Below, piece by piece: positions 1 through 64,000 of a stretch of DNA of 64,000 nucleotides (position 1 is its first letter; the number at the start of each line of letters is the position of its first letter). The stretch is taken from contig NZ_BMKD01000003.1 in the NCBI RefSeq assembly GCF_014643835.1, positions 1 through 64,000 of the forward strand, in the 5' to 3' direction. Below the pieces are notes generated by a model that saw only the letters and a program-made list of their open reading frames with translations, ran no database searches and was not told where the DNA came from. The translations under genes were made by a program, and so were the position numbers. This DNA is from Mucilaginibacter rubeus. Lineage in GTDB: Bacteria; Bacteroidota; Bacteroidia; Sphingobacteriales; Sphingobacteriaceae.

Positions 1-1911
1 GCCGTAAGTAAAGCTGTTTTGAGTTCCGGGTATCCCATCATTAATCAACACCGGTTTAGGCAGGGCGGTGTTCCCTAAATTTTGAGTAACGGCTATGCCC
101 TGATCTGTAGCTATATAATAATCATGGCCGTTCTGTACCACATCGGCAACGTTATCCGAGGGGAGCCCGTTACTGGTATTGAGTAAACTTATCCGGTAAT
201 TTTGATAATGATTATAGAAGCTGATAATGCTTACACCGTTTGCGGTGCAGACCCATAGTGTATTGTCATCTGTCCATACCAGTTTACGGATATCGCCTGA
301 AAAAATAGCAGGAGATCTAAATTGAACAATTTTTTCCCCAGTCCACAAAAACACCCCCTGGGCTTCGGTGCCTATGGCGCATACATCATTATTTGATGCC
401 AGGCTCTTAACAACATTTATTCCTTTATCGGCCAGGATACGAATAGAGGAAAACTTGCCAGCGCCCCCGAAAGGTACAAACTGGTATAACCCGTAAAGTG
501 AGCCTACGAGCATCTTACTCTTATACCATGTAACAGATGTCATACGTATAGGCTTAAAATTGTACCCCATTTGATGTTTCAACTCATCTGTCAAAACGCC
601 AACTGCATTTTGTGTAAGAAAATATACTGTGTCGGATCGTGCAGCAATTCCTTTTATCGGGCCATAAAAAATTTTTACAGAATGCCATGATAATGGGGCC
701 TTATTCGAAATATCTAATCTGAATAAGCCATTATCGGTACCAATCATGAACCTGTTGCCCGGAATTGTAAGCAGGTTGGTTATCCGGTTAAAGTCAGACC
801 GGTTTTGATTAAAGGAAATGGTGCCTATTGATGACCACTGATTTGCCCCAAGCTTCATGTAGCTGAGGGTGCTTAAAACATGTCCCGTAAAAAGGTATCC
901 TCCTGCAATGCCCAGTTTTAAAACATCTTCATTGGCCAGCCCGCTTTCTTTGTTAATGATTTTTATTTCGGGATTGGTGCACAGAAAAAAACCTTTGTCA
1001 TAACTGCCAAACCATAAATTATTTTCCCGGTCAATAACCGTAGCGGTAGTGATGTTATTATTAAGGTAATTTTTCCGCTCGCCGGTAAGATAGTTAATAA
1101 TGTAGGTGCCCTGTTTTACCGTTGTAACGGCAAACGTATTTTTGCCGGTAAGGTACACCGAAGTCACATTGCCGGTAAAAAAGATTTTATTGAGCGGGAT
1201 GATCCCGCTTTTTTGATACCGATAAATATGTACCCAGTCCTTTGTTATCAGTAACAAATAATTTTGCTGTAAAGCCAACCGGTAAGGTTTGGTATTGGTA
1301 TTGGCGGTTTGAAAACTTAACTGGCCGGCCCTAAGCTCTTCTTCGAGGATGTCAAGGTCGTTTTCAGATAGGGTGATCTCTTCTCCGTCAGAACCATAAA
1401 TGTACCCGTTCAAATGCCGGATAGCATGTCTTTCCGATTTTAACTCTTCAAAATGATATACTTTGGTACTAAGCCCGTAATTTACACAGAGCTCATTATA
1501 ACGGTTAAAAAAGAAATTGGCGAAGGGTGAAACGATTACTTTTTGAGATGAATTAAGCTTATGTATAAGTCCGTTTTCATAGTAACATACCCGGTAGTTA
1601 TTACAGTAAAAGAAAATCCGGTGATAATTATCCTCGGCAATCCGGAAACACTCATTGTTTTCCAGCCCATCGGCCGATGTGAAGTTTTTAAAGTGCTGTC
1701 CGTCAAACCTGCTTACGCCTTTATCGGTGGCCAGCCAGATAAAACCCCTGCTGTCCTGCATTAAATAGTTAACCCTTGAACTGGGCAGGCCATCAGGGGC
1801 GCTATAATTTTTCAGGTAAACTAACTGATATGGAATGTCGGCATATACTCGGCCCGGGAATAGAAACAATGTTAATATTAAAAGTTTAAAAAAAGGGCTT
1901 TTTAGCGGCAT
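1..1911 (-). CDS. Two-component regulator propeller (Reg_prop) sensor protein, N-terminal part, cut by window edge
   Basis: Reading leftward from an ATG at 1911 there is an open frame of 637 codons running off the window. It begins with a Sec-type signal (MPLKSPFFKLLILTLFLFPG), followed by GLPSSRVNYLMQDSRGFIWL and then ATDKGVSRFDG, the classic Reg_prop blade motif. Such periplasmic beta-propellers form the sensor half of Bacteroidetes hybrid histidine kinases or of one-component regulators, often tied to polysaccharide use. The frame lies in the propeller for its whole visible length; the transmembrane and output domains are outside the window, so the output type (hybrid kinase, HTH or LytTR) cannot be told. 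No clear TAnnTTTG element was found upstream. Confidence 0.88.
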   Translation of the reverse strand, partial: MPLKSPFFKLLILTLFLFPGRVYADIPYQLVYLKNYSAPDGLPSSRVNYLMQDSRGFIWLATDKGVSRFDGQHFKNFTSADGLENNECFRIAEDNYHRIFFYCNNYRVCYYENGLIHKLNSSQKVIVSPFANFFFNRYNELCVNYGLSTKVYHFEELKSERHAIRHLNGYIYGSDGEEITLSENDLDILEEELRAGQLSFQTANTNTKPYRLALQQNYLLLITKDWVHIYRYQKSGIIPLNKIFFTGNVTSVYLTGKNTFAVTTVKQGTYIINYLTGERKNYLNNNITTATVIDRENNLWFGSYDKGFFLCTNPEIKIINKESGLANEDVLKLGIAGGYLFTGHVLSTLSYMKLGANQWSSIGTISFNQNRSDFNRITNLLTIPGNRFMIGTDNGLFRLDISNKAPLSWHSVKIFYGPIKGIAARSDTVYFLTQNAVGVLTDELKHQMGYNFKPIRMTSVTWYKSKMLVGSLYGLYQFVPFGGAGKFSSIRILADKGINVVKSLASNNDVCAIGTEAQGVFLWTGEKIVQFRSPAIFSGDIRKLVWTDDNTLWVCTANGVSIISFYNHYQNYRISLLNTSNGLPSDNVADVVQNGHDYYIATDQGIAVTQNLGNTALPKPVLINDGIPGTQNSFTYG

Positions 1912-2103
1912 TCTATAATTTGTATCAATTTAACATCGCTGCTTTTTATCAATATGCAATGATACGGTGTATCGCTTTGTTTTGTTGTATCACCGATAAA
2001 TTTAAAAAGAAATGATTTGTATTGAATACAGTTTGAAAACGGCGAGGGAGCCGATCCAGTGTAAAACAGACGCGTATATGTATGATTGATTGCCTATCAA
2101 AGC

Positions 2104-2139
2104 AAACAGCACAATAGCTTTTGGCTAATTGTGCTGTTT
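2104..2139 (-). terminator. Stem-loop downstream of tamL
   Basis: AAACAGCACAAT-AGC and GCTAATTGTGCTGTTT form a near-perfect stem with one bulged base. Read on the minus strand it follows the tamL stop by about 50 nt and ends in a moderately T-rich stretch, so it probably ends the tamB-tamL transcript. It may act in both directions. Confidence 0.5.
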
Positions 2140-2190
2140 GGCGCTATGCTATATGCCAAGCTTAACTTTTGTTATATTTAGACTGTAAAA

Positions 2191-4473
2191 TTAAAACGGA
2201 TACCCGATTGCGAGGTTAAATACACTCCGGTTAAAGTTGAAATCCCAACGAGGCTCGTTAGCGCGAACATAAGGTGTTCGTAACGGGATACCTAAATCTG
2301 TACGCAATATCAGTACGGTTAAATCAAACCTTAAACCAAAGCCGGCATCGACGGCAAAATCATTTAAAAAGCTTTTGGTAAACACAGCGCCCGGCTGTGA
2401 TCCGTTGGAGTGCAGAAGCCAGATGTTACCCGCATCAACAAATAAAGCTCCGCGTACTATGCTGAATAGTTTTGGTCTGTACTCAACGTTAGCTTCTATC
2501 TTGATATCGCCCGATTCATCGGCAAGGAAGCCGCCTGTGCCTACACCGCTGCTCGGGTCAAATGAACCTGGCCCGATTGCTCTTGCCCTGAAACCCCGTA
2601 AGCTGTTAGGGCCACCAATAAAGAATTGCTGGCTATAAGGTAACTGTGTTGAGTTGCCATAGGGTAAACCTACGCCCACAATAAGCCTGCTGGCTATAGT
2701 GCTGTTCGGCCCGGTTTTATGAAAATACCTGATCTCATTTTCCAGTTTTACATACTGGTTAAAAATAGCACCGAACAACTTTTTAGGTTTTCCGCCTGCG
2801 CTATCCGCACCGGTAACCAATCCGTATATATTATTTGAAAGGCTGATCTTTCCATTATAATAAAGCGTATTGGTACGGTAATCCTCGTTGGTATTGGTAT
2901 AAGTGAAGCTATAGCTTGGGCCCAGTATAAACTGTTTATCGATAACATGCTTTAAGGCCGGATTAACAGGGCCTTTAGCCGGATTGATACTTGCCTTATA
3001 TTCGTCAGATACACTTAATGGATTTACAAACTGAAAATTGATAAGGTTAAGCTCATGCGAACGGTGCTCTGTTTCGCGCCACTGGTAACCAAATGATAGG
3101 TTAAATGAATTTAAGTTGTATAGTTTTTGGCGGTTTACAATAGAATATCCGAGGCTCAGATTTGTATGCGGAATGTAGGCATCAGCCGCTTTTGGATAGA
3201 TAGGCCCGATAAAGCGCGGCCACGACAACGTGGTTTGAATACCGGCCTGGTACACATTATAGCCGGCATTTTGCCCTCCTGCCTGCACATCCGTACTTCC
3301 AAATAAGGTTACTTTTAAAGCCTCGGCACCTTTAAAGGCATTACGGTTGAGCCAGTTTAAATTTACCTGTGTACCGGTGTAATTGGCTGATGTGGTGCGC
3401 CCTAAAATATCAAGCGATAGTGATTTCTTTTTGTATTGGGTTAAAAAATAATAAACGTCGAGTTTTGATGAATCGGCTGATACATCCTCAAACCTGTTTT
3501 TTACAAACTTGTAAGGGCCGAGGTTAATGAAGCGGTTAAGCGAATTGTTATGAGCGGTACGGTTATAAACCTGGCCGGGTCGCATCAGCACGGTATTGGC
3601 AAAAGTGTAAGTATGTACTGTGTTACGACGCTCAACAATATTATACCATTTATAAAAAACAGCTTTATCCTTCATCAGCGAAGTATCTCTTAACGAGTAA
3701 CTCGGATACACATAAATATTATTGATGGTATAAATGTTTTGGGCGCGACCAGGTGTTTCATTTTTAACAGCCACAAAAATATCAACCTGGTGCCCGGCTA
3801 TAGTGCTATCCACATGCATGATGAGGTTTTCGGGTGAGAAATAGTAAAAACCTTCTTCTTTAAGTTTAGCGTCAATGCGCAGCCGTTCGGTTTTAATAAC
3901 ATCAAGGTTGTATTTATCGCCAACTTTTAGCAGCGTTTTTGCCGACGTTCCGGCTACTGCGGTATCGATAGTGCGGTTACCCTGCGGAAATACTACCTTC
4001 CTGATTTTATAGCCCGGCCCGGTTACTGCTGTATAAACCGCTTTGGCAACTTTTGACGTTGGTTTTTTGCTTACCGTATCGCCGCTAACCTGCGCCTGAA
4101 AATAGCTTTCATTTTGTAGCCTGTTTTGCAGGATTTTGCTGTTTTGATCAAGGTTAACAGAACTAATAAGCACAGGAGGCTCACCTTTTTTGTTAAGCCA
4201 GTGGGCAAGGCCTTTGGTTTTATTGGTTTTTGTTTTAAAGTACAGCCACAGTTTAAATCTCAAACCTAATATGGTACTGTTAGGCACCGGCCTTAGTAAA
4301 GCCCCAAGCTCTTCACTTAAAGCTTTTTTCTCGCTCTTTTTCAACACCGAATCTTTGATCACAACCTCGCCGCCGGTGTACAGTTTTTGGCCGGGCGCCA
4401 GGAATTTAGTGGTACTGCAGGCACTCAGTAAAACACATGATGAAAGCAGTATATATTTTAAATGTTTGGTCAT
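2191..4473 (-). CDS. tamL: BamA/TamA family outer membrane lipoprotein (TamL-like)
   Basis: Predicted Omp85-family outer-membrane beta-barrel of 760 aa. The start was placed at the ATG at 4473 because it gives a lipoprotein signal (MTKHLKYILLSSCVLLSAC, lipidated Cys19); the longer open frame upstream only reads back into tamB in another frame. POTRA-like repeats fill the first ~350 residues, followed by a 16-strand-type barrel. The loop motif NSLRGFRARAIGPG is the conserved VRGF/Y signature of Omp85 proteins, and the protein ends in a terminal Phe (AIGYPF). Bacteroidetes have a lipidated TamA variant, TamL, encoded next to TamB. Only 4 nt separate it from the tamB stop, so the two are surely co-transcribed. 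It would act with TamB in moving lipids or inserting proteins at the outer membrane. Confidence 0.88.
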   Translation of the reverse strand: MTKHLKYILLSSCVLLSACSTTKFLAPGQKLYTGGEVVIKDSVLKKSEKKALSEELGALLRPVPNSTILGLRFKLWLYFKTKTNKTKGLAHWLNKKGEPPVLISSVNLDQNSKILQNRLQNESYFQAQVSGDTVSKKPTSKVAKAVYTAVTGPGYKIRKVVFPQGNRTIDTAVAGTSAKTLLKVGDKYNLDVIKTERLRIDAKLKEEGFYYFSPENLIMHVDSTIAGHQVDIFVAVKNETPGRAQNIYTINNIYVYPSYSLRDTSLMKDKAVFYKWYNIVERRNTVHTYTFANTVLMRPGQVYNRTAHNNSLNRFINLGPYKFVKNRFEDVSADSSKLDVYYFLTQYKKKSLSLDILGRTTSANYTGTQVNLNWLNRNAFKGAEALKVTLFGSTDVQAGGQNAGYNVYQAGIQTTLSWPRFIGPIYPKAADAYIPHTNLSLGYSIVNRQKLYNLNSFNLSFGYQWRETEHRSHELNLINFQFVNPLSVSDEYKASINPAKGPVNPALKHVIDKQFILGPSYSFTYTNTNEDYRTNTLYYNGKISLSNNIYGLVTGADSAGGKPKKLFGAIFNQYVKLENEIRYFHKTGPNSTIASRLIVGVGLPYGNSTQLPYSQQFFIGGPNSLRGFRARAIGPGSFDPSSGVGTGGFLADESGDIKIEANVEYRPKLFSIVRGALFVDAGNIWLLHSNGSQPGAVFTKSFLNDFAVDAGFGLRFDLTVLILRTDLGIPLRTPYVRANEPRWDFNFNRSVFNLAIGYPF

Positions 4474-4477
4474 GGGC

Positions 4478-7400
4478 TTAGTTTGAAGTAGTTTGCGGTT
4501 TGTTTTCCTGTTGCTGCTGCATGTTCTTTTGCTCCAATGCTTTATCTGCCTCGTCCTGTTTTTCTTTTTTCTCCTTTTGTTCCTGCTGGTACTGGCGGCG
4601 CAACCTGCGTTCTTCAGGGGTACGTTTGCGGAAGATCTCGCGGAAGCGGTTATAATCAACCGTCAAAGTAAAACCTACGCCTGTTTCAATGATCTGTCCC
4701 TGGATCACAATAAACTCGTCGCGGCGATAAGCACGCAGGGTATAGCGACCGTCCTTGCTTAGTTTATAGGCTATGGATACGTCACCTGCGATGTTCGACG
4801 CTTTTTGACCGGGTTGATTGCCTTCCAGGTTAAAGTTATTGCCCACACTTACGGTAAGCCTGTCGTTCAGGAACCGTTTAGACAGGCCAACATTCAGATC
4901 TGTCCGGTTTGTAGCCGTTCCCGACGAATAATCCTCGCCGGATGTAAGACCGAAATTAAGGTCAACGCCCGAGATCAGGCTGCCTGCCAGCCGGTTCAAC
5001 TGATCGGATAGTAAACTGCTTACGCTGTTACGGATGGTGCCTTCAACGGTAGTACCAGCACCCTGGCTTTGCAGCGGGTTATCGCCTATAAAGTGGCCCA
5101 ATACCAATACCCCCAAAACCTGTTTATTAAGCTCGTTAGGATCCTGGCGTATCTGGGTAAGGCGGGTATTTACAGTGCTTACCACATCTGATGATACGGA
5201 ATACGAGCTATCGGGCAATACAATGTCAAAGCTGATAGTTGGTGTGAGCAACTGATCTTTCAGGTTAAGGTTAACATTGAAAGGTAGTTTTTGCTTGTAC
5301 ATCGTACTATTTTGCGCATCCGAAAGCTGGTTTGAAACCAGGTCAATAGGTGGTACATTGGCTACGTAAATAGCGGTAAGATCAATATTGGCACTGGTTG
5401 GGTCGCCGGTCCAAACAATGGTGCTGCCTTTTTTAAAGTTAAAAGTGCGCTTGACAGTTGCATAGGCCAGGTTGTACGAGCCCGAGTTAACCACATAAGT
5501 ACCGGTAAGGTTTATTTTGCCGCTTGGATCAATGCCGCCATTCAGGCTGGCCTCGCCTTTAAGATGTACGATATCGCCATTTCGCTCATCAACTACAATA
5601 GTAAACGCTGCATTTTTGTTTACGTTGATAGTTGCAGAAACATCCAAACCCGTAACATCCGATTTCTTGAGCGAATCCAGTTGCCTGGCCAGCAGGATGG
5701 AATCCATTTTAGGAGCATCTTTATCAATAAAGTCGACAACTCCCTTCCGGTCTTCCAGCGCCGGGTCGTTGGTGGGCAGCACAAAGGTCATGTCAGTTTT
5801 GTCATTAACAGTAAGGTTGGCATCAACCACCGGCTTAGTCATATTGCCGCGGATCTTGATGCGGGTATCCACGTACAGTTTACCGTAGTAAAGTTTGTTA
5901 TCGACCTGGGTGGAGTTGGTCACCCTGAAGTTATTGGCGTTAATATCCATGCCGAAGGCAAAATCGGTGTAAGTTTTGGTGTAGATACTGCCGCTTACCA
6001 CAGCCTTGTTGCCGGTCGAATCAACCAACGTAAAATCATTAAAGCGGATGCCTTCGTTGTTAAACGTAATGCTTTCCTGCGGCATGCGGAAGTAGGAGTT
6101 AAGCATAGCCACGTTGAAGCCTACTTTGCTAAAGTTGATATCTCCCCGTACCGAAGGCGCATCTGTAGTGCCTGATATTTTAAGTGCTCCGGTAATATTA
6201 CCCGTGGCATTACGCAGGTTACCAAAGCTAAATCCCTCGATGCTCTTCATGCTCAGGTTCACGATATTCAGGTCGAGATCAAAACGGCTTTCGGGCGAGG
6301 TGTAGTAAGTGCCGTTCAGGTCAACCTGGTTGCCTTTGCCGGTTATACTCATTTGTGCTGCATACGCATTCTCGGTTTGGTTATTTACTTTGAGGGCAAT
6401 GTTGCCCACAGTATCGCCCTTAAAGTTAAAATCATTAACGTTGATAGCAGCTGTAAATACTGGTGAGGCCTGGAAGTTACTTACCGTGGCATCTCCATTA
6501 ATAACGCCACCTACCTGTAAGGAATCCTGCTTAGCCATTTTGGTAAGGGCTTCAATATGGAAGTTATCGAATTTGATATTCAGCGGACTGTTAAATTCCT
6601 GCGTACTGCTGTTAACACTAAGGATCTGGTTGTTGTTGCTGATGGTGAAGTTATGCGCCAGGATCCCTTTTGGCCCATATTGTAAAAAGTTATCGTCACT
6701 AACGGCCCATGGCAAATAATCCAGCAATAGGCCATCTTTATTAAAGCTGAACTGGTATTCGTTAGGTAATATGCTGAAGGTACCAGCTATACGGAAGCGT
6801 TCTTTTTTTGCCGCATCGCGGATTTGAATGTTTAAGCCTGCTTTGTTGTCCTGCGCAGCTCCGGAAATGCTGGCATACAACAGGTCGACAGACGATCCAA
6901 CTTTAACCTCATCAACTGAAAGATTATAGTTAAGCGCGTTGTTAGCGGTGTTAATGTTAAGCGACGCTTTATTAATGGTATTAGTGCCGTAAACCACTTT
7001 GGGTATGGAGCCTTTAACAACAAGTTCACCGGTTTGGCTGTTGAAGCTGCCGTTCAGTAAAACAGGGTCAAGCTGTTTTAGGTCGGGGGCAAACTGGGTA
7101 AGCAATGGCGTTTTAACCAGTTTGGCTTCAAACGTAAACTGCTGCGGAGAATATTTAACTGCAGGTGCTGGCTTGGTTTTGACGGGTTTACCGCCTTTGG
7201 TTTTTACCGCCACTTGTTGACCACCGGCGATAGCAGTGTTAAAATATTTATTGATCACATCCTGCAAGGCCGGGGCAATTTGGGTAAACTTGTACTTACC
7301 GGCCATATGGGCGCTCATGACAGCAGTTTTTAAGCGAAGTGTACTGCTGTCGGCACTGGCTGTAGAGATGAGGCTGATGGTATCCATCTGGATCCGTTGA

Positions 7401-9649
7401 CCTTTGTTCACCACCAATAGATCGGTAGCTTTAATATCGGCATTCAGATAATCCGGATCGGCGGTTGGTACATCGGCCACGATCTTGCCATGGAAACGCA
7501 TATCGTCCTTCACAAAATTCAGGTTTTTAAGGTTGATGCTATCCACATTCAGAGTGGCCTTCACTGCCGGATATTTTTTATTGAGATCAGCCTTCGCATT
7601 TAGGCTAAAATTAATGTTAGGATCTTTCATGGTAGCAACAGCGGTATAAGCCCCGTTGCTCGATGTACCTTTCATTACCAGGTTTTTGTACGTATAGCCT
7701 TTAACATAAGCCTTTGCAATATTGCCATTAAAAGCGATGCTGGCTTTTTTAGGATCGAGGCTTGTGCCTTTCACGTTGGCGCTCATGGTTATGCGGCCAA
7801 CCATTTGCGGCTGTTTGGTAAGCGCGCCCACATTAAGTTCATTCGCCTTAATGTTGGCGGTATAAGTGGCCGCGTTTTTGTTTTTCCCGTTTTTTAAAGC
7901 AGCTACCAGATCAACTGCGCCATAACTCGAGCGCAAGCCCATTTTGGTATTAAAGCTGTACATGCTGCCTTTAAAAGTACCTTTCAGGTTCATTTTTTCG
8001 GGAATGCTCACATTTGGCGGGATGCTGCCGGCGGGGGCCAATTTGGCAATATCACTGCGACTGGTGCTGAAATCGGCAATGTTTACATCAAAGGTGGCCT
8101 TGTTTACGTCGGGCAACCCTTTCATTTTAGCTGAAGCCTTGATATGCGTGCTGCTTAAGCCGGTAACTTCCAGGTTGGGGATCTCGAGGTTGTTCACTTG
8201 TCCGCTTACCCGGCCGTTGATCTTAAACACCGTACCCGGCGAAGATTTGAACGGTTCCATATTGGCCATGGTTGGCATCAGCAATAAAACATCCTTTAGG
8301 CCCAAACGGCTACCATCTAAATTGGCATTGATACCGAGCGCGCCAGTGTTTTTGGTGATGGCATCAATAGAAGGGTAACGTACCTGTACCGACTTTTGCA
8401 ATGTGGTATTCGGCGTTTCCAGTAACAGGTCATTCATATAAGCATTAGTTGGCCCGTACAGGAATGACGTATGAAATTTGTTGATCTTTAAACCGCTTTT
8501 TTCAGCAAAAGTAAAGGTATTGATCTTGCCCGAAATGGTATCCGGGCTGTAGGAAATATTTTCGGCTTCGGCGTTCAGGCTGCGTATATCCATGTGTCCA
8601 AAATCAAGGCCTTTGGGGATCGCTTTCTGTGCTTCATTATCGAACTTAATATTATCGTTAGTAAAAGTAACCTTGCCAATGGTAGCCCTCCAGGCCGATT
8701 TGGTTGGTGATGATACCAGCGTATCCAGTTTTTTAATTGTCTTAACAACTTCTTTAACTACAGTTTGGGGTTTTGCGAGGGTCAATCCGGCTTTGGTATT
8801 GCTTAGCTCAATATTTTTAATTCCTACCTTTTGATTTTTCAGATCGATCTTATCCATCTCCACCAAAAACTTGCTTAGGTCTACCTTTGCACCCATTTCG
8901 GCGCTTTGGTAATCGACTTTGATTTTGGAGATATCGATCACGCCTAAATTCAAATCCATATTTAGCGGAGTGGTTGCGGTATCAGGTGGTGGGATAGCTT
9001 TGGTTGGTGTTTGGATGATCTTCGCGTTTACATCGCTCAGGGTAATTTTGGGTATGGTAAACTTCATTTTATCCATATCAAAATCCTTAACGCGGGTATC
9101 AAAATGGCCTAATAAAAATTTCACATCGTTGCCGGTAATGGCATCCTTATATTTTATGTTGATCTTATCGAGGATGATCTTATCAACAGAAAACTTCATG
9201 GCTGATGTAGTATCGGTAGGTTTTACCTCTTTCTTTTGTTCGCTTACAAAAGCTTTAATGATGTAATCGAAGCTGAAAACGCTATCGGCGCCCCGGTTTA
9301 CATTGGCAGTGATGCCCTGCAGGTTTATCTCGTTCACTTCAACCTGGCTATGCAGCAGCTTGAGCATGCTGATATCAACCTTTAGTTTTTCGCCGGCTAT
9401 AAGGGTGTCTTTTTTCTGGTCTTCAAAGTATACATCTTCCAAAACCAGCAGCTTGGGCAGACCGAGACTAATATGGCCAATCTTAACCTTGGTATGGATC
9501 TTATTTTGTAAAAAAGTTACCGCTTTGTCTTTCGCAAAGTTTTGAACAGCAGGAACCTGTATTAAAATTACTACAAGGATAACCAGCAGAACTAAACTAA
9601 CCAGTATCCAGAGTATTGTTTTAAGGGCTATTCGTAGTGTTTTTTTCAA
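4478..9649 (-). CDS. tamB: Translocation/assembly module TamB (AsmA-like, DUF490)
   Basis: Very long envelope-spanning protein, about 1723 aa, first gene of the tamB-tamL operon. An N-terminal membrane anchor (IALKTILWILVSLVLLVILV) is followed by the AsmA-like start, hundreds of residues of repetitive beta-strand sequence predicted to form a hydrophobic groove, and the C-terminal DUF490 domain (LNVGLSKRFLNDRLTVSVG region). The tail is a charged, Gln/Lys-rich run after EERRLRRQYQQEQ. No ATG lies in frame near the N-terminus. I prefer a TTG start at 9649, giving a normal LKKTLRIALK beginning before the anchor; another TTG at 9697 adds 16 residues. TamB family proteins pair with TamA/TamL and are linked to phospholipid transport and outer-membrane protein assembly. 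Confidence 0.88.
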   Translation of the reverse strand: MKKTLRIALKTILWILVSLVLLVILVVILIQVPAVQNFAKDKAVTFLQNKIHTKVKIGHISLGLPKLLVLEDVYFEDQKKDTLIAGEKLKVDISMLKLLHSQVEVNEINLQGITANVNRGADSVFSFDYIIKAFVSEQKKEVKPTDTTSAMKFSVDKIILDKINIKYKDAITGNDVKFLLGHFDTRVKDFDMDKMKFTIPKITLSDVNAKIIQTPTKAIPPPDTATTPLNMDLNLGVIDISKIKVDYQSAEMGAKVDLSKFLVEMDKIDLKNQKVGIKNIELSNTKAGLTLAKPQTVVKEVVKTIKKLDTLVSSPTKSAWRATIGKVTFTNDNIKFDNEAQKAIPKGLDFGHMDIRSLNAEAENISYSPDTISGKINTFTFAEKSGLKINKFHTSFLYGPTNAYMNDLLLETPNTTLQKSVQVRYPSIDAITKNTGALGINANLDGSRLGLKDVLLLMPTMANMEPFKSSPGTVFKINGRVSGQVNNLEIPNLEVTGLSSTHIKASAKMKGLPDVNKATFDVNIADFSTSRSDIAKLAPAGSIPPNVSIPEKMNLKGTFKGSMYSFNTKMGLRSSYGAVDLVAALKNGKNKNAATYTANIKANELNVGALTKQPQMVGRITMSANVKGTSLDPKKASIAFNGNIAKAYVKGYTYKNLVMKGTSSNGAYTAVATMKDPNINFSLNAKADLNKKYPAVKATLNVDSINLKNLNFVKDDMRFHGKIVADVPTADPDYLNADIKATDLLVVNKGQRIQMDTISLISTASADSSTLRLKTAVMSAHMAGKYKFTQIAPALQDVINKYFNTAIAGGQQVAVKTKGGKPVKTKPAPAVKYSPQQFTFEAKLVKTPLLTQFAPDLKQLDPVLLNGSFNSQTGELVVKGSIPKVVYGTNTINKASLNINTANNALNYNLSVDEVKVGSSVDLLYASISGAAQDNKAGLNIQIRDAAKKERFRIAGTFSILPNEYQFSFNKDGLLLDYLPWAVSDDNFLQYGPKGILAHNFTISNNNQILSVNSSTQEFNSPLNIKFDNFHIEALTKMAKQDSLQVGGVINGDATVSNFQASPVFTAAINVNDFNFKGDTVGNIALKVNNQTENAYAAQMSITGKGNQVDLNGTYYTSPESRFDLDLNIVNLSMKSIEGFSFGNLRNATGNITGALKISGTTDAPSVRGDINFSKVGFNVAMLNSYFRMPQESITFNNEGIRFNDFTLVDSTGNKAVVSGSIYTKTYTDFAFGMDINANNFRVTNSTQVDNKLYYGKLYVDTRIKIRGNMTKPVVDANLTVNDKTDMTFVLPTNDPALEDRKGVVDFIDKDAPKMDSILLARQLDSLKKSDVTGLDVSATINVNKNAAFTIVVDERNGDIVHLKGEASLNGGIDPSGKINLTGTYVVNSGSYNLAYATVKRTFNFKKGSTIVWTGDPTSANIDLTAIYVANVPPIDLVSNQLSDAQNSTMYKQKLPFNVNLNLKDQLLTPTISFDIVLPDSSYSVSSDVVSTVNTRLTQIRQDPNELNKQVLGVLVLGHFIGDNPLQSQGAGTTVEGTIRNSVSSLLSDQLNRLAGSLISGVDLNFGLTSGEDYSSGTATNRTDLNVGLSKRFLNDRLTVSVGNNFNLEGNQPGQKASNIAGDVSIAYKLSKDGRYTLRAYRRDEFIVIQGQIIETGVGFTLTVDYNRFREIFRKRTPEERRLRRQYQQEQKEKKEKQDEADKALEQKNMQQQQENKPQTTSN

Positions 9650-9813
9650 TTGTATACGTATTTCAAAGGTTAAGATAGCGATGCTTAATATAAACAAATA
9701 GCATGCTAAGGATAGCAGTTAGCTGTGTGTTTTGTATAATTTACAAAATGGGGCCGGCTTTAATTAAATTTCCACAGTGTTACTTTTTAACAGTCTACAT
9801 CCCTAACTTGTTT

Positions 9814-9821
9814 TAACTTTG
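9814..9821 (+). promoter_or_regulatory. Putative -7 element upstream of dnaE
   Basis: TAACTTTG matches the Bacteroidetes sigma-ABfr -7 consensus TAnnTTTG, about 35 nt before the dnaE ATG. No good -33 TTG lies at the expected spacing, so the call is weak. Confidence 0.4.
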
Positions 9822-9855
9822 TAACTCATAAAGATTTTGTTGAAACGGATTAACT

Positions 9856-12800
9856 ATGCCTGATTTTTCTCACCTCCACGTACATACCCAGTTCTCCCTG
9901 CTCGACGGTGCCGCCGATATTTCCAAGCTGTATAAAAAAGCCGCCAAGGACGGAATGAAGGCCCTCGCGATTACTGATCATGGCAACATGTTTGGCGTAT
10001 TTAAGTTTGTAGCCGAAGCCGGTAAACACAATGTAAAACCCATTGTAGGCTGCGAGTTTTATGTGGTTGAAGACAGGCATAAAAAGCAGTTCACCAAGGA
10101 GAATAAGGACGTGCGCCGCCACCAGCTGATGCTGGCCAAAAATCCTACGGGCTACAAAAACCTGGTGAAGCTATGCTCATTGGGGTATATGGAAGGCCTG
10201 TACAGTAAATGGCCGCGTATTGATAAAGAACTTATTTTAAAATACCACGAAGGTATCATTGCTACTACCTGTTGTATTGGGGCTTCGGTACCACAAGCTA
10301 TTTTAAGGGATACGCCCGAAAATGCCGAAAAGGAGTTTAAATGGTGGCTGGATTTGTTTGGTGAGGACTTTTATATCGAGTTACAGCGTCACGAAATTCC
10401 GGAGCAGCAAATTATCAATAATGTGCTGCTCACTTATGCTAAAAAGTATAACGTAAAAGTGATCTGTTCAAACGATTCGCATTACGTAGATCAGCAAGAC
10501 TCAAACGCGCACGATATTTTGCTTTGCGTAAACACAGGCGATATGCAAAGCACCCCGATAGCTACCGACGAGGAAGGTGGTAAAGGTTATCGTTTCGGTT
10601 TCCCTAACGATCAGTTTTACTTTAAAACACAGGAGGAAATGGGCAAGCTGTTCCATGACCTGCCCGAGTCACTGGATAATACCAATGAAATTGTTGACAA
10701 GGTGGAGGTGTTAAAGCTAAAACGCGATATCCTGCTGCCCAACTACGTAATTCCTGAAGAGTTTAAGATCCACAAAACACCCGATGCCGATACTTTAAAT
10801 CAATGGGAATACCTGAAGCACCTTACCTTTATGGGCGCCAAGGAGCGTTATCGTGATATTAGTCCGGAAACCGAAGAACGCATCAATTTTGAGTTGTTCA
10901 CCATTCGTACTATGGGTTTTGCAGGGTACTTCCTCATCGTGGCAGACTTTATAAAGGCTGGCCGCGATATGGGCGTGTTCATTGGCCCGGGCCGTGGTTC
11001 GGCGGCGGGATCGGTAGTGGCTTACTGTACCGGGATCACCAATATTGATCCGATGAAGTACAACCTCCTGTTTGAGAGGTTCCTGAACCCCGACCGTAAA
11101 TCGATGCCCGATATTGATACGGACTTTGATGATGCCGGTCGCCAGCGGGTTATTGACTATGTGGTTGATAAATATGGCAAAAACCAGGTAGCGCAGATCA
11201 TTACCTATGGTTCGATGGCTGCCCGCACCAGTATCCAGGACGTGGGCCGTGTATTGGATATGCCGCTGGCCGATGTAAGTGCCATGAAAAAGCTGGTGCC
11301 CGAAACCCTGGGTATCACCCTGAAAGATGCCATTGAACAGGTGCCTGAACTGAAGGAGATCCTGAACGGTAACGACCTTAAGGCACAGGTACTGCGTGAA
11401 GCTGAAAAACTGGAAGGATCGGTACGTAATACCGGTGTACACGCCGCAGGTATCATCATTGCCCCTTATGACCTTACCGAGATTGTACCGGTAGCAACAG
11501 CAAAAGATTCGGACTTACTGGTTACCCAATATGATGGCCGTGTGATTGAGGATGCCGGTGTAATTAAGATGGACTTTTTGGGTTTAAAAACCCTTACCAT
11601 TATAAAGGACGCGCTGCGCATGATCAGGCAAAATCATGGTGTGGTGATCGATATCGACTACATCCCGCTTGATGATATTAAAACTTATGAGCTTTATCAG
11701 CGTGGCGATACCAACGGTACTTTCCAGTTTGAAAGTGATGGTATGCAAATGTACCTGCGCGAGCTTAAGCCCGATAAGTTTGAAGACTTGATAGCCATGA
11801 ACGCCCTTTACCGTCCGGGCCCGATAGAGTATATACCAAACTTTATTGCCCGTAAGCATGGCCGCGAACCTATCGTGTTCGACTTGCCCGATATGGAGGA
11901 ATACCTGGGAGAAACCTATGGTATTACCGTATACCAGGAACAGGTGATGCTTTTGTCGCAAAAGTTAGCAGGCTTTAGTAAAGGCGATGCCGACGTTTTG
12001 CGTAAGGCGATGGGTAAAAAGCAGATTGAGGTACTCAACAAAATGGAAGCCCAGTTTATGGAGGGCGCCGTTGCCAAGGGCCACCCTAAAGATAAGCTTA
12101 CCAAAATCTGGACCGACTGGAAGGCATTTGCCCAGTACGCATTCAATAAATCGCACTCTACCTGCTACGCTTTCGTGGCATACCAAACGGCTTATTTAAA
12201 AGCGCATTACCCATCTGAATATATGGCGGCGGTTTTAAATAACCAGAATAACATTGAAAAAATCACCTTCTTTATGGAGGAGTGCCGCCGTATGGGCGTT
12301 GAGGTTTTAGGACCGGATATCAATGAGTCGGATATGGCTTTTGCGGTGAATAAACGCGGGCAGGTACGTTTCGGGTTAACCGGCGTAAAAGGTGTGGGTG
12401 ATAAAGCGGTGGAAAGTATCATTGAAGAACGTAATGCCAATGGCCCGTTTGAAACGGTATATGATTTTGCACGGCGCTCAAACACCCGCAGTGTTAACCG
12501 TAAATCGTATGAAAACCTGGTTTATGGCGGCGCGTTTGATGGCTTCGGGATTCCCCGTGCCCAGTTTTTTGCCAAAACCGAGTTGGGTACGTTAACCGGT
12601 GTTGAACGGCTCATTAAGTACGCTAATGATTATCAAAACGTGCAAAGCAGCTCTCAATCATCATTATTTGGCGGTTCGGTAGCATCATATGTACCGGAGC
12701 CGGCTATGCCCGATGTTGAGGAATGGCCGTTGATAGAGAAGCTGAAGTACGAGAAAATGGTTATCGGGATCTATTTAACCGGCCACCCGTTAGATAATTA

Positions 12801-13440
12801 TAAGGTTGAGCTTAAACGTTTCTGTAACGCTACCATCAGCGATCTGAAGCTAATGCAAAAAGCCCGCTCGGGCGAAGGCGGTGAAGATGTAACAGCTGCT
12901 TTTAATGAACTGCGCCGTCGGGGTGAGCTGCGGATTGGTGGTTTAGTATCAAGCGTTCAGCATAAAATGACCAAGACCGGTAAACCCTTCGGCACGTTTG
13001 TGTTTGAGGATTACAATGAATCGTACGAGTTTGCTTTGTTTGGTGATGATTATGTCAAGTTCCGCAATATGATGATGGAAGGCTACTTCCTGCATATTAA
13101 AGGAAACATTGAAGAGAAATTCCGCCAGAAAGATAACTGGGACCTGCGCATCGCGGTAATGGACCTGCTATCAGAAATGCGCGATAAGCTTACCAAATCA
13201 TTAACGGTTTGCATTGATGTGCAAATGCTCAACAGCAAACTGCTGGATGATATTCAGCATATGATAGATGATAACAATCAAAAGTACCCGGTAAAAAACT
13301 GTAAGCTTCGTTTCCAGATCAAGGATAGAGAAGAGGTTATGCTTGTTGAGCTGTCATCCAAATCATTTAAAGTAAATCCAAGCGATGATTTTATGGCCGG
13401 GATCCTTAGCTTGACAAATGAGGAGCCGGTGTTGAGTTAA
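9856..13440 (+). CDS. dnaE: DNA polymerase III subunit alpha
   Basis: Replicative DNA polymerase catalytic subunit, 1194 aa, normal length for the DnaE1 type. It opens with a PHP domain (HLHVHTQFSLLDG, residues 6-18; AITDHGNMFG). The C-family polymerase core carries PGRGSAAGSVVAY and the catalytic PDIDTDF motif (Asp419 and Asp421), with the third acidic residue probably Asp573 in KMDFLGLKTL. A helix-hairpin-helix region (FGLTGVKGVGDKAVESI) and an OB-fold (RIGGLVSSVQHKMTKTGKP onward, about residues 1015-1110) follow. It would act at the replication fork with the sliding clamp and clamp loader. It is divergent from tamB, with about 200 nt between start codons. Confidence 0.97.
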   Translation: MPDFSHLHVHTQFSLLDGAADISKLYKKAAKDGMKALAITDHGNMFGVFKFVAEAGKHNVKPIVGCEFYVVEDRHKKQFTKENKDVRRHQLMLAKNPTGYKNLVKLCSLGYMEGLYSKWPRIDKELILKYHEGIIATTCCIGASVPQAILRDTPENAEKEFKWWLDLFGEDFYIELQRHEIPEQQIINNVLLTYAKKYNVKVICSNDSHYVDQQDSNAHDILLCVNTGDMQSTPIATDEEGGKGYRFGFPNDQFYFKTQEEMGKLFHDLPESLDNTNEIVDKVEVLKLKRDILLPNYVIPEEFKIHKTPDADTLNQWEYLKHLTFMGAKERYRDISPETEERINFELFTIRTMGFAGYFLIVADFIKAGRDMGVFIGPGRGSAAGSVVAYCTGITNIDPMKYNLLFERFLNPDRKSMPDIDTDFDDAGRQRVIDYVVDKYGKNQVAQIITYGSMAARTSIQDVGRVLDMPLADVSAMKKLVPETLGITLKDAIEQVPELKEILNGNDLKAQVLREAEKLEGSVRNTGVHAAGIIIAPYDLTEIVPVATAKDSDLLVTQYDGRVIEDAGVIKMDFLGLKTLTIIKDALRMIRQNHGVVIDIDYIPLDDIKTYELYQRGDTNGTFQFESDGMQMYLRELKPDKFEDLIAMNALYRPGPIEYIPNFIARKHGREPIVFDLPDMEEYLGETYGITVYQEQVMLLSQKLAGFSKGDADVLRKAMGKKQIEVLNKMEAQFMEGAVAKGHPKDKLTKIWTDWKAFAQYAFNKSHSTCYAFVAYQTAYLKAHYPSEYMAAVLNNQNNIEKITFFMEECRRMGVEVLGPDINESDMAFAVNKRGQVRFGLTGVKGVGDKAVESIIEERNANGPFETVYDFARRSNTRSVNRKSYENLVYGGAFDGFGIPRAQFFAKTELGTLTGVERLIKYANDYQNVQSSSQSSLFGGSVASYVPEPAMPDVEEWPLIEKLKYEKMVIGIYLTGHPLDNYKVELKRFCNATISDLKLMQKARSGEGGEDVTAAFNELRRRGELRIGGLVSSVQHKMTKTGKPFGTFVFEDYNESYEFALFGDDYVKFRNMMMEGYFLHIKGNIEEKFRQKDNWDLRIAVMDLLSEMRDKLTKSLTVCIDVQMLNSKLLDDIQHMIDDNNQKYPVKNCKLRFQIKDREEVMLVELSSKSFKVNPSDDFMAGILSLTNEEPVLS

Positions 13441-13453
13441 AAAGTTTTTTACT

Positions 13454-13627
13454 ATGGAAGAAAAGAATCAAAACGAACCGCAAGATCATTGGGATGATGA
13501 AGATTTTTTGAATGAAATGCAATCACGAGTTGACGATTATGAAAGTGGTAGAGTAAAAGGTATTTCGTGGGAAGAGTTTAAAGCTAAAATCAGAAACCGT
13601 CATAATGATCTACTTTCAGAAGGGTAA
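13454..13627 (+). CDS. Orphan antitoxin-like small protein (addiction-module component)
   Basis: A 57-aa acidic protein starting 13 nt after the dnaE stop. The N-terminal half is acidic and polar (MEEKNQNEPQDHWDDEDF). The C-terminal half reads RVDDYESGRVKGISWEEFKA followed by KIRNR, which resembles the C-terminal region of RelE/ParE-partner antitoxins of the addiction-module component type (…GK…SWEE(V/F)KA.I…). In such systems a toxin gene normally follows at once; here none is seen, so it is either a solitary antitoxin or the remnant of a pair. The family call rests on motif resemblance only. Confidence 0.55.
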   Translation: MEEKNQNEPQDHWDDEDFLNEMQSRVDDYESGRVKGISWEEFKAKIRNRHNDLLSEG

Positions 13628-13749
13628 AAATAGCATCACTGTCTTGAATTTGCGTGATACATTAAAATCAATAACTTGTGGTAGGTGTTTTCAACGTACT
13701 ACAGGCTAAAAAAAAGACCATTAACTTTTCGATGAGGTTTTATTTGTTT

Positions 13750-13956
13750 TTATTCCCTAAATCTTCTCTTAGGTATATTAAATATTATTTTTGGAATTTC
13801 AGGCTTAGTTCTCTCGACAAGATAGTCTATAAAACAAATTGAATCTGTCAATAAAACGTCGATCAAATTTTCCCGGATTTTTACGTCAGTTGTCAAATTG
13901 TAAGATTCAATTGATTTAAACAAGCCTAAACACAGCTTAACAAATAATAATCCAAT
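13750..13956 (-). other. Probable frameshifted C-terminal continuation of the upstream hypothetical gene
   Basis: Just where the hypothetical gene at 13926-14357 stops (TAG), a neighbouring frame on the same strand is open for 68 codons up to a TAA at 13750. It has the same AT-rich, Lys/Ile/Glu-rich style, including LFKSIESYNLTTDVKIREN and DYLVERTKPEIPKIIFNIPK. The two frames overlap by about 30 nt and the new one has no convincing start codon. The simplest reading is one ~205-aa gene broken by a single indel near 13930-13956, caused by mutation or sequencing error. Confidence 0.45.
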
Positions 13957-14357
13957 TCATCAGTTAGAAGTCCCACAGAATTTGGATCAACATCATATCC
14001 ATATTCACTACCATAATATTTATCATATTCAGAATCTATTTTGATCTGAATACTTTTGGCCACTTTTAAATAACTTTCAAACTCATTAAAAAATTCTTTA
14101 GATGGGAAGTGCTTGTTTTTTGCCGATAATTCACTTCTTTCGCTAACATAGGAGTCATGATTATATTTACTATCGATATTGGGGTAATTCCAAGAGTATT
14201 CAGATTTGACTATTCCGCCAATTATTTCGAGCTTTTCGGAACTTACAAATTTTTCGATTCTTAGTGCCTCGATGATTTTTTCTAAATCAATCGCTTTTTC
14301 AGCGGATTCAAGGCTTTTTAAACGCTTAGAGAAAACTTCAAGTATTTCTTCCATCAC
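13926..14357 (-). CDS. Hypothetical protein, AT-rich, probably truncated by a frameshift
   Basis: A 143-aa protein I do not recognise. It is rich in Glu, Lys, Ser and Tyr, with a predicted helical N-terminus (MEEILEVFSKRLKSLESAEK) and no signal peptide or membrane segment. Its base composition is clearly more AT-rich than the neighbouring dnaE and SDR genes, suggesting transfer. The ORF ends at a TAG, but a neighbouring frame continues for 68 codons, so the 3' end is probably displaced by an indel. The first codons could be either of two adjacent Met residues. It lies between an orphan antitoxin-like gene and a cluster of palindromic repeats, a typical accessory spot. Confidence 0.6.
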   Translation of the reverse strand: MMEEILEVFSKRLKSLESAEKAIDLEKIIEALRIEKFVSSEKLEIIGGIVKSEYSWNYPNIDSKYNHDSYVSERSELSAKNKHFPSKEFFNEFESYLKVAKSIQIKIDSEYDKYYGSEYGYDVDPNSVGLLTDELDYYLLSCV

Positions 14358-14375
14358 ATTAGTTTAATATTTCAA

Positions 14376-14477
14376 CTCGCGCTCGTTTTTAACGAGTGCA
14401 TAACCTTGGTTTGCGTTTATAACCCAACGGGCGATACAATCGCCCAACCATATTAAGCGCTCGTTGCAAACGAGCGC
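14376..14477. repeat. Cluster of REP-like palindromes
   Basis: Three stem-loops lie within ~100 bp: GCGCTCGTT/AACGAGTGC at about 14378-14397, GGGCGAT-ACA-ATCGCCC at 14429-14445, and a perfect GCGCTCGTT-GCA-AACGAGCGC at 14457-14477. The first is closely related to the hairpin at 52645-52665 (CTCGCGCTC…GAGTGC), which marks a dispersed family. No coding frame is evident. Confidence 0.7.
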
Positions 14478-14483
14478 AAGAGC

Positions 14484-14894
14484 TTATACGCTTTCCTTCA
14501 CCACGTCATCATCCTGTTTCACTAAAGTATAACAAGTATAATCAGGCTGAATTACTTCGCCGTTGGCGTTAGTAATGGTCATGTAGTGGCTGCCCCATCT
14601 TTCGAGGGTATAAAATATAGATGATAACTCCTGGCCTATGGGAGTAAGGGAATATTCAACCCTTGGTGGTACTTCGGGAAAAATGTGGCGGGATACTATG
14701 CCGTCTTCTTCCAGTTCGCGGATCTGTTGTGAAAGCATCTTTTCGGTCATGCCGGGAATGGCCCGGTTTATCTCGCTGTAACGCTTCTGACCACTTAATA
14801 ATTGGTTGATTATACTCAGTTTCCACTTACCACTAATTACGCTTAGCGCCGCTGCCATAGTGCAGGAGTGATCGGAATGTCTGTTTTTTGTCAT
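14484..14894 (-). CDS. HxlR family transcriptional regulator
   Basis: A 136-aa winged-helix regulator. CTMAAALSVISGKWKLSIIN near the N-terminus, with the conserved Cys before the helix and GKW, then RYSEINRAIPGMTEKMLSQQ and IRELEEDGIVSR are textbook HxlR features; the Cys12 equivalent is a redox or electrophile sensor in some family members. It is transcribed divergently from the SDR oxidoreductase at 15026, with 131 nt between start codons, which is the usual arrangement for HxlR controlling a neighbouring oxidoreductase. A TTTGAT-GT-ATCAAA palindrome over the SDR promoter is a candidate operator. The signal it senses cannot be inferred. Confidence 0.93.
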   Translation of the reverse strand: MTKNRHSDHSCTMAAALSVISGKWKLSIINQLLSGQKRYSEINRAIPGMTEKMLSQQIRELEEDGIVSRHIFPEVPPRVEYSLTPIGQELSSIFYTLERWGSHYMTITNANGEVIQPDYTCYTLVKQDDDVVKESV

Positions 14895-14975
14895 AATGAA
14901 AAAGGCGATATATCGATTGCATCAAACCGGCCCATAACCTACCAAAAAGTATGTTGCACACAAAATGGTGCATTC

Positions 14976-15006
14976 TTGTGGGGAGCTATAACTCACTGTA
15001 CCTTTG
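14976..15006 (+). promoter_or_regulatory. Promoter of the SDR gene (TTG-N20-TACCTTTG)
   Basis: TTG at 14976-14978 and TACCTTTG at 14999-15006, spaced by 20 nt, match the Bacteroidetes consensus exactly. The ATG is 20 nt downstream of the -7 element. Confidence 0.8.
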
Positions 15007-15016
15007 ATGTATCAAA
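15003..15016. promoter_or_regulatory. Candidate HxlR operator overlapping the SDR promoter
   Basis: TTTGAT-GT-ATCAAA is a perfect palindrome overlapping the -7 element and the presumed start of transcription. A related half-site (GATTGCATCAAA) lies near 14915-14926 in front of the HxlR gene, which would fit autoregulation. Function is inferred from position only. Confidence 0.45.
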
Positions 15017-15025
15017 ACAAAGATA

Positions 15026-15790
15026 ATGAAAAAGTTACAAGGAAAAACAGCAGTAATAACAGGCGGCAACAGTGGTATAGGCCTGGCCACAGCACAGGAG
15101 TTCATTGCACAAGGTGCAAAAGTGATTATCACCGGCAGGAACCAAAAATCAATCAACGAAGCGCTTGAAACACTTGGTGCCGATGCTCATGGTGTAATTG
15201 CCGACAGCGGCGACATCAACCAGGTTAAACAACTGGGTGAAAAAGTAAAAGCCATTGCCGAGAAAATTGACATCGTATTTGTTAATGCAGGTATTGGCCA
15301 GTTCAATTCAACTGAGCAGATGAGCGAGCAGATGTTTGATGATATCATGAACATCAACTTTAAGGGTGCTTACTTCAGTATTCAGCAATTGTTGCCTTTA
15401 ATTAATGATGGCGGCTCTATCATACTTAATACTTCTATAAACGCACATATCGGTATGGCCGGCGCAACTGTTTATGCAGCAAGTAAAGCAGCATTGCTTT
15501 CATTAGCTAAAAACATTTCGGCCGAGTTGTTGCCACGTCGTATCAGGGTTAACTCTGTAAGCCCTGGTCCGGTTGTAACACCTTTACACACTGCCGATAA
15601 ATTAGGCTTAACCCAGGAACAATTGGAAGGCATGGGTTCCGAACTGATCAAACAGATACCAATGGGCCGTTTCGGCTTAGCAGAAGAGATTGCCAAAACA
15701 GTTGCCTTCTTCGCTTCTGATGATTCAACATTTATAACAGGTGCCGAGCTGATTGCTGATGGTGGCATGGCCACTTTAAAAGGTGCATAA
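15026..15790 (+). CDS. SDR family NAD(P)-dependent oxidoreductase
   Basis: Classical short-chain dehydrogenase, 254 aa. The Rossmann motif TGGNSGIG starts at residue 12, the NAG-type motif is NAGIG, and the catalytic Tyr150-x3-Lys154 sits in VYAASKAALL with Ser in LNTSINAHIG. The end (GAELIADGGMATL) is the usual cofactor-domain tail. It is close to the 3-oxoacyl-ACP-reductase-like SDRs often placed beside HxlR regulators, but the substrate is unknown. It has its own consensus promoter and a downstream stem-loop with a T-run, so it is probably monocistronic and controlled by the divergent HxlR protein. Confidence 0.93.
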   Translation: MKKLQGKTAVITGGNSGIGLATAQEFIAQGAKVIITGRNQKSINEALETLGADAHGVIADSGDINQVKQLGEKVKAIAEKIDIVFVNAGIGQFNSTEQMSEQMFDDIMNINFKGAYFSIQQLLPLINDGGSIILNTSINAHIGMAGATVYAASKAALLSLAKNISAELLPRRIRVNSVSPGPVVTPLHTADKLGLTQEQLEGMGSELIKQIPMGRFGLAEEIAKTVAFFASDDSTFITGAELIADGGMATLKGA

Positions 15791-15801
15791 GCCCCTCTAA
15801 A

Positions 15802-15826
15802 TCTCCCCTGAAGGGGGAGACTTTTT
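15802..15826 (+). terminator. Stem-loop with T-run after the SDR gene
   Basis: TCTCCCC and GGGGAGA pair around a short loop and are followed by CTTTTTAA. The CCCCTGAAGGGG-type palindrome also recurs between the transketolase genes (32952-33035), so it is both a repeat and a likely intrinsic terminator. Confidence 0.6.
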
Positions 15827-15883
15827 AACTTCCCTCACGGAAAGATTGGGATTGGGTATTTATTGAGGGCGCGGAATAATATA

Positions 15884-16225
15884 TTAACCAATGATCGGCG
15901 GCTGTAGCTTCCGGTCATTTTTTGTTTTGATGAGATAGATAATATAACTGATGATAAAAGTAATGGGAGAAGTAATCGCAATAAGGAAAACACCTGCGAT
16001 AGGGAGCATCATCATAGGTGAGCATTGAGATGTTGTTGTATAGTTAATGCGGAAAGTCCTATTCCTGTAATTATCGACAAAGTCATGATGACAATTAGCG
16101 GCAAGCGGATACGTCCTATGATTCTCACTATTGAAAAGACGATTTGCAATATAGAAGCTGAAATAATGAGTATTAAACAGACAATAATCATCATAATGTA
16201 TAGCGATAGTGTTAATTAATACCAC
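15884..16225 (-). pseudogene. Decayed tandem copy of the small membrane protein gene at 16381-16719
   Basis: The frame beginning at a GTG at 16225 (VVLIN) reads 113 codons but is hydrophobic only at its C-terminal end (LPIAGVFLIAITSPITFIIS). The missing middle is found in the next frame (16012-16194), where MMIIVCLILIISASILQ and RLPLIVIMTLSIITGIGLSA align without gaps to LVFIIPFILILIAPILQ and SLPLSVIFLLSILLAAGLAA of the intact neighbour. So a one-frame shift after VLIN and a second shift back near residue 75 have broken the gene. Flanks upstream of both starts match too (TTAATTAATACCA…ATGTTAAAAAGTAACC on the plus strand), showing a tandem duplication. Confidence 0.55.
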
Positions 16226-16281
16226 ATATGTTAAAAAGTAACCTGATTATTAGTTTGTTGATACGGAAATTGTTTGAATAC

Positions 16282-16372
16282 CTCTCGATTGCGTTAGGGA
16301 TGGGAGCGGATACCGGCCATGTGGCTAAGGCCCGTGCAGTATGAGCGTACAGCCCGGCCGCAGGCAACGCCC
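16282..16372. repeat. GC-rich structured intergenic element between duplicated membrane protein genes
   Basis: A ~90-bp stretch much richer in GC than its surroundings, with internal pairing (GGCC…GGCC; GCGTacaGCC…GGCaACGC). It begins CTCTCGATTGC, a string also seen at about 33013-33023 between the transketolase genes, so it is probably a dispersed repeat. No protein is expected from it. Confidence 0.4.
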
Positions 16373-16380
16373 ATAATTTA

Positions 16381-16719
16381 CTATTTATGCACGTTGTAAT
16401 ATCGTATTGTAGTGATAATTCCAATAACGGGAATGACCAGACAGATATTTATTAGGCCGAAACTGATAAAAACAGTATATCCCGTTGCGCATTTAATATC
16501 GGTAGGCAAGAAGCCATAAAGAGAAATTATAAACGCAAGTGCAGCCAAGCCCGCTGCGAGTAAAATGGACAGCAGGAAAATTACAGATAATGGCAAGCTT
16601 ATTTTATCCTTTATTCGGCGCAATGAAAGCTTCCATTGCAGTATTGGTGCAATTAAAATTAGGATGAAAGGGATAATAAACACGAGCATGTTGAATAGCT
16701 GTATGTTAATTAATACCAT
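16381..16719 (-). CDS. Small hydrophobic membrane protein, unknown function
   Basis: A 112-aa protein with three predicted membrane spans (about residues 7-27, 43-66 and 82-105) and a basic loop (KLSLRRIKDK) between the first two. The frame is open further upstream, but I start it at the ATG at 16719 (MVLINIQLFN), because this matches the start of the tandem duplicate at 15884-16225 and the sequence upstream reads as shared non-coding flank. No family was recognised. It may be an integral inner-membrane protein of Bacteroidetes with no assigned role; nothing nearby suggests a partner. Confidence 0.65.
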   Translation of the reverse strand: MVLINIQLFNMLVFIIPFILILIAPILQWKLSLRRIKDKISLPLSVIFLLSILLAAGLAALAFIISLYGFLPTDIKCATGYTVFISFGLINICLVIPVIGIITTIRYYNVHK

Positions 16720-16894
16720 CAATGTTAAAAAGTAACCCGCTAGCGTAGTTGTAAATATCGTTCGGAAACAGGTTATTTGTGTAAATACGTCAGGTCGCAA
16801 AACGGTATTTGAAGGTGTAAATGCGACAAATGGTCATGCATGCGTTAACTGCGTGGGTTATAATAATATAATTGTCACATTGTCAGTAGTACAC

Positions 16895-16926
16895 TTGTGG
16901 CAAGCAATTTGAATAGCATATATTTG
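16895..16926 (+). promoter_or_regulatory. Promoter of trxA (TTG-N21-TATATTTG)
   Basis: TTG at 16895-16897 and TATATTTG at 16919-16926 fit the Bacteroidetes vegetative consensus; the trxA ATG is 28 nt further on. Confidence 0.75.
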
Positions 16927-16954
16927 TAAGTACAAAATTTAAAAAATAGAAATC

Positions 16955-17275
16955 ATGGCTTTAGAAATAACTGATGCAAACTTTGACGAGCTTGTCCTGA
17001 AATCAGACAAACCGGTATTAATTGACTTTTGGGCAGAATGGTGCGGTCCGTGTAGGATGGTAGGTCCGGTAGTTGAAGATATTGCTAAAGAATATGAAGG
17101 CAAAGCTGTTGTTGGTAAAGTAGACGTTGACAACAACCCAGGTATATCTGTAAAATACGGTATCCGTAACATCCCTGCCTTATTGTTCTTCAAAAATGGC
17201 GAAATTGTTGATAAACAAATCGGTGCTGTGCCAAAATCAGTATTAACTGATAAACTGGTAAAACAGTTAGCATAA
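16955..17275 (+). CDS. trxA: Thioredoxin
   Basis: A 106-aa cytoplasmic thioredoxin of canonical length. The active site is WCGPC with redox cysteines Cys30 and Cys33, preceded by VLIDFWAEW, and the cis-proline motif is IRNIPALLFF. It would reduce protein disulfides and feed peroxiredoxins, perhaps including the BCP-type protein encoded at 31587. It has its own consensus promoter and a strong intrinsic terminator, so it is transcribed alone. Confidence 0.97.
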   Translation: MALEITDANFDELVLKSDKPVLIDFWAEWCGPCRMVGPVVEDIAKEYEGKAVVGKVDVDNNPGISVKYGIRNIPALLFFKNGEIVDKQIGAVPKSVLTDKLVKQLA

Positions 17276-17329
17276 CCTTTAATTTTATTTAATGCTATTC
17301 ACTGTAGCATTAATACAACATATTTTTTG

Positions 17330-17361
17330 AAAAAGCGTTGCAATTTTGCAACGCTTTTTTT
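17330..17361 (+). terminator. Intrinsic terminator of trxA
   Basis: AAAAAGCGTTGCA and TGCAACGCTTTTT form a perfect stem with a 4-nt loop, followed by more T residues, 54 nt after the trxA stop. Confidence 0.93.
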
Positions 17362-17379
17362 ATGTCCATATATTAGCCT

Positions 17380-18300
17380 ATGCCCAAATTAAACGATGAT
17401 CAGCAAATAAGGCAACTGGCCAATCTCGAATTGTTGGCCCGGCAGGTGGTTGAAGGTTTTATCACCGGCCTGCACCAAAGCCCCTTTCATGGTTTTTCTG
17501 TTGAGTTCGCCGAACACCGATTGTATAACAACGGCGAGTCGGTAAAAAATATCGACTGGAAGCTGCTGGCCCGTACCGATAAATTGTTTGTAAAGCAGTT
17601 TGAAGAGGAAACAAATCTTCGCTGTTTTTTGCTGCTGGATACTTCATCATCCATGAACTTTCCTGAAACGGATACTAATAAACTTCAGTTTTCTGTTTAT
17701 GCCATAGCATCGCTCATGTACCTGTTTAAAAAACAACGTGACGCTTTTGGACTTTGCCTTTTTTCGGATAAAATAGACTGGATCAGCGCGGCCAAATCAA
17801 CCACTACGCACCTGTTTTATTTATATGCCGAGCTGGAAAAAATGTATGCCAGCCCTAAAGTAAATACGCAAACCAATATCACCAATGTGCTGCACCATAT
17901 AGCGCAGGAAATTCATCAGCGTTCGTTGGTGATTATTTTTAGTGATATGCTGGAGAATAATCTGAATGCCGAAAAGCAGCAGGCTTTATTCGCGGCAATT
18001 CAGCATTTAAAGTTTAATAAGCATGAGGTAATAATTTTTAATGTTACTGATAAGCAAAAAGAACTTGAGTTTAATTTTGATAACCGTCCTCATCACTTTG
18101 TTGATATTGAAAGCGGCGACGAGCTGAAGGTAAACCCGGCCCGCATCCGCGATGCTTATAAAGCATCATTAAAAGAATACCGCCATCAGTTGGAGCTAAA
18201 ATGTGCGCAGTATCATATTGACCTGGTTGATGCTGACATCCATGAAGGCTATCATCATATCCTGAATACCTACCTGGTTAAGCGGAATAAGATGATATAA
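17380..18300 (+). CDS. DUF58 / vWA-like domain protein
   Basis: A 306-aa soluble protein. The N-terminal half has the DUF58 signature (HRLYNNGESVKNIDWKLLAR, then TDKLFVKQFEEE), followed by a von Willebrand A-type fold with a MIDAS motif DTSSS at residues 87-91. Proteins of this kind are commonly encoded with MoxR-family AAA+ ATPases and are thought to work with them as metal-dependent chaperones. No MoxR gene is present within this window, so if that link holds it must be elsewhere. It follows the trxA terminator by only ~20 nt and has no obvious promoter of its own, so some read-through is possible. Confidence 0.85.
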   Translation: MPKLNDDQQIRQLANLELLARQVVEGFITGLHQSPFHGFSVEFAEHRLYNNGESVKNIDWKLLARTDKLFVKQFEEETNLRCFLLLDTSSSMNFPETDTNKLQFSVYAIASLMYLFKKQRDAFGLCLFSDKIDWISAAKSTTTHLFYLYAELEKMYASPKVNTQTNITNVLHHIAQEIHQRSLVIIFSDMLENNLNAEKQQALFAAIQHLKFNKHEVIIFNVTDKQKELEFNFDNRPHHFVDIESGDELKVNPARIRDAYKASLKEYRHQLELKCAQYHIDLVDADIHEGYHHILNTYLVKRNKMI

Positions 18301-18321
18301 GAGATTATTTTGTAAAAAAGG

Positions 18322-18402
18322 CGTCATTGCGAGGTACGAAGCAATCCCCAATACGCGGGCCGCTCTGTATAGTTTGGGATTGCTTCGTACCTCGCAATAA
18401 CG
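18322..18402. repeat. 81-bp inverted-repeat element, copy 1
   Basis: Left arm CGTCATTGCGAGGTACGAAG-CAATCCC (18322-18348) and right arm GGGATTGCTTCGTACCTCGC-AATAACG (18376-18402) are almost perfect inverted repeats around a GCCGCTCTGTATAGTT centre. A second copy with the same centre is at 36413-36494. It is non-coding and behaves like a MITE or large REP unit. Confidence 0.85.
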
Positions 18403-18432
18403 GTAGTTTTTTGATTGGGTTTTCTTGAAAAC

Positions 18433-18465
18433 AAAAAAAGGCCATTCCCATTGGAAAACGGCCTC
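18433..18465 (-). terminator. Intrinsic terminator of the two-component operon
   Basis: On the minus strand AGGCCG-TTTTCC and GGGAA-TGGCCT pair and are followed by a run of seven T. It is about 80 nt past the histidine kinase stop. Confidence 0.82.
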
Positions 18466-18542
18466 TATAGTTAAATAGGGGATCTACTTACAAAATAAAC
18501 TTAGCAAAGGTATTGATACAATGTGAAGATTAAGTGAAGTCG

Positions 18543-19862
18543 TTATTCACGGTTAAATATGAGGAATATGCTCGTTCCCCTGTCTTTTACCGAATCTATT
18601 TTTACCCTGATGTCATGAAAAGTAGTAATACTTTTTACAATAGCTAAACCGAGGCCGTAGCTTTCCTTTTCTTCAGTCTCAAATTTTTCAAAACGGTTAA
18701 AAGCGTTTTCTATTTGTTGTTGGTCCATCCCCGCACCTGTGTCCGTAATTTCCAGTACATAAACATCTTCCTTCAATGCATCGGCAACGGTGATACTACC
18801 TTTGGGCCTATTGTATTTAATAGCATTGTTTATCAAATTGAACAACAAGGTATGCATCAGCGGGCGGTTACCCATAATGGAGTAGATGTATTTAATGTTA
18901 TTGTTGAAGGTGAGATGCTTTTCTTCCAAACGGTCTTCCAGTTCTTCCTGGATCTCCATAATTACGCCTGCTATCATCACCACATCGGTCTTGGCATACT
19001 GATTATTTTCAACTTTTGATATCAGCAGCAGGCTATTGATGATAGATTTAAGCCGGTTTAATGTTTTCAACGAAGCGTGCATCTTGTTTTCGCTGGCCTC
19101 GCTAAGTTCTTCCTGCAATAAAATATTCTCCAGCCGGGAACTGATAATTGATATAGGCGTAAGTAATTCATGCGATACATTGGCAATGAACTGTTTTTCC
19201 AGAGCAAACAGGTTACTGATCTTTTTCATGAGTGTGCTGATACTGTCATCAAGCAGTTCAAAATCCTGTGTGGTGGTCTGGATCTTTTCATAATCAAAGT
19301 TCATAGGATCATTTACTTTGATCAGCTTACGGTCGATGATCTTATAAAAGGGCGCAAGCAAAAATTTGGTAAACACCAGGTCGCTTACCAGCGTAAGGGC
19401 GAGTGCTATTATCAATGTCAAAAGGGTAAACCTTTTAATGATGGATTTTAATTCCTCAATGGAGGTAACTGACACGCCAATTTCAAGCAGATAGGTATGG
19501 TTGTTAAAATTAAACTGGTGAGTCAGGATGCGATAAGTTTGCGTAACCAGGTCACTGGTACGTGTTTCGGTTGTGAACTTTACAGCTTTGGTTTCGGTGG
19601 GCTCAAATTTAACAGGGGTTATAATAATGAACTCCTCTTTTAAAATATTATAATCGGTATAAGGCTTTTGATTAGCAAGCTTGCTGCTAATCTCTTTTGA
19701 ACTGAGGTTTTTAAGCGTTTCCCTTTCATTTTCCTCAAGCCTGAGCTCTACATGATTATACGAGATCTTCTCGATAGAAAGCAGGATAAGCAGGCCAGTG
19801 AAAAGTATAATGGCTAATTTGGTTAACGTATTATAAAGGGCCAGTTTTACCTGTAATTTCAT
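18543..19862 (-). CDS. Sensor histidine kinase
   Basis: A 439-aa membrane kinase, second gene of a response regulator-kinase operon. Two membrane spans (about residues 12-30 and 146-168) bracket a ~115-residue periplasmic sensor region. The HisKA box has the phospho-acceptor His231 in FIANVSHELLTP, and the ATPase domain has N box NLINNAIKYN, G1 DTGAGM and G2 GLGLAIVK. The periplasmic part shows no family I recognise, so the signal is unknown. The start lies 13 nt from the response regulator stop. An intrinsic terminator follows. Confidence 0.95.
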   Translation of the reverse strand: MKLQVKLALYNTLTKLAIILFTGLLILLSIEKISYNHVELRLEENERETLKNLSSKEISSKLANQKPYTDYNILKEEFIIITPVKFEPTETKAVKFTTETRTSDLVTQTYRILTHQFNFNNHTYLLEIGVSVTSIEELKSIIKRFTLLTLIIALALTLVSDLVFTKFLLAPFYKIIDRKLIKVNDPMNFDYEKIQTTTQDFELLDDSISTLMKKISNLFALEKQFIANVSHELLTPISIISSRLENILLQEELSEASENKMHASLKTLNRLKSIINSLLLISKVENNQYAKTDVVMIAGVIMEIQEELEDRLEEKHLTFNNNIKYIYSIMGNRPLMHTLLFNLINNAIKYNRPKGSITVADALKEDVYVLEITDTGAGMDQQQIENAFNRFEKFETEEKESYGLGLAIVKSITTFHDIRVKIDSVKDRGTSIFLIFNRE

Positions 19863-19875
19863 GAGGCTGTCAATT

Positions 19876-20553
19876 TCAGATGTTGATACGGTAGCCGATG
19901 CTCCTTACGGTTTCAAACCAATCTATAGGGATATATACCGATAGCTTTTTACGCAGATTTTTAACGTGCACATCCACAAAGTTAGAGTCGGAATTTATTT
20001 CCAATACATCACCCCAAACATGTTCGGTGAGGTTGGTGCGCGATATTACCCTGTTTTTGTTAAGAACCAGGTAATTGAAGATCTCGAACTCTTTTTTGGT
20101 GAGGGTTATACGCTCATCATTGTAGGTAACGGTACGGTTCTGTATGTTGATCTTTAACCCTTTTACATTAATGTCATTACTCTCCAGGCGGTGTTTGCGG
20201 CGGGTGATGGCGTGCATGCGGGCTAATAGTTCGTTTAATGAAAACGGCTTTGCCAGGTAATCGTCGGCACCCTGTTCAAGGCCCGATACCCGGTCGTCAA
20301 CAGCGCCGCGGGCGGTGAGGATAATTACAGCATCTTCGCGTTCGTTCATGCCTTTCAGCATTTTAAGCAGGTCAAAGCCGTCACCGTCGGGCAAGCCCAG
20401 GTCGAGCAGGATAAAGTCATAATTGTTTACGAAGATTTTTTCAGATGCTGATTTTTTGGTGCGGGCGTGTTCAACCGTAAAACCTTCGTGGCTTAAAAAT
20501 TCATCAACCTCAAGCGCAAGGCCTTTTTCGTCTTCAACAATTAGTACGTTCAT
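19876..20553 (-). CDS. OmpR-family response regulator
   Basis: A 225-aa regulator with receiver and winged-helix domains. I start it at the ATG at 20553 (MNVLIVEDEKG), since the extra upstream codons in the open frame are not receiver-like. The acidic pair is Asp8-Glu9, the phosphorylated residue Asp51 in LLDLGLPDGDG, and the conserved Lys is in YLAKPFSLNELLAR. The DNA-binding half carries LTKKEFEIFNYLVLNKNRVI and the ending VRSIGYRINI. It is cognate to the kinase 13 nt downstream. Its targets are unknown; the divergent GH130 gene is a candidate only by position. Confidence 0.95.
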   Translation of the reverse strand: MNVLIVEDEKGLALEVDEFLSHEGFTVEHARTKKSASEKIFVNNYDFILLDLGLPDGDGFDLLKMLKGMNEREDAVIILTARGAVDDRVSGLEQGADDYLAKPFSLNELLARMHAITRRKHRLESNDINVKGLKINIQNRTVTYNDERITLTKKEFEIFNYLVLNKNRVISRTNLTEHVWGDVLEINSDSNFVDVHVKNLRKKLSVYIPIDWFETVRSIGYRINI

Positions 20554-20703
20554 AATTGTGCATTTACAGGAACTATCAATAAGGGTTACAGGATCAAGAT
20601 TATTCACGGCAGGCAAAGTACCGTACCGAAGATTAATAAAGTATGAAGATAGGTTTTTATAGCGGCCTGTAAAGTGTCATTTTTTAAATCTTGCGTTTAA
20701 ATT

Positions 20704-20727
20704 AAAAAAGCGCAAATCAATTTGCGC
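20704..20727 (-). terminator. Terminator-like hairpin facing minus strand, between divergent genes
   Basis: GCGCAAAT-CA-ATTTGCGC (20710-20727) is a perfect inverted repeat. Read on the minus strand it is followed by six T, the form of an intrinsic terminator, yet no minus-strand gene lies upstream. It could block antisense transcription or sit in a leader of the response regulator transcript. Confidence 0.5.
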
Positions 20728-20765
20728 CGATTGGTGTTACAAACTAAAAGCTACCACTTCATTGT

Positions 20766-22223
20766 ATGAGACTTTCTATCGAACGCAAACCCATCCGGGT
20801 AAATCCAGATCCGAAACGTGTAATAGCAAGATTTTTTTTTAATGGGAACGATCGCGCCAAAGAGGTTATTGAGCGTGTAATGTTAATCAGCGAAGATGAT
20901 GCTTTTGGCATTGTATCGCCCTTGCTGCAGGAATATTCCAAAAGGCACCGTAATATTACCCGGGTGCTCAACAGGCATTGCAGCAAACTTAAGCCCTTGT
21001 TTTTAGAGCTCAATATTGATTTTGATACGCTTACCGTTTACCGCAAGCTGCTTATAGGTTCTTACTTTACCCATGAATATTCTATTGAATCGGCCGCCTT
21101 CTTTAATCCCTCAATAGTTGAAGATCCCGACCAAACTGAGCTTGAAGACGGCCAGCGCAGGGTGATCATCAGTTTCCGGGCGGTAGGCGAGGGGCATATC
21201 TCTTCCATAACTTTTCGCCGGGCCTTGATAGATAAGGATAACAACATCAGCATACAACCTGCGGGCAGTTACATTGATGAGGCCGAAATTGTGAGGAATG
21301 CCGTTTATAATAAAAAGCTTTTTTTTGAAAAAGCTGCCATCACCCAAATTAATATTGATGTTATAAGCGAGCTGGAATCAAAGCTCGATCATCATTTTGA
21401 GTACGCCAACCTGCGCCGGATCATCATGGATTCGCAAAAACTGCAGGAAGACGACATGAAGCGGCTGGAGTATGATAAAGTGCTTTGGCTTGCAGATTCC
21501 TATTATGAAATTGTTTTTTCACTGGATACCGATATTTCCGACAGGGTGATCTTCCCGATATCCGAATATGAACGTAAGGGTATTGAGGATGCCCGTTTTG
21601 TACAGTTTACCAACGATGACGGCAGCAAACTATATTACGCTACCTATACAGCTTATGATGGCTCGCTGATTATGCCCAAACTGCTGCAAACAACTGATTT
21701 TTATAATTTTAAGATCATGCCTTTGTACGGAGCCGGTGCGCAGAATAAAAACCTGGCCTTGTTTCCGCGCAAGGTGAACGGCAAGTATGTGATGATATCG
21801 CGGATAGACGGCTGCAATAACTATATCATGTATTCGGATAAGATCAATATCTGGGAAAAGCCGGTAATGCTGCAACAGCCTAAATTTAGCTGGGAGTTTG
21901 TGCAGATAGGTAATTGCGGCTCGCCCATTGAAACACCCGATGGATGGATCATGATAACCCATGGCGTTGGTCCCATGCGCCGTTATGTGCTGGGTGCAAG
22001 TCTGCTTAAACTGGATGACCCAACGGTTGAAATTGGCCGCCTGCGCGAGCCTTTGCTGATCCCCAACAGTGATGAGCGGGAAGGCTATGTACCTAACGTG
22101 CTTTATTCATGCGGGGTAATTGTACACAACAATAAACTCATTATTCCATACGGTGTTTCAGACTCATCAACTGCCTTTGCAGAAGTATGTTTAGATGCAC
22201 TTTTGAATAAGCTTAAAGCCTGA
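20766..22223 (+). CDS. Glycoside hydrolase family 130 protein (mannoside phosphorylase-like)
   Basis: A 485-aa cytoplasmic protein (no signal peptide). FNPSIVEDPDQ followed by RVIISFRAVGEGHISSITFR, ARFVQFTNDDGSKLYYATYT and the segment IGNCGSPIETPDGWIMITHG are typical of the five-bladed GH130 fold, whose members phosphorolyse or hydrolyse beta-mannosides. The first ~100 residues are extra N-terminal sequence seen in the larger GH130 forms. Substrate specificity cannot be read by eye. In related genomes such GH130 genes are often placed near GT4 glycosyltransferases, and two of these are encoded 16 kb away at 38175-41456. The gene is divergent from the two-component operon. Confidence 0.85.
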   Translation: MRLSIERKPIRVNPDPKRVIARFFFNGNDRAKEVIERVMLISEDDAFGIVSPLLQEYSKRHRNITRVLNRHCSKLKPLFLELNIDFDTLTVYRKLLIGSYFTHEYSIESAAFFNPSIVEDPDQTELEDGQRRVIISFRAVGEGHISSITFRRALIDKDNNISIQPAGSYIDEAEIVRNAVYNKKLFFEKAAITQINIDVISELESKLDHHFEYANLRRIIMDSQKLQEDDMKRLEYDKVLWLADSYYEIVFSLDTDISDRVIFPISEYERKGIEDARFVQFTNDDGSKLYYATYTAYDGSLIMPKLLQTTDFYNFKIMPLYGAGAQNKNLALFPRKVNGKYVMISRIDGCNNYIMYSDKINIWEKPVMLQQPKFSWEFVQIGNCGSPIETPDGWIMITHGVGPMRRYVLGASLLKLDDPTVEIGRLREPLLIPNSDEREGYVPNVLYSCGVIVHNNKLIIPYGVSDSSTAFAEVCLDALLNKLKA

Positions 22224-22226
22224 AAA

Positions 22227-22296
22227 GAGCTTAATGCTGAAAGCTCAAAGCAAAAAGCTTTGTGTTGAAAAGCTTTCAGCCTTAAGCTTTCAGCTC
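22227..22296. repeat. GCTTTCAGC-core palindromic repeat, copy after GH130
   Basis: GCTGAAAGCT (22236-22245) pairs with AGCTTTCAGC (22271-22280), enclosing a CAAAGC-AAAAA-GCTTTG hairpin, and a further AAGCTTTCAGCTC follows. It shares the GCTTTCAGC core with the element at 26188-26288. It may also serve as the GH130 transcription end. Confidence 0.65.
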
Positions 22297-22393
22297 ATAT
22301 TTATATTGTTGATTATAAGTCATTTAATTTTAATGTAAATCTCATAATGTATTATTAGTTAAAACTTATTCTTCTTTTTCAAGTTAAATAAAT

Positions 22394-23062
22394 ATGAAAA
22401 AGATAATTTTAAGCTTAAGCATAATACTGTTTTCGCTTACAGGTTTTAGCCAGGCACTTAAACCTGTAAAGATAGATAGCCTTGTCACGGTTTCGCTACC
22501 CGCAGGCTTTACTAAAAAGGATACATTAGGCCAGCAGATATACCAGGGTAGTGCATCATTAGGTAATATTCTTGTTTTACGCGTGCCAAACGCTAATACA
22601 AAACCTTTAAATAAAGAGAGCGATTTGAAGGATGTATTTAAAACCTACATCAATGGTATTCAAAAACAATCTGTTAATGGCAGTGTAATGTATCCGCGTG
22701 ATACCACTATCGGTAAACTGGAAGGAAAGGTATTCACCCTTCGGATTGATAACAGCGGCTCAACCGGCGAATCTCCGGAGTTAAGAAATTTTATTCTGTT
22801 ATATACCCAGGACGTAACCTATACTTTTGAATATAACTATCCGGAGCAAAGACTTGATCTGGCAAAGGCCGAACTGAAACAATTTTCGGGTTCTATCAAA
22901 ATAGCACCTACTTTAGACCGCCGCGATCAGTATTTGTCTGACGCTAAAGGCATGTCCGCCCCGGCCAAAATAGGTATTTATGGTGGCGCCGCCGTTATAA
23001 TACTGATTATCGTATTAACTGTGATCAAACGTAAAAACAGTCAACTGGAAGCTGGAGTTTAA
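22394..23062 (+). CDS. Secreted, membrane-anchored protein of unknown function
   Basis: A 222-aa protein with a Sec signal (MKKIILSLSIILFSLTGFSQ), a ~160-residue extracytoplasmic domain and a C-terminal membrane span (IGIYGGAAVIILIIVLTVI) followed by a short basic tail. The lumenal part begins with VKIDSLVTVSLPAGFTKKDT, a start I have seen in Bacteroidetes proteins of unknown role that resemble lipoprotein-like PsbP/DUF1795 folds, but I cannot assign a family. Its stop codon overlaps the convergent PAP2 gene by 4 nt through a shared TTAA. An AT-rich upstream region gives no clear promoter. Confidence 0.75.
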   Translation: MKKIILSLSIILFSLTGFSQALKPVKIDSLVTVSLPAGFTKKDTLGQQIYQGSASLGNILVLRVPNANTKPLNKESDLKDVFKTYINGIQKQSVNGSVMYPRDTTIGKLEGKVFTLRIDNSGSTGESPELRNFILLYTQDVTYTFEYNYPEQRLDLAKAELKQFSGSIKIAPTLDRRDQYLSDAKGMSAPAKIGIYGGAAVIILIIVLTVIKRKNSQLEAGV

Positions 23063-23742
23063 TTAGCGACAGGGGCTTTTTTGAATACGTTATCGAGCAG
23101 GCCCCTGTTCCATTTGGCCGAATTGATGAACTGCTTACCATCAAGCCATGTTAGCCAAAATATAGTAACAAACACACCAATAGCCGAGCCGGCAAGCACG
23201 TCTTCATAAAAGTGCTCGGTTAAATAAATTCTTGAATAGCCAACCATTATGGCGACAAACAAGGCAGGGATTCCCCAGCCTTTGTTTTTACAGAGGTACG
23301 TTATGACCAGCGCGGCAGAAAAAGCACTCACCGTATGTCCGGACGGAAAGCTGTATTTCTCCAATATATAAACACCTTCTACGGTATGTACCCTGGTCCA
23401 CTGGCTGGCAAAGTATAGCTTTGGCCGGGGAGCGATATAAATGTATTTAAGGATTTGTGCAGCTATGGATGTTATGGCATAGCTTGAGGCCATTAACAGC
23501 CAGCTGCGGTAGCTGAATAAAAGCATAGCAAGTGACACTATTACGGCTGTGGTGCCGTCGCCGATATCTGTAACATAAGGCTCAATGGTATCAAGCCAGG
23601 GTTGGTGCCAACCATTTACGGTAAAAAAAATAGCTTCTCGGGTAAATAGCAGTTTGATAGTCAGGCAGGTGGCTAAAACGATAAGGTAAAGGATAAAAAA
23701 AGGGCGGATCCTGTGCAGCACGTCTTTTATTCCTATCTTCAT
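23059..23742 (-). CDS. PAP2 superfamily membrane phosphatase
   Basis: A 227-aa integral membrane protein with the three acid phosphatase motifs: KYIYIAPRP (Kx6RP), PSGH, and SRIYLTEHFYED (SRx5Hx3D). About five to six hydrophobic spans surround them. The family removes phosphate from lipid pyrophosphates such as undecaprenyl diphosphate or from phosphatidic acid; which one applies here is not visible. A near-consensus -7 element (TTACTTTG on the minus strand) lies only 4 nt before the ATG, suggesting a very short leader. The gene converges on the secreted protein gene at 22394. Confidence 0.93.
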   Translation of the reverse strand: MKIGIKDVLHRIRPFFILYLIVLATCLTIKLLFTREAIFFTVNGWHQPWLDTIEPYVTDIGDGTTAVIVSLAMLLFSYRSWLLMASSYAITSIAAQILKYIYIAPRPKLYFASQWTRVHTVEGVYILEKYSFPSGHTVSAFSAALVITYLCKNKGWGIPALFVAIMVGYSRIYLTEHFYEDVLAGSAIGVFVTIFWLTWLDGKQFINSAKWNRGLLDNVFKKAPVAN

Positions 23743-23784
23743 GCTGCAAAGTAAGCATATACTTATTCAATGCAAAAAAATGAT

Positions 23785-23792
23785 TAATTTTG
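23785..23792 (+). promoter_or_regulatory. Putative -7 element of the permease gene
   Basis: TAATTTTG fits TAnnTTTG, about 30 nt before the permease ATG. The -33 region lacks a clear TTG. Confidence 0.4.
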
Positions 23793-23822
23793 AGATTGGT
23801 TAGCACTTATTAATTAAACTAC

Positions 23823-25757
<1,935 letters not shown>

Positions 25758-25762
25758 AACTT

Positions 25763-26176
25763 ATGTGGACCTGCCCTTTATGCGAACGTGAATTTACCGC
25801 CACCAACCAGGTGCATTCATGCCGCGACAGGGAGCTATCGGAAGCGCTAAGCAGCAAAACGCCCCATACCATAGCGCTGTTTGATCATTTGATTGATGAG
25901 TACCTGCAAATTACCGAAATTAAAGTTTATCCTACCAAAAGCATGATAGCATTGGGAGCAAGGATAAACTTTGCTTATGTTACCCAATTAGGTAAAAACT
26001 TTATTGATGTGGTATTTCCCTTTAAACAGGTTTATGACGATAACCTGTGCTTCAGTAAAATAAAACAAGTGCCCGGCACCGATCAGTATAATCACTACTT
26101 CAGGATGTATTTTAAGGAAGATATTAATGATGAAGTGCGGAAATATATGCGGATGGCTTGGGAAAAAAGTAAATAA
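25763..26176 (+). CDS. DUF5655 domain-containing protein with N-terminal Cys cluster
   Basis: A 137-aa cytoplasmic protein. The body (TPHTIALFDHLIDEYLQI … KVYPTKSMIALGARINFAYV) matches the DUF5655 family, which has no established function. A short N-terminal Cys/His cluster (CPLCEREFTATNQVHSC) looks like a small zinc-binding knuckle. It is 5 nt behind the permease stop; the link to transport is only positional. Confidence 0.78.
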   Translation: MWTCPLCEREFTATNQVHSCRDRELSEALSSKTPHTIALFDHLIDEYLQITEIKVYPTKSMIALGARINFAYVTQLGKNFIDVVFPFKQVYDDNLCFSKIKQVPGTDQYNHYFRMYFKEDINDEVRKYMRMAWEKSK

Positions 26177-26187
26177 CTATATAACTA

Positions 26188-26288
26188 CCGCAGGCTTTCA
26201 GCCTGTGGGTGGCATAATGTAAGCTTTCAGCTTACACCCTTGAGCTGAAAGCTCAAACCATGGTATACCACGGGCTGAAAGCCCGCGG
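26188..26288. repeat. Nested four-palindrome element with GCTTTCAGC core
   Basis: Four short palindromes follow one another: CAGGCT-TTC-AGCCTG (26191-26205), GTAAGCT-TTC-AGCTTAC (26219-26235), TTGAGCT-GAA-AGCTCAA (26240-26256), CGGGCT-GAA-AGCCCG (26271-26285). The first matches the inverse of the fourth and the second the inverse of the third, so the whole unit is itself an inverted repeat. It shares its core with 22227-22296. Confidence 0.8.
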
Positions 26289-26310
26289 CAGATTGAGCGA
26301 CAGAATGTAA

Positions 26311-26342
26311 AAAGAAAAGCCTCCCGTTTCCGGAAGGCTTTC
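26311..26342 (-). terminator. Intrinsic terminator of kup
   Basis: On the minus strand GAAAGCCT-TCCG and CGGGAGGCTTT pair and are followed by TCTTTTT, about 20-50 nt past the kup stop. Confidence 0.82.
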
Positions 26343-26362
26343 AATATTAAAAAGGATTGCAA

Positions 26363-28312
26363 TTAATTAACCCTGTGGATTTCAATTGCCTCAGGTATAG
26401 CAAGTACCAGCGGTACTTTCTCTACCGTTACAAAACTCAGGTCGAGGCCGAAACCGCGCTCTTCGGATAAGCTCACTTTTTTAAGCTGCTTGTAGTAATC
26501 CATTATAAATCTTTCGATGAATGACAGGTTGTGTGAGCGTGAGAAGATCTTTTCGATCACCACAAAACGGAAATCGCCGACAATTTTGTGCCTGTTCAGT
26601 GATTTATAAGTGCTGGTAATATCAACCTCGCCTTTTTTAACCAGGTCTTCTACTACTTTCCTGAATAGCAGGTTTATTTGCTGTTCAACGCGGAAACCGA
26701 GCTTAAAGTCAATCCGGATGAGTTTGTTTGGCACTAAATGGTCAACTTCGTATTCGCGTTTGTAAGGTTCGTCCACTACGTCAACGTGTACCAGCCAATA
26801 AACATCGGCACGTTTAGGCTGTTTTTGAAGTATAGAATAAACAATTTTTGATTCGATTTCTGAATTGAAGTTGGCGCTGGTTAAATAAACCAACTGCGAA
26901 GCATATTTAGGCACACTTTCGTCGGAGCTTAACTCCTTTATAATGTCAAAATAGTCTTCTATCTCAACAAACTTCACATAGCGGTTCCTGATCTTGCGGG
27001 CGGTATGCCAGGTCCACATCACAGTAAACAATACAAAACCTATCGACAGTGTAAACCAACCGCCATCTAAGAACTTATGCAGGTTACCGGTAAGGAAGGT
27101 TCCTTCAATAAGCAGGTAAACCGCCAAAAACGTATTGATGATATAATTGGGCACTTTTTTGCGCTTCAGGAATTTGGATACCAGTATGGTAGTCATAAGC
27201 ATGGCTACGGTAATACTTAAGCCGTAAGCAGCCTCCATTTTATCCGAGTGTTTGAATATCAGCACCACACCTAAACAACCGGCCCAAAGCAGCCAGTTAA
27301 CGCTGGGCACATATAACTGTCCTTTTTGCTCTGATGGGTAGTTGATCCTAACTTTTGGCCAAAGATTAAGCCTTACCGCTTCGGCAATGAGCGTAAACGA
27401 ACCTGATATCAGCGCCTGGCTGGCAATGATGGCCGCTACTGTAGCTATGCCGATACCATATATCAGGAACCATGTTGGCATGATTTGATAAAAAGGGTTT
27501 TGAGCGTTAAGGTCCATAACGTGCCCGTTACGTTGTAGCAGCCAAACTGCCTGGCCTAAATAGTTTAGGATAAGGCAAATCTTAACATAAACCCAGCTTA
27601 CGCGGATATTGGCTTTACCGCAATGACCAAGATCGGAGTACAATGCTTCGGCACCCGTGGTACACAGAAACACGGCACCTAATATAATGAAGGCGCCATC
27701 GCTTGAGCTTGAGGTAAGCAATTTAATGGCATAGTACGGGTTTAACGAGCGGATAACCCATGGATCATGTACGATATAGGTAACACCTAAAAAGCCCATC
27801 ATCGTAAACCAGACGAACATGATAGGCCCGAATGCCTTACCTACCAGTGATGTGCCGAATTGCTGTATGATAAATAAAGCGGTAATAATGGCCATTACCA
27901 CATATACAGTAGGCAAATTAGGGTAATAGGTTTGCAAACCTTCAATGGCCGATGATATGGTAATTGGCGGGGTAATAATGCCATCGGCCAAAAGGGCGCA
28001 GCCCCCTACAACCGCCGGTATAATAAGCCATTTTGCTTTACGCCGTACTAATGAAAACAGCGAGAAAATGCCGCCCTCACCCTTGTTATCGGCCCTTAGG
28101 GTTATCACCACATACTTTAAAGTGGTTTGCAGGGTTAATGTCCAAAAAATGAGCGAAACACCTCCAAGAATTAATGTTTCTGAAATTTGACGCTGGCCAA
28201 CTATAGCCTTGAATACGTATAATGGGGAGGTACCAATATCACCGTAAATTATTCCTAAACTGATTAGAAAGCCCGCGGCCGACAGTTTATGCAGATCTTT
28301 ATGATTTGACAC
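26363..28312 (-). CDS. kup: KUP/HAK/KT family potassium transporter
   Basis: A 649-aa potassium uptake permease. The first span holds the family signature GIIYGDIGTSPLYVFKAIVG, followed by DNKGEGGIFSLFSLVRRK; about 12 spans fill residues 10-440 and a ~190-residue cytoplasmic C-terminus follows. Length and order are those of bacterial Kup (proton-coupled potassium import). The start codon is GTG at 28312 (VSNHKDLHKL), chosen because no in-frame ATG lies nearby and it leaves the signature at its normal distance. It has its own terminator and is divergent from the small T9SS cargo gene. Confidence 0.94.
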   Translation of the reverse strand: MSNHKDLHKLSAAGFLISLGIIYGDIGTSPLYVFKAIVGQRQISETLILGGVSLIFWTLTLQTTLKYVVITLRADNKGEGGIFSLFSLVRRKAKWLIIPAVVGGCALLADGIITPPITISSAIEGLQTYYPNLPTVYVVMAIITALFIIQQFGTSLVGKAFGPIMFVWFTMMGFLGVTYIVHDPWVIRSLNPYYAIKLLTSSSSDGAFIILGAVFLCTTGAEALYSDLGHCGKANIRVSWVYVKICLILNYLGQAVWLLQRNGHVMDLNAQNPFYQIMPTWFLIYGIGIATVAAIIASQALISGSFTLIAEAVRLNLWPKVRINYPSEQKGQLYVPSVNWLLWAGCLGVVLIFKHSDKMEAAYGLSITVAMLMTTILVSKFLKRKKVPNYIINTFLAVYLLIEGTFLTGNLHKFLDGGWFTLSIGFVLFTVMWTWHTARKIRNRYVKFVEIEDYFDIIKELSSDESVPKYASQLVYLTSANFNSEIESKIVYSILQKQPKRADVYWLVHVDVVDEPYKREYEVDHLVPNKLIRIDFKLGFRVEQQINLLFRKVVEDLVKKGEVDITSTYKSLNRHKIVGDFRFVVIEKIFSRSHNLSFIERFIMDYYKQLKKVSLSEERGFGLDLSFVTVEKVPLVLAIPEAIEIHRVN

Positions 28313-28484
28313 TTTTATGATTTAGAGATGGCAAAAATATTAATTTTTTTGGTTAAACCATTACAATGATTAAACGTATAAGGAAATTATGTGTCTATTG
28401 TACAATAAGGCTGTGCATTTTGTTAAAATTTGTTAAAAAGTTTTACAAAAACACTAATATTTAATGGGATGAGGGCATTATTTA

Positions 28485-28492
28485 TACTTTTG
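28485..28492 (+). promoter_or_regulatory. Putative -7 element of the T9SS cargo gene
   Basis: TACTTTTG fits TAnnTTTG, 17 nt before the ATG at 28510. No clear -33 TTG. Confidence 0.45.
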
Positions 28493-28509
28493 TAGAATCA
28501 TACTAAATA

Positions 28510-29025
28510 ATGAGGCGAAATTTTACATATTCTTATGTTTATACCTATACATGGGTCGTGATAATTGCGATGGCAATTTTCGTGAATTTCGCCTTTGTTG
28601 CCGATGGTCATTCGCTAAAGTCTGATACCGTGTATCTTAGGGGTAAAACTAAAGCCGCCAAAACGTCTTATTTAAAGAATGGCTTGCACCTTTCGCTTCC
28701 CCCTTTGAAGCCCGCTGTTACTTCAAGTGTAAAACTGAATGTATCCCGACCGGATGATAAACTACTGACTGATGTGCAATTATACCCTAACCCGGTAACT
28801 GACCAGATCAACCTTAAATATTCCATATCGCGCAACACCAACGTAACCATTAAAATAATGGATGTGCTGGGCAACGATATTTCTACCCTGTTTTCGCAAA
28901 GGGTTGAATCCGGCGATCATAATTTGAATTATCCCATCAGCAATAAACTGGTCCGCGGCTTTTATTTTGTGCGCGTTGTAGCCGGTACTGAATCTGTTAT
29001 CAAAAGGATTTCGGTTATTAATTAA
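28510..29025 (+). CDS. Small T9SS type A sorting-domain protein
   Basis: A 171-aa exported protein. A hydrophobic N-terminal segment (YTWVVIIAMAIFVNFAFVAD) acts as signal peptide. The last ~85 residues are a type A T9SS C-terminal domain: VQLYPNPVTDQINLKYSI, then VTIKIMDVLGNDIS, and RGFYFVRVVAGTESVIKRIS. Between them only ~60 residues remain, with no recognised domain, so the protein is nearly a free-standing sorting domain. It would cross the outer membrane through the T9SS, of which PorT-like and PorG-like parts are encoded at 51400 and 57741. The ~60-residue spacer is Lys- and Pro-rich. Confidence 0.85.
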   Translation: MRRNFTYSYVYTYTWVVIIAMAIFVNFAFVADGHSLKSDTVYLRGKTKAAKTSYLKNGLHLSLPPLKPAVTSSVKLNVSRPDDKLLTDVQLYPNPVTDQINLKYSISRNTNVTIKIMDVLGNDISTLFSQRVESGDHNLNYPISNKLVRGFYFVRVVAGTESVIKRISVIN

Positions 29026-29238
29026 ATTCGATTAAACTTAATTTTTTCATTTTTGACTACCCCGGCGGGGCAAAAGGTTTGTAGCAATTGAATGAACCCC
29101 ATTTTGGGCGTGCCAGAGGTACGCAACTTGCCTGCGTAAGTTTTACTTGAGGGGAACGTCAAATTATTAATACAACATTATAAACCTTCCTCCCAAACCC
29201 ATCAATTTTTTTAGCTTTGGCGATTATAGCGTTCATTT

Positions 29239-29850
29239 ATGAAAATTATTGCCATTGGCCGCAACTACGCCGAACACGCCAAAGAACTCAATAACCCGGT
29301 ACCCACAACGCCGGTTATCTTCATGAAGCCCGATACGGCATTATTAAAAGAGAACAAGCCTTTTTACCATCCCGATTTTTCGGAAGATGTTCACCATGAA
29401 ATTGAATTGGTTTTGAAGATCAGTAAAGAAGGCAAGCACATCAGCGAGAAATTTGCCGCTAATTACTACGAAGAAATTGGCTTAGGTATTGACTTTACCG
29501 CACGTGATGTTCAGGCACGCCACAAAGAAAAAGGTCTTCCCTGGGAACTGGCTAAAGCCTTTGATGGCTCGGCGCCCATCAGTACTTTTGTGCCTAAGAC
29601 CAAGTTTGAATCTGTTTATGATATCAACTTTAAGCTGGATATTAACGGCGAAACCCGCCAGCAGGGCAACACCCGCGATCTGCTTTTTTCGTTTGAGAGC
29701 ATCATCGCCTTTGTTTCAAAATACATCACCCTAAAAAAGGGCGACCTAATATTTACCGGCACCCCACCAGGTGTATCAAAAGTAAAAATCGGCGACAGAC
29801 TTGAGGGATACCTCGAAGATGAGAAAATGCTCGATTTTTACGTTAAGTAA
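29239..29850 (+). CDS. Fumarylacetoacetate hydrolase (FAH) family protein
   Basis: A 203-aa single-domain FAH fold enzyme. It begins GRNYAEHAKELNN, and carries FMKPDTALL, the metal site HHEIELVL (Glu ligands) with DFTARDVQ (Asp ligand), and GDLIFTGTPPGVSKVK. The group acts on 2-oxo acids such as acylpyruvates or oxaloacetate; the exact substrate cannot be told. Only 2 nt separate it from the M23 peptidase gene and then 15 nt from the peroxiredoxin gene, so a three-gene operon is likely although the functions seem unrelated. Confidence 0.92.
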   Translation: MKIIAIGRNYAEHAKELNNPVPTTPVIFMKPDTALLKENKPFYHPDFSEDVHHEIELVLKISKEGKHISEKFAANYYEEIGLGIDFTARDVQARHKEKGLPWELAKAFDGSAPISTFVPKTKFESVYDINFKLDINGETRQQGNTRDLLFSFESIIAFVSKYITLKKGDLIFTGTPPGVSKVKIGDRLEGYLEDEKMLDFYVK

Positions 29851-29852
29851 GC

Positions 29853-31571
29853 ATGATAAAAAAAATATTGGTTACAGGCGCAATGTGTTTGGCGCTTTAT
29901 TCAAACGCATTTGCTCAAAATATTATACAAAGCAGGGCTTACCCGCAAAATTATTTCAGGTATCCGCTTGATCTTACGCCACCCACTACAGCCGGTTCAT
30001 TTGGCGAGTTAAGGCCGTCACATTTCCACTCCGGGCTCGATTTTAAAACCAACCAGCGGACAGGCTACCCTGTGCATGCAGCTGCCGAAGGTTATATATC
30101 AAGGGTACGTGTTCAGTTTGGCGGTTTTGGGAGGGCTATTTATATTACCCACCCCAATGGGTATACTACGGTTTATGGTCACCTGCAAAGTTTTAGTCCA
30201 GCGGTTATTGAGCTGGTAAAGAAATACCAGTACGAGCACCAAACCTACGAAGCCGATTTTAAACTTACACCAACACAGGTGCCGGTAAAAAAGGATGAGG
30301 TGGTAGCCATTTCAGGAAATGCCGGTGCATCGGCCGGGCCGCATGTGCACTTTGAGATCAGGGACAGTAAAACAGAGGAAACTATCAATGCACAGCTATT
30401 TGGTTTAACCATTCCTGATAAAGTGCCGCCTACAATTACCGCTATTGGTATCTATCACCTCAACGGAAAACCGTTCAGCGAAAAAACGCCCAGGGAGTTT
30501 TTAGGCGTTACGGGCTCAGCAGGTAATTATCATCTCCTTAAACCACAAACGCTGGAACTAAGCGGCAATATCGGATTCGGGATTAATACCACCGATATGA
30601 ACAGCACGTCGTTTAATCATAACGGCGTTTATTCTATAGAGCTAAAACTGGATGGCAAAACCGTGTATACCTTTGCGGTTGAACGTTTCGCGTTTGATCA
30701 GACCCATGCCATCAATGCGTATATAGATTACCCTGCATTTGAATCATCCCGCAGGTGGATGCAGAAATGCTTCATCCTGCCCGGCAGCCGGATTTCATTG
30801 TATCCGCAATCGGTAAATAACGGCATTATTACGTTCGATGATAACGCGACGCATGATGTGGAGTATATTGTAAAGGATGTGGCGGGCAATACAGCATCGC
30901 TTAACCTGAAGGTTAAATCATCTCCGTTTACAAACCCACAGCCTGTGAAACCTACCGGTACTATGTTTTACTATGACAAGCGGAGCGAGTTTAGCAACGA
31001 CAAAGTGAAAGTGATCATTATGCCAGGTAACCTTTATGATGACCTTGATTTTCAATATTCAGCATCAGCCAAACCTGCAGGTGCTTATTCTGCCGTGCAC
31101 CATATCCATAACCGGTTAACGCCCATTCACGATAATTATGAAATCTGGATCAAGCCCGATGTCGACCTGGGTAAGTACACTGATAAGGCGGTTATTGTAA
31201 GTTCATGGGGAGGCTGCCAGGGCGGTTACTTTAAAGATGGCTATGTGATATCGCAGGTAAGTGCCTTTGGCGACTATTATATCAAGGTAGATACGGTAGC
31301 CCCGGTTATTCGCCCGCTCAATATCAAAAATGGGAGCAATATGAAGGCTGCCCGCAGTATTAATTTTAGAATGAGCGATAATTTATCAGGAATTAAGAAC
31401 TATACAGGCACAATTGATGGTAAATGGGTGCTAATGGAACATGATTATAAAACTAAAATATTAAGTTACACCTTTAATAGCGATATTGCACCCGGTAAAC
31501 ACGTGTTTAAGTTGACTTTAGTTGATAACAAGAATAATTTTTCGGAATTTTCCGCCGATTTTTCCAGATAA
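29853..31571 (+). CDS. M23 family metallopeptidase (LytM-type), secreted
   Basis: A 572-aa exported peptidase. A signal peptide (KKILVTGAMCLALYSNAFAQ) precedes the LytM domain at about residues 45-185, with zinc ligands in RPSHFHSGLDF and the catalytic GPHVHFEIRD. The remaining ~390 residues form beta-rich, Ig-like repeats (for example NTASLNLKVKSSPF and DTVAPVIRPLNIKNGS). The arrangement is that of Bacteroidetes peptidoglycan DD-endopeptidases or their degenerate regulators. The HxH and HxxxD ligands are all present, so it should be active on the cell wall. Confidence 0.92.
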   Translation: MIKKILVTGAMCLALYSNAFAQNIIQSRAYPQNYFRYPLDLTPPTTAGSFGELRPSHFHSGLDFKTNQRTGYPVHAAAEGYISRVRVQFGGFGRAIYITHPNGYTTVYGHLQSFSPAVIELVKKYQYEHQTYEADFKLTPTQVPVKKDEVVAISGNAGASAGPHVHFEIRDSKTEETINAQLFGLTIPDKVPPTITAIGIYHLNGKPFSEKTPREFLGVTGSAGNYHLLKPQTLELSGNIGFGINTTDMNSTSFNHNGVYSIELKLDGKTVYTFAVERFAFDQTHAINAYIDYPAFESSRRWMQKCFILPGSRISLYPQSVNNGIITFDDNATHDVEYIVKDVAGNTASLNLKVKSSPFTNPQPVKPTGTMFYYDKRSEFSNDKVKVIIMPGNLYDDLDFQYSASAKPAGAYSAVHHIHNRLTPIHDNYEIWIKPDVDLGKYTDKAVIVSSWGGCQGGYFKDGYVISQVSAFGDYYIKVDTVAPVIRPLNIKNGSNMKAARSINFRMSDNLSGIKNYTGTIDGKWVLMEHDYKTKILSYTFNSDIAPGKHVFKLTLVDNKNNFSEFSADFSR

Positions 31572-31586
31572 GTACCTAAATAAGCC

Positions 31587-32048
31587 ATGACAACATTAAA
31601 AGAAGGCGATAAAGCTCCTGCTTTTACCGCTAAAGATCAAAACGGCAAAGAAGTATCCCTTGCCGATTATAAAGGCAAAAATGTGATCCTTTACTTTTAT
31701 CCTAAAGATGATACCCCCGGCTGTACTGCCGAATCATGCGATTTCAGGGATAACTATCAATCACTTTTAAGCAAAGGTTTTGAGGTGATAGGGGTAAGTA
31801 CCGACGACGAAAAATCGCACAAAAAGTTTGAAACCAAATATAGCCTGCCATTTACCCTGATAGCGGATAATGAGCTTAAAATTGTAGAAGCTTACGGCGT
31901 ATGGGTTGAAAAAAACATGTACGGCAAAAAATATATGGGTACAGCCCGTACCACATTTATAATTGATGCAGAAGGGGTTATTACGCATGTGATAAATAAG
32001 GTTGATACCCAAAACTCATCTCAGCAGGTGCTCGATCTTGTAAAATAA
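31587..32048 (+). CDS. bcp: Thioredoxin-dependent thiol peroxidase (BCP/PrxQ)
   Basis: A 153-aa peroxiredoxin of the PrxQ/BCP type. The active site is FYPKDDTPGCTAESCDFRD with peroxidatic Cys46 and resolving Cys51, the spacing typical of BCP. It reduces hydrogen and alkyl peroxides with electrons from thioredoxin (a trxA is encoded at 16955). It lies 15 nt after the M23 peptidase gene. Confidence 0.95.
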   Translation: MTTLKEGDKAPAFTAKDQNGKEVSLADYKGKNVILYFYPKDDTPGCTAESCDFRDNYQSLLSKGFEVIGVSTDDEKSHKKFETKYSLPFTLIADNELKIVEAYGVWVEKNMYGKKYMGTARTTFIIDAEGVITHVINKVDTQNSSQQVLDLVK

Positions 32049-32100
32049 GTGTTAAAAACACAATCAAAATAGCTACTTTAGCAGTTCCTAAATTCCATTA

Positions 32101-32946
32101 ATGAAAGCAGACTTACAAACATTAGAAAAAACCGCGTCACAAATCAGGCGCGACATTGTACGCATGGTACATGGCTGTCAATCAGGCCACCCGGGCGGCT
32201 CATTGGGCTGTACCGATTTCTTTACCGCATTGTATTTTTCGGTAATGAACCACGATCCTAAATTTAATATGGATGCAGTTGGCGAAGATATTTTCTTCTT
32301 GTCAAACGGCCATATTTCCCCCGTGTTTTACAGCACATTGGCACATGCCGGTTATTTTGATAAAGCCGAACTGGCAACTTTCCGTAAACTGAACGCGCGT
32401 TTACAAGGTCACCCAACCACACATGAGCATCTTCCGGGTATCCGTATTGCTTCGGGTTCATTGGGACAGGGTTTATCGGTAGCTATCGGCGCTGCATTGG
32501 CAAAAAAATTAAACGGTGATAAATCATTGGTGTTTACCCTGCATGGCGATGGCGAGATCCAGGAAGGCCAGATTTGGGAAGCTGCAATGTTTGCCCCGCA
32601 CAATCATGTTGATAACCTGATCTCAACTATCGATGTTAACGGTCAGCAAATTGATGGTCCAACCAAACAGGTACTTTCATTAGGCGATCTTCGCGCTAAA
32701 TGGGAAGCTTTTGGCTGGGATGTATTGGATATGAAAGGTAACGATATGGCCGATGTGGTTAGAGTGCTTGAAGAAGCAAAAAGCCGCACAGGTCAGGGTA
32801 AACCGATCATGATCCTGATGCATACCGAAATGGGGTACGGTGTTGACTTTATGGTGGGCAGCCACAAATGGCACGGTGTTGCGCCAAATGATGAGCAGCT
32901 TAAACTGGCTTTAGATCAGTTAGAGGAAACACTGGGCGATTATTAG
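32101..32946 (+). CDS. Transketolase, N-terminal (ThDP-binding) subunit
   Basis: The 281-aa N-terminal half of a split transketolase. SGHPGGSLGCTDFFTALYF and the ThDP/Mg motif HGDGEIQEGQIWEAAMFA with IDVNGQQIDG are present. It must associate with the C-terminal subunit encoded 92 nt downstream to transfer two-carbon units in the non-oxidative pentose phosphate pathway. Split transketolases are common in Bacteroidetes and other phyla. A TACTTTAG sequence ~30 nt before the ATG is a weak -7 candidate. Confidence 0.94.
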   Translation: MKADLQTLEKTASQIRRDIVRMVHGCQSGHPGGSLGCTDFFTALYFSVMNHDPKFNMDAVGEDIFFLSNGHISPVFYSTLAHAGYFDKAELATFRKLNARLQGHPTTHEHLPGIRIASGSLGQGLSVAIGAALAKKLNGDKSLVFTLHGDGEIQEGQIWEAAMFAPHNHVDNLISTIDVNGQQIDGPTKQVLSLGDLRAKWEAFGWDVLDMKGNDMADVVRVLEEAKSRTGQGKPIMILMHTEMGYGVDFMVGSHKWHGVAPNDEQLKLALDQLEETLGDY

Positions 32947-32951
32947 TCCCT

Positions 32952-33035
32952 GGCCCCCTGAAGGGGAAGTTTAGAAACATCAGTTTAATTATTACGATTT
33001 AATGCCAATCCCTCTCGATTGCAGGGGGAATTTGA
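32952..33035. repeat. Palindromic repeat between the two transketolase genes
   Basis: CCCCCTGAAGGGG near the left end and CCCTCTCGATTGCAGGGGG near the right end lie in the 92-nt gap of the tkt operon. Both belong to the CCCCT…AGGGG palindrome style found elsewhere in the window (15802, 44428, 46422, 50534). Confidence 0.55.
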
Positions 33036-33038
33036 ACA

Positions 33039-34004
33039 ATGAAAAAATACACTTACACAGATAAAAAAGATACCCGCTCGGGCTTTGGCGCCGGGTTGCT
33101 GGAAGCAGGCCAGAAAAATGATCAGGTTGTTGCACTTTGCGCCGACCTTATTGGTTCGTTAAAAATGAACGATTTTATTAAAGCATTCCCTGAGCGTTTT
33201 GTACAGGTAGGTATTGCTGAAGCTAACATGATCGGTATTGCTGCCGGTATGACCATAGGCGGTAAAATCCCTTTTACCGGAACTTTTGCAAACTTTTCAA
33301 CCGGTAGGGTTTATGATCAGATCCGCCAGTCGGTAGCTTACTCAAACAAAAACGTTAAAATTTGCGCTTCACATGCCGGTTTAACTTTGGGCGAAGACGG
33401 TGCTACCCACCAGATTTTGGAAGATATAGGCCTGATGAAAATGTTACCAGGCATGACTGTTATCAACACTTGCGATTACAACCAAACCAAAGCCGCTACT
33501 GTTGCTATTGCTGAGTATGACGGCCCGGTTTACTTACGTTTCGGCCGCCCGGTTGTTCCGATCTTTACCGATCCCGATCAAAAATTTGAAATTGGTAAAG
33601 CATGGATGGTGAACGAAGGCGCTGATGTAAGTATCTTTGCTACAGGTCACCTGGTATGGCAGGCTATCCTTGCGGGCGAAATTTTAGCAGAGCAGGGTAT
33701 CGATGCCGAGATCATCAACATCCACACCATTAAACCGTTGGATGAAGAGGCTATTTTGAAATCGGTTGCCAAAACAGGCTGCGTAGTTACTGCCGAAGAG
33801 CATAACCGTTTGGGTGGCTTAGGCGATAGCGTTGCACAGGTGCTTGCAGTGCACAATCCATCACCACAGGAGTACGTAGCTGTAAATGACAGCTTTGGCG
33901 AAAGCGGTACACCTGAACAGCTGATGACCAAATACGGCCTGGATGCAGATCATATTGTGGCGGCGGTGAAAAAGGTGATAGAAAGAAAAAACAAAAAAGG
34001 TTAA
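33039..34004 (+). CDS. Transketolase, C-terminal (pyrimidine/C-domain) subunit
   Basis: The 321-aa partner of the preceding gene. RFVQVGIAEANMIGIAAGMT holds the conserved Glu that activates the thiamine ring, followed by CASHAGLTLGEDGATHQILE; the last ~120 residues are the transketolase C-terminal domain (GHLVWQAILAGEILAEQGID). It completes the active site with the N-terminal subunit. The start is the ATG at 33039, before KKYTYTDKKDTRSGFG. Confidence 0.94.
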   Translation: MKKYTYTDKKDTRSGFGAGLLEAGQKNDQVVALCADLIGSLKMNDFIKAFPERFVQVGIAEANMIGIAAGMTIGGKIPFTGTFANFSTGRVYDQIRQSVAYSNKNVKICASHAGLTLGEDGATHQILEDIGLMKMLPGMTVINTCDYNQTKAATVAIAEYDGPVYLRFGRPVVPIFTDPDQKFEIGKAWMVNEGADVSIFATGHLVWQAILAGEILAEQGIDAEIINIHTIKPLDEEAILKSVAKTGCVVTAEEHNRLGGLGDSVAQVLAVHNPSPQEYVAVNDSFGESGTPEQLMTKYGLDADHIVAAVKKVIERKNKKG

Positions 34005-34035
34005 TTAAACCTTTAACATTAATAAAATTCTAAAA

Positions 34036-34590
34036 ATGTCGGTACAGGTTGAAGATTCAGAGATATTAAGCAAGTTTCAGGACGAAAAGACCCGGAATGA
34101 AGCATTTAACCTGTTGTTGAAAAAATACCAGCAAAAAATATACTGGCACATCAGGCGCATGGTTGTTGATCATGACGATGCTGATGATCTGGTTCAGGAT
34201 GTTTTTGTAAAGGTTTGGAAAAACCTGGCCGGTTTCAGAAACGACGCGCAACTGTACACCTGGATGTACAGGATAGCATCCAACGAATGCATTACTTTTT
34301 TGAATAAGAAAAAACAAAAAAATAATGTTTCGTTGGATGATGTTGCTTATGAGCTGGCCGATACACTGGCCGACTCAACCTACTTTAACGGCGATGCTGC
34401 GCAGCGTAAGCTACAGGAAGCACTGCTTACCCTGCCCGAAAAACAACGGCTTGTTTTCAATATGAAATATTATGAAGACATGAAGTATGAAGAAATGTCG
34501 CAGGTTTTGGGTACCAGCGTGGGGGCTTTAAAGGCTTCGTTTCACCTGGCAGTCAAGAAGATAGAAGCTCATTTGCTTGGCAGGGATTAA
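34036..34590 (+). CDS. ECF-type RNA polymerase sigma factor
   Basis: A 184-aa sigma-70 family protein of ECF size. Region 2 is DADDLVQDVFVKVWKNLAGF with LYTWMYRIASNECITFLNKK; region 4 is LPEKQRLVFNMKYYEDMKYE followed by EMSQVLGTSVGALKASFHLA. It heads a three-gene set: the next gene encodes a repeat-containing membrane protein and the third an exported CpxP-like protein. This layout resembles sigma factor/anti-sigma/periplasmic sensor operons (CnrH-CnrY-CnrX type), so it is probably released in answer to an envelope signal. Confidence 0.94.
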   Translation: MSVQVEDSEILSKFQDEKTRNEAFNLLLKKYQQKIYWHIRRMVVDHDDADDLVQDVFVKVWKNLAGFRNDAQLYTWMYRIASNECITFLNKKKQKNNVSLDDVAYELADTLADSTYFNGDAAQRKLQEALLTLPEKQRLVFNMKYYEDMKYEEMSQVLGTSVGALKASFHLAVKKIEAHLLGRD

Positions 34591-34641
34591 TTTTTTAATT
34601 TACGTTAAACCTTTTAGCACTATACCAATCTATAGTTGTGT

Positions 34642-35688
34642 ATGAAAAGCGATATGGACAATAGGGAATGGCTGGATGATTTCATCGCGCTGAAACAGGT
34701 TAGCAAAACTAACCCGTTTACAGTGCCTGACGGCTATTTCCATGAGTTAGCGCAGCACATTACAACACGTATAAGGCTTGAGGGATTAAAAAACTATCCA
34801 TCTGCAGGGTATACCATACCCGAAAATTACTTTGACGAGCTAAGCAGCAACATCCGGAGCCGTATAAATATTGAGCGTGCTTTTAGCGCCGGTGATTCGG
34901 GATTTACCGTTCCCGAAAATTATTTTGATGAGCTGAGCAGCAATATTCAAAGCCGGATTGTGGTTGATGAAGCCATGAATGCGGGAGAGGGCTTCACGGT
35001 GCCCGAAAACTATTTTGACGAGTTAAGCAGCAATATCCAAGGCCGTATAGCGGTGGGGGAGGCTATGAACCTGGCTGATGAAGGCTTCTCTGTACCCGAA
35101 AATTACTTTGATGAACTGAGCAGCAACATCCAAAGCCGTATAGCGGTTGAAGAAGCCATGGGCAATGAAGAAGGGTTTACTGTTCCTGAAAATTATTTTG
35201 AGGAGCTAAGTGCCAATATTCAAAGCCGCATAGCAGTTGAGGAAGCAATAAATGCCGGGCACGAAGGTTTTGTTGTACCGATTGATTACTTTGATAAGCT
35301 TAACCAGCGCATCCTGGATAAAACAGTTAATGCTGAAGTTGAAGAGGAGCAGGAGATTGATAATGTTATAAGCATTAACAAAGCAAAACCTGTACAGAAA
35401 AAAGGAATGGTGAGAAGGCTTTGGTTGTCGCCAACCATCAGGTATGCTACAGCGGCCTGCTTTGCTTTAATATTAGGTGTGGGTGTTATTTTCAGGGGAG
35501 ATATCCAGGCGCCGGATCATAACCATTCTTACTTGCATGAGCAGGTATCATCGGTGCCGGTTGATGAAATAAAAAGCTATCTTCAGTTACACATGGACGC
35601 AAGCGATACCCGTACGCTGATAGATGCAAACCAAAAAAGCAACACAAGTAATGCAGACGAAGATCTGTCGGATTATATAGATAATTAA
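34642..35688 (+). CDS. Membrane protein with seven tandem ~31-residue repeats, putative anti-sigma factor
   Basis: A 348-aa protein between the ECF sigma gene and a CpxP-like gene. I start it at the ATG at 34642 (MKSDMDNREWLDDF), not at the TTG two codons upstream. Seven copies of (F/Y)xVPxxYFxxLxxxI begin at residues 26, 57, 88, 118, 149, 179 and 210 (period 30-31); the inner five are nearly identical (FTVPENYFDELSSNIQSRI). After an acidic linker and a basic stretch (KKGMVRRLWLSP) comes one membrane span (RYATAACFALILGVGVIF), then a ~60-residue extracytoplasmic tail ending DEDLSDYIDN. The topology (cytoplasmic N-terminus, one span) and context fit an anti-sigma factor, but I see no known anti-sigma domain. 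Confidence 0.75.
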   Translation: MKSDMDNREWLDDFIALKQVSKTNPFTVPDGYFHELAQHITTRIRLEGLKNYPSAGYTIPENYFDELSSNIRSRINIERAFSAGDSGFTVPENYFDELSSNIQSRIVVDEAMNAGEGFTVPENYFDELSSNIQGRIAVGEAMNLADEGFSVPENYFDELSSNIQSRIAVEEAMGNEEGFTVPENYFEELSANIQSRIAVEEAINAGHEGFVVPIDYFDKLNQRILDKTVNAEVEEEQEIDNVISINKAKPVQKKGMVRRLWLSPTIRYATAACFALILGVGVIFRGDIQAPDHNHSYLHEQVSSVPVDEIKSYLQLHMDASDTRTLIDANQKSNTSNADEDLSDYIDN

Positions 35689-35705
35689 ACAGAGGAAAAA
35701 ATTTA

Positions 35706-36212
35706 ATGAGTAAATTGATCAGGCATATTTGTATTGTGTTATTTGTTATGGCATTAGGCTATGAAGCTGTGGGGCAGGTTAACCGCTTTGTTCCGGCTCA
35801 AACGCCCTCAAGGCCCCAACTTAACCCGGTACGTCCTAATGGCAACAAAAAGGGCGCTATGGGTAAAAGACTTGAGGCTGCCCGTAACAGGTATATCAGC
35901 CGCCAGCTTGATCTTACTGATGAAGAGGCTAACAAATTTTGGCCGCTTTATAATCAGTACCAGCAGGAGCTTACTGCTGTACGCATTCTGAAGCGTTTAA
36001 ATAACTCCACTTCATCAACCAACGGCACCGAGCAAATAGATAAGGAAATCTATTACGAAAGCCAGCTGGTTGGGATCCGTAAACGCTACCGCGATTCCTT
36101 TGCCAAGATCCTTCCGCCCGAAAAGGTGAGTGTCCTGTACAAAAGCGAACAGGAATTTAACGATGAGCTCATCAAACAACTCAGCGAACGCAGCGAGAGA
36201 GCGGGGAATTAG
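35706..36212 (+). CDS. Exported CpxP/Spy-like protein, putative sensor of the ECF system
   Basis: A 168-aa protein with a signal sequence (HICIVLFVMALGYEAVGQ). The mature part is helical and charged; ARNRYISRQLDLTDEEANKF followed by WPLYNQYQQEL resembles the LTxxQ-type helices of Spy/CpxP and of heavy-metal sensors such as CnrX. It follows the repeat-bearing membrane protein by 17 nt, so the operon would be sigma, anti-sigma, periplasmic sensor. The signal sensed (metal, misfolded protein or other) is not visible in the sequence. Confidence 0.7.
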   Translation: MSKLIRHICIVLFVMALGYEAVGQVNRFVPAQTPSRPQLNPVRPNGNKKGAMGKRLEAARNRYISRQLDLTDEEANKFWPLYNQYQQELTAVRILKRLNNSTSSTNGTEQIDKEIYYESQLVGIRKRYRDSFAKILPPEKVSVLYKSEQEFNDELIKQLSERSERAGN

Positions 36213-36366
36213 GGGTAGTGATTAGAGGTTGGAGTTTAGAGATTAGGTTTCTTTTCTTCCTAATAAATCAAGATCATTTTAAAAATACGTTTACAGATGG
36301 ATTTTCGTCCATCTGTTTTAGTTTATCTTTGTCGGTAAATCTAAGTAGGTCATCATTGCGGACCTA

Positions 36367-36399
36367 AGACTTACGAAGTTTTTAAAACTTCGTAAGTCT
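36367..36399. repeat. Perfect 33-bp palindrome
   Basis: AGACTTACGAAGTTTT and AAAACTTCGTAAGTCT flank a single T. It sits between the CpxP-like gene and the 82-bp element at 36413, within a 319-bp gene-free stretch that otherwise shows nothing recognisable. It could end the sigma operon in either direction, but the T-run after it is poor. Confidence 0.8.
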
Positions 36400-36412
36400 G
36401 GGTTCTACTACT

Positions 36413-36494
36413 CGTCATTGCGAGGTACGAAGCAATCCCCTATAAGCAGAGCCGCTCTGTATAGTTCGCGATTGCTTCGTACCTCGCAATGACG
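36413..36494. repeat. 82-bp inverted-repeat element, copy 2
   Basis: CGTCATTGCGAGGTACGAAG opens the element and CTTCGTACCTCGCAATGACG closes it, around GCCGCTCTGTATAGTT. Nearly identical to copy 1 at 18322-18402, including the centre. It ends ~40 nt before the aminotransferase ATG. Confidence 0.88.
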
Positions 36495-36531
36495 GTTTGG
36501 ATTTTAACAGTTTTGAATACAACTTAACAAC

Positions 36532-37725
36532 ATGCCAACTCTTCGCCAGCTTTTTTTAGCCAATAACGCGCAAACCACTAATTTTCCTTTATTGCTTGAA
36601 TTTGAGCGTGCCGAAGGTATTTATATGTACAATGCGGAGGGCAAGCCTTATATCGACCTGATCTCGGGCATTGGGGTAAGCAGTCTTGGGCACAGCAATC
36701 TTTATGTTATTAATGCGATAAAGGAGCAGGTTGATAAATACATGCACCTGATGGTTTACGGCGAGTATGTACAGACCCCGCAGGTGCGCTTTGCCGAAAA
36801 GCTTGTTTCCGTATTACCGGCGCCCCTCCAGTCGGTATATTTTACCAACTCGGGTGCCGAGGCCGTTGAGGGGGCATTAAAGCTTGCCAAGCGTTTTACA
36901 GGCAGGCAGCAGGTTGTGGCTTGTCTTAACTCATATCATGGCAGCACACATGGCGCATTGAGTGTTATGGGCAATGAGGAGTTTAAACAGGCTTATCGTC
37001 CTTTATTACCGGGCGTAAATTTCATCCGTTTTAATAACCCGGAAGATCTTATGCTGATAACTCAAGAAACCGCCTGCGTGATTATCGAAACCATCCAGGG
37101 TGAGGCCGGCGTCCGTGTGCCGGATCTTGCATATATGCAGGCTTTACGCGCCCGTTGTGCCGAAACCGGTACGCTGTTGATCCTGGATGAGATCCAGGCG
37201 GCGTTTGGACGGACAGGAAAGCTTTTCGCGTTTGAGCATTTTGATATCGTACCAGATATCCTGTTACTGGCAAAAGCTTTAGGCGGCGGGATGCCGATAG
37301 GGGCGTTCATTTCATCAAACCAGATCATGGACGCGTTAAAGGAAAACCCGATCCTTGGTCATATCACTACCTTTGGCGGGCACCCTGTATGCTGCGCGGC
37401 AGGTTTAGCGGCACTGGAGTTTCTGCTGGATAACAACCTGGTATCCGGCGTAGCCGAAAAGGAAGCTTTGTTTCGGGATTTGCTTGTACACCCGGCTATA
37501 CAACAGGTACGCGGCAAAGGCCTCATGATGGCTATCGAACTGGAAAACTTCGAGCTCAATAAAAACATAATTGACCGTTGTATCGAAAACGGTGTAATAA
37601 CCGACTGGTTTTTACATTGCAGCAACTCCATGCGTTTGGCGCCTCCTTTGATCATTACCCACGACGAGATCAGGAAAGCTTGTGATGTAATTATAGAAGC
37701 GATTGATTTCTACACTAATAAATAA
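36532..37725 (+). CDS. Class III PLP-dependent aminotransferase (acetylornithine aminotransferase-like)
   Basis: A 397-aa fold-type I aminotransferase. It has YFTNSGAEAVEGALKLAKR, the aromatic SYHGSTHGALS, the PLP-contacting Asp in LILDEIQAAFGRTG, and the Schiff-base Lys in LLLAKALGGGMPIGAF. Length and motifs match the acetylornithine/ornithine/4-aminobutyrate group. No arginine biosynthesis genes are near, and the substrate is left open. Confidence 0.93.
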   Translation: MPTLRQLFLANNAQTTNFPLLLEFERAEGIYMYNAEGKPYIDLISGIGVSSLGHSNLYVINAIKEQVDKYMHLMVYGEYVQTPQVRFAEKLVSVLPAPLQSVYFTNSGAEAVEGALKLAKRFTGRQQVVACLNSYHGSTHGALSVMGNEEFKQAYRPLLPGVNFIRFNNPEDLMLITQETACVIIETIQGEAGVRVPDLAYMQALRARCAETGTLLILDEIQAAFGRTGKLFAFEHFDIVPDILLLAKALGGGMPIGAFISSNQIMDALKENPILGHITTFGGHPVCCAAGLAALEFLLDNNLVSGVAEKEALFRDLLVHPAIQQVRGKGLMMAIELENFELNKNIIDRCIENGVITDWFLHCSNSMRLAPPLIITHDEIRKACDVIIEAIDFYTNK

Positions 37726-37737
37726 AATATAACATTC

Positions 37738-37756
37738 CTCCTCGTGAAATGAGGAG
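37738..37756 (+). terminator. Weak stem-loop after the aminotransferase gene
   Basis: CTCCTC (37738-37743) and GAGGAG (37751-37756) pair around a 7-nt loop, shortly after the stop codon. There is no T-run, so termination is uncertain. Confidence 0.35.
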
Positions 37757-37819
37757 AAATCTTCTGCGGACAGTTAAGAAACCATGCAAATCCAGCCTCG
37801 ATTGTGTATATGATTTCTC

Positions 37820-37837
37820 TTTCGCGTTAACGCGAAA
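37820..37837. repeat. Perfect 18-bp palindrome in a 449-bp gene-free stretch
   Basis: TTTCGCGTTAACGCGAAA lies in the otherwise featureless interval 37726-38174 before the glycosyltransferase gene. It could be a protein-binding site or a dispersed repeat; no gene or RNA was recognised in the rest of the interval. Confidence 0.5.
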
Positions 37838-38174
37838 TCTCATTACTGCTCTATACTAAATGAAAAGAAGTTTTCTTCAGCCCATTTGCGAATCAAAGAA
37901 AGCCGACAAGCACAACGATGTTTGGCTAAGTCAATTCTGTGCTATTCTTCCTTGTAAATTGCCTGTTACAACACCTTCATAATTCATAAGGATTATAGTT
38001 TGAGTTAAATTGGTATGGTTTGTGTATTTATAGCAATGCCTATAAAAACAATGCTTTCAGTGTCCTAAAGGCAATAAATAAGGTCACTGATGCATCTTTT
38101 TAAGGTCACCCTGCTTTTACAATTAATTAAATGTTGTAAAACGAACTATCAAAGCATCTATACACAATCTACAT

Positions 38175-40451
38175 ATGAAAATAGCATATATATCAACCTA
38201 TCCCCCCCGCGAATGCGGTCTTGCAACATTTAATAATAATTTGATGCGTGCCATCAGTTCAAATTTCCCTGAAAGGCACACCTTAGCACAAAATGGCTTT
38301 GTTGTGGCACTTAATGATTCGGAAAACCTGCAGGAATATGAATACCCGGAGGAAGTTAAATATATCATTCGTCAAAATCACCAGAAAGATTATATCCGTG
38401 CGGCCAATTATATCAACACCAGTAATGCCGATGTATGTATTATGGAGCATGAGTTTGGCATTTACGGCGGCGAAAGCGGCATTTATATTTTACCGCTGAT
38501 CAATCGTCTCGAAAAGCCATTGATCTCTATTTTGCATACAGTATTGAAAGACCCGAGCTATGTGCAGCGCATCATTATTCGCGAAATTGCCGAGCAATCA
38601 TCGAAGGTTGTGGTGATGAGCAAACGTGCTGTAGATTTCCTGACCAATATTTATGAGATCCCTGCCGACAAGATCCAGATCATAGAGCATGGCGTACCTG
38701 ATGTGGAAGCCCCTGCCGAGAATCCGGTGAAAAGCTTGTCGGCTTTTAAAAACAAAAGGGTGATGTTAACCTTCGGTTTGCTAAGCCGCAACAAAGGTTT
38801 GGAAACCGTAATAAAAGCATTGCCTAAAATAGTAGCGAAACACCCTGATGTGATGTACGTGGTATTGGGTAATACACATCCCGGGGTTATCAAAAGTTCG
38901 GGCGAGGAGTATCGAGATCATTTGAAATCACTTGCGGCGCAATTAGGGGTGTCAAAGAACCTGGCATTTATTGCCAAATTTGTGTCGGAAGAGGAATTGG
39001 TAAATTATTTAACTGCCTGCGAAATTTACGTAACACCATATTTAAACGAAGCACAGATCACCAGCGGTACCTTATCATATGCGGTTGGTGCGGGTGCAGC
39101 TGTGGTTTCGACTCCATACTGGCATGCTACCGAATTGCTGGCCGAAAAGCGTGGCAGGCTATTTGATTTTAAAAATTCGGAAGCGCTGGCCGATACCGTT
39201 ATTGAATTACTTGATCAGGACCGAGTGCTGAACGAACTGAAAGAAAACGCTTACCAATATGGTTTGCATTTACGCTGGCCTGTTATTGGTGCCGAATTTA
39301 TTAAAGTGGCTCAGGAATCACTGGTACGTTTTGATTTCAGTGATAAAATTCTGCGTAACAGCATTGTTGATCCGGAGATCCTGCCGAAATTCAGCTTGAC
39401 CCACGTATTGCGGCTAACCGATGATACCGGGATTGTACAACATGCCAAGTACGGGATCCCGAATTTAAAAGAAGGTTATTGTTTGGATGATAATGCCCGT
39501 GCGCTCATTATGGCACTAATGGCTTATCAGCGTAACGGGAGCCGGGAAGCATTTGAACTGCTGCCTATTTACCTGAGCTACATCCACTATATGCAAACTG
39601 ATGATGGTAATTTCCGCAACTTCCTGAGTTTTGACAGGCGCTACCTGGACGAGGTTGGCTCGGAAGATTCATTTGGCCGTACCATTTGGGCCCTTGGTCA
39701 TTTGATTGGCTGTGCGGCCAGCAATTCATACCGTGAATTCGCCCTGGAGATCTTCCATAAATCGGTGCCGCATTTTTCAGCGCTGAAACATTTAAGGGGT
39801 GTGGCCAATACTATAATTGGTATCAGTCTTTACCTGCAGGTTTACCCTACAGACGAGGGTATGGTTAAAATATTGGCCAACCTTACCCAGCCATTAATTG
39901 ATGCCTATAACAACACCCAGGCTGATGATTGGCAATGGTTTGAGGAAAAGATGACTTACGATAACGCCATCCTGCCGCTGGCCTTACTGCACTCATGCGA
40001 GATTACCGGTAATGAGGAAGCCAGGAAAATAGCTTTGGCAACTATGGCTTTCCTTGATCAGCTTACTTTATCAAACGGATATTTAAGTCCTGTTGGAAAT
40101 GATGGCTGGTATTACCGTGGCGGCACATTCCCAACATTTGATCAACAGGCTATTGAAACCATGGCTATGGTGCTGATGCATTTCCAGGCATACCAGATCT
40201 TCAGGATACCGCAGTATATTGAAAAAATGTTCCTGAGCTATAAATGGTTCCTTGGCGAAAATACTTTGCGGGCACCGCTGTATGACCATGAAACCAAAGG
40301 CTGCTGCGATGGTTTGCTGCCTGGCGGCATTAACCGTAACCAGGGAGCTGAAAGTACACTGGCTTATCTGATATCGCACCTTACGGTGTTGAAAGCCTTT
40401 GAGCTGGAATACGAATACAATAAATACGGCCAAAAAATGCAGATCTGTTAA
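38175..40451 (+). CDS. Glycosyltransferase family 4 protein with C-terminal helical domain
   Basis: A 758-aa two-part cytoplasmic protein. Residues 1-~385 are a GT4 (GT-B fold) transferase: AYISTYPPRECGLATFNNNL at the start, VMLTFGLLSRNKGLETVIKA, and the nucleotide-sugar site ITSGTLSYAVGAGAAVVSTP with HATELL. Residues ~400-758 are helical, with GYCLDDNARALIMALMAYQR, NFLSFDRRYLDEVGSEDSFG and DQQAIETMAMVLMHFQAYQI, a pattern typical of (alpha/alpha)6 sugar-binding barrels. Such fusions occur in Bacteroidetes next to GH130 genes. Its stop codon abuts the start of a second GT4 gene, so the two are co-translated. Acceptor and product are unknown; mannoside chemistry is a guess from the GH130 link. 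Confidence 0.88.
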   Translation: MKIAYISTYPPRECGLATFNNNLMRAISSNFPERHTLAQNGFVVALNDSENLQEYEYPEEVKYIIRQNHQKDYIRAANYINTSNADVCIMEHEFGIYGGESGIYILPLINRLEKPLISILHTVLKDPSYVQRIIIREIAEQSSKVVVMSKRAVDFLTNIYEIPADKIQIIEHGVPDVEAPAENPVKSLSAFKNKRVMLTFGLLSRNKGLETVIKALPKIVAKHPDVMYVVLGNTHPGVIKSSGEEYRDHLKSLAAQLGVSKNLAFIAKFVSEEELVNYLTACEIYVTPYLNEAQITSGTLSYAVGAGAAVVSTPYWHATELLAEKRGRLFDFKNSEALADTVIELLDQDRVLNELKENAYQYGLHLRWPVIGAEFIKVAQESLVRFDFSDKILRNSIVDPEILPKFSLTHVLRLTDDTGIVQHAKYGIPNLKEGYCLDDNARALIMALMAYQRNGSREAFELLPIYLSYIHYMQTDDGNFRNFLSFDRRYLDEVGSEDSFGRTIWALGHLIGCAASNSYREFALEIFHKSVPHFSALKHLRGVANTIIGISLYLQVYPTDEGMVKILANLTQPLIDAYNNTQADDWQWFEEKMTYDNAILPLALLHSCEITGNEEARKIALATMAFLDQLTLSNGYLSPVGNDGWYYRGGTFPTFDQQAIETMAMVLMHFQAYQIFRIPQYIEKMFLSYKWFLGENTLRAPLYDHETKGCCDGLLPGGINRNQGAESTLAYLISHLTVLKAFELEYEYNKYGQKMQIC

Positions 40452-41456
40452 ATGAAGGTAGCTGTATTAGCCTCTGTTGCCTGGCGCACGCCGCCCAGGC
40501 ACTACGGGCCCTGGGAGCAAATAGCATCAAATATAGCCGAAGGGATCATCAAAATGGGGGCGGAGGTAACACTCTTCGCCACGGGCGATTCGATAACCGC
40601 GGGTAAACTTGATGCCATTTGTGATACAGGTTACGAGGAAGACAGAACGCAGGATGCCAAAGTGCTGGAATGCCTGCATATTAGTAACCTGATGGAAAAG
40701 GCCGGTCAGTTCGATATCATTCATAATAACTTTGACTTTTTGCCGCTTACATATTCAGGCCTGATTAAAACGCCACTACTCACTACCATTCACGGGTTTT
40801 CATCATCAAAGATCATCCCGGTTTATAAAAAATATAATAGCCGGGGGCATTATGTTTCTATCAGCAATGCCGACCGTAGTCCTGAGCTTGATTATTTAGC
40901 CACGGTATATAATGGCCTCGATACCCGTGATTTTCAGTTTTATGAACAGCCGGATGATTACCTGTTGTACTTCGGTCGTATCCATCCCGATAAAGGAACT
41001 GCCGAAGCTATCGATATCGCCAAAAAAAGTAAACGGAAATTACTGATAGCTGGTATAGTTCAGGATACCAACTACTTTAAGGAAAAGATAGAGCCATTGC
41101 TTTGTGCCAATGTGGAGTATATAGGCCATGCCGGACCTGATAAGCGCCGGGAGCTTTTAGGCAGAGCTTATGCACTGTTGCATCCCATCAGCTTTGATGA
41201 GCCTTTTGGCCTGAGTGTGGCTGAAGCAATGCTATGCGGTACGCCGGTCATAGCTTTTAACCGGGGCTCGATGCCAGAATTAATCAAAAACGCACAGACC
41301 GGCTTTTTGGTTAATAAGGTTGATGAAGCCGCCGAAGCAGTTGGCTGGCTCCGTCAGATTAGCAGGGCTGATTGTTATGACTGGGCAAATTCGCAGTTTT
41401 CGAGCGATAAAATGGTGAAGGATTATTGGGAGTTGTATAATAGGGTATTGGATTAA
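40452..41456 (+). CDS. Glycosyltransferase family 4
   Basis: A 334-aa GT-B transferase starting directly after the preceding gene's stop codon (no gap). The N-terminal half begins VAWRTPPRHYGPWEQIASN, and the C-terminal half has LLYFGRIHPDKGTAEAIDIA and the sugar-nucleotide motif EPFGLSVAEAMLCGTPVIAF. It is shorter than most GT4 proteins because the loops are compact. It probably acts in the same pathway as the 758-aa transferase. A long bidirectional terminator follows. Confidence 0.9.
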   Translation: MKVAVLASVAWRTPPRHYGPWEQIASNIAEGIIKMGAEVTLFATGDSITAGKLDAICDTGYEEDRTQDAKVLECLHISNLMEKAGQFDIIHNNFDFLPLTYSGLIKTPLLTTIHGFSSSKIIPVYKKYNSRGHYVSISNADRSPELDYLATVYNGLDTRDFQFYEQPDDYLLYFGRIHPDKGTAEAIDIAKKSKRKLLIAGIVQDTNYFKEKIEPLLCANVEYIGHAGPDKRRELLGRAYALLHPISFDEPFGLSVAEAMLCGTPVIAFNRGSMPELIKNAQTGFLVNKVDEAAEAVGWLRQISRADCYDWANSQFSSDKMVKDYWELYNRVLD

Positions 41457-41483
41457 AAGCAAAAACTGCCGCGGCAGACAGGT

Positions 41484-41525
41484 ATAAAAGAACAAAAGCG
41501 CCATTTGGCGCTTTTGTTCTTTTAT
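41484..41525. terminator. Bidirectional intrinsic terminator between convergent genes
   Basis: A 19-bp perfect stem (ATAAAAGAACAAAAGCGCC with its complement) and a 4-nt loop, with A-rich and T-rich ends, lies between the convergent glycosyltransferase and M3 peptidase genes and can serve both. Confidence 0.93.
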
Positions 41526-41537
41526 GAAGAATTTATC

Positions 41538-43241
41538 TTAATTCAATTTATCCAACTCTGCTTTAACAAACTCAGCCAGTTCTTTTACATAGGCCGCGCT
41601 GAAGTCAAACTTGATCCCTGCCGTTTCATAAATCTCTTTAATAGTTTTAGTATAACCGAGTTTAAGGGCATCTAAATATTGTTGCAAACCCTTTTCAGGA
41701 TTTTCTTTGTAGTTTTTCCATATAGCGATAGCGCCTAACTGGGCCATGCCGTATTCGATATAGTAAAATGGCACCTCGAAGATGTGTAGCTGTTTTTGCC
41801 AAAGATTTGCTAATGCTTCGCGATGTTCGCTCCAATCGGCAAAACCCGCGCCGAATGGTTCAAAGATCTCGATCCAGGCGGTTGTACGGTCGGCATCGGT
41901 ATGGTCGGGGTTGGTATAGATCCAGTGCTGAAACTGATCGACAACGGCTACCCAGGGCAGGGTTTTCAAAACATCAACTAACTGATCACGTTTAGCGCGT
42001 TGAAGATCTTCCTCATTATCAAAATACACATTCCAGTTATCCATCGAGATCAGCTCCATCGACATGGAGGCTAATTCGGCAACTTCGGATGGGCAATGTT
42101 TAAAATCATTCAGTTCCAGATCGGCAGTAAGGAAAGTGTGTACCGCGTGACCGCCCTCATGTACCATAGTGGTTAAATCGCGAAAGGTATTGGCCGAATT
42201 CATAAAAATGAAAGGTGCGCCGGTTTCGGCCAAGGGATAGTTGTAACCACCCGGGGCTTTGCCTTTACGGCTTTCCACATCAAACAGACCATTATCTTTC
42301 ATGATCTCCAAACGTTCGCCTAAATAGCGATTGATGTTGCTGAAGCACTGGATAGATTTCTCGATCAGGTCTTCGCCATTTTGGAATGGTTTAAGGGCTG
42401 GTTTGCCAGAAATATCCACATCCATATCCCATGGCTTAAGCGTAGGTAAGTGCAAAGCCTCGCGGCGCTTTTCGGCCTGGGTTTTTAGAATAGGTACTAT
42501 TTCGGTTTCGATAGCTGCATGAAAAGCATAACAATCATGCGGGGTATAATCAAAACGGCCTAAAGCCTGGAACATATAATCGCGGAAGTTTTCAAAATTG
42601 GCGTTTGTTGCCACTGTGTGACGAAGCTTACGCAAATGATCGAAAAGTTCATCAAGTTTGTCTTTATCCTGTAAACGGCGGCTGGTGATCTTTTCCCAAA
42701 CTTCCTGGCGTTTAGCACGATCAGTGCCTTTTAAAAATACGGAAGCTTGTTCTAAAGTAAATTCCTTATCATCAACATGAACAGACATGGAACCGGTTAT
42801 AGATTGGTACTTCTGCTGTTCCACCTGGATTTCGGTTTGTACCGGGATATTTTCCTCGCGGAAAAGTTCCAATGCTTTTTTTACGGCCCGTAAAAAAATA
42901 AAATATTTTTCGCCATCCAGTTTATCAACAAACGCGCTGGCAACCAGCTTTTTGTTCAGTTCGTTACTATATGGAGCAATTTTGGGCTCAACTTCGGTAG
43001 CAAAGTACTGGAACATTTGAAGCAAGTCTTCGCTGGTGGTATCGCAGGTCATGCGGATATAGCGCCATGCGAAATCTTCTTCCAAAGCTGCTTCCAGCTC
43101 ACTTTTATCGCGCAGCCATTTCTCCAGTTCTTCAACTGAGTGGATTGGACGATCTAATAATTCTTTATAAAAAGGCTCAAGGGTTTCCCATTTAATATCA
43201 AGGGAAGCCGGGATATATGTTCTTGTTTTTTTGTGGATCAT
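41538..43241 (-). CDS. M3 family oligoendopeptidase (PepF-like)
   Basis: A 567-aa zinc metallopeptidase. The zinc site TTMVHEGGHAVHTFLT (HExxH) is followed by the downstream Glu region (FKHCPSEVAELASMSMELIS). The start is set at the ATG at 43241 (MIHKKTRTYIPASLDIKWET), because the 18 upstream codons are unlike the family. No signal peptide: a cytoplasmic enzyme that degrades oligopeptides of roughly 5-20 residues. It converges on the glycosyltransferases. Confidence 0.94.
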   Translation of the reverse strand: MIHKKTRTYIPASLDIKWETLEPFYKELLDRPIHSVEELEKWLRDKSELEAALEEDFAWRYIRMTCDTTSEDLLQMFQYFATEVEPKIAPYSNELNKKLVASAFVDKLDGEKYFIFLRAVKKALELFREENIPVQTEIQVEQQKYQSITGSMSVHVDDKEFTLEQASVFLKGTDRAKRQEVWEKITSRRLQDKDKLDELFDHLRKLRHTVATNANFENFRDYMFQALGRFDYTPHDCYAFHAAIETEIVPILKTQAEKRREALHLPTLKPWDMDVDISGKPALKPFQNGEDLIEKSIQCFSNINRYLGERLEIMKDNGLFDVESRKGKAPGGYNYPLAETGAPFIFMNSANTFRDLTTMVHEGGHAVHTFLTADLELNDFKHCPSEVAELASMSMELISMDNWNVYFDNEEDLQRAKRDQLVDVLKTLPWVAVVDQFQHWIYTNPDHTDADRTTAWIEIFEPFGAGFADWSEHREALANLWQKQLHIFEVPFYYIEYGMAQLGAIAIWKNYKENPEKGLQQYLDALKLGYTKTIKEIYETAGIKFDFSAAYVKELAEFVKAELDKLN

Positions 43242-43278
43242 GATTTTTAGATGTGCAGATATGCAAATATGCGTATTT

Positions 43279-43427
43279 AGTCCGTAAGTCCGCAAGTCGG
43301 AAAAGTCCGTAAGTTGGAATTAAAAAGAAGATATTCCTATTAAAAAAGCCCGAAAGTTACATCTTGACTTCGGACTTGCTGACATCGGACTTGCCGACAA
43401 AAAAACAACTTTCGGACTTTCGGACTC
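43279..43427. repeat. Inverted element with arms of short tandem repeats (AAGTCCG type), copy 1
   Basis: The left part repeats AAGTCCG/AAGTCGG units (43279-43315); the right part repeats the inverse, TTCGGACTT and ATCGGACTTG (43366-43427). It ends at the epimerase stop codon. Related elements are at 53561-53704 and, more diverged, 55823-55926. Confidence 0.7.
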
Positions 43428-44352
43428 ACCCTTTATGAAGCGTTTTCGATATCTCAGTTATCGCATCCTCGTAGCTTGTTGGTTTAAAGTTGAACGCTTT
43501 CTCAAATTTGCTGCTATCGAAAATATAATCGTGATCGTACTGGTAATACATCTCCACTGTACCCATTACCACCTTTTTAAATAAACCGAACAGCCACAGC
43601 ATAACTTTATTAACGCGTGTATATTTTGGCTCAACTTTATAAACCCCGGCGGCAATATCCAAAAACTGTTTACCGGTGATGGCCGGCGGGGTAGGGAGGT
43701 GCCAGATCTGGTTGCCGCTATTGGGGTCTTGACCAAGCAAAAACATGGCTTTACCCGCATCGGGCACATAAATAAAATTGTGTTTACAATCCGGATTGCC
43801 TATCCATTGCGCGTTTTGTTTTTTGGCGTAATTGCTAAGCACCATCATATCAATAAAGCTGTTGACCGGGGCGCCATAAAAATCAGGTGCGCGGGCTATG
43901 GTTGCGTTGATATTGCCGGCTTTAACTTCATTCATGAGCATTTCGGCGATGCCCGCTCTTATTTCGCCTTTAACGCTGCTGGGTTTATACGGGGTATCTT
44001 CGGTCATGGAGCCGTTAACCAGTCCGTACATGTAAACGTTATCAAAAAATATTAAACGGGCACCGGTGGCTTTGGTAACATTGATCACATTCTGCATGAT
44101 CACCGGCCATTGCGCCCGCCAGATGTCTTTATCATAAACCAGGCCGGCAACGAGATAAATTACTGTCGATCCTTTTGCTGCCGACAGTACTTCATCGTAA
44201 TTGAGCAAGTCGGCTTTTTGCCAGGTTACTTTATCATTATTATTTGTGTTAACCGGTTTGCGGCTAACTAAACGGATGGTTTCGTTATGGTTGATTAATT
44301 CTTTGGTGAGGATGTTTGCTACCGGACCGCCGGCTCCTAATATAGTATGCAT
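43426..44352 (-). CDS. NAD(P)-binding epimerase-like protein (extended SDR)
   Basis: A 308-aa Rossmann-fold protein. It begins MHTILGAGGPVANILTKEL, a GxGGxxA-type nucleotide-binding loop, and later has NVYMYGLVNGSMTEDTPYKP, where Tyr is in the position of the extended-SDR YxxxK but the usual YxxxK is not intact (TyrGlyLeuVal). It therefore looks like an atypical NmrA/epimerase relative that may bind rather than turn over its cofactor. A -7 element (TACCTTTG) and a perfect 9+9-bp inverted repeat lie upstream, so it has its own regulated promoter. Confidence 0.8.
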   Translation of the reverse strand: MHTILGAGGPVANILTKELINHNETIRLVSRKPVNTNNNDKVTWQKADLLNYDEVLSAAKGSTVIYLVAGLVYDKDIWRAQWPVIMQNVINVTKATGARLIFFDNVYMYGLVNGSMTEDTPYKPSSVKGEIRAGIAEMLMNEVKAGNINATIARAPDFYGAPVNSFIDMMVLSNYAKKQNAQWIGNPDCKHNFIYVPDAGKAMFLLGQDPNSGNQIWHLPTPPAITGKQFLDIAAGVYKVEPKYTRVNKVMLWLFGLFKKVVMGTVEMYYQYDHDYIFDSSKFEKAFNFKPTSYEDAITEISKTLHKG

Positions 44353-44372
44353 GATCTTTTTCGTTTTGTGTA

Positions 44373-44397
44373 TTACAAAGGTAGGCTGCCTTTGTAA
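44373..44397 (-). promoter_or_regulatory. Promoter with overlapping operator-like palindrome, epimerase gene
   Basis: On the minus strand TACCTTTG (44376-44383) is a consensus -7 element. It lies inside a perfect inverted repeat TTACAAAGG-N7-CCTTTGTAA, the shape of a dimeric repressor site. The regulator is unknown; the Crp-type protein encoded next door is one candidate by position only. Confidence 0.55.
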
Positions 44398-44427
44398 ATC
44401 AAAACGTTAACAAAAGATAAGGAATTT

Positions 44428-44513
44428 CACCTCTCCTAAATCCTCTCCAAAGGAGAGGACTTTAAAATTTATGCCTTTACTCCCTCTCCTTTGGAGAGGG
44501 CAGGGGTGAGGTT
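44428..44513. repeat. Palindromic repeat between epimerase and Crp-type genes
   Basis: TCCTCTCCAAAGGAGAGGA and CCCTCTCCTTTGGAGAGGG are two hairpins, and the outer CACCTCTCC…GGGGTGAGG ends also pair. Same general style as the elements at 46422 and 50534. It probably ends the ysxC-DUF559-ubiA-crp transcript. Confidence 0.75.
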
Positions 44514-45118
44514 TAAGCGCTTATTTTCATGATCCTTCTCCTGATCCGCGAAAGCGAAACCGGAGTGATCCCTAAATAATTGGCAATATAATGCTGGGGG
44601 ATGCGGTATAAGGCTTCGCCACCTGTTTGTAAAAGATCGGCATAACGTTCTTCGGGCGATTGGGTGATAAAGGAAGTAATACGTTCTTCGTAACAGATGA
44701 GATAGTGTTCGGCTGTTAATCTTCCAAAACGCTCCATCTTAAAACCGAGCAGCTCATTCATGCACGCTTGTTGTAAGTTTTTGTGGCTTAAATTTACGAT
44801 TACCGAATCTTCAAGTGCCTGGATATAGTTTGCAGCCGGGGTGCGGGTAAGGAAACTTTTGTATGAGCTTAGCATTTCATCCTCAAAGCTGAAATAGCCG
44901 GTTATTTCCTCGCCGTCTTTAACGTGGTAATAGCGCACGGATCCTTTTACCACAAGGCCGATATGATCGCACACTTTACCGGCCTCTACATAAAACCTTT
45001 TCTTTTTTAAGGCATCTACCGTTAGATATTGCGATAAAGCCAGCCACTCTTCGTCGGTAAGCGGAACATATCTTTCAAAATACTGCCGAAACTTTTGGAG
45101 GGCGGTTAGTGAATCCAT
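44513..45118 (-). CDS. Crp/Fnr family transcriptional regulator
   Basis: A 201-aa regulator: a cyclic-nucleotide-binding-like domain (residues ~10-110, VEAGKVCDHIGLVVKGSVRY) and a C-terminal helix-turn-helix (RIPQHYIANYLGITPVSLSR), the common single-domain Crp form of Bacteroidetes that often has no nucleotide ligand. Its start overlaps the ubiA end by 13 nt, so it is translated from the same message. Target genes are unknown. Confidence 0.92.
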   Translation of the reverse strand: MDSLTALQKFRQYFERYVPLTDEEWLALSQYLTVDALKKKRFYVEAGKVCDHIGLVVKGSVRYYHVKDGEEITGYFSFEDEMLSSYKSFLTRTPAANYIQALEDSVIVNLSHKNLQQACMNELLGFKMERFGRLTAEHYLICYEERITSFITQSPEERYADLLQTGGEALYRIPQHYIANYLGITPVSLSRIRRRIMKISA

Positions 45119-45960
45119 ATCCTGTCGAGCAAAAACAATACAGCAAATACTACGCTGGCAATGCCATTGGTAGTCATAAAAGCAAAATTAACGCGGCTCA
45201 GGTCGTTTGGTTTTACAAGCAAGTGCTGGTAAACAAGCATGGCGCAAAAAAACGCGATACCAATGTAGTACAGGAAGCCTACCTGAGTTTCAAATGCCGG
45301 CATCATAATGAAAACGGCCGAAAGCACATGTAAAAACGTGGAGAGTCTTAAGGCGTTCACTTTACCTAAGTACGCCGGGATAGAATGCAGGTTTTGGCTT
45401 CGGTCAAAATCCTCATCTTGTAGGGCGTAAATAATATCAAAGCCGCTTACCCAGCAAAGTACGGATAGTGAAAAGAATATAGGTGTAATAGCAAATTGAC
45501 CGGTAACCACTAAATAAGCACCGATAGGGGCAAGCGATAAACCCAATCCCAATACCAGATGGCAGAGCGCGGTAAAACGTTTGGTTGCGCTATAACCCAT
45601 CACCACAAATAAAGCTACCGGCGATAAAAAGAAACAAAGTCTGTTGATGAACCAGGTAGCTGTAATAAACAGCAGGCAGTTGATAATAACAAAGGTTAAA
45701 GCAGCTTTTGGACTGATCCGGCCGGCCGGGATATCACGTTGTTTGGTGCGCGGATTCTGAATGTCTATATCCCTGTCAAGGTAGCGGTTAAAGGCCATCG
45801 CCGAGTTACGGGCGAATACCATGCAAAGTACCATCAAAACCAGCTTAAGCCAGTCGAAATGATATTGCGTAGTAGTTACCGCCAAAAAGAAGCCGATAAA
45901 TGCAAACGGCATCGCGAAGATGGTGTGGGCGAAGGTTACTAAAGATAAGTATTTTTTCAT
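45106..45960 (-). CDS. UbiA family prenyltransferase (4-hydroxybenzoate octaprenyltransferase-like)
   Basis: A 284-aa integral membrane prenyltransferase with about eight spans. The first Asp-rich motif is NRYLDRDIDIQNPRTKQRDI, followed by PAGRIS; the second is YALQDEDFDRSQNLHSIPAY. This variant belongs to the UbiA-like group often annotated as 4-hydroxybenzoate prenyltransferase and, in some organisms, linked to the futalosine menaquinone route (MqnP). A UbiE/MenG methylase is encoded at 50672, which fits quinone synthesis. Its ATG overlaps the DUF559 stop (ATGA), suggesting translational coupling. Confidence 0.9.
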   Translation of the reverse strand: MKKYLSLVTFAHTIFAMPFAFIGFFLAVTTTQYHFDWLKLVLMVLCMVFARNSAMAFNRYLDRDIDIQNPRTKQRDIPAGRISPKAALTFVIINCLLFITATWFINRLCFFLSPVALFVVMGYSATKRFTALCHLVLGLGLSLAPIGAYLVVTGQFAITPIFFSLSVLCWVSGFDIIYALQDEDFDRSQNLHSIPAYLGKVNALRLSTFLHVLSAVFIMMPAFETQVGFLYYIGIAFFCAMLVYQHLLVKPNDLSRVNFAFMTTNGIASVVFAVLFLLDRIWIH

Positions 45961-46391
45961 GATATTCGGCTCTCCTCTTGAGAGGGGTAAGAGGTGTGAT
46001 CTACTTCGTTGTTTTTAAATTTCTCTATATGTTGCTCAATTGTTCTTAAAACGTTGAACATGTCTTTTCTTACTTCCAGTTCAGTAAAACGGATAATTGT
46101 TAAATCGTATTTTTCGAGTTCTTGCTCACGTATCAAATCCAGTTTATATGTCTCTTCGTGGTTATGATATTGACCATCGATCTCTATTATCAAATTTAGT
46201 TCGAAACAATAGAAATCTACAATATAATTTAACAGAGGCTTTTGGCGATGGAAATCATATCCATAACCTTGTTTGCCTTTTAACTCTTTCCAGAGTAGTA
46301 TTTCGCCAATTGTACTGTCATTCCTTAATTTCCGGGCCAGCTCTTTTAACCGGGGATTGTATGGAATGATTGTGCGGGGCATATTGGTCAA
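45957..46391 (-). CDS. DUF559 (Vsr/restriction-endonuclease-like) protein
   Basis: A 144-aa putative nuclease. NPRLKELARKLRNDSTIGEI then LLWKELKGKQ and YGYDFHRQKPLLNYIVDFYC, followed by the PD-(D/E)xK-like core LNLIIEIDGQYHN and LTIIRFTELEVRKDMFNVL, is the DUF559 pattern. Its last ~12 codons (YPSQEESRIS) are read from a CCTCTTGAGAGGGG palindrome that recurs upstream of the gene. The stop overlaps the ubiA start. The gene is more AT-rich than its neighbours and may be a recent arrival between ubiA and ysxC. Its role is not established. Confidence 0.88.
   Translation of the reverse strand: MTNMPRTIIPYNPRLKELARKLRNDSTIGEILLWKELKGKQGYGYDFHRQKPLLNYIVDFYCFELNLIIEIDGQYHNHEETYKLDLIREQELEKYDLTIIRFTELEVRKDMFNVLRTIEQHIEKFKNNEVDHTSYPSQEESRIS
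45971..45999. repeat. Palindrome copy at the 3' end of the DUF559 gene
   Basis: TCTCCTCTTGAGAGGGG followed by TAAGAGGTGTG matches, in the same orientation, TTCCCCTCTTGAGAGGGG-TGTAGGGGTGTG at 46422-46451. The DUF559 gene therefore lies between two direct copies. Confidence 0.78.
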
Positions 46392-46421
46392 TATTAAAAA
46401 TAATTAAAAGGCCCTGTGCGA

Positions 46422-46543
46422 TTCCCCTCTTGAGAGGGGTGTAGGGGTGTGTTGCGTCGTATGCTTAGCAGACGTATTGCTTGTCGCTTGTTAACACACC
46501 CCTGCCATCACGCTATTCTTCGCGCCCCCTCTCAAGAGGGGAA
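46422..46543. repeat. 122-bp MITE-like inverted element upstream of DUF559
   Basis: Outer arms TTCCCCTCTTGAGAGGGG (46422-46439) and CCCCTCTCAAGAGGGGAA (46526-46543) are inverse; inner arms AGGGGTGTGTT (46443-46453) and AACACACCCCT (46493-46503) also pair. The right arm enters the ysxC reading frame. Confidence 0.85.
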
Positions 46544-47157
46544 CCAAGAAATACCGGCACTTCAAAATTTTGATTTACTACATCAATAAATTCAAGGATC
46601 TCTTCACGGCCTTGCTGCGTTTCAGACGATGTGATAAAAAACTGTGGCATTTCATCAAATGTAGCCAGCAGGGCTTTCCTGAATTTGGCAATGCCTTGGT
46701 CTGTTTTAATGCTTGATTGTTTATCGACTTTGGTGAATACCAGCACAAATGAAAGGCCCTTTTCGCCAAGCCAGTTGCAAAATTCGAGGTCGATCTTTTG
46801 CGGCTCGAGGCGACTATCAATCAGCACCATTACGCATTGCAAGCTTTCGCGTTTGTCAAGGTAAGTATGGATGAACTTATCCCATTTGGCTTTTTCCGTT
46901 TTTGATGCGCGGGCATAGCCATAACCGGGTAAATCGACAATGTACCAGCTCTCGTTGATCAGGAAATGATTGATCAGCTGCGTTTTGCCGGGAGTTTGCG
47001 ATGTTTTAGCAAGGCCTTTTTTACCGGTTAATGTATTGATAAGGGATGATTTGCCCACATTTGAGCGCCCGATGAAAGCGTACTCCGCTTTAACGGGTGG
47101 AGGTAACTTGCTTACCTGGCTGTTGCTGCAAATAAATTCGGCCGATTTTACGATCAT
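46513..47157 (-). CDS. ysxC: Ribosome biogenesis GTPase YsxC/EngB
   Basis: A 214-aa TRAFAC GTPase essential in many bacteria for large ribosomal subunit assembly. G1 is GRSNVGKSS, the switch region TSQTPGKTQ, G3 DLPGYGYA, G4 TKVD and G5 ITSSE. The final residues (FLGSPLERGREE) are read from a CCCCTCTTGAGAGGGG palindrome and are not part of the conserved fold. A TACCTTTG element sits just 4 nt before the ATG, implying a leaderless or nearly leaderless transcript. Confidence 0.94.
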   Translation of the reverse strand: MIVKSAEFICSNSQVSKLPPPVKAEYAFIGRSNVGKSSLINTLTGKKGLAKTSQTPGKTQLINHFLINESWYIVDLPGYGYARASKTEKAKWDKFIHTYLDKRESLQCVMVLIDSRLEPQKIDLEFCNWLGEKGLSFVLVFTKVDKQSSIKTDQGIAKFRKALLATFDEMPQFFITSSETQQGREEILEFIDVVNQNFEVPVFLGSPLERGREE

Positions 47158-47161
47158 TCTG

Positions 47162-47169
47162 CAAAGGTA
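47162..47169 (-). promoter_or_regulatory. -7 element of ysxC, 4 nt before the start codon
   Basis: On the minus strand TACCTTTG is a perfect TAnnTTTG match, ending 4 nt before the ysxC ATG. No TTG is seen at the usual -33 distance. If used, the mRNA would begin at or next to the start codon. Confidence 0.55.
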
Positions 47170-47201
47170 GGGTTTTGTTTTGGATGTTATAAAGTCGGAT
47201 T

Positions 47202-47459
47202 TGTTGTTATAAAGTTGTAATGTTTTAAAGTTGAAATGTTATTAGATTGTTGATGGTTGTAATGTTTTGTTCAAGCCAGCGTAGTGCTTCAGGTTTGAAA
47301 CTGAATCAAAATTAATAAAAATAGATGTTTAAACATATTTTACATGTCGCCGACACGGTCCGGATTAAAATAGCTTAAATTTGTGACAGTTGATGATGTT
47401 TGTAGGCAACATTCCAACTTTACAACATTCCAACTTTACAACATTTTAACCTTCCAACA
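47202..47459. repeat. Inverted element with tandem AACATTCCAACTTTAC-type arms
   Basis: The left arm (about 47202-47268) repeats AAAGTTGTAATGTT-like units; the right arm (47406-47459) repeats AACATTCCAACTTTAC twice, then more degenerate units. The arms are inverse to each other and fill most of the 311-bp gap between ysxC and the VOC gene. Confidence 0.65.
47376..47383 (+). promoter_or_regulatory. Putative -7 element of the VOC gene
   Basis: TAAATTTG fits TAnnTTTG and lies between the arms of the repeat element, 86 nt before the VOC ATG. No clear -33 TTG. Confidence 0.35.
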
Positions 47460-47468
47460 AGAAACAAC

Positions 47469-47957
47469 ATGAACGATTATAAAATACCCGCCCAAACCCG
47501 CATTGGTCACGTACATTTAAAAGTAAGCGACCTGCAAAAATCTCTTGATTTTTACTGTGGTTTGTTAGGCTTTGAAAAAATGGTGATGTACGGCGATCAG
47601 GCTGCATTTATATCTGCAGGTGGTTATCACCATCATATTGGCTTAAATACCTGGCATAGCAAAGGCGCTTCACCAGCCCCGGAATACGCACCGGGCTTAT
47701 ACCATACTGCCATCTTATATCCCGAAAGAAAAGACCTGGCCATTATACTTAAAAGGCTGATTGATGCCCGTTACAATATTACAGGAGCATCTGACCATGG
47801 TGTATCTGAAGCCATCTATCTTAACGATCCCGATCAAAACGGGGTTGAGCTCTACTGGGATCGCCCCAAAGAACAATGGCCTGTAGATCAGGAAGGGAAT
47901 TTGACCATGTTTACCCGCAGGTTGGATATAGAAAATTTACTGCAACTGGCTAATTAA
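47469..47957 (+). CDS. VOC family protein (glyoxalase/dioxygenase fold)
   Basis: A 162-aa protein built of two beta-alpha-beta3 units. The metal-binding residues appear to be His in IGHVHLKVSD, His in GYHHHIGLNTWH and Glu in NGVELYWDRP, the pattern of CatE-like ring-cleaving dioxygenases, although it is much shorter than the two-barrel enzymes. The substrate cannot be given. The next gene is convergent, with ~220 nt between them. Confidence 0.87.
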   Translation: MNDYKIPAQTRIGHVHLKVSDLQKSLDFYCGLLGFEKMVMYGDQAAFISAGGYHHHIGLNTWHSKGASPAPEYAPGLYHTAILYPERKDLAIILKRLIDARYNITGASDHGVSEAIYLNDPDQNGVELYWDRPKEQWPVDQEGNLTMFTRRLDIENLLQLAN

Positions 47958-48035
47958 CAGATAAAAAGCAAACAAAAAAACTCATTATGGGTTATATATT
48001 CAACGGGGGGATCAAAAGATAATCAATCTTTCCCG

Positions 48036-48165
48036 GTCATTGGGAGGCGGAACGGCGAAGCAGTCCTCTGCCGGCGATATTGCATGGTTGCCTGCTGTTA
48101 AGGATTGCTTCGTACCCCCAATGAGTTTTTTGATAAAGATAAAACTGTTGCGCGAAGGTACGAAG
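48036..48165. repeat. Degenerate remnants of the GAGGTACGAAGCAATCC element
   Basis: CATTGGGAGGCGG…CGAAGCAGTCC and GGATTGCTTCGTACCCCCAATG are decayed arms of the element at 18322 and 36413, with a further fragment (GAAGGTACGAAGCA) near 48160. They lie between the VOC and DUF1080 genes. Confidence 0.6.
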
Positions 48166-48181
48166 CAAAAAATTATAAATT

Positions 48182-48919
48182 TTATAATTCCTTTATTTTA
48201 ATGCTCCTGAAATAAGCTTTATGCCCGTGGTCCTGCAGTGCAATTAAGCCGGTTTTGGCGTTGCCATAGTCGGGGTAATCTTTCCATTTACCTTCGGCTT
48301 TTTTCCTTTTCCAGTCGCTGGTCCATGCTTCAAAAGCTAAAATCTTTTTACCGTTGAGCCAGTGTTCAACATGTCCGTTGTTGAAAATAATTTTACTGGT
48401 GTTCCAGGTGCCAACCGGGGCTACTTTTTTTGAGGCGTTTGGCAGGTACATGGCATAATCACAGCCTGTTTTTTGCCAGTCTTCCAGTTTTTCGGGCCAG
48501 CCGGCATCGTCAATGATCTGGTATTCGGGGCCGGTTTCATAAGGGCCGTGGTATTTCGGATCTTCAACCACATGGTATATTACACCGCTGTTACTGCCTT
48601 TTTCTATCTTCCATTCCCATGAAAGCTCAAAATTGGTATAAGCTTTATCGGTTACTATATCTCCGCCGGTATCACCCTGCGCTGCACCAAGACAAACCAG
48701 GGCACCGTCAACAATGGTCCAGTTTTTTACCGGACCCTTTTTGTTGAAGCCATGCCAGCCTTTTAACGTTTTGCCATCAAATAAATTTATCCAGGTACCT
48801 TTTGCAGGAGTAGCCTGTTTAGGACGTTTAGCGTTATGAACCGGAATCCCTGACGTTTGTACGCAAACTAAGCCTGCAGCAGCCAGTGCCAAACCCAATT
48901 TTTTAAACTGTTGTTTCAT
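48182..48919 (-). CDS. DUF1080 family secreted protein (3-keto-glycoside hydrolase-like)
   Basis: A 245-aa exported protein: signal peptide (KKLGLALAAAGLVCVQTSG) followed by a concanavalin-like jelly roll beginning GTWINLFDGKTLKGWHGFNK, with ELSWEWKIEKGSNSGVIYHV and the end LIALQDHGHKAYFRSIKIKE, all typical of DUF1080. Family members have been assigned to hydrolysis of 3-keto-sugars made by partner oxidoreductases. The neighbour 23 nt upstream is a Tat-exported Gfo/Idh/MocA oxidoreductase, which fits that pairing. Confidence 0.9.
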   Translation of the reverse strand: MKQQFKKLGLALAAAGLVCVQTSGIPVHNAKRPKQATPAKGTWINLFDGKTLKGWHGFNKKGPVKNWTIVDGALVCLGAAQGDTGGDIVTDKAYTNFELSWEWKIEKGSNSGVIYHVVEDPKYHGPYETGPEYQIIDDAGWPEKLEDWQKTGCDYAMYLPNASKKVAPVGTWNTSKIIFNNGHVEHWLNGKKILAFEAWTSDWKRKKAEGKWKDYPDYGNAKTGLIALQDHGHKAYFRSIKIKEL

Positions 48920-48942
48920 AATAAGGTATTTGCTGTGATCTG

Positions 48943-50313
48943 TTATTTTTTGACAACCTGCATTTTTTCCGGATCCCAGAACATGGGGCTGTTATTGTAA
49001 TAGCTGTCATTACACAGCAGGGCAGGGGCTGCCGCACGATAGCCAAATATCGCATCTTCAGTTACCTTGCCTTTATTGCGGATAGCCGTAAAAAAGTTCA
49101 CCATATGATCATATGGCCCACCTTTGTATCCTTTTTCGGCATCATACGTGATCTCTTCGGGCGGTAGCATTTTTTTGCGTTCGGCATAACCGCTGCCTGC
49201 TTTTTTGAGTTTATCAAGATAGAATGGATCATCAGAGTCCATCACTTTATTGCGTTTAAGCGTCACTTTATCCCATGTTATATCCATTGAGCCTTCGCTG
49301 CCTACCAGTTTAAGATAAGTGGTACCGCTGGTGCCATCCACGAAGTTGCAACGTAAGGAAAGATTAAAGGCTGGATGAGCCTGCGTTTTGCCGTAATCAA
49401 AAGTGCCTAAAAGTACATCAGGTACTTCGCGGCCATCATTCCAGAAACGTAAGCCGCCGGATGCATAAATTTTATTAGGGCCAACTGAATCGGTTATAAA
49501 ATGCAGGCTTGAAAAAAGGTGAACAAAAAGGTCGCCCGCCATGCCGGTGCCATAGTCGGTATAGTTTCTCCAGCGGAAAAAGCGTTTTTCATCAAACGGA
49601 CGCTTTTTAGTATTGCTGATATAAGTTTCCCAATCAACAGTTTGAGGTGAGGCATCTTCAGGGATCGGGTATTGCCAAACCTCAAGCGGCGCCCGGCGGG
49701 CCCAGAAACCTTCGGCATAGTTTAATTCGCCAATAGCGCCGCTTTTTAACAGCTCGTGTGCTTTTTCATTGCCTAATGATGATACCCCCTGGCTGCCTAC
49801 CTGGAAGATCATTCCTGTTTCTTTTTGCGCTTTGATCACCGCCGGCCCTTCGGTAATAGCATGCACCATTGGTTTTTCGCAATACACATGTTTACCGGCG
49901 TGCATGGCATCAACAGAAATTTGCTGGTGCCAGTGATCAGGCGTAGCAATGATTACAGCGTCAATGTCTTTACGGTTCAGGATCTCTTTGTAAACCCGGG
50001 TAGTAAAAATGTCGGCTCCCCAGCGGGTTTTAGCATCTTTTAAGCGACCGTCATACAAATCGCATACGGCTACCAGTTTGACACCGGGCACCTGCAGGGC
50101 GGTGATGGTATCCTGGGTACCCATACCACCGGCGCCAATGAGGGCGATGTTTACCTGGTCGTTAGGACTGTTGCCGATGAGGCGTTTTTGGATGGAAAAA
50201 GATTTGGCCTGGCTTTGGCTGGCTAAGAGGCCCGATCCGGCAGCTACGGCCGCGGTTGCAGTGGTTAGTTTTTTAATAAAACTGCGGCGCGAGGATTCTT
50301 GTTCGTCTTTCAT
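48943..50313 (-). CDS. Gfo/Idh/MocA family oxidoreductase with Tat signal
   Basis: A 456-aa NAD(P)-dependent sugar oxidoreductase exported by the Tat route: ESSRRSFIKKLTTATAAVAA precedes the Rossmann fold with ALIGAGGMGTQD. The conserved EKP tripeptide is in VYCEKPMVHAI, and GYFWxRR-type residues (ARRAPLEVWQYPIPEDAS) mark the substrate domain. It is the first gene of a pair with the DUF1080 protein, probably acting together on a glycoside outside the cytoplasm. The exact substrate is unknown. Confidence 0.93.
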   Translation of the reverse strand: MKDEQESSRRSFIKKLTTATAAVAAGSGLLASQSQAKSFSIQKRLIGNSPNDQVNIALIGAGGMGTQDTITALQVPGVKLVAVCDLYDGRLKDAKTRWGADIFTTRVYKEILNRKDIDAVIIATPDHWHQQISVDAMHAGKHVYCEKPMVHAITEGPAVIKAQKETGMIFQVGSQGVSSLGNEKAHELLKSGAIGELNYAEGFWARRAPLEVWQYPIPEDASPQTVDWETYISNTKKRPFDEKRFFRWRNYTDYGTGMAGDLFVHLFSSLHFITDSVGPNKIYASGGLRFWNDGREVPDVLLGTFDYGKTQAHPAFNLSLRCNFVDGTSGTTYLKLVGSEGSMDITWDKVTLKRNKVMDSDDPFYLDKLKKAGSGYAERKKMLPPEEITYDAEKGYKGGPYDHMVNFFTAIRNKGKVTEDAIFGYRAAAPALLCNDSYYNNSPMFWDPEKMQVVKK

Positions 50314-50486
50314 AAGGATAAGGAAACAAATTTTAAATGTGATTTGCCGGAGTGTGCCGGCTGAAATTGGTTTTTAAAAATAATGAATTGACTTAACATT
50401 TTCATAATTGTAGTAATATAAAATCGGTTTAGTTACAGCGTAACGCATAGGTGGTCCATTTGGCCTGTGCTGCGTTGGGCCACCAT

Positions 50487-50582
50487 CCTCTATCCTTCGG
50501 ATAAAGAGGGTAAGAAAATATATAAACTAAAATCCCCTCTTTGCGAAGCATAGAGGGGTGGCGAGCGTAGCGAAGTCGGGGT
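50487..50582. repeat. Hairpin repeats between the Gfo and ubiE genes
   Basis: CCTCTaTCC-TTC-GGAtaaAGAGG (50487-50509) and CCCCTCT…AGAGGGG (50534-50558), then GGCGAGCGTAGCGAAGTCGG, lie in the 358-bp divergent gap 50314-50671. Nothing else was recognised there except the ubiE promoter. Confidence 0.65.
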
Positions 50583-50657
50583 GAGTTAACTTGTCAGCCC
50601 TGTTTCAGTATTCGTTTTTCACCCGTGTTAGTGTTAATGCATTCGGTATACAATCAT

Positions 50658-50665
50658 TATCTTTG
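50658..50665 (+). promoter_or_regulatory. -7 element of ubiE, 6 nt before the start codon
   Basis: TATCTTTG fits TAnnTTTG and ends 6 nt before the ATG at 50672. TTA at 50634-50636 is a possible weak -33 box. A leaderless or nearly leaderless message is likely. Confidence 0.55.
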
Positions 50666-50671
50666 CCCGCG

Positions 50672-51403
50672 ATGAGCAAAACCATAACACCGTACCATGA
50701 CGAGCAGGCTACCAAAAAAGAACAGGTGGCAGATATGTTCAACAATATATCAAAAACCTATGATTTCCTTAACCATTTCATGTCGCTTGGTATTGATATC
50801 ATCTGGCGTAAAAAGGCCATTAACGAATTAAAGAAGGATAAACCCAAACTGATACTTGATGTTGCTACCGGTACCGGCGATTTTGCTTTTGAGGCTTTAT
50901 CTATCCTGAAACCTGAAAAAATTATTGGTGTAGATATTTCAAGGGGGATGCTTGACATCGCGGAGCAAAAAATAGCAAAACGGGGTTTAAGCGATAAATT
51001 TGCTGTAAAACTTGGCGATTCGGAAAAACTGCCGTTTGAGGGCGCGGAGTTTGACGCTGTTACGGTTGCCTACGGTGTACGTAATTTTGAAAACCTGGAA
51101 AAAGGCCTTGCTGATATAATCCGGGTGCTAAAACCCGGAGGGAAGGTGGTGGTGCTTGAGTTTTCAAAGCCTAAAGTATTCCCGGTAAAGCAGTTGTATA
51201 ATTTTTACTTCAGCTATATTACCCCGGGGATTGGTAAATTGTTTAGCAAAGATGCAAGGGCGTACAGCTATTTGCCCGAGTCGGTAGCTGCTTTTCCTGA
51301 TGGGCGGGCTTTTGTGGGTTTGATGGATAAAGTAGGCTTTAAGAATACCAAATGCCGGCCTTTAACGTTTGGTATCTGTTCAATATACACCGGTATTAAA
51401 TGA
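50672..51403 (+). CDS. ubiE: Demethylmenaquinone methyltransferase UbiE/MenG
   Basis: A 243-aa class I SAM methyltransferase for the last step of menaquinone synthesis. The start is set at the ATG at 50672 (MSKTITPYHDEQATKKEQVA), which removes 27 unlikely upstream codons. VADMFNNISKTYDFLNHFMS is the UbiE signature, ILDVATGTGDFAFEAL the SAM loop, and KPGGKVVVLEFSKPKVFPVK follows. Its stop overlaps the porT start (ATGA), a link commonly seen in Bacteroidetes. Confidence 0.95.
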   Translation: MSKTITPYHDEQATKKEQVADMFNNISKTYDFLNHFMSLGIDIIWRKKAINELKKDKPKLILDVATGTGDFAFEALSILKPEKIIGVDISRGMLDIAEQKIAKRGLSDKFAVKLGDSEKLPFEGAEFDAVTVAYGVRNFENLEKGLADIIRVLKPGGKVVVLEFSKPKVFPVKQLYNFYFSYITPGIGKLFSKDARAYSYLPESVAAFPDGRAFVGLMDKVGFKNTKCRPLTFGICSIYTGIK

Positions 51404-52134
51404 TTATAAACCGTTACCTGCTTGTAGTTGTACTTATTTTTAGCAGCAATTTATTGTTTGCTCAGCATGTACCTGCATGGGGTGGCGGTGCCGATCAGCA
51501 GGATCTGAGCTTTGGCTTCAGTTTCACGTATGTAAGCACCGATTTTAAGATCGTCAATCAACCCAATTTTCGCAACGCGTTTTTAGATGAGAACGGTGTG
51601 CAGGTTAAAGGGCCGCTTAACAGCATCAGCTCAAAAAGTTCACCGGCTTTCGGAGTAGGTTTTTTGACCCGGTACAGGATCACTGAGCACCTTGAGGTAC
51701 GCACCACACCTTCATTAATTTTTGCCGACAGGGTTTTGCATTATTCTTATGTCGATCCCTCGGAAGATGTGGATAAAAAAATACAAACCACTTCGGTTGA
51801 CATTCCCCTGCAATTGAAATTAAAATCAGATAGGCTGGGCGATTTCAGGGCTTATGTTGTAGGCGGCCTGAAATATACCCAGGCCATAGGCTCTAAGAAA
51901 AACTCGGATGCCAACCTTGACCTTTCGGAGAAGCTGGTTAAAAACGTAGGTGGCTTTGCCTCGTATGAGGCGGGCGTGGGTTGTGATATTTATTTTGAAT
52001 TTTTTAAGCTTTCGCCCGAGATTAAGATCTCCAATTCGTTAGGCAATGTGCTGATGCGCGAGTATAACCCCTACTCGGCGCCCCTCAGCAGGTTGGGTTT
52101 ACATACGATTATGTTTAGTTTGATTTTTGAGTAA
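51400..52134 (+). CDS. porT: PorT-like outer membrane protein (type IX secretion component)
   Basis: A 244-aa beta-barrel protein with signal peptide (RYLLVVVLIFSSNLLFAQ). Amphipathic strands such as SFGFSFTYVSTDFKIVN, AFGVGFLTRYRITEHLEVRT and ASYEAGVGCDIYFEFFKLSP lead to a C-terminal aromatic end (HTIMFSLIFE). The size, barrel type and 4-nt overlap with ubiE match porT/sprT, a component of the T9SS. The name rests on synteny and gross pattern; another PorT-family barrel protein is possible. Confidence 0.75.
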   Translation: MIINRYLLVVVLIFSSNLLFAQHVPAWGGGADQQDLSFGFSFTYVSTDFKIVNQPNFRNAFLDENGVQVKGPLNSISSKSSPAFGVGFLTRYRITEHLEVRTTPSLIFADRVLHYSYVDPSEDVDKKIQTTSVDIPLQLKLKSDRLGDFRAYVVGGLKYTQAIGSKKNSDANLDLSEKLVKNVGGFASYEAGVGCDIYFEFFKLSPEIKISNSLGNVLMREYNPYSAPLSRLGLHTIMFSLIFE

Positions 52135-52163
52135 GGAAGATACTTAAACATATTAAAAAACGG

Positions 52164-52693
52164 TGTCATGCTGAGTGTTTAAATCCGGTGGCCTCTGAAG
52201 GTAAAATGACATCTGCGTCACATGATTGCTGTAAGGAATGAAGCAATCCCCGACAGGCTGGTAACGGGCTTCATTAGTATTTGACTTACATCGTCGCGCT
52301 CCTGACCGCGCGGGGCCAGTTACTTTTGTCGCCACAAAAGTAACCAAAAAGGCTTGCAGCAGAGAGGCTTCTTTGCGCACAACCTGGCCCCATAGCCATC
52401 GGCGCGGCCTTCACCCTGCAAAACGAACAGAACCACGGCTGCAATTATTTTGCCCCGATTCGTACGCAATGCCTCTGCTTCTGCAAAAACTTGCTATGCC
52501 CCTGCAGCCGCACCGCCCAGCATCGTTCTACTCGTTTTCACCCGAAGCTGATCTGCTGCGAAAAACCGCATTTTTTATCTTGTCATGGGTAGTGATTAAA
52601 TCCATGGACTCTGAAGCTCAGGATGACGGGGCCTCCTAAATCTCGCGCTCATTTATAATGAGTGCGAAAAATGGGTTTGCGTTTTCAACGCAA
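52164..52693. repeat. Composite of repeats in a 662-bp gene-free region
   Basis: A ~47-bp imperfect direct repeat (TGTCATG…TTAAATCC…CTCTGAAG…ATGAC) at 52164-52210 and 52581-52627 brackets ~370 bp that includes the perfect hairpin GTTACTTTTG-TCGCCA-CAAAAGTAAC (52319-52344). After it lie two REP-like hairpins, GCGCTCATT/AATGAGTGC (52645-52665) and TTGCGTT-TTC-AACGCAA (52677-52693). The short open frames here (for example 52153-52380 minus) look like readings of repeats rather than genes. Confidence 0.65.
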
Positions 52694-52796
52694 TGATGGG
52701 GTGAGTAAAATCCTTCCTTCAAAAACATCCTTACTCCCAACCGACAATATTTTAAACTAAAAAACATAATTTCGCTGTTTATAGTTATCAATACCT

Positions 52797-53555
52797 ATGA
52801 GTAAGATTGCCTTAATTACAGGAGCTACCGCCGGCATTGGCGAGGCATGTGCACACGTTTTTGCCCGTGAAGGCTATGACCTGGTATTAACCGGTCGCCG
52901 GTTAAACAGGTTAGAGAAACTGGCCAAACACCTGAATGATAAGTATAACGTAGAGGTTGCGGTTTCGTCATTTGATGTGCGTAACCGCGAAGATACCATT
53001 AACAACCTGGAAGCTTTGCCGGCCGAATGGAGGAAAGTAACGGTATTGGTTAACAACGCCGGTTTAAGCCAGGGGCTTGACCCCATTCAAAAAGGCAGCA
53101 TTGATGATTGGGAAACCATGATTGATACCAATATTAAGGGCTTGCTGTATGTAAGTCGCGTAGTATCAAACTGGATGATAGAAAATGGTACGGGGCATAT
53201 TATAAACCTTGGCTCGATTGCCGGTAAGGAAGTTTATGCCAATGGAAATGTATATTGCGCTACCAAACATGCAGTTGATGCTTTAAATAAAGGTATGCGG
53301 ATCGACCTTTTACCTCATGGCATTAAGGTAACGGCGATACATCCGGGGGCTGTGGAAACCGAGTTTTCGGAGGTGCGCTTTAAGGGTGATAAGGAAAGGG
53401 CCAAAAAAGTTTATGATGGTTTTAAACCATTGGTGGCCGAAGATGTGGCCGAAACCATCTGGTTCATTGCATCACGACCGGCTCATGTTAATATTAACGA
53501 TCTGGTTATCATGCCTACGGCACAAGCCAACGCAGGTACGATATTTAGGGGGTAG
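52797..53555 (+). CDS. SDR family NAD(P)-dependent oxidoreductase (YdfG-like)
   Basis: A 252-aa classical SDR. TGATAGIG follows IAL at residue 8, NAGLSQGLDP is the NNAG-type motif, and the catalytic Tyr153-x3-Lys157 is in VYCATKHAVDAL with IINLGSIAGKEVY. The stretch AIHPGAVETEFSEVRFKGD is characteristic of the serine/3-hydroxy acid dehydrogenase (YdfG) group. It probably oxidises small 3-hydroxy acids; no operon partner is nearby. Confidence 0.92.
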   Translation: MSKIALITGATAGIGEACAHVFAREGYDLVLTGRRLNRLEKLAKHLNDKYNVEVAVSSFDVRNREDTINNLEALPAEWRKVTVLVNNAGLSQGLDPIQKGSIDDWETMIDTNIKGLLYVSRVVSNWMIENGTGHIINLGSIAGKEVYANGNVYCATKHAVDALNKGMRIDLLPHGIKVTAIHPGAVETEFSEVRFKGDKERAKKVYDGFKPLVAEDVAETIWFIASRPAHVNINDLVIMPTAQANAGTIFRG

Positions 53556-53560
53556 AGGGG

Positions 53561-53704
53561 AAGTCTGAAGTCGGAAAGTCAGTAAAGTCCGAAAGTAAGA
53601 CAAGGCTGCTTTATTAACCAAACAAATCCTTCGGACTTTCGGACATCGGATTTCCGGACTAAAAAGAAAAACTTCCGGACTTTCCGACATCGGACTTCCG
53701 GACT
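53561..53704. repeat. Inverted element with arms of short tandem repeats (AAGTCCG type), copy 2
   Basis: AAGTCTGAAGTCGGAAAGTC and neighbours on the left (53561-53597), and TTCGGACTTTCGGACATCGG, TTTCCGGACT and ACTTCCGGACTTTCCGACAT on the right (53629-53704). Same kind as 43279-43427. It ends ~12 nt before the YqeY gene. Confidence 0.72.
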
Positions 53705-53716
53705 AACATAAAACAT

Positions 53717-54166
53717 ATGTCATTAATTACACAAATAGACCAGGACATTAAACTGGCCATGCTTGCCAAGCAGGCAGATCGTTTGCAGGGGTTGCGTGCC
53801 ATCAAATCGGCATTGCTTTTGGCTAAAACCGAAAAAGGTGCTGCCGATGAACTAACCGAGGAAGCTGAAATTAAAGTATTGCAAAAGCTGGTAAAACAGC
53901 GTAAGGAATCGGCCGATATTTATAAGGAGCAAAACCGTGACGACCTGTACCAGGTGGAAATAGCCGAAATGCTGGTTATTGAAGAATACCTTCCGCAACA
54001 AATGAGCAAGTTTGAAATTGAAGGCTACCTGGAAGAGCTTATTGGCAGGATAGGTGCTACATCCGTAAAAGATATGGGCCGCGTAATGGGTATGGCCAGT
54101 AAAGAGCTTGCAGGCAAGGCCGATGGTAAAACAATATCAGAGGTGGTTAAACAGTTATTGGGTTAA
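53717..54166 (+). CDS. GatB/YqeY domain-containing protein
   Basis: A 149-aa protein of the YqeY family (tail of GatB-like): KLAMLAKQADRLQGLRAIKS at the start, KLVKQRKESADIYKEQNRDD, and EYLPQQMSKFEIEGYLEELI. The family binds tRNA-like folds and is related to the C-terminal domain of the GatB amidotransferase subunit, but its role in the cell is not settled. It lies alone between a repeat element and the alpha/beta hydrolase promoter. Confidence 0.94.
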   Translation: MSLITQIDQDIKLAMLAKQADRLQGLRAIKSALLLAKTEKGAADELTEEAEIKVLQKLVKQRKESADIYKEQNRDDLYQVEIAEMLVIEEYLPQQMSKFEIEGYLEELIGRIGATSVKDMGRVMGMASKELAGKADGKTISEVVKQLLG

Positions 54167-54351
54167 GTTTTTACCATTTAATTAATACAGCGCTTTTTGC
54201 GTAATGTTGTGTTAATGTTAATCTTGTTTAATAAAAGCTTAACATTACTACATTGGTAAATAATTACTATACTTGCTAAATGTCGTTCGTAATAAACTAA
54301 TTTTACAGCGGAATAACAGGAATTTGTACTGAAAGCGATTTTGGTATAAGA

Positions 54352-54359
54352 TAAGTTTG
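54352..54359 (+). promoter_or_regulatory. Putative -7 element of the hydrolase-CBS operon
   Basis: TAAGTTTG fits TAnnTTTG, 24 nt before the ATG at 54384. The nearest TTG (54324-54326) is 25 nt away, longer than ideal. The 217-nt gap after YqeY shows nothing else. Confidence 0.4.
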
Positions 54360-54383
54360 AAAAATTAATTTTTAATATTTTAT

Positions 54384-55157
54384 ATGGAGTTCGTGCTTAA
54401 AGAGGAACACGGTTTTAGTTACATCGATGAGGGCGAAGGAGAGGTGCTGTTACTGCTGCATGGTTTAATGGGGGCGTTGAGCAATTGGGATGGTGTTATT
54501 AATGAGTTTAAATCAAAATACAGGGTTATTATCCCCATGCTGCCTGTTTATGACATGCCGCTAATCAGTACCGGGGTAAAAAGTTTATCGAAATTTGTAC
54601 ATAAGTTTATAAAGTTTAAAAAGCTTAGCAATATTACCTTATTGGGTAACTCGCTTGGCGGGCATGTGGCATTAGTTTATTTAACCACGCATCCCGAAAA
54701 CATAAAAGCTCTTGTTTTAACCGGTAGCTCGGGCTTATATGAAAATGCTTTCGGCGGCTCTTTCCCGCGCAGGGAAAGTATAGATTTTGTGCGCGAAAAA
54801 GTGCAATTTACATTTTACGATCCGGCTATTGCCACCGATGAGTTGGTGCTTGATGTTTTTCAGACCATTAACGACAGGCATAAGGTGATCCGCTTGCTGG
54901 CCATGGCAAAATCAGCCATCAGGCACAATATGAAAAAAGATCTGCATAAGATCACTATCCCGGTATCTTTGATCTGGGGCCGTAATGACAAGATCACCCC
55001 GCCCGAGGTAGCTGTTGAATTTCATGAGCTGTTGCCCGATTCAGAACTTCATTGGATTGATAAATGCGGTCATGCACCTATGATGGAGCACCCGGAAGAA
55101 TTTAATACTTTACTTAAACAGTTTTTAGCTAAATTAGAGACCAAAGTAAATGCATAG
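54384..55157 (+). CDS. Alpha/beta fold hydrolase
   Basis: A 257-aa hydrolase with the oxyanion motif LLLLHGLMGALSNWDGVINE, nucleophile Ser90 in LLGNSLGGHVALVY, acid region WGRNDKITPP and catalytic His in KCGHAPMMEHPEEF. Length and spacing are typical of small esterases. Its stop codon abuts the next gene's ATG (TAG|ATG), so it is co-translated with a CBS protein. The substrate is unknown. Confidence 0.93.
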   Translation: MEFVLKEEHGFSYIDEGEGEVLLLLHGLMGALSNWDGVINEFKSKYRVIIPMLPVYDMPLISTGVKSLSKFVHKFIKFKKLSNITLLGNSLGGHVALVYLTTHPENIKALVLTGSSGLYENAFGGSFPRRESIDFVREKVQFTFYDPAIATDELVLDVFQTINDRHKVIRLLAMAKSAIRHNMKKDLHKITIPVSLIWGRNDKITPPEVAVEFHELLPDSELHWIDKCGHAPMMEHPEEFNTLLKQFLAKLETKVNA

Positions 55158-55820
55158 ATGATAGCACTTGACCTGATAGCTGACTCAATACCGCCGGTAC
55201 ACACTTCTGATACCATTCAGAAAGTGCTTGACCGAATGATTGAGTTTCGCCTCAGGCATTTGCCTATTGTAAATGAAGAGCAGTTTTTAGGTTTGCTTGC
55301 CGAGGATGACCTGATAGCCGAAAGTGATTATCAAACACCCATAGGTGCGCTGGCCCTTTCGTTGGTTAATCCCTACGTGCTGGAAGATCAGCATATTTAT
55401 GATGTTATCCGCCTGTTTTATGAGCAGCAGCTTACCATTGTACCGGTGCTTGACGCTAAAAGCAACTATCTTGGGCTGATATCTATTAACGCCATTACAG
55501 AATATTTCGCAAAAATAACTTCGGTATCGCAGCCGGGAGGCATTATTGTACTGGAGATCAGTAATAAAAATAATTCGCTTGCGCACATGGCGCAGATAGT
55601 TGAGTCAGACAACGCGCAGATCCTGAGCTCCTATGTTCAGTCCTTTCCCGATTCAACCCGGATGGAAGTTACCCTTAAGGTTAACAAGCTGGATATTTCG
55701 GCCATAACTGCCAGCTTCCTTCGGTATGAGTATGATATCAAAGCAACCTTTAATCATACCGATATCAACGATACCACCCGCGACAGGTATGATTCGCTCA
55801 TGAATTACCTTAATTTGTAG
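55158..55820 (+). CDS. CBS-pair protein with ACT-like C-terminus
   Basis: A 220-aa regulatory protein. Two CBS motifs lie at residues ~1-60 (QKVLDRMIEFRLRHLPIVNE) and ~70-125 (VIRLFYEQQLTIVPVLDAKS), followed by a ~85-residue domain (GGIIVLEISNKNNSLAHMAQ, EVTLKVNKLDISAITASF) that resembles an ACT fold. Such arrays bind adenine nucleotides or amino acids. It is co-translated with the hydrolase gene. In related genomes similar CBS proteins often stand next to nadK, from which it is parted here by a minus-strand LuxR gene. Confidence 0.85.
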   Translation: MIALDLIADSIPPVHTSDTIQKVLDRMIEFRLRHLPIVNEEQFLGLLAEDDLIAESDYQTPIGALALSLVNPYVLEDQHIYDVIRLFYEQQLTIVPVLDAKSNYLGLISINAITEYFAKITSVSQPGGIIVLEISNKNNSLAHMAQIVESDNAQILSSYVQSFPDSTRMEVTLKVNKLDISAITASFLRYEYDIKATFNHTDINDTTRDRYDSLMNYLNL

Positions 55821-55822
55821 TC

Positions 55823-55926
55823 TTAAGTCGGAAGTTTTAAGTCCTGGGCCTAAAGTCTTAAGTCGATATCGTGGATTATTTTACCAAATATTGAGACTTA
55901 AAACTTAAGACTACTGACTTAAAACT
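55823..55926. repeat. Diverged tandem-armed inverted element (GACTTAAAAC type)
   Basis: CTTAAGTCGGAAGTTTTAAG on the left and GACTTAAAACTTAAGACTAC plus GACTTAAAACTTAA on the right pair with each other; the units resemble the AAGTC repeats at 43279 and 53561 with TTAA in place of CCGA. It may also end both convergent transcripts. Confidence 0.6.
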
Positions 55927-56591
55927 TAAACCAAATTATAAGCCTGCGCAAACATCACTGCATCATAATTATTTTTCAGGTGCAGTTTGTTCTTGATGTT
56001 TTTACGGTGCGTTTCGGCCGTAGCCGGGGCAATGAACAGCTTCGCGCTGATCTCCGCCGAGCTCATTCCCATGGCAATATATTTCAGAATTTCTTTTTCG
56101 CGCCGTGTAAGTGTTAAAAATAACAGGTTATTATGGCGTAAAAAAGCGATCTCATTCATAAGCCGATTTACCTTGGTGGTGATATGATGCACAGGATCAA
56201 GCCTGCTGGCTATAGTTAGCATGTATGTAGCATCGCCTGCTTCATTGCGTGCAAAAACCTTGGTATTGCTCACAAACAATTGCCACTCCGGGTTATCAGG
56301 TACACGTACCTGCTGAAAGTAGGATACCTGCTCCTGTGTTTTGCTTTTTATCAGGTGCAAAATTTTAGGTACGTACTCGTCGCTGTCTTCAGTGTTAAAA
56401 TATTTCAGGTGATATGTTTCAGGGCCCATGGCCTGCAGTTCGCCGAGCGTGGTACCCAGTATATCGAGGCCTACACTGTTCATATACACTATCTGCAGCG
56501 TTTCAACCTCATGAATTATTAATGCAGAAGGAAGGTCATCAGCTATTGACTGTATATCCGATAGTTTTTGGGTAAAAGTTTTATCCATCAA
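55926..56591 (-). CDS. PAS domain LuxR-type transcriptional regulator
   Basis: A 221-aa regulator. The N-terminal ~130 residues form a PAS-like sensor (VETLQIVYMNSVGLDILGTT). The C-terminal LuxR helix-turn-helix is LTRREKEILKYIAMGMSSAE followed by ISAKLFIAPATAETHRKNIK. No receiver Asp or kinase partner is nearby, so it is a one-component regulator of unknown signal. The protein sits at a break in the otherwise syntenic CBS-nadK neighbourhood. The 258-nt upstream gap holds no clear promoter. Confidence 0.9.
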   Translation of the reverse strand: MMDKTFTQKLSDIQSIADDLPSALIIHEVETLQIVYMNSVGLDILGTTLGELQAMGPETYHLKYFNTEDSDEYVPKILHLIKSKTQEQVSYFQQVRVPDNPEWQLFVSNTKVFARNEAGDATYMLTIASRLDPVHHITTKVNRLMNEIAFLRHNNLLFLTLTRREKEILKYIAMGMSSAEISAKLFIAPATAETHRKNIKNKLHLKNNYDAVMFAQAYNLV

Positions 56592-56849
56592 TAAAATAAC
56601 CGTTGTTTAAATATTGGTAAGGTAGGCCAAAATAGTTAAACTTAATTATTTTACTTTGAAGTTATTTATCTGTTAAAGCAATTAAAATGGCTTTATTAGG
56701 AAATATAAGCAAACAATAGTGCACAATTTACCATTATAAGAAAAATGTATGGTGGATGGATTGTAGGGTTTAGTTTATGCCGGTATTAATTATTTATGCC
56801 TTGCTGCAATTAATGTACTTTCAAAGTTCGATATTCGCTTTTTTAAAAA

Positions 56850-57731
56850 ATGAAAATAGCAGTTTACGGCAGGCCGTTTAATGAGCCATCTGTTTTACCT
56901 TTTATACAGCAGGTTTTTGATAACCTTGCATTGCATGGCGTTGATATTTATGTACACCAGCAACTCCACGAATATTTGCAGGATAAACTAACCACAGTGC
57001 AATATAAAGTATTGCGCCCGGCCGAAACCTTAAAAGGCTTTATTGATATTTTTATAACGCTTGGAGGCGATGGTACCCTGCTTGATACGGTTACCTTGAT
57101 TCGCGATTCGGGAATCCCTGTTATTGGTATTAACTTTGGCCGCCTGGGCTTTTTGGCCAGTGTTAATAAAAGTGATATTACGGCAGCCATTCATGCCGTG
57201 GTGAACAGGCAGTTTACCTGCGATTGCCGCGAGCTCCTTACTGTTGATTCGAACCCCAATGTTTTTGGCAGCAATAATTTTGCCCTTAATGATGTAACCA
57301 TTCATAAACGCGATGATGCCGCCATGATCATAACGCACGTGTTTTTGAACGATGAGTTTTTAAATTCATACTGGGGCGATGGTATTATCATCTCAACATC
57401 AACCGGCTCAACAGCTTATTCATTAAGCTGCGGAGGGCCCATTATTTTCCCGCAGTCAAACAGCATAGTGGTAACCCCGGTATCACCTCACAACCTTAAC
57501 GTGCGGCCTATAGTGATCCCTGACACCAGTAAGCTTTGTTTTGAGGTGGAAAGCCGCAGCGCTAATTATATCATCTCCTGCGATTCGCGGACGGAAGTTT
57601 TAGATCAAACAGTTAAGTTTCATGTTCAAAAAGCCAGTTTTCAGTTAAATTTAATTCGCCTTAGTAATGAAAGCTATTTAACTACGTTAAGGAATAAACT
57701 GCTTTGGGGCCTTGATGCCCGTAATTACTAA
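56850..57731 (+). CDS. nadK: NAD kinase
   Basis: A 293-aa ATP-NAD kinase. The GGDG motif (TLGGDGTLLDTVTLI), GINFGRLGFLASV, the NE/D-type motif ALNDVTIHKRDDAAMI and STSTGSTAYSLSCGGPI are all present. It makes NADP from NAD and ATP. Only 9 nt separate it from the PorG-like gene, so they are probably co-transcribed. Confidence 0.96.
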   Translation: MKIAVYGRPFNEPSVLPFIQQVFDNLALHGVDIYVHQQLHEYLQDKLTTVQYKVLRPAETLKGFIDIFITLGGDGTLLDTVTLIRDSGIPVIGINFGRLGFLASVNKSDITAAIHAVVNRQFTCDCRELLTVDSNPNVFGSNNFALNDVTIHKRDDAAMIITHVFLNDEFLNSYWGDGIIISTSTGSTAYSLSCGGPIIFPQSNSIVVTPVSPHNLNVRPIVIPDTSKLCFEVESRSANYIISCDSRTEVLDQTVKFHVQKASFQLNLIRLSNESYLTTLRNKLLWGLDARNY

Positions 57732-57740
57732 ATTTGATTA

Positions 57741-58526
57741 ATGCCTAAATTTTTACTTTTTGCCATATTCTTGTTTTTAACTTATCAGCTGCAGGCCCAA
57801 ACCTGGGAAATAGGCGGATCGATAGGCGGTGCGGGGTACATAGGTGATCTTAACCCCAATAACCCTGTTAAAATAAGCGGCGTTTCGGCGGGTATCTTTG
57901 GTAAAAGAAATTTTAATGGCTATTTTTCAGCTAAACTGAATATTGGTGTTGGTAATATATCGGCTTATGATAACCGGTCCGGCTACCAGCAGTTTCGTGA
58001 TCGTAACCTTAACTTTAAAGATCAATTGCGGGAGGTAAGTCTTATTGGCGAGTTTAACTTTATGAACTATATCCCCGATGCCGGACGAAACAAATACACA
58101 CCTTATATATTTACAGGTATTGGCGTTGCATCTTACGCGCCGCGTGCACAGGATTTTGACGGTCGTGAGATTAGCTTAAGGCAGCTAAAAACCGAAGGCC
58201 AGGCTAAGCCTTATGGCAATAACACCGTCGTAATCCCCTATGGTTTAGGTATCAAGTATAATTTATCCGGTAAGTTTACAGTTATGGCCGATATGGGTTA
58301 CCGCTATGCATTTACAGATTACCTGGATGATGTAAGCGGTGTATATGCTGATAAAAGCAAAATGACCACAACCGGCGCTTTACTCTCTGATCGTTCGGGC
58401 GAAAAAACCGGCAATTATATTGGCACCGTTGGTTCTCAGCGCGGCGACTTTAAATCGCATGATACCTACTTCTTCCTTAACTTTACAATCTCATTTACTT
58501 TTGTAACAGCAAACTGCTACTTCTAA
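57741..58526 (+). CDS. porG: DUF6089 outer membrane protein, PorG-like (type IX secretion)
   Basis: A 261-aa beta-barrel protein with signal peptide (KFLLFAIFLFLTYQLQAQ). The opening WEIGGSIGGAGYIGDLNPNN and later IFTGIGVASYAPRAQ and VMADMGYRYAFTDYLDDVSG are the DUF6089 pattern. From general knowledge, the Porphyromonas gingivalis gene at this place (next to uppS, bamA and two ompH genes) encodes PorG, which anchors the PorKN rings of the T9SS. The name rests on that synteny and on the DUF6089-like pattern. Confidence 0.78.
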   Translation: MPKFLLFAIFLFLTYQLQAQTWEIGGSIGGAGYIGDLNPNNPVKISGVSAGIFGKRNFNGYFSAKLNIGVGNISAYDNRSGYQQFRDRNLNFKDQLREVSLIGEFNFMNYIPDAGRNKYTPYIFTGIGVASYAPRAQDFDGREISLRQLKTEGQAKPYGNNTVVIPYGLGIKYNLSGKFTVMADMGYRYAFTDYLDDVSGVYADKSKMTTTGALLSDRSGEKTGNYIGTVGSQRGDFKSHDTYFFLNFTISFTFVTANCYF

Positions 58527-58691
58527 TTACATCAGGCCTGTAACAAATGTTGTGGATTTATTGCGTCTCTTTAGATAATAATTCAATATTTAATTCGTTT
58601 TAAATTTAAAATACAATATTTAATTCTGTTTTTATATTGTATTTTGAAATTTAGTATTATAATTGATTATTAACCTAAAATCTTTAAAGTC

Positions 58692-59213
58692 ATGGCCGAA
58701 TTAAACTCATCTCCCCAAAATGGCGGCGGAAAGCACAAACGCAAAAAAATAAACGCCCGCGTTGATCTTACTGCAATGGTCGATCTGGCATTCCTGCTTA
58801 TTACCTTTTTTATCATGACCACCACGCTGGCTAAACCAAAAGCTATGGATTTGGCTATGCCAGATGACGGCGGCGACGGAATGCCGGTTCCGGCAAGCCG
58901 AACACTGACTGTTGTTTTGGGCAAAAATAATAAGGCCATGTATTTTCTGGGCGAGCTTAAAAATCCGATCATTGCACCTTCGGTAACCGATTTTTCAGCC
59001 AATGGCATTCGCAGGGCCATCATCGAAACCAATAAAAAAGTACACGACGGCTCGGGCAAAAGCATGATAGTATTGGTAAAACCAAGCGATAAATCACAAT
59101 ACAGCAATTTGGTGAGTACGCTTGATGAGCTGGCTATTACCGGCATTCAGCAATACGCTATAGTTGATATTATGCCCGCCGATGTTGACGCGCTTAAACA
59201 AAAAGGAATATAA
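58692..59213 (+). CDS. ExbD/TolR family protein
   Basis: A 173-aa protein with one membrane span near the N-terminus (VDLTAMVDLAFLLITFFIMT) holding the conserved Asp of the proton channel, a cytoplasmic Lys-rich start (GKHKRKKINAR) and a periplasmic C-terminal domain. No ExbB/TolQ or TonB gene is adjacent, so it must work with a motor partner encoded elsewhere. Its stand-alone place between porG and uppS is not part of the order I recall from other genomes. A strong terminator follows. Confidence 0.9.
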   Translation: MAELNSSPQNGGGKHKRKKINARVDLTAMVDLAFLLITFFIMTTTLAKPKAMDLAMPDDGGDGMPVPASRTLTVVLGKNNKAMYFLGELKNPIIAPSVTDFSANGIRRAIIETNKKVHDGSGKSMIVLVKPSDKSQYSNLVSTLDELAITGIQQYAIVDIMPADVDALKQKGI

Positions 59214-59257
59214 AAGTGTAACGCAATTGTAAGCAAATTTACAGGCGGTTTTTTGAG

Positions 59258-59310
59258 GCCGGCAGCTTTCATTATCAGGCAGATAATGGCTGCCGGCTTT
59301 TTTATTTTTT
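59258..59310 (+). terminator. Intrinsic terminator after exbD
   Basis: GCCGGCAGC (59258-59266) and GCTGCCGGC (59289-59297), with an inner ATTAT/ATAAT, form a long stem followed by TTTTTTATTTTTT. Confidence 0.92.
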
Positions 59311-59432
59311 GAGCTTTAAACCAAAAATTATGAAAAATCATGGTTTTGATAGCTGTTTAGGCAGTTTTAATATATTATTCGCAATAACATTTTCTTTTAA
59401 CGCGGGATACTAAAAAAATACAAAGTAAGTTT

Positions 59433-59440
59433 TACCTTTG
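59433..59440 (+). promoter_or_regulatory. -7 element of the uppS-bamA operon
   Basis: TACCTTTG is a perfect TAnnTTTG match ~155 nt before the uppS ATG; no TTG is seen at the -33 position. The rest of the 381-bp gap after exbD is terminator and AT-rich leader. Confidence 0.55.
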
Positions 59441-59539
59441 TACCCTGAAAAATCCGTCAATTTGCGTGACAAAAATGGCAGATGCAGGTAATTAATAATT
59501 GATTAGTCTAACAACCGAATATCGCAGACCATAGTATTG

Positions 59540-59593
59540 ATGAAAAATTTTACACAGGTGTGTTTGTACAGGGTGGCTTTTGATAAAGAGTAA
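59540..59593 (+). CDS. Possible 17-codon leader ORF before uppS
   Basis: ATG at 59540 opens MKNFTQVCLYRVAFDKE and stops (TAA) one nt before the uppS ATG. The tight spacing would allow translational coupling. It could be chance, as no conservation can be tested here. Confidence 0.3.
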   Translation: MKNFTQVCLYRVAFDKE

Positions 59594-59594
59594 T

Positions 59595-60335
59595 ATGGAT
59601 TATTTGGATCAGATTGATTTGTCGAGACTACCACAGCACGTAGCTATTATTATGGATGGCAACGGGCGTTGGGCAAAAGGGAAAGGCAAATTAAGAATAT
59701 TTGGCCATCACAACGGTGTAACATCTGTTAGGGATGTTGTTGAGGGGGCCGATAAATTAGGTATTAAATATATCACCTTATATACATTTTCGTCCGAAAA
59801 CTGGAACCGCCCTAAGCTGGAGGTTATGGCTATTATGGAGTTAATGGTAACCACTATTCATAAAGAGGTTCCCGGCTTTATGAAGAACAACATCAGGCTA
59901 AATGCCATCGGCGATCTGGACACATTGCCCGAAAAATGTCTTCGCGAACTTAATAACGCTATTGAAACAACAGCCGGTAATACCGGTGTTGTGCTTACGC
60001 TTGCTTTAAGCTATAGCTCGCGCCGCGAAATTGTACGGGCCGCAAAAAATATAGCCATAAAGGTAAAAAACGGCGAGTTGAATGCGGAAGATATTAATGA
60101 AGAGGTTTTTGAACAAAACCTTTTTACAGGCGATATGCCAAACCCCGAACTGCTGATCAGAACCAGCGGTGAATACCGTATAAGTAATTATTTATTATGG
60201 CAGATTGCTTACGCCGAGTTGTATTTTACAACCAAATTATGGCCCGATTTCAGGAAAGAAGACCTGTATGAAGCAGTGATCGATTTCCAGAAACGCGAGC
60301 GCCGTTTTGGCTTAACAAGTGAGCAGGTGAACTAA
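59595..60335 (+). CDS. uppS: Isoprenyl transferase (undecaprenyl diphosphate synthase)
   Basis: A 246-aa cis-prenyltransferase. I start it at the ATG at 59595 (MDYLDQIDLSRLPQHVAIIM), rather than at the TTG five codons upstream. HVAIIMDGNGRWAKGKGK carries the catalytic Asp, followed by ITLYTFSSENWNRPKLEV and LLIRTSGEYRISNYLLWQIA. It makes undecaprenyl diphosphate, the carrier for peptidoglycan and surface glycans. It leads the bamA-skp transcription unit. Confidence 0.96.
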   Translation: MDYLDQIDLSRLPQHVAIIMDGNGRWAKGKGKLRIFGHHNGVTSVRDVVEGADKLGIKYITLYTFSSENWNRPKLEVMAIMELMVTTIHKEVPGFMKNNIRLNAIGDLDTLPEKCLRELNNAIETTAGNTGVVLTLALSYSSRREIVRAAKNIAIKVKNGELNAEDINEEVFEQNLFTGDMPNPELLIRTSGEYRISNYLLWQIAYAELYFTTKLWPDFRKEDLYEAVIDFQKRERRFGLTSEQVN

Positions 60336-60398
60336 ATTTTTACTTTTAACAAATTTTAACAACTGTATAAATTATTTTTAGCCCACTAAAATATTCGA

Positions 60399-62951
60399 AT
60401 GTATAAATTTCTTTTTGCTATTCTTTTCTCGGTTTTGGCTACTACGGCTTTCGCCCAGATATCCAATGGGCCGAGGCCTACGCTTACAAAATCGATACCG
60501 GCTGATAGTTTAAGTTATCTTAATCCTAAAGATTATATTATTGGTGGCATTTCTGTTAGTGGCGCAAAATATCTTGATAAAGACATCCTGATCCAGTTAT
60601 CCAAATTAACCAAAGGCGATCGTATCAACCTGCCTGGCGAGCGTAATGCCGAGGTAATTAAAACCTTATATCAACAGGGCTTATTTGATGATGTTCAGTT
60701 AAACATCACCAAAATTAATATGGATACGATTTACCTGGAGATTGCCGTATTGGAGCGTCCGCGTTTATCACGCATGCACTTAACCGGCATCCGCAAAGGT
60801 GAGATTGAGGATGTTCAGAAAAAATTGAACGACCGTGTAGGCAAGATCGTAAATGAAAACCTCATCAGCACAACAACAGCTATTATTAAAAAACATTTTA
60901 ACGAAAAAGGTTTCTTAAACACTACCGTTACCATTACCCAGCGTAAAGACCAGGGTGATGTTAACAGCGTTATACTGGATGTTGCCATCGATAAAAAGAC
61001 CAAGGTTAAAATAAACGATGTTATTTTTGAAGGCAACAAGGCATTTAGCACCGGAACCCTGCGTGGTTTTTTAAGTAAAACCCGTAAACGTAAATGGTAT
61101 AACCTGTTTGGTTCAAAGAAATTTAAACAGGATAAATACGAAGAAGATAAACAAAACCTGGTTGAAAAAATGCAGGCCAGGGGATACCGTGATGCCGAGA
61201 TCCTGAGCGATTCTGTATGGAAACATGACGATGAAACCGTAAATGTAAAGCTAAAAGTATATGAAGGCCCTAAATATTACTTCGGTAATGTTAAGTTTTC
61301 GGGTAATGCCAAGTATACCACCGATTTGTTAAACAGGATCCTTCACGTTAAAAAAGGTGACGTATTTAGCGAAGACGAATTGAACAAACGTTTAAGCGGC
61401 CCAACTCCGGGCAATGATGATATTTCATCTTTATACCTTAATGACGGCTACTTAACCTTTAATGCCGATCCGGTACAAACAAGGGTTTATAATGATACTG
61501 TAGATGTTGATGTGAGGATTTATGAGGGCCCTCAGTATACTATTAACCGCGTTATGTTAAAAGGTAACGATGTTACCAACGATAAGGTGGTAATGCGTGA
61601 GATCCAGACTAAGCCCGGTCAAAAATTCAACAAAGACCTGCTGATCCGCAGTGCGCGTGAAATTGGCCAGCTGGGCAACTTTGACGAGCAAAAAACCGAA
61701 CCTAAACCAACCAACATCAATCCGCAGGATGGTACTGTTGATTTGGTTTACAACGTAGTTGAAAAACCTTCAGACCAGATCGAGCTTTCGGGTGGTTTTG
61801 GTGGCGGCCAGTTGGTAGGCACCTTGGGTTTAACCTTTAATAACTTCTCTATCCGTAATATTTTCCACCTTAAAGCTTACAAGCCGCTGCCAAAAGGCGA
61901 TGGTCAGAAACTGAGCTTAAGGGGGCAATCGAGCGGGCGTACTTATCAAAACTTCTCGTTCACATTTTCCGAGCCGTGGTTAGGCGGTAAAAAGCCAATC
62001 TACTTTGCATTGTCGGCTTATACACAGGGAAGCTCAACCGGTCAGTACTATCCAAAATCAAGTCCTTACTATAATAAGTTGCGTATTAATGGTATTGGGG
62101 TTACGTTAGGTAAACGTTTGAAATGGCCTGACAACTATTTCCAGTTAAACTACTCGCTTAACTTTGACCATTACAGTCTTGATAACTATGGTGGTTACCT
62201 GTTTACCAATGGTACATCATATAATATTAAGTTAACCCAGGAGTTAACCCGTAACTCTATTGACGCGCCTATCTTCCCGACACAGGGTTCAAATATTAAA
62301 TTTACTGTACAGGCTACGCCGCCATACTCATTGTTTAACAATATAAACTATAAAATAGCTACTCCGGAAGAGCGTTACCATTTTGTTGAGTATTATAAAT
62401 TTAAATATGATGCGCAGTGGTTTTCAAAACTGGTAGGTAAATTTGTATTGATGTCGCAGGTAAGGTTTGGTTTCCTTGGCCAGTACAATCACCAGGTTGG
62501 CCCATCACCGTTTGAACGCTTTAAATTAGGTGGCGACGGTATGCAGAGCTATCAGTTTTTACAGGGTAGCGAGATCATCGGTTTACGCGGTTACCAAAAC
62601 TTCTCGATAGTGCCTGAAGGCTCCAACGAAACTCAAAATAATAATACAGGTAGTGCGATCTACAATAAATACACACTGGAGCTTCGCCATCCGGTTATCG
62701 CAAGCCAGTCGGCAACAATTTTCTTGCTGGCCTTTGCCGAAGGCGGTAACGCATGGAACCAGTTTAGCCAGTTTAATCCGTTTAACGTAAGGCGTTCGGT
62801 AGGTGTGGGCGCAAGGATATTTTTGCCTATATTTGGCTTACTGGGGCTAGATTATGGTTATGGCTTTGACAAAATACCGGGACAACCGGATGCTAATAAA
62901 GGCCAGTTCCATTTTACAATTTCTCAGAGTTTATCCGGCGGATTTAATTAA
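60399..62951 (+). CDS. bamA: Outer membrane protein assembly factor BamA
   Basis: An 850-aa Omp85 protein with signal peptide (KFLFAILFSVLATTAFAQ). Five POTRA domains run over about residues 45-440 (for example YIIGGISVSGAKYLDKDILI and YTINRVMLKGNDVTNDKVVM), then a 16-strand barrel whose L6 motif is in SEIIGLRGYQNFSIVPEG. It inserts beta-barrel proteins into the outer membrane. The two skp genes follow at once. The barrel ends in SGGFN rather than an aromatic residue. Confidence 0.96.
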   Translation: MYKFLFAILFSVLATTAFAQISNGPRPTLTKSIPADSLSYLNPKDYIIGGISVSGAKYLDKDILIQLSKLTKGDRINLPGERNAEVIKTLYQQGLFDDVQLNITKINMDTIYLEIAVLERPRLSRMHLTGIRKGEIEDVQKKLNDRVGKIVNENLISTTTAIIKKHFNEKGFLNTTVTITQRKDQGDVNSVILDVAIDKKTKVKINDVIFEGNKAFSTGTLRGFLSKTRKRKWYNLFGSKKFKQDKYEEDKQNLVEKMQARGYRDAEILSDSVWKHDDETVNVKLKVYEGPKYYFGNVKFSGNAKYTTDLLNRILHVKKGDVFSEDELNKRLSGPTPGNDDISSLYLNDGYLTFNADPVQTRVYNDTVDVDVRIYEGPQYTINRVMLKGNDVTNDKVVMREIQTKPGQKFNKDLLIRSAREIGQLGNFDEQKTEPKPTNINPQDGTVDLVYNVVEKPSDQIELSGGFGGGQLVGTLGLTFNNFSIRNIFHLKAYKPLPKGDGQKLSLRGQSSGRTYQNFSFTFSEPWLGGKKPIYFALSAYTQGSSTGQYYPKSSPYYNKLRINGIGVTLGKRLKWPDNYFQLNYSLNFDHYSLDNYGGYLFTNGTSYNIKLTQELTRNSIDAPIFPTQGSNIKFTVQATPPYSLFNNINYKIATPEERYHFVEYYKFKYDAQWFSKLVGKFVLMSQVRFGFLGQYNHQVGPSPFERFKLGGDGMQSYQFLQGSEIIGLRGYQNFSIVPEGSNETQNNNTGSAIYNKYTLELRHPVIASQSATIFLLAFAEGGNAWNQFSQFNPFNVRRSVGVGARIFLPIFGLLGLDYGYGFDKIPGQPDANKGQFHFTISQSLSGGFN

Positions 62952-62967
62952 TTTGCGTACCGAATAT

Positions 62968-63498
62968 ATGAAGAAGATAATTTTAGTAGCCTTTTTAACG
63001 TTAACTGCTTTTGCAGGCGCCTATGCGCAACGTTTTGCTTATGTTGATTCGGAGTATATATTAAAGCACATGCCTGAATATGCTTCATCACAAAAGCAAT
63101 TAGCTGCATTATCTGATCAGTGGCAGAAGGAAGTTGATGGCCGTTTTCAGGAAATTGACCGTCTGTACAAAGCCTACCAGGCCGACCAGGTGTTGATGAC
63201 CCCTGATATGAAAAAACGTCGTGAGGCTGAAATTGTAGAAAAAGAAAAGGCGGCGAAAGATTTTCAACGCCAGAAGTTTGGTCCGGATGGCGAGCTTTCA
63301 CAAAGAAGCACAGCGCTGATTAAACCAATTCAGGATAGGGTGTCTAAAGCTGTACAAGCAATTGCCGAAGGCGATAACCTGGATATGATTTTTGATAAAA
63401 ACAGCGAGGTTATTATGTTATATGCTAACCCGCGGTATGATAAAAGCGCGGATGTTATAACCAGATTAGGACTAAAACCCGGGGTATTTGCTAAATAA
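62968..63498 (+). CDS. OmpH/Skp family periplasmic chaperone
   Basis: A 176-aa exported protein. The start is the ATG at 62968 (MKKIILVAFLTLTAFAGAYA signal peptide), 16 nt after the bamA stop; the longer open frame reads back into bamA. The mature part FAYVDSEYILKHMPEYASSQ followed by a long charged coiled coil is typical of OmpH/Skp, which holds unfolded outer membrane proteins on their way to BamA. Confidence 0.95.
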   Translation: MKKIILVAFLTLTAFAGAYAQRFAYVDSEYILKHMPEYASSQKQLAALSDQWQKEVDGRFQEIDRLYKAYQADQVLMTPDMKKRREAEIVEKEKAAKDFQRQKFGPDGELSQRSTALIKPIQDRVSKAVQAIAEGDNLDMIFDKNSEVIMLYANPRYDKSADVITRLGLKPGVFAK

Positions 63499-63546
63499 TT
63501 TGAATTAAAATAAATCGAACTATTATTTAAACACAGAAAAAGGAAA

Positions 63547-64000
63547 ATGAAAAAACTATTTAAAGTTGCCTTAGTTGCAGTAGGTTTGTTATTTGCGGGC
63601 AGCTTTGCAAATGCTCAGACTAAGATCGGCCACATCAACTTCAATCAGCTGATTGATATGATGCCCGAAACTAAAACTGTAACTGCTTCGATCCAGGCTT
63701 ATCAAAAAACATTTATTGATCAGCTTACTACAATGAATAATGAGTACCAGACAAAAGGCCAGGACTACCAGTCAAAAAGGGCAAGCATGACCGATGCTGT
63801 ACGTACTGCTAAAGAAAACGAGCTTACCGATATTCAAAAACGTATGAATGATTACCAAAACAATGCCCAGCAACAGGTTGATGCTAAAAGGCAGGAATTA
63901 GGTAAACCGCTTATTGATAAAGCTACCCAGGCAGTACAGGCTGTAGCTAAAGAAAAAGGCTATGCTTATGTATTGGATTCATCACAGATCACTTTATTGG
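63547..64000 (+). CDS. Second OmpH/Skp family chaperone, cut by window edge
   Basis: An ATG at 63547 opens a frame of 151 codons running off the window. Signal peptide KKLFKVALVAVGLLFAGSFA, then KIGHINFNQLIDMMPETKTV and a coiled coil (TTMNNEYQTKGQDYQSKRAS), and YAYVLDSSQITLL near the edge. It is a paralogue of the preceding gene; the pair fits the ompH-1/ompH-2 order beside bamA in Bacteroidetes. The 3' end lies outside. Confidence 0.92.
   Translation, partial: MKKLFKVALVAVGLLFAGSFANAQTKIGHINFNQLIDMMPETKTVTASIQAYQKTFIDQLTTMNNEYQTKGQDYQSKRASMTDAVRTAKENELTDIQKRMNDYQNNAQQQVDAKRQELGKPLIDKATQAVQAVAKEKGYAYVLDSSQITLL

Follow-up and report, generated by a model that had tools for sequence, protein, structure and literature searches.

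The 64,000-nucleotide stretch of Mucilaginibacter rubeus DNA analysed here (the window) carries an ECF sigma factor gene, a gene for a repeat protein and a gene for an exported protein, all on the plus strand and separated by gaps of 51 nt (sigma/repeat protein) and 17 nt (repeat protein/exported protein). This is the gene order that the original prediction had claimed. The features of the locus are:

34036-34590, plus strand: ECF sigma factor gene, 184 aa, regions 2 and 4 (Pfam, NCBIfam)
34642-35688, plus strand: proposed anti-sigma factor, 348 aa, made up of a brief N-terminal stretch, seven units in tandem, a single span and a periplasmic tail
34717-34809, plus strand: unit 1, first type FTVPDGYF..., with NP directly before it
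34810-35268, plus strand: units 2-6, inner type FTVPENYFDELSSNIQSR...
35269-35361, plus strand: unit 7, last type FVVPIDYFDKLNQRILDK...
35437-35493, plus strand: putative membrane span, residues 266-284 (hydropathy, positive N-flank)
35706-36212, plus strand: 168-aa exported protein, a distant candidate for the Spy/CpxP/CnrX type, bearing a LDLTDEEANKFWPLYNQY motif
36293-36325, plus strand: terminator-like hairpin 3′ of the operon (consensus match alone)

The sigma protein matches Sigma70_r2 (PF04542, 1.5e-16) and Sigma70_r4_2 (PF08281, 7.3e-15) in Pfam, both above the cut-off, as well as TIGR02937 (sigma70-ECF) with 103.9 bits against a cut-off of 42.9; the gene at 34036-34590 is thus an ECF sigma gene by regions 2 and 4 scoring above curated cut-offs. 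The start of the middle gene is likelier to be the ATG at 34642 than the TTG at 34636 of the ORF list. Terminator-like sites number 5 in the window versus 3.7 (sd 2.2) in shuffles, and the promoter and terminator scan of the window gave site numbers about equal to those in shuffles. At 36360-36500, 3′ of the operon, two imperfect palindromes, ACTTACGAAGTTTTTAAAACTTCGTAAGT and CATTGCGAGGTACGAAGCAATC...GATTGCTTCGTACCTCGCAATG, were read by eye and resemble dispersed repeat elements. A transketolase-subunit gene (33039-34004) ends 31 nt 5′ of the sigma gene, and an aminotransferase gene (36532-37725) lies downstream. Each neighbour is found at 10 of the 12 loci of the family list (both at 8), at 11 and 25, respectively, of 32 same-genus loci with short flanks, and at 1 and 0 of 12 loci from other families.

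The middle protein contains seven FxVPxxYFxxLxxxI units, beginning at residues 26, 57, 88, 118, 149, 179 and 210 (34717, 34810, 34903, 34993, 35086, 35176 and 35269 in the DNA) and therefore spaced by 31, 31, 30, 31, 30 and 31 residues. TRF places an array at 34817-35255 with a period of 90-93 and a score of 335. The pattern [FY]x[VI]PxxYFxxLxxxI has 7 matches in the protein and 0 across 20,000 residue shuffles, so that the predicted seven units with a 30-31 residue period are confirmed. Mean unit identity among 28 same-genus proteins is 0.69 for inner-inner comparisons, 0.45 for first-inner, 0.41 for last-inner and 0.40 for first-last. Among 114 inner units, the conserved residues are P (98%), Y (99%), F (100%), I (96%) and R (96%). 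In the window, the five inner units (34810-35268) share 68-86% identity in protein and 71-82% in DNA (22 codons compared). They are alike in DNA as had been claimed, and the further description of them as almost identical in protein is, given these identities, more apt for the core VPENYFDELSSNIQSR than for units at full length.

A single membrane span is predicted at about residues 266-284, with a mean hydropathy of 1.97 over 19 residues. The 15 residues before it hold 4 K/R and 0 D/E, and those after it 1 K/R and 2 D/E. This charge bias fits a cytoplasmic N-terminus, with 25 residues ahead of unit 1, and a periplasmic tail of 64 residues after the span, in line with the anti-sigma-type topology first proposed. 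Searches of the middle protein or its unit against Pfam, NCBIfam and PDB returned chance-level matches alone, and no anti-sigma domain of Pfam or NCBIfam matched the middle protein at E ≤ 1, which bears out the earlier statement that it carries no recognised domain of this kind. The N-terminal three-helix bundle of class I anti-sigma factors, with or without Hx3Cx2C, appears to be missing from the window protein, because there is no such match and just 25 residues precede unit 1.

The third protein (35706-36212) begins with an N-terminal hydrophobic stretch. It has no Pfam or NCBIfam name, and neither the Metal_resist nor the LTXXQ profile matches it. Among 18 of its homologues, Metal_resist matches 6 and LTXXQ 4 at E ≤ 0.1 (best E 8.3e-5 and 1.3e-4). 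In a PDB profile search, the top match is 5ihf, a VirG-like protein (E = 4.2e-4). The earlier assignment of this gene as CpxP/CnrX-like thus draws support from weak matches in homologues but not from the window's own protein.

The similarity of the inner units had been taken to point to recent expansion. At the window locus this is rejected: inner units differ from one another with pS 0.74 and pN 0.12 (pN/pS 0.16), and with synonymous divergence that high they are old rather than newly expanded. Judged from these proportions, they are old copies that purifying selection has kept alike. At one other locus (L028), inner copies are genuinely recent (pS 0.16). The relatives L001-L005 all retain seven units, and the closest unit is the one at the same position for 7, 6, 6 and 6 of 7 units in L001, L002, L003 and L005, respectively. 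In comparison with L002-L005, dN/dS is 0.03-0.11 for unit cores, 0.08-0.21 for the stretches between cores and 0.01-0.025 for sigma; against the nearest relative, L001, unit-core dN/dS is 0.25 with few changes underlying it. Unit copy number is labile within the genus. Among 33 same-genus proteins, 7 have five units, 13 have six, 12 have seven and 1 has eight, and parsimony on a 35-tip tree including two outgroup tips requires at least 11 changes. Repeat counting in related strains, as had been suggested, thus gives 5-8 units within the genus and mostly 1-3 in wider relatives. A second genus of the family (g25) has 5-6 units in six loci (L309-L314) and 6 in L040, possibly through independent expansion.

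The whole middle protein is present in 35 of 37 same-genus genomes, and the window's family has a unit match in 115 of 121 genomes (E ≤ 0.01). Across a phylum sample of 247 Bacteroidota genomes, a 25-row unit profile found matches in 62 (E ≤ 0.01); a profile built from the units of the window's genus alone found 20 at E ≤ 0.001. More than three units occur in 4 of the 62 matching genomes. We surveyed by script the loci of these 62 genomes together with 8 additional loci from the window's family (70 loci). An ECF sigma gene adjoins on the same strand at 68 of the 70, i.e., in 60 of the 62 matching genomes, and a Spy-like gene is present at 67 of the 68 sigma-bearing loci (absent in L279), i.e., in 59 of the 62. 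Adjacency of homologues to a sigma gene, on which the original prediction had staked its case, therefore holds throughout nearly all of the sample. The two matches with no sigma gene beside them (L278 and L280) were judged false, resembling ScpB, and we take both proteins to be ScpB-like. Among 61 loci gathered earlier, which are partly redundant, sigma was next door and a homologue of the exported gene was present in 61 of 61; units were counted by script at 59 of them and by eye at L038 and L049. The window operon has the features of this family: an adjoining sigma gene, one or more FxVPxxYF units ahead of a single span, and an exported Spy-like gene downstream. The putative sigma/anti-sigma/Spy-like operon type is Bacteroidota-wide. 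In a viral collection, no relative of the window's sigma was found with the single sequence as query, and a sigma alignment of 11 rows retrieved 33 distant loci, 12 of which were taken as alignment rows.

In a Bacteroidales family sampled from G294, a sigma orthologue was found in 54 of 61 genomes, and a one-unit gene adjoins sigma in 30 of the 30 loci fetched. Three of these loci (L075, L078 and L080) show the order unit-spy-sigma, with both partners upstream of sigma; because the unit and Spy-like genes still adjoin sigma there, the trio seems to have been kept together despite rearrangement. At named Bacteroides loci, the unit was found in 77 of 80 by script and at L189 by the next script; of the remaining two, L176 is masked and at L187 the contig end was reached. 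Proteins with one profile-found unit (230 partly redundant, Bacteroidales-heavy proteins) carry an N-x-F lead-in like that of unit 1, with N in 80%, P in 65% and F in 93%. Bacteroidales also have a second, paralogous sigma/anti-sigma/Spy-like locus with a degenerate unit, Y/FxxPxGF (L107-L110, L242, L244 and L245).

One of these paralogous loci can be matched to a genetically studied system. L242 encodes sigma, a one-unit protein of 120 aa and a Spy-like protein, and then CBM9 and glucosaminidase-LysM proteins. The parts of the published account available describe the same layout in Phocaeicola vulgatus for cirY, cirZ, spy and the two next genes, and report that cirZ deletion raised expression of cirY, spy and the next two genes (PMC13114119). 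L241, in the same genome as L242, holds sigma, a one-unit protein, a Spy-like protein and SusC/SusD-like genes (the latter by eye), and a second spy of P. vulgatus has a neighbourhood as at L241, according to the same partial source (PMC13114119). Judged by gene order, L242 matches the P. vulgatus cirYZ-spy locus.

The unit is also found fused to a known anti-sigma domain. In three genomes (G296, G632 and G652) of two genera, from a distant order outside the window's class, the middle protein consists of zf-HC2, then one unit, then a span. The zf-HC2 E-values are 7.5e-8, 3e-5 and 2.7e-7, above the Pfam cut-off, and the middle gene again lies between sigma and a Spy-like gene (L281, L317 and L319). 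The fusion search covered 80 genomes and gave 6 matches. Four were read, one of them (L318) being judged a false unit match in what is presumably an M16-peptidase-like protein; the other two, L321 and L322, are very short frames (65 and 47 aa). A class I anti-sigma domain binds sigma4 with its helices 1-3 and, past a linker, sigma2 with its helix 4 (PMC7406223). The unit of the three relatives stands at the place of helix 4 after zf-HC2. We infer that the zinc bundle may have been lost and the helix-4 element multiplied.

Structure prediction of sigma with a repeat, proposed as a check, succeeded for a one-unit relative and failed for the window pair. When the unit protein of the relative was fused to its sigma, the model reached pLDDT 81 and pTM 0.77 with the unit ordered, although the read-through linker could bias docking. 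It has helices at 204-212 and 224-234, contacts visible in it are limited to one bridge, and sigma is closed, as in CnrH/CnrY (4cxf) and SigW/RsiW; alignment of the chains bound to RseA, MucA and ChrR to the fused model is confined to sigma2. The predicted bridge runs from the unit to the sigma2-sigma4 linker, whereas the helix-4 reading would place it on sigma2. The predicted partner of the unit is the F of a YFxGD motif in this linker (sigma residues 114-120, 34375-34395), a motif common to the window and aligned Bacteroides sigmas. For the window sigma joined to units 1-2, the model was of low quality (pLDDT 56 overall and 31-51 in the units, pTM 0.40), and the units remained undocked. The best inter-protein covariation pair, sigma 138 and unit 10 (rank 1 of 21,814), has its site in sigma4; shuffling within clades gave a best pair scoring as high in 2 of 61 runs and in 3 of 60, a borderline signal that we do not count as support.

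Taken together, the middle gene very probably encodes a membrane-anchored anti-sigma factor of the adjoining ECF sigma, with the FxVPxxYF unit and the next helix as its sigma-binding element. The sigma genes beside the homologues, the zf-HC2 fusions, the cirYZ-spy match and the fused one-unit model all argue for the anti-sigma role first proposed, which stands as a prediction. The units would hold sigma at the membrane, with the unit and the following helix docking it from the place of class I helix 4. The periplasmic tail, probably together with the Spy-like partner, would sense envelope stress, which would set sigma free, as in CnrYXH. For the window protein, we infer sigma binding, the sign of its action and the release step.

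Several units may each hold one sigma molecule, which we put at a little under an even chance; the conservation of each unit together with the labile unit number favours it. More tentatively, the protein may be a sponge, in which the 31-residue period is a helix-4-type module, up to seven sigma molecules are bound per protein and unit number is a heritable dial, reached through zinc-bundle loss and helix-4 amplification, perhaps twice (in the window's genus and in g25). If so, unit number would set how much sigma the protein stores and then frees in one cleavage or conformational event. Alternatively, each protein may bind one sigma, through unit 1 and the N-terminal segment or through the two outermost units acting as a CnrY-like pair, with the inner units serving concentration, tethering or another partner. 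This is a serious possibility, if somewhat short of probable: the first and last units are distinct (0.40 first-last vs 0.69 inner-inner), one-unit relatives exist, and one-unit proteins mostly keep the lead-in of unit 1. The purifying selection on inner units is, however, beyond the needs of a spacer, and a labile copy number also speaks against it.

It is improbable that the units are unrelated to sigma, with the contact lying elsewhere and the repeats binding, e.g., a protease or the envelope. The window model, which leaves the units unordered and undocked, speaks for this reading, but the fusion model orders the unit part, and in six one-unit relatives, with about 40-57 residues ahead of the span, the unit is the conserved core. 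Instead of inhibiting, the protein might act as a sigma co-activator, as a scaffold or as a tether for RNA polymerase, since the sign of action cannot be told from adjacency alone; the zf-HC2 domain in the same chain of three relatives and the raised sigma regulon after cirZ deletion at the locus matched by L242, as described in the available part of the account (PMC13114119), make this very unlikely. That the array arose by chance or misassembly is practically negligible, as no supporting point was found, the shuffles gave no match, and independent genomes have the same seven-unit array with position-by-position correspondence.

ECF anti-sigma factors encoded in sigma/anti-sigma/spy operons are already known as a kind. 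Neither the unit as a signature common to these proteins nor its amplification in tandem was found in the literature searched, whose coverage was partial (few subscription papers). In a published classification, class I anti-sigma domains lie near only 6% of Bacteroidetes ECF genes (PMC7406223). For the restraint of the remaining Bacteroidetes ECF sigmas, the unit would be a searchable signature of one widespread answer. Linked to class I anti-sigma factors through the fusions, it would give a function to proteins that have no Pfam or NCBIfam name, and the tandem forms offer a natural series of 1 to 8 sites for gauging directly how binding-site number affects a sigma switch.

Among known systems, Dma/Reo are likewise anti-sigma factors of Bacteroidota ECF sigmas that cross the inner membrane, but their span is followed by a C-terminal outer-membrane beta-barrel, whereas the window protein has just its short tail after the span. 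CnrYXH, in the partial accounts at hand, provides an analogy for the Spy-like partner or the tail acting as sensor. CnrH-CnrY-CnrX of Cupriavidus metallidurans is a class II system, the domain of this class being two cytoplasmic helices wrapped around closed sigma2-sigma4. One PDB profile search gave no link in sequence from the unit to CnrY, and CnrY is not known to have tandem units. Class I anti-sigma factors (RseA/RsiW/ChrR, zf-HC2) share the placement of the unit seen in the three fusions, and differ from the window protein in their zf-HC2-type domain, which Pfam and NCBIfam do not detect in it. CirY-CirZ-Spy is alike in gene order, in a sigma found by the same profile, in a single-span, unit-bearing middle protein and in a Spy-like third gene (L242). 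The available account of CirYZ-Spy describes no unit or repeat (PMC13114119). Within its 120 aa, the CirZ-type protein of L242 carries a single degenerate unit (YRTPDGFF), against seven units in the 348 aa of the window protein.
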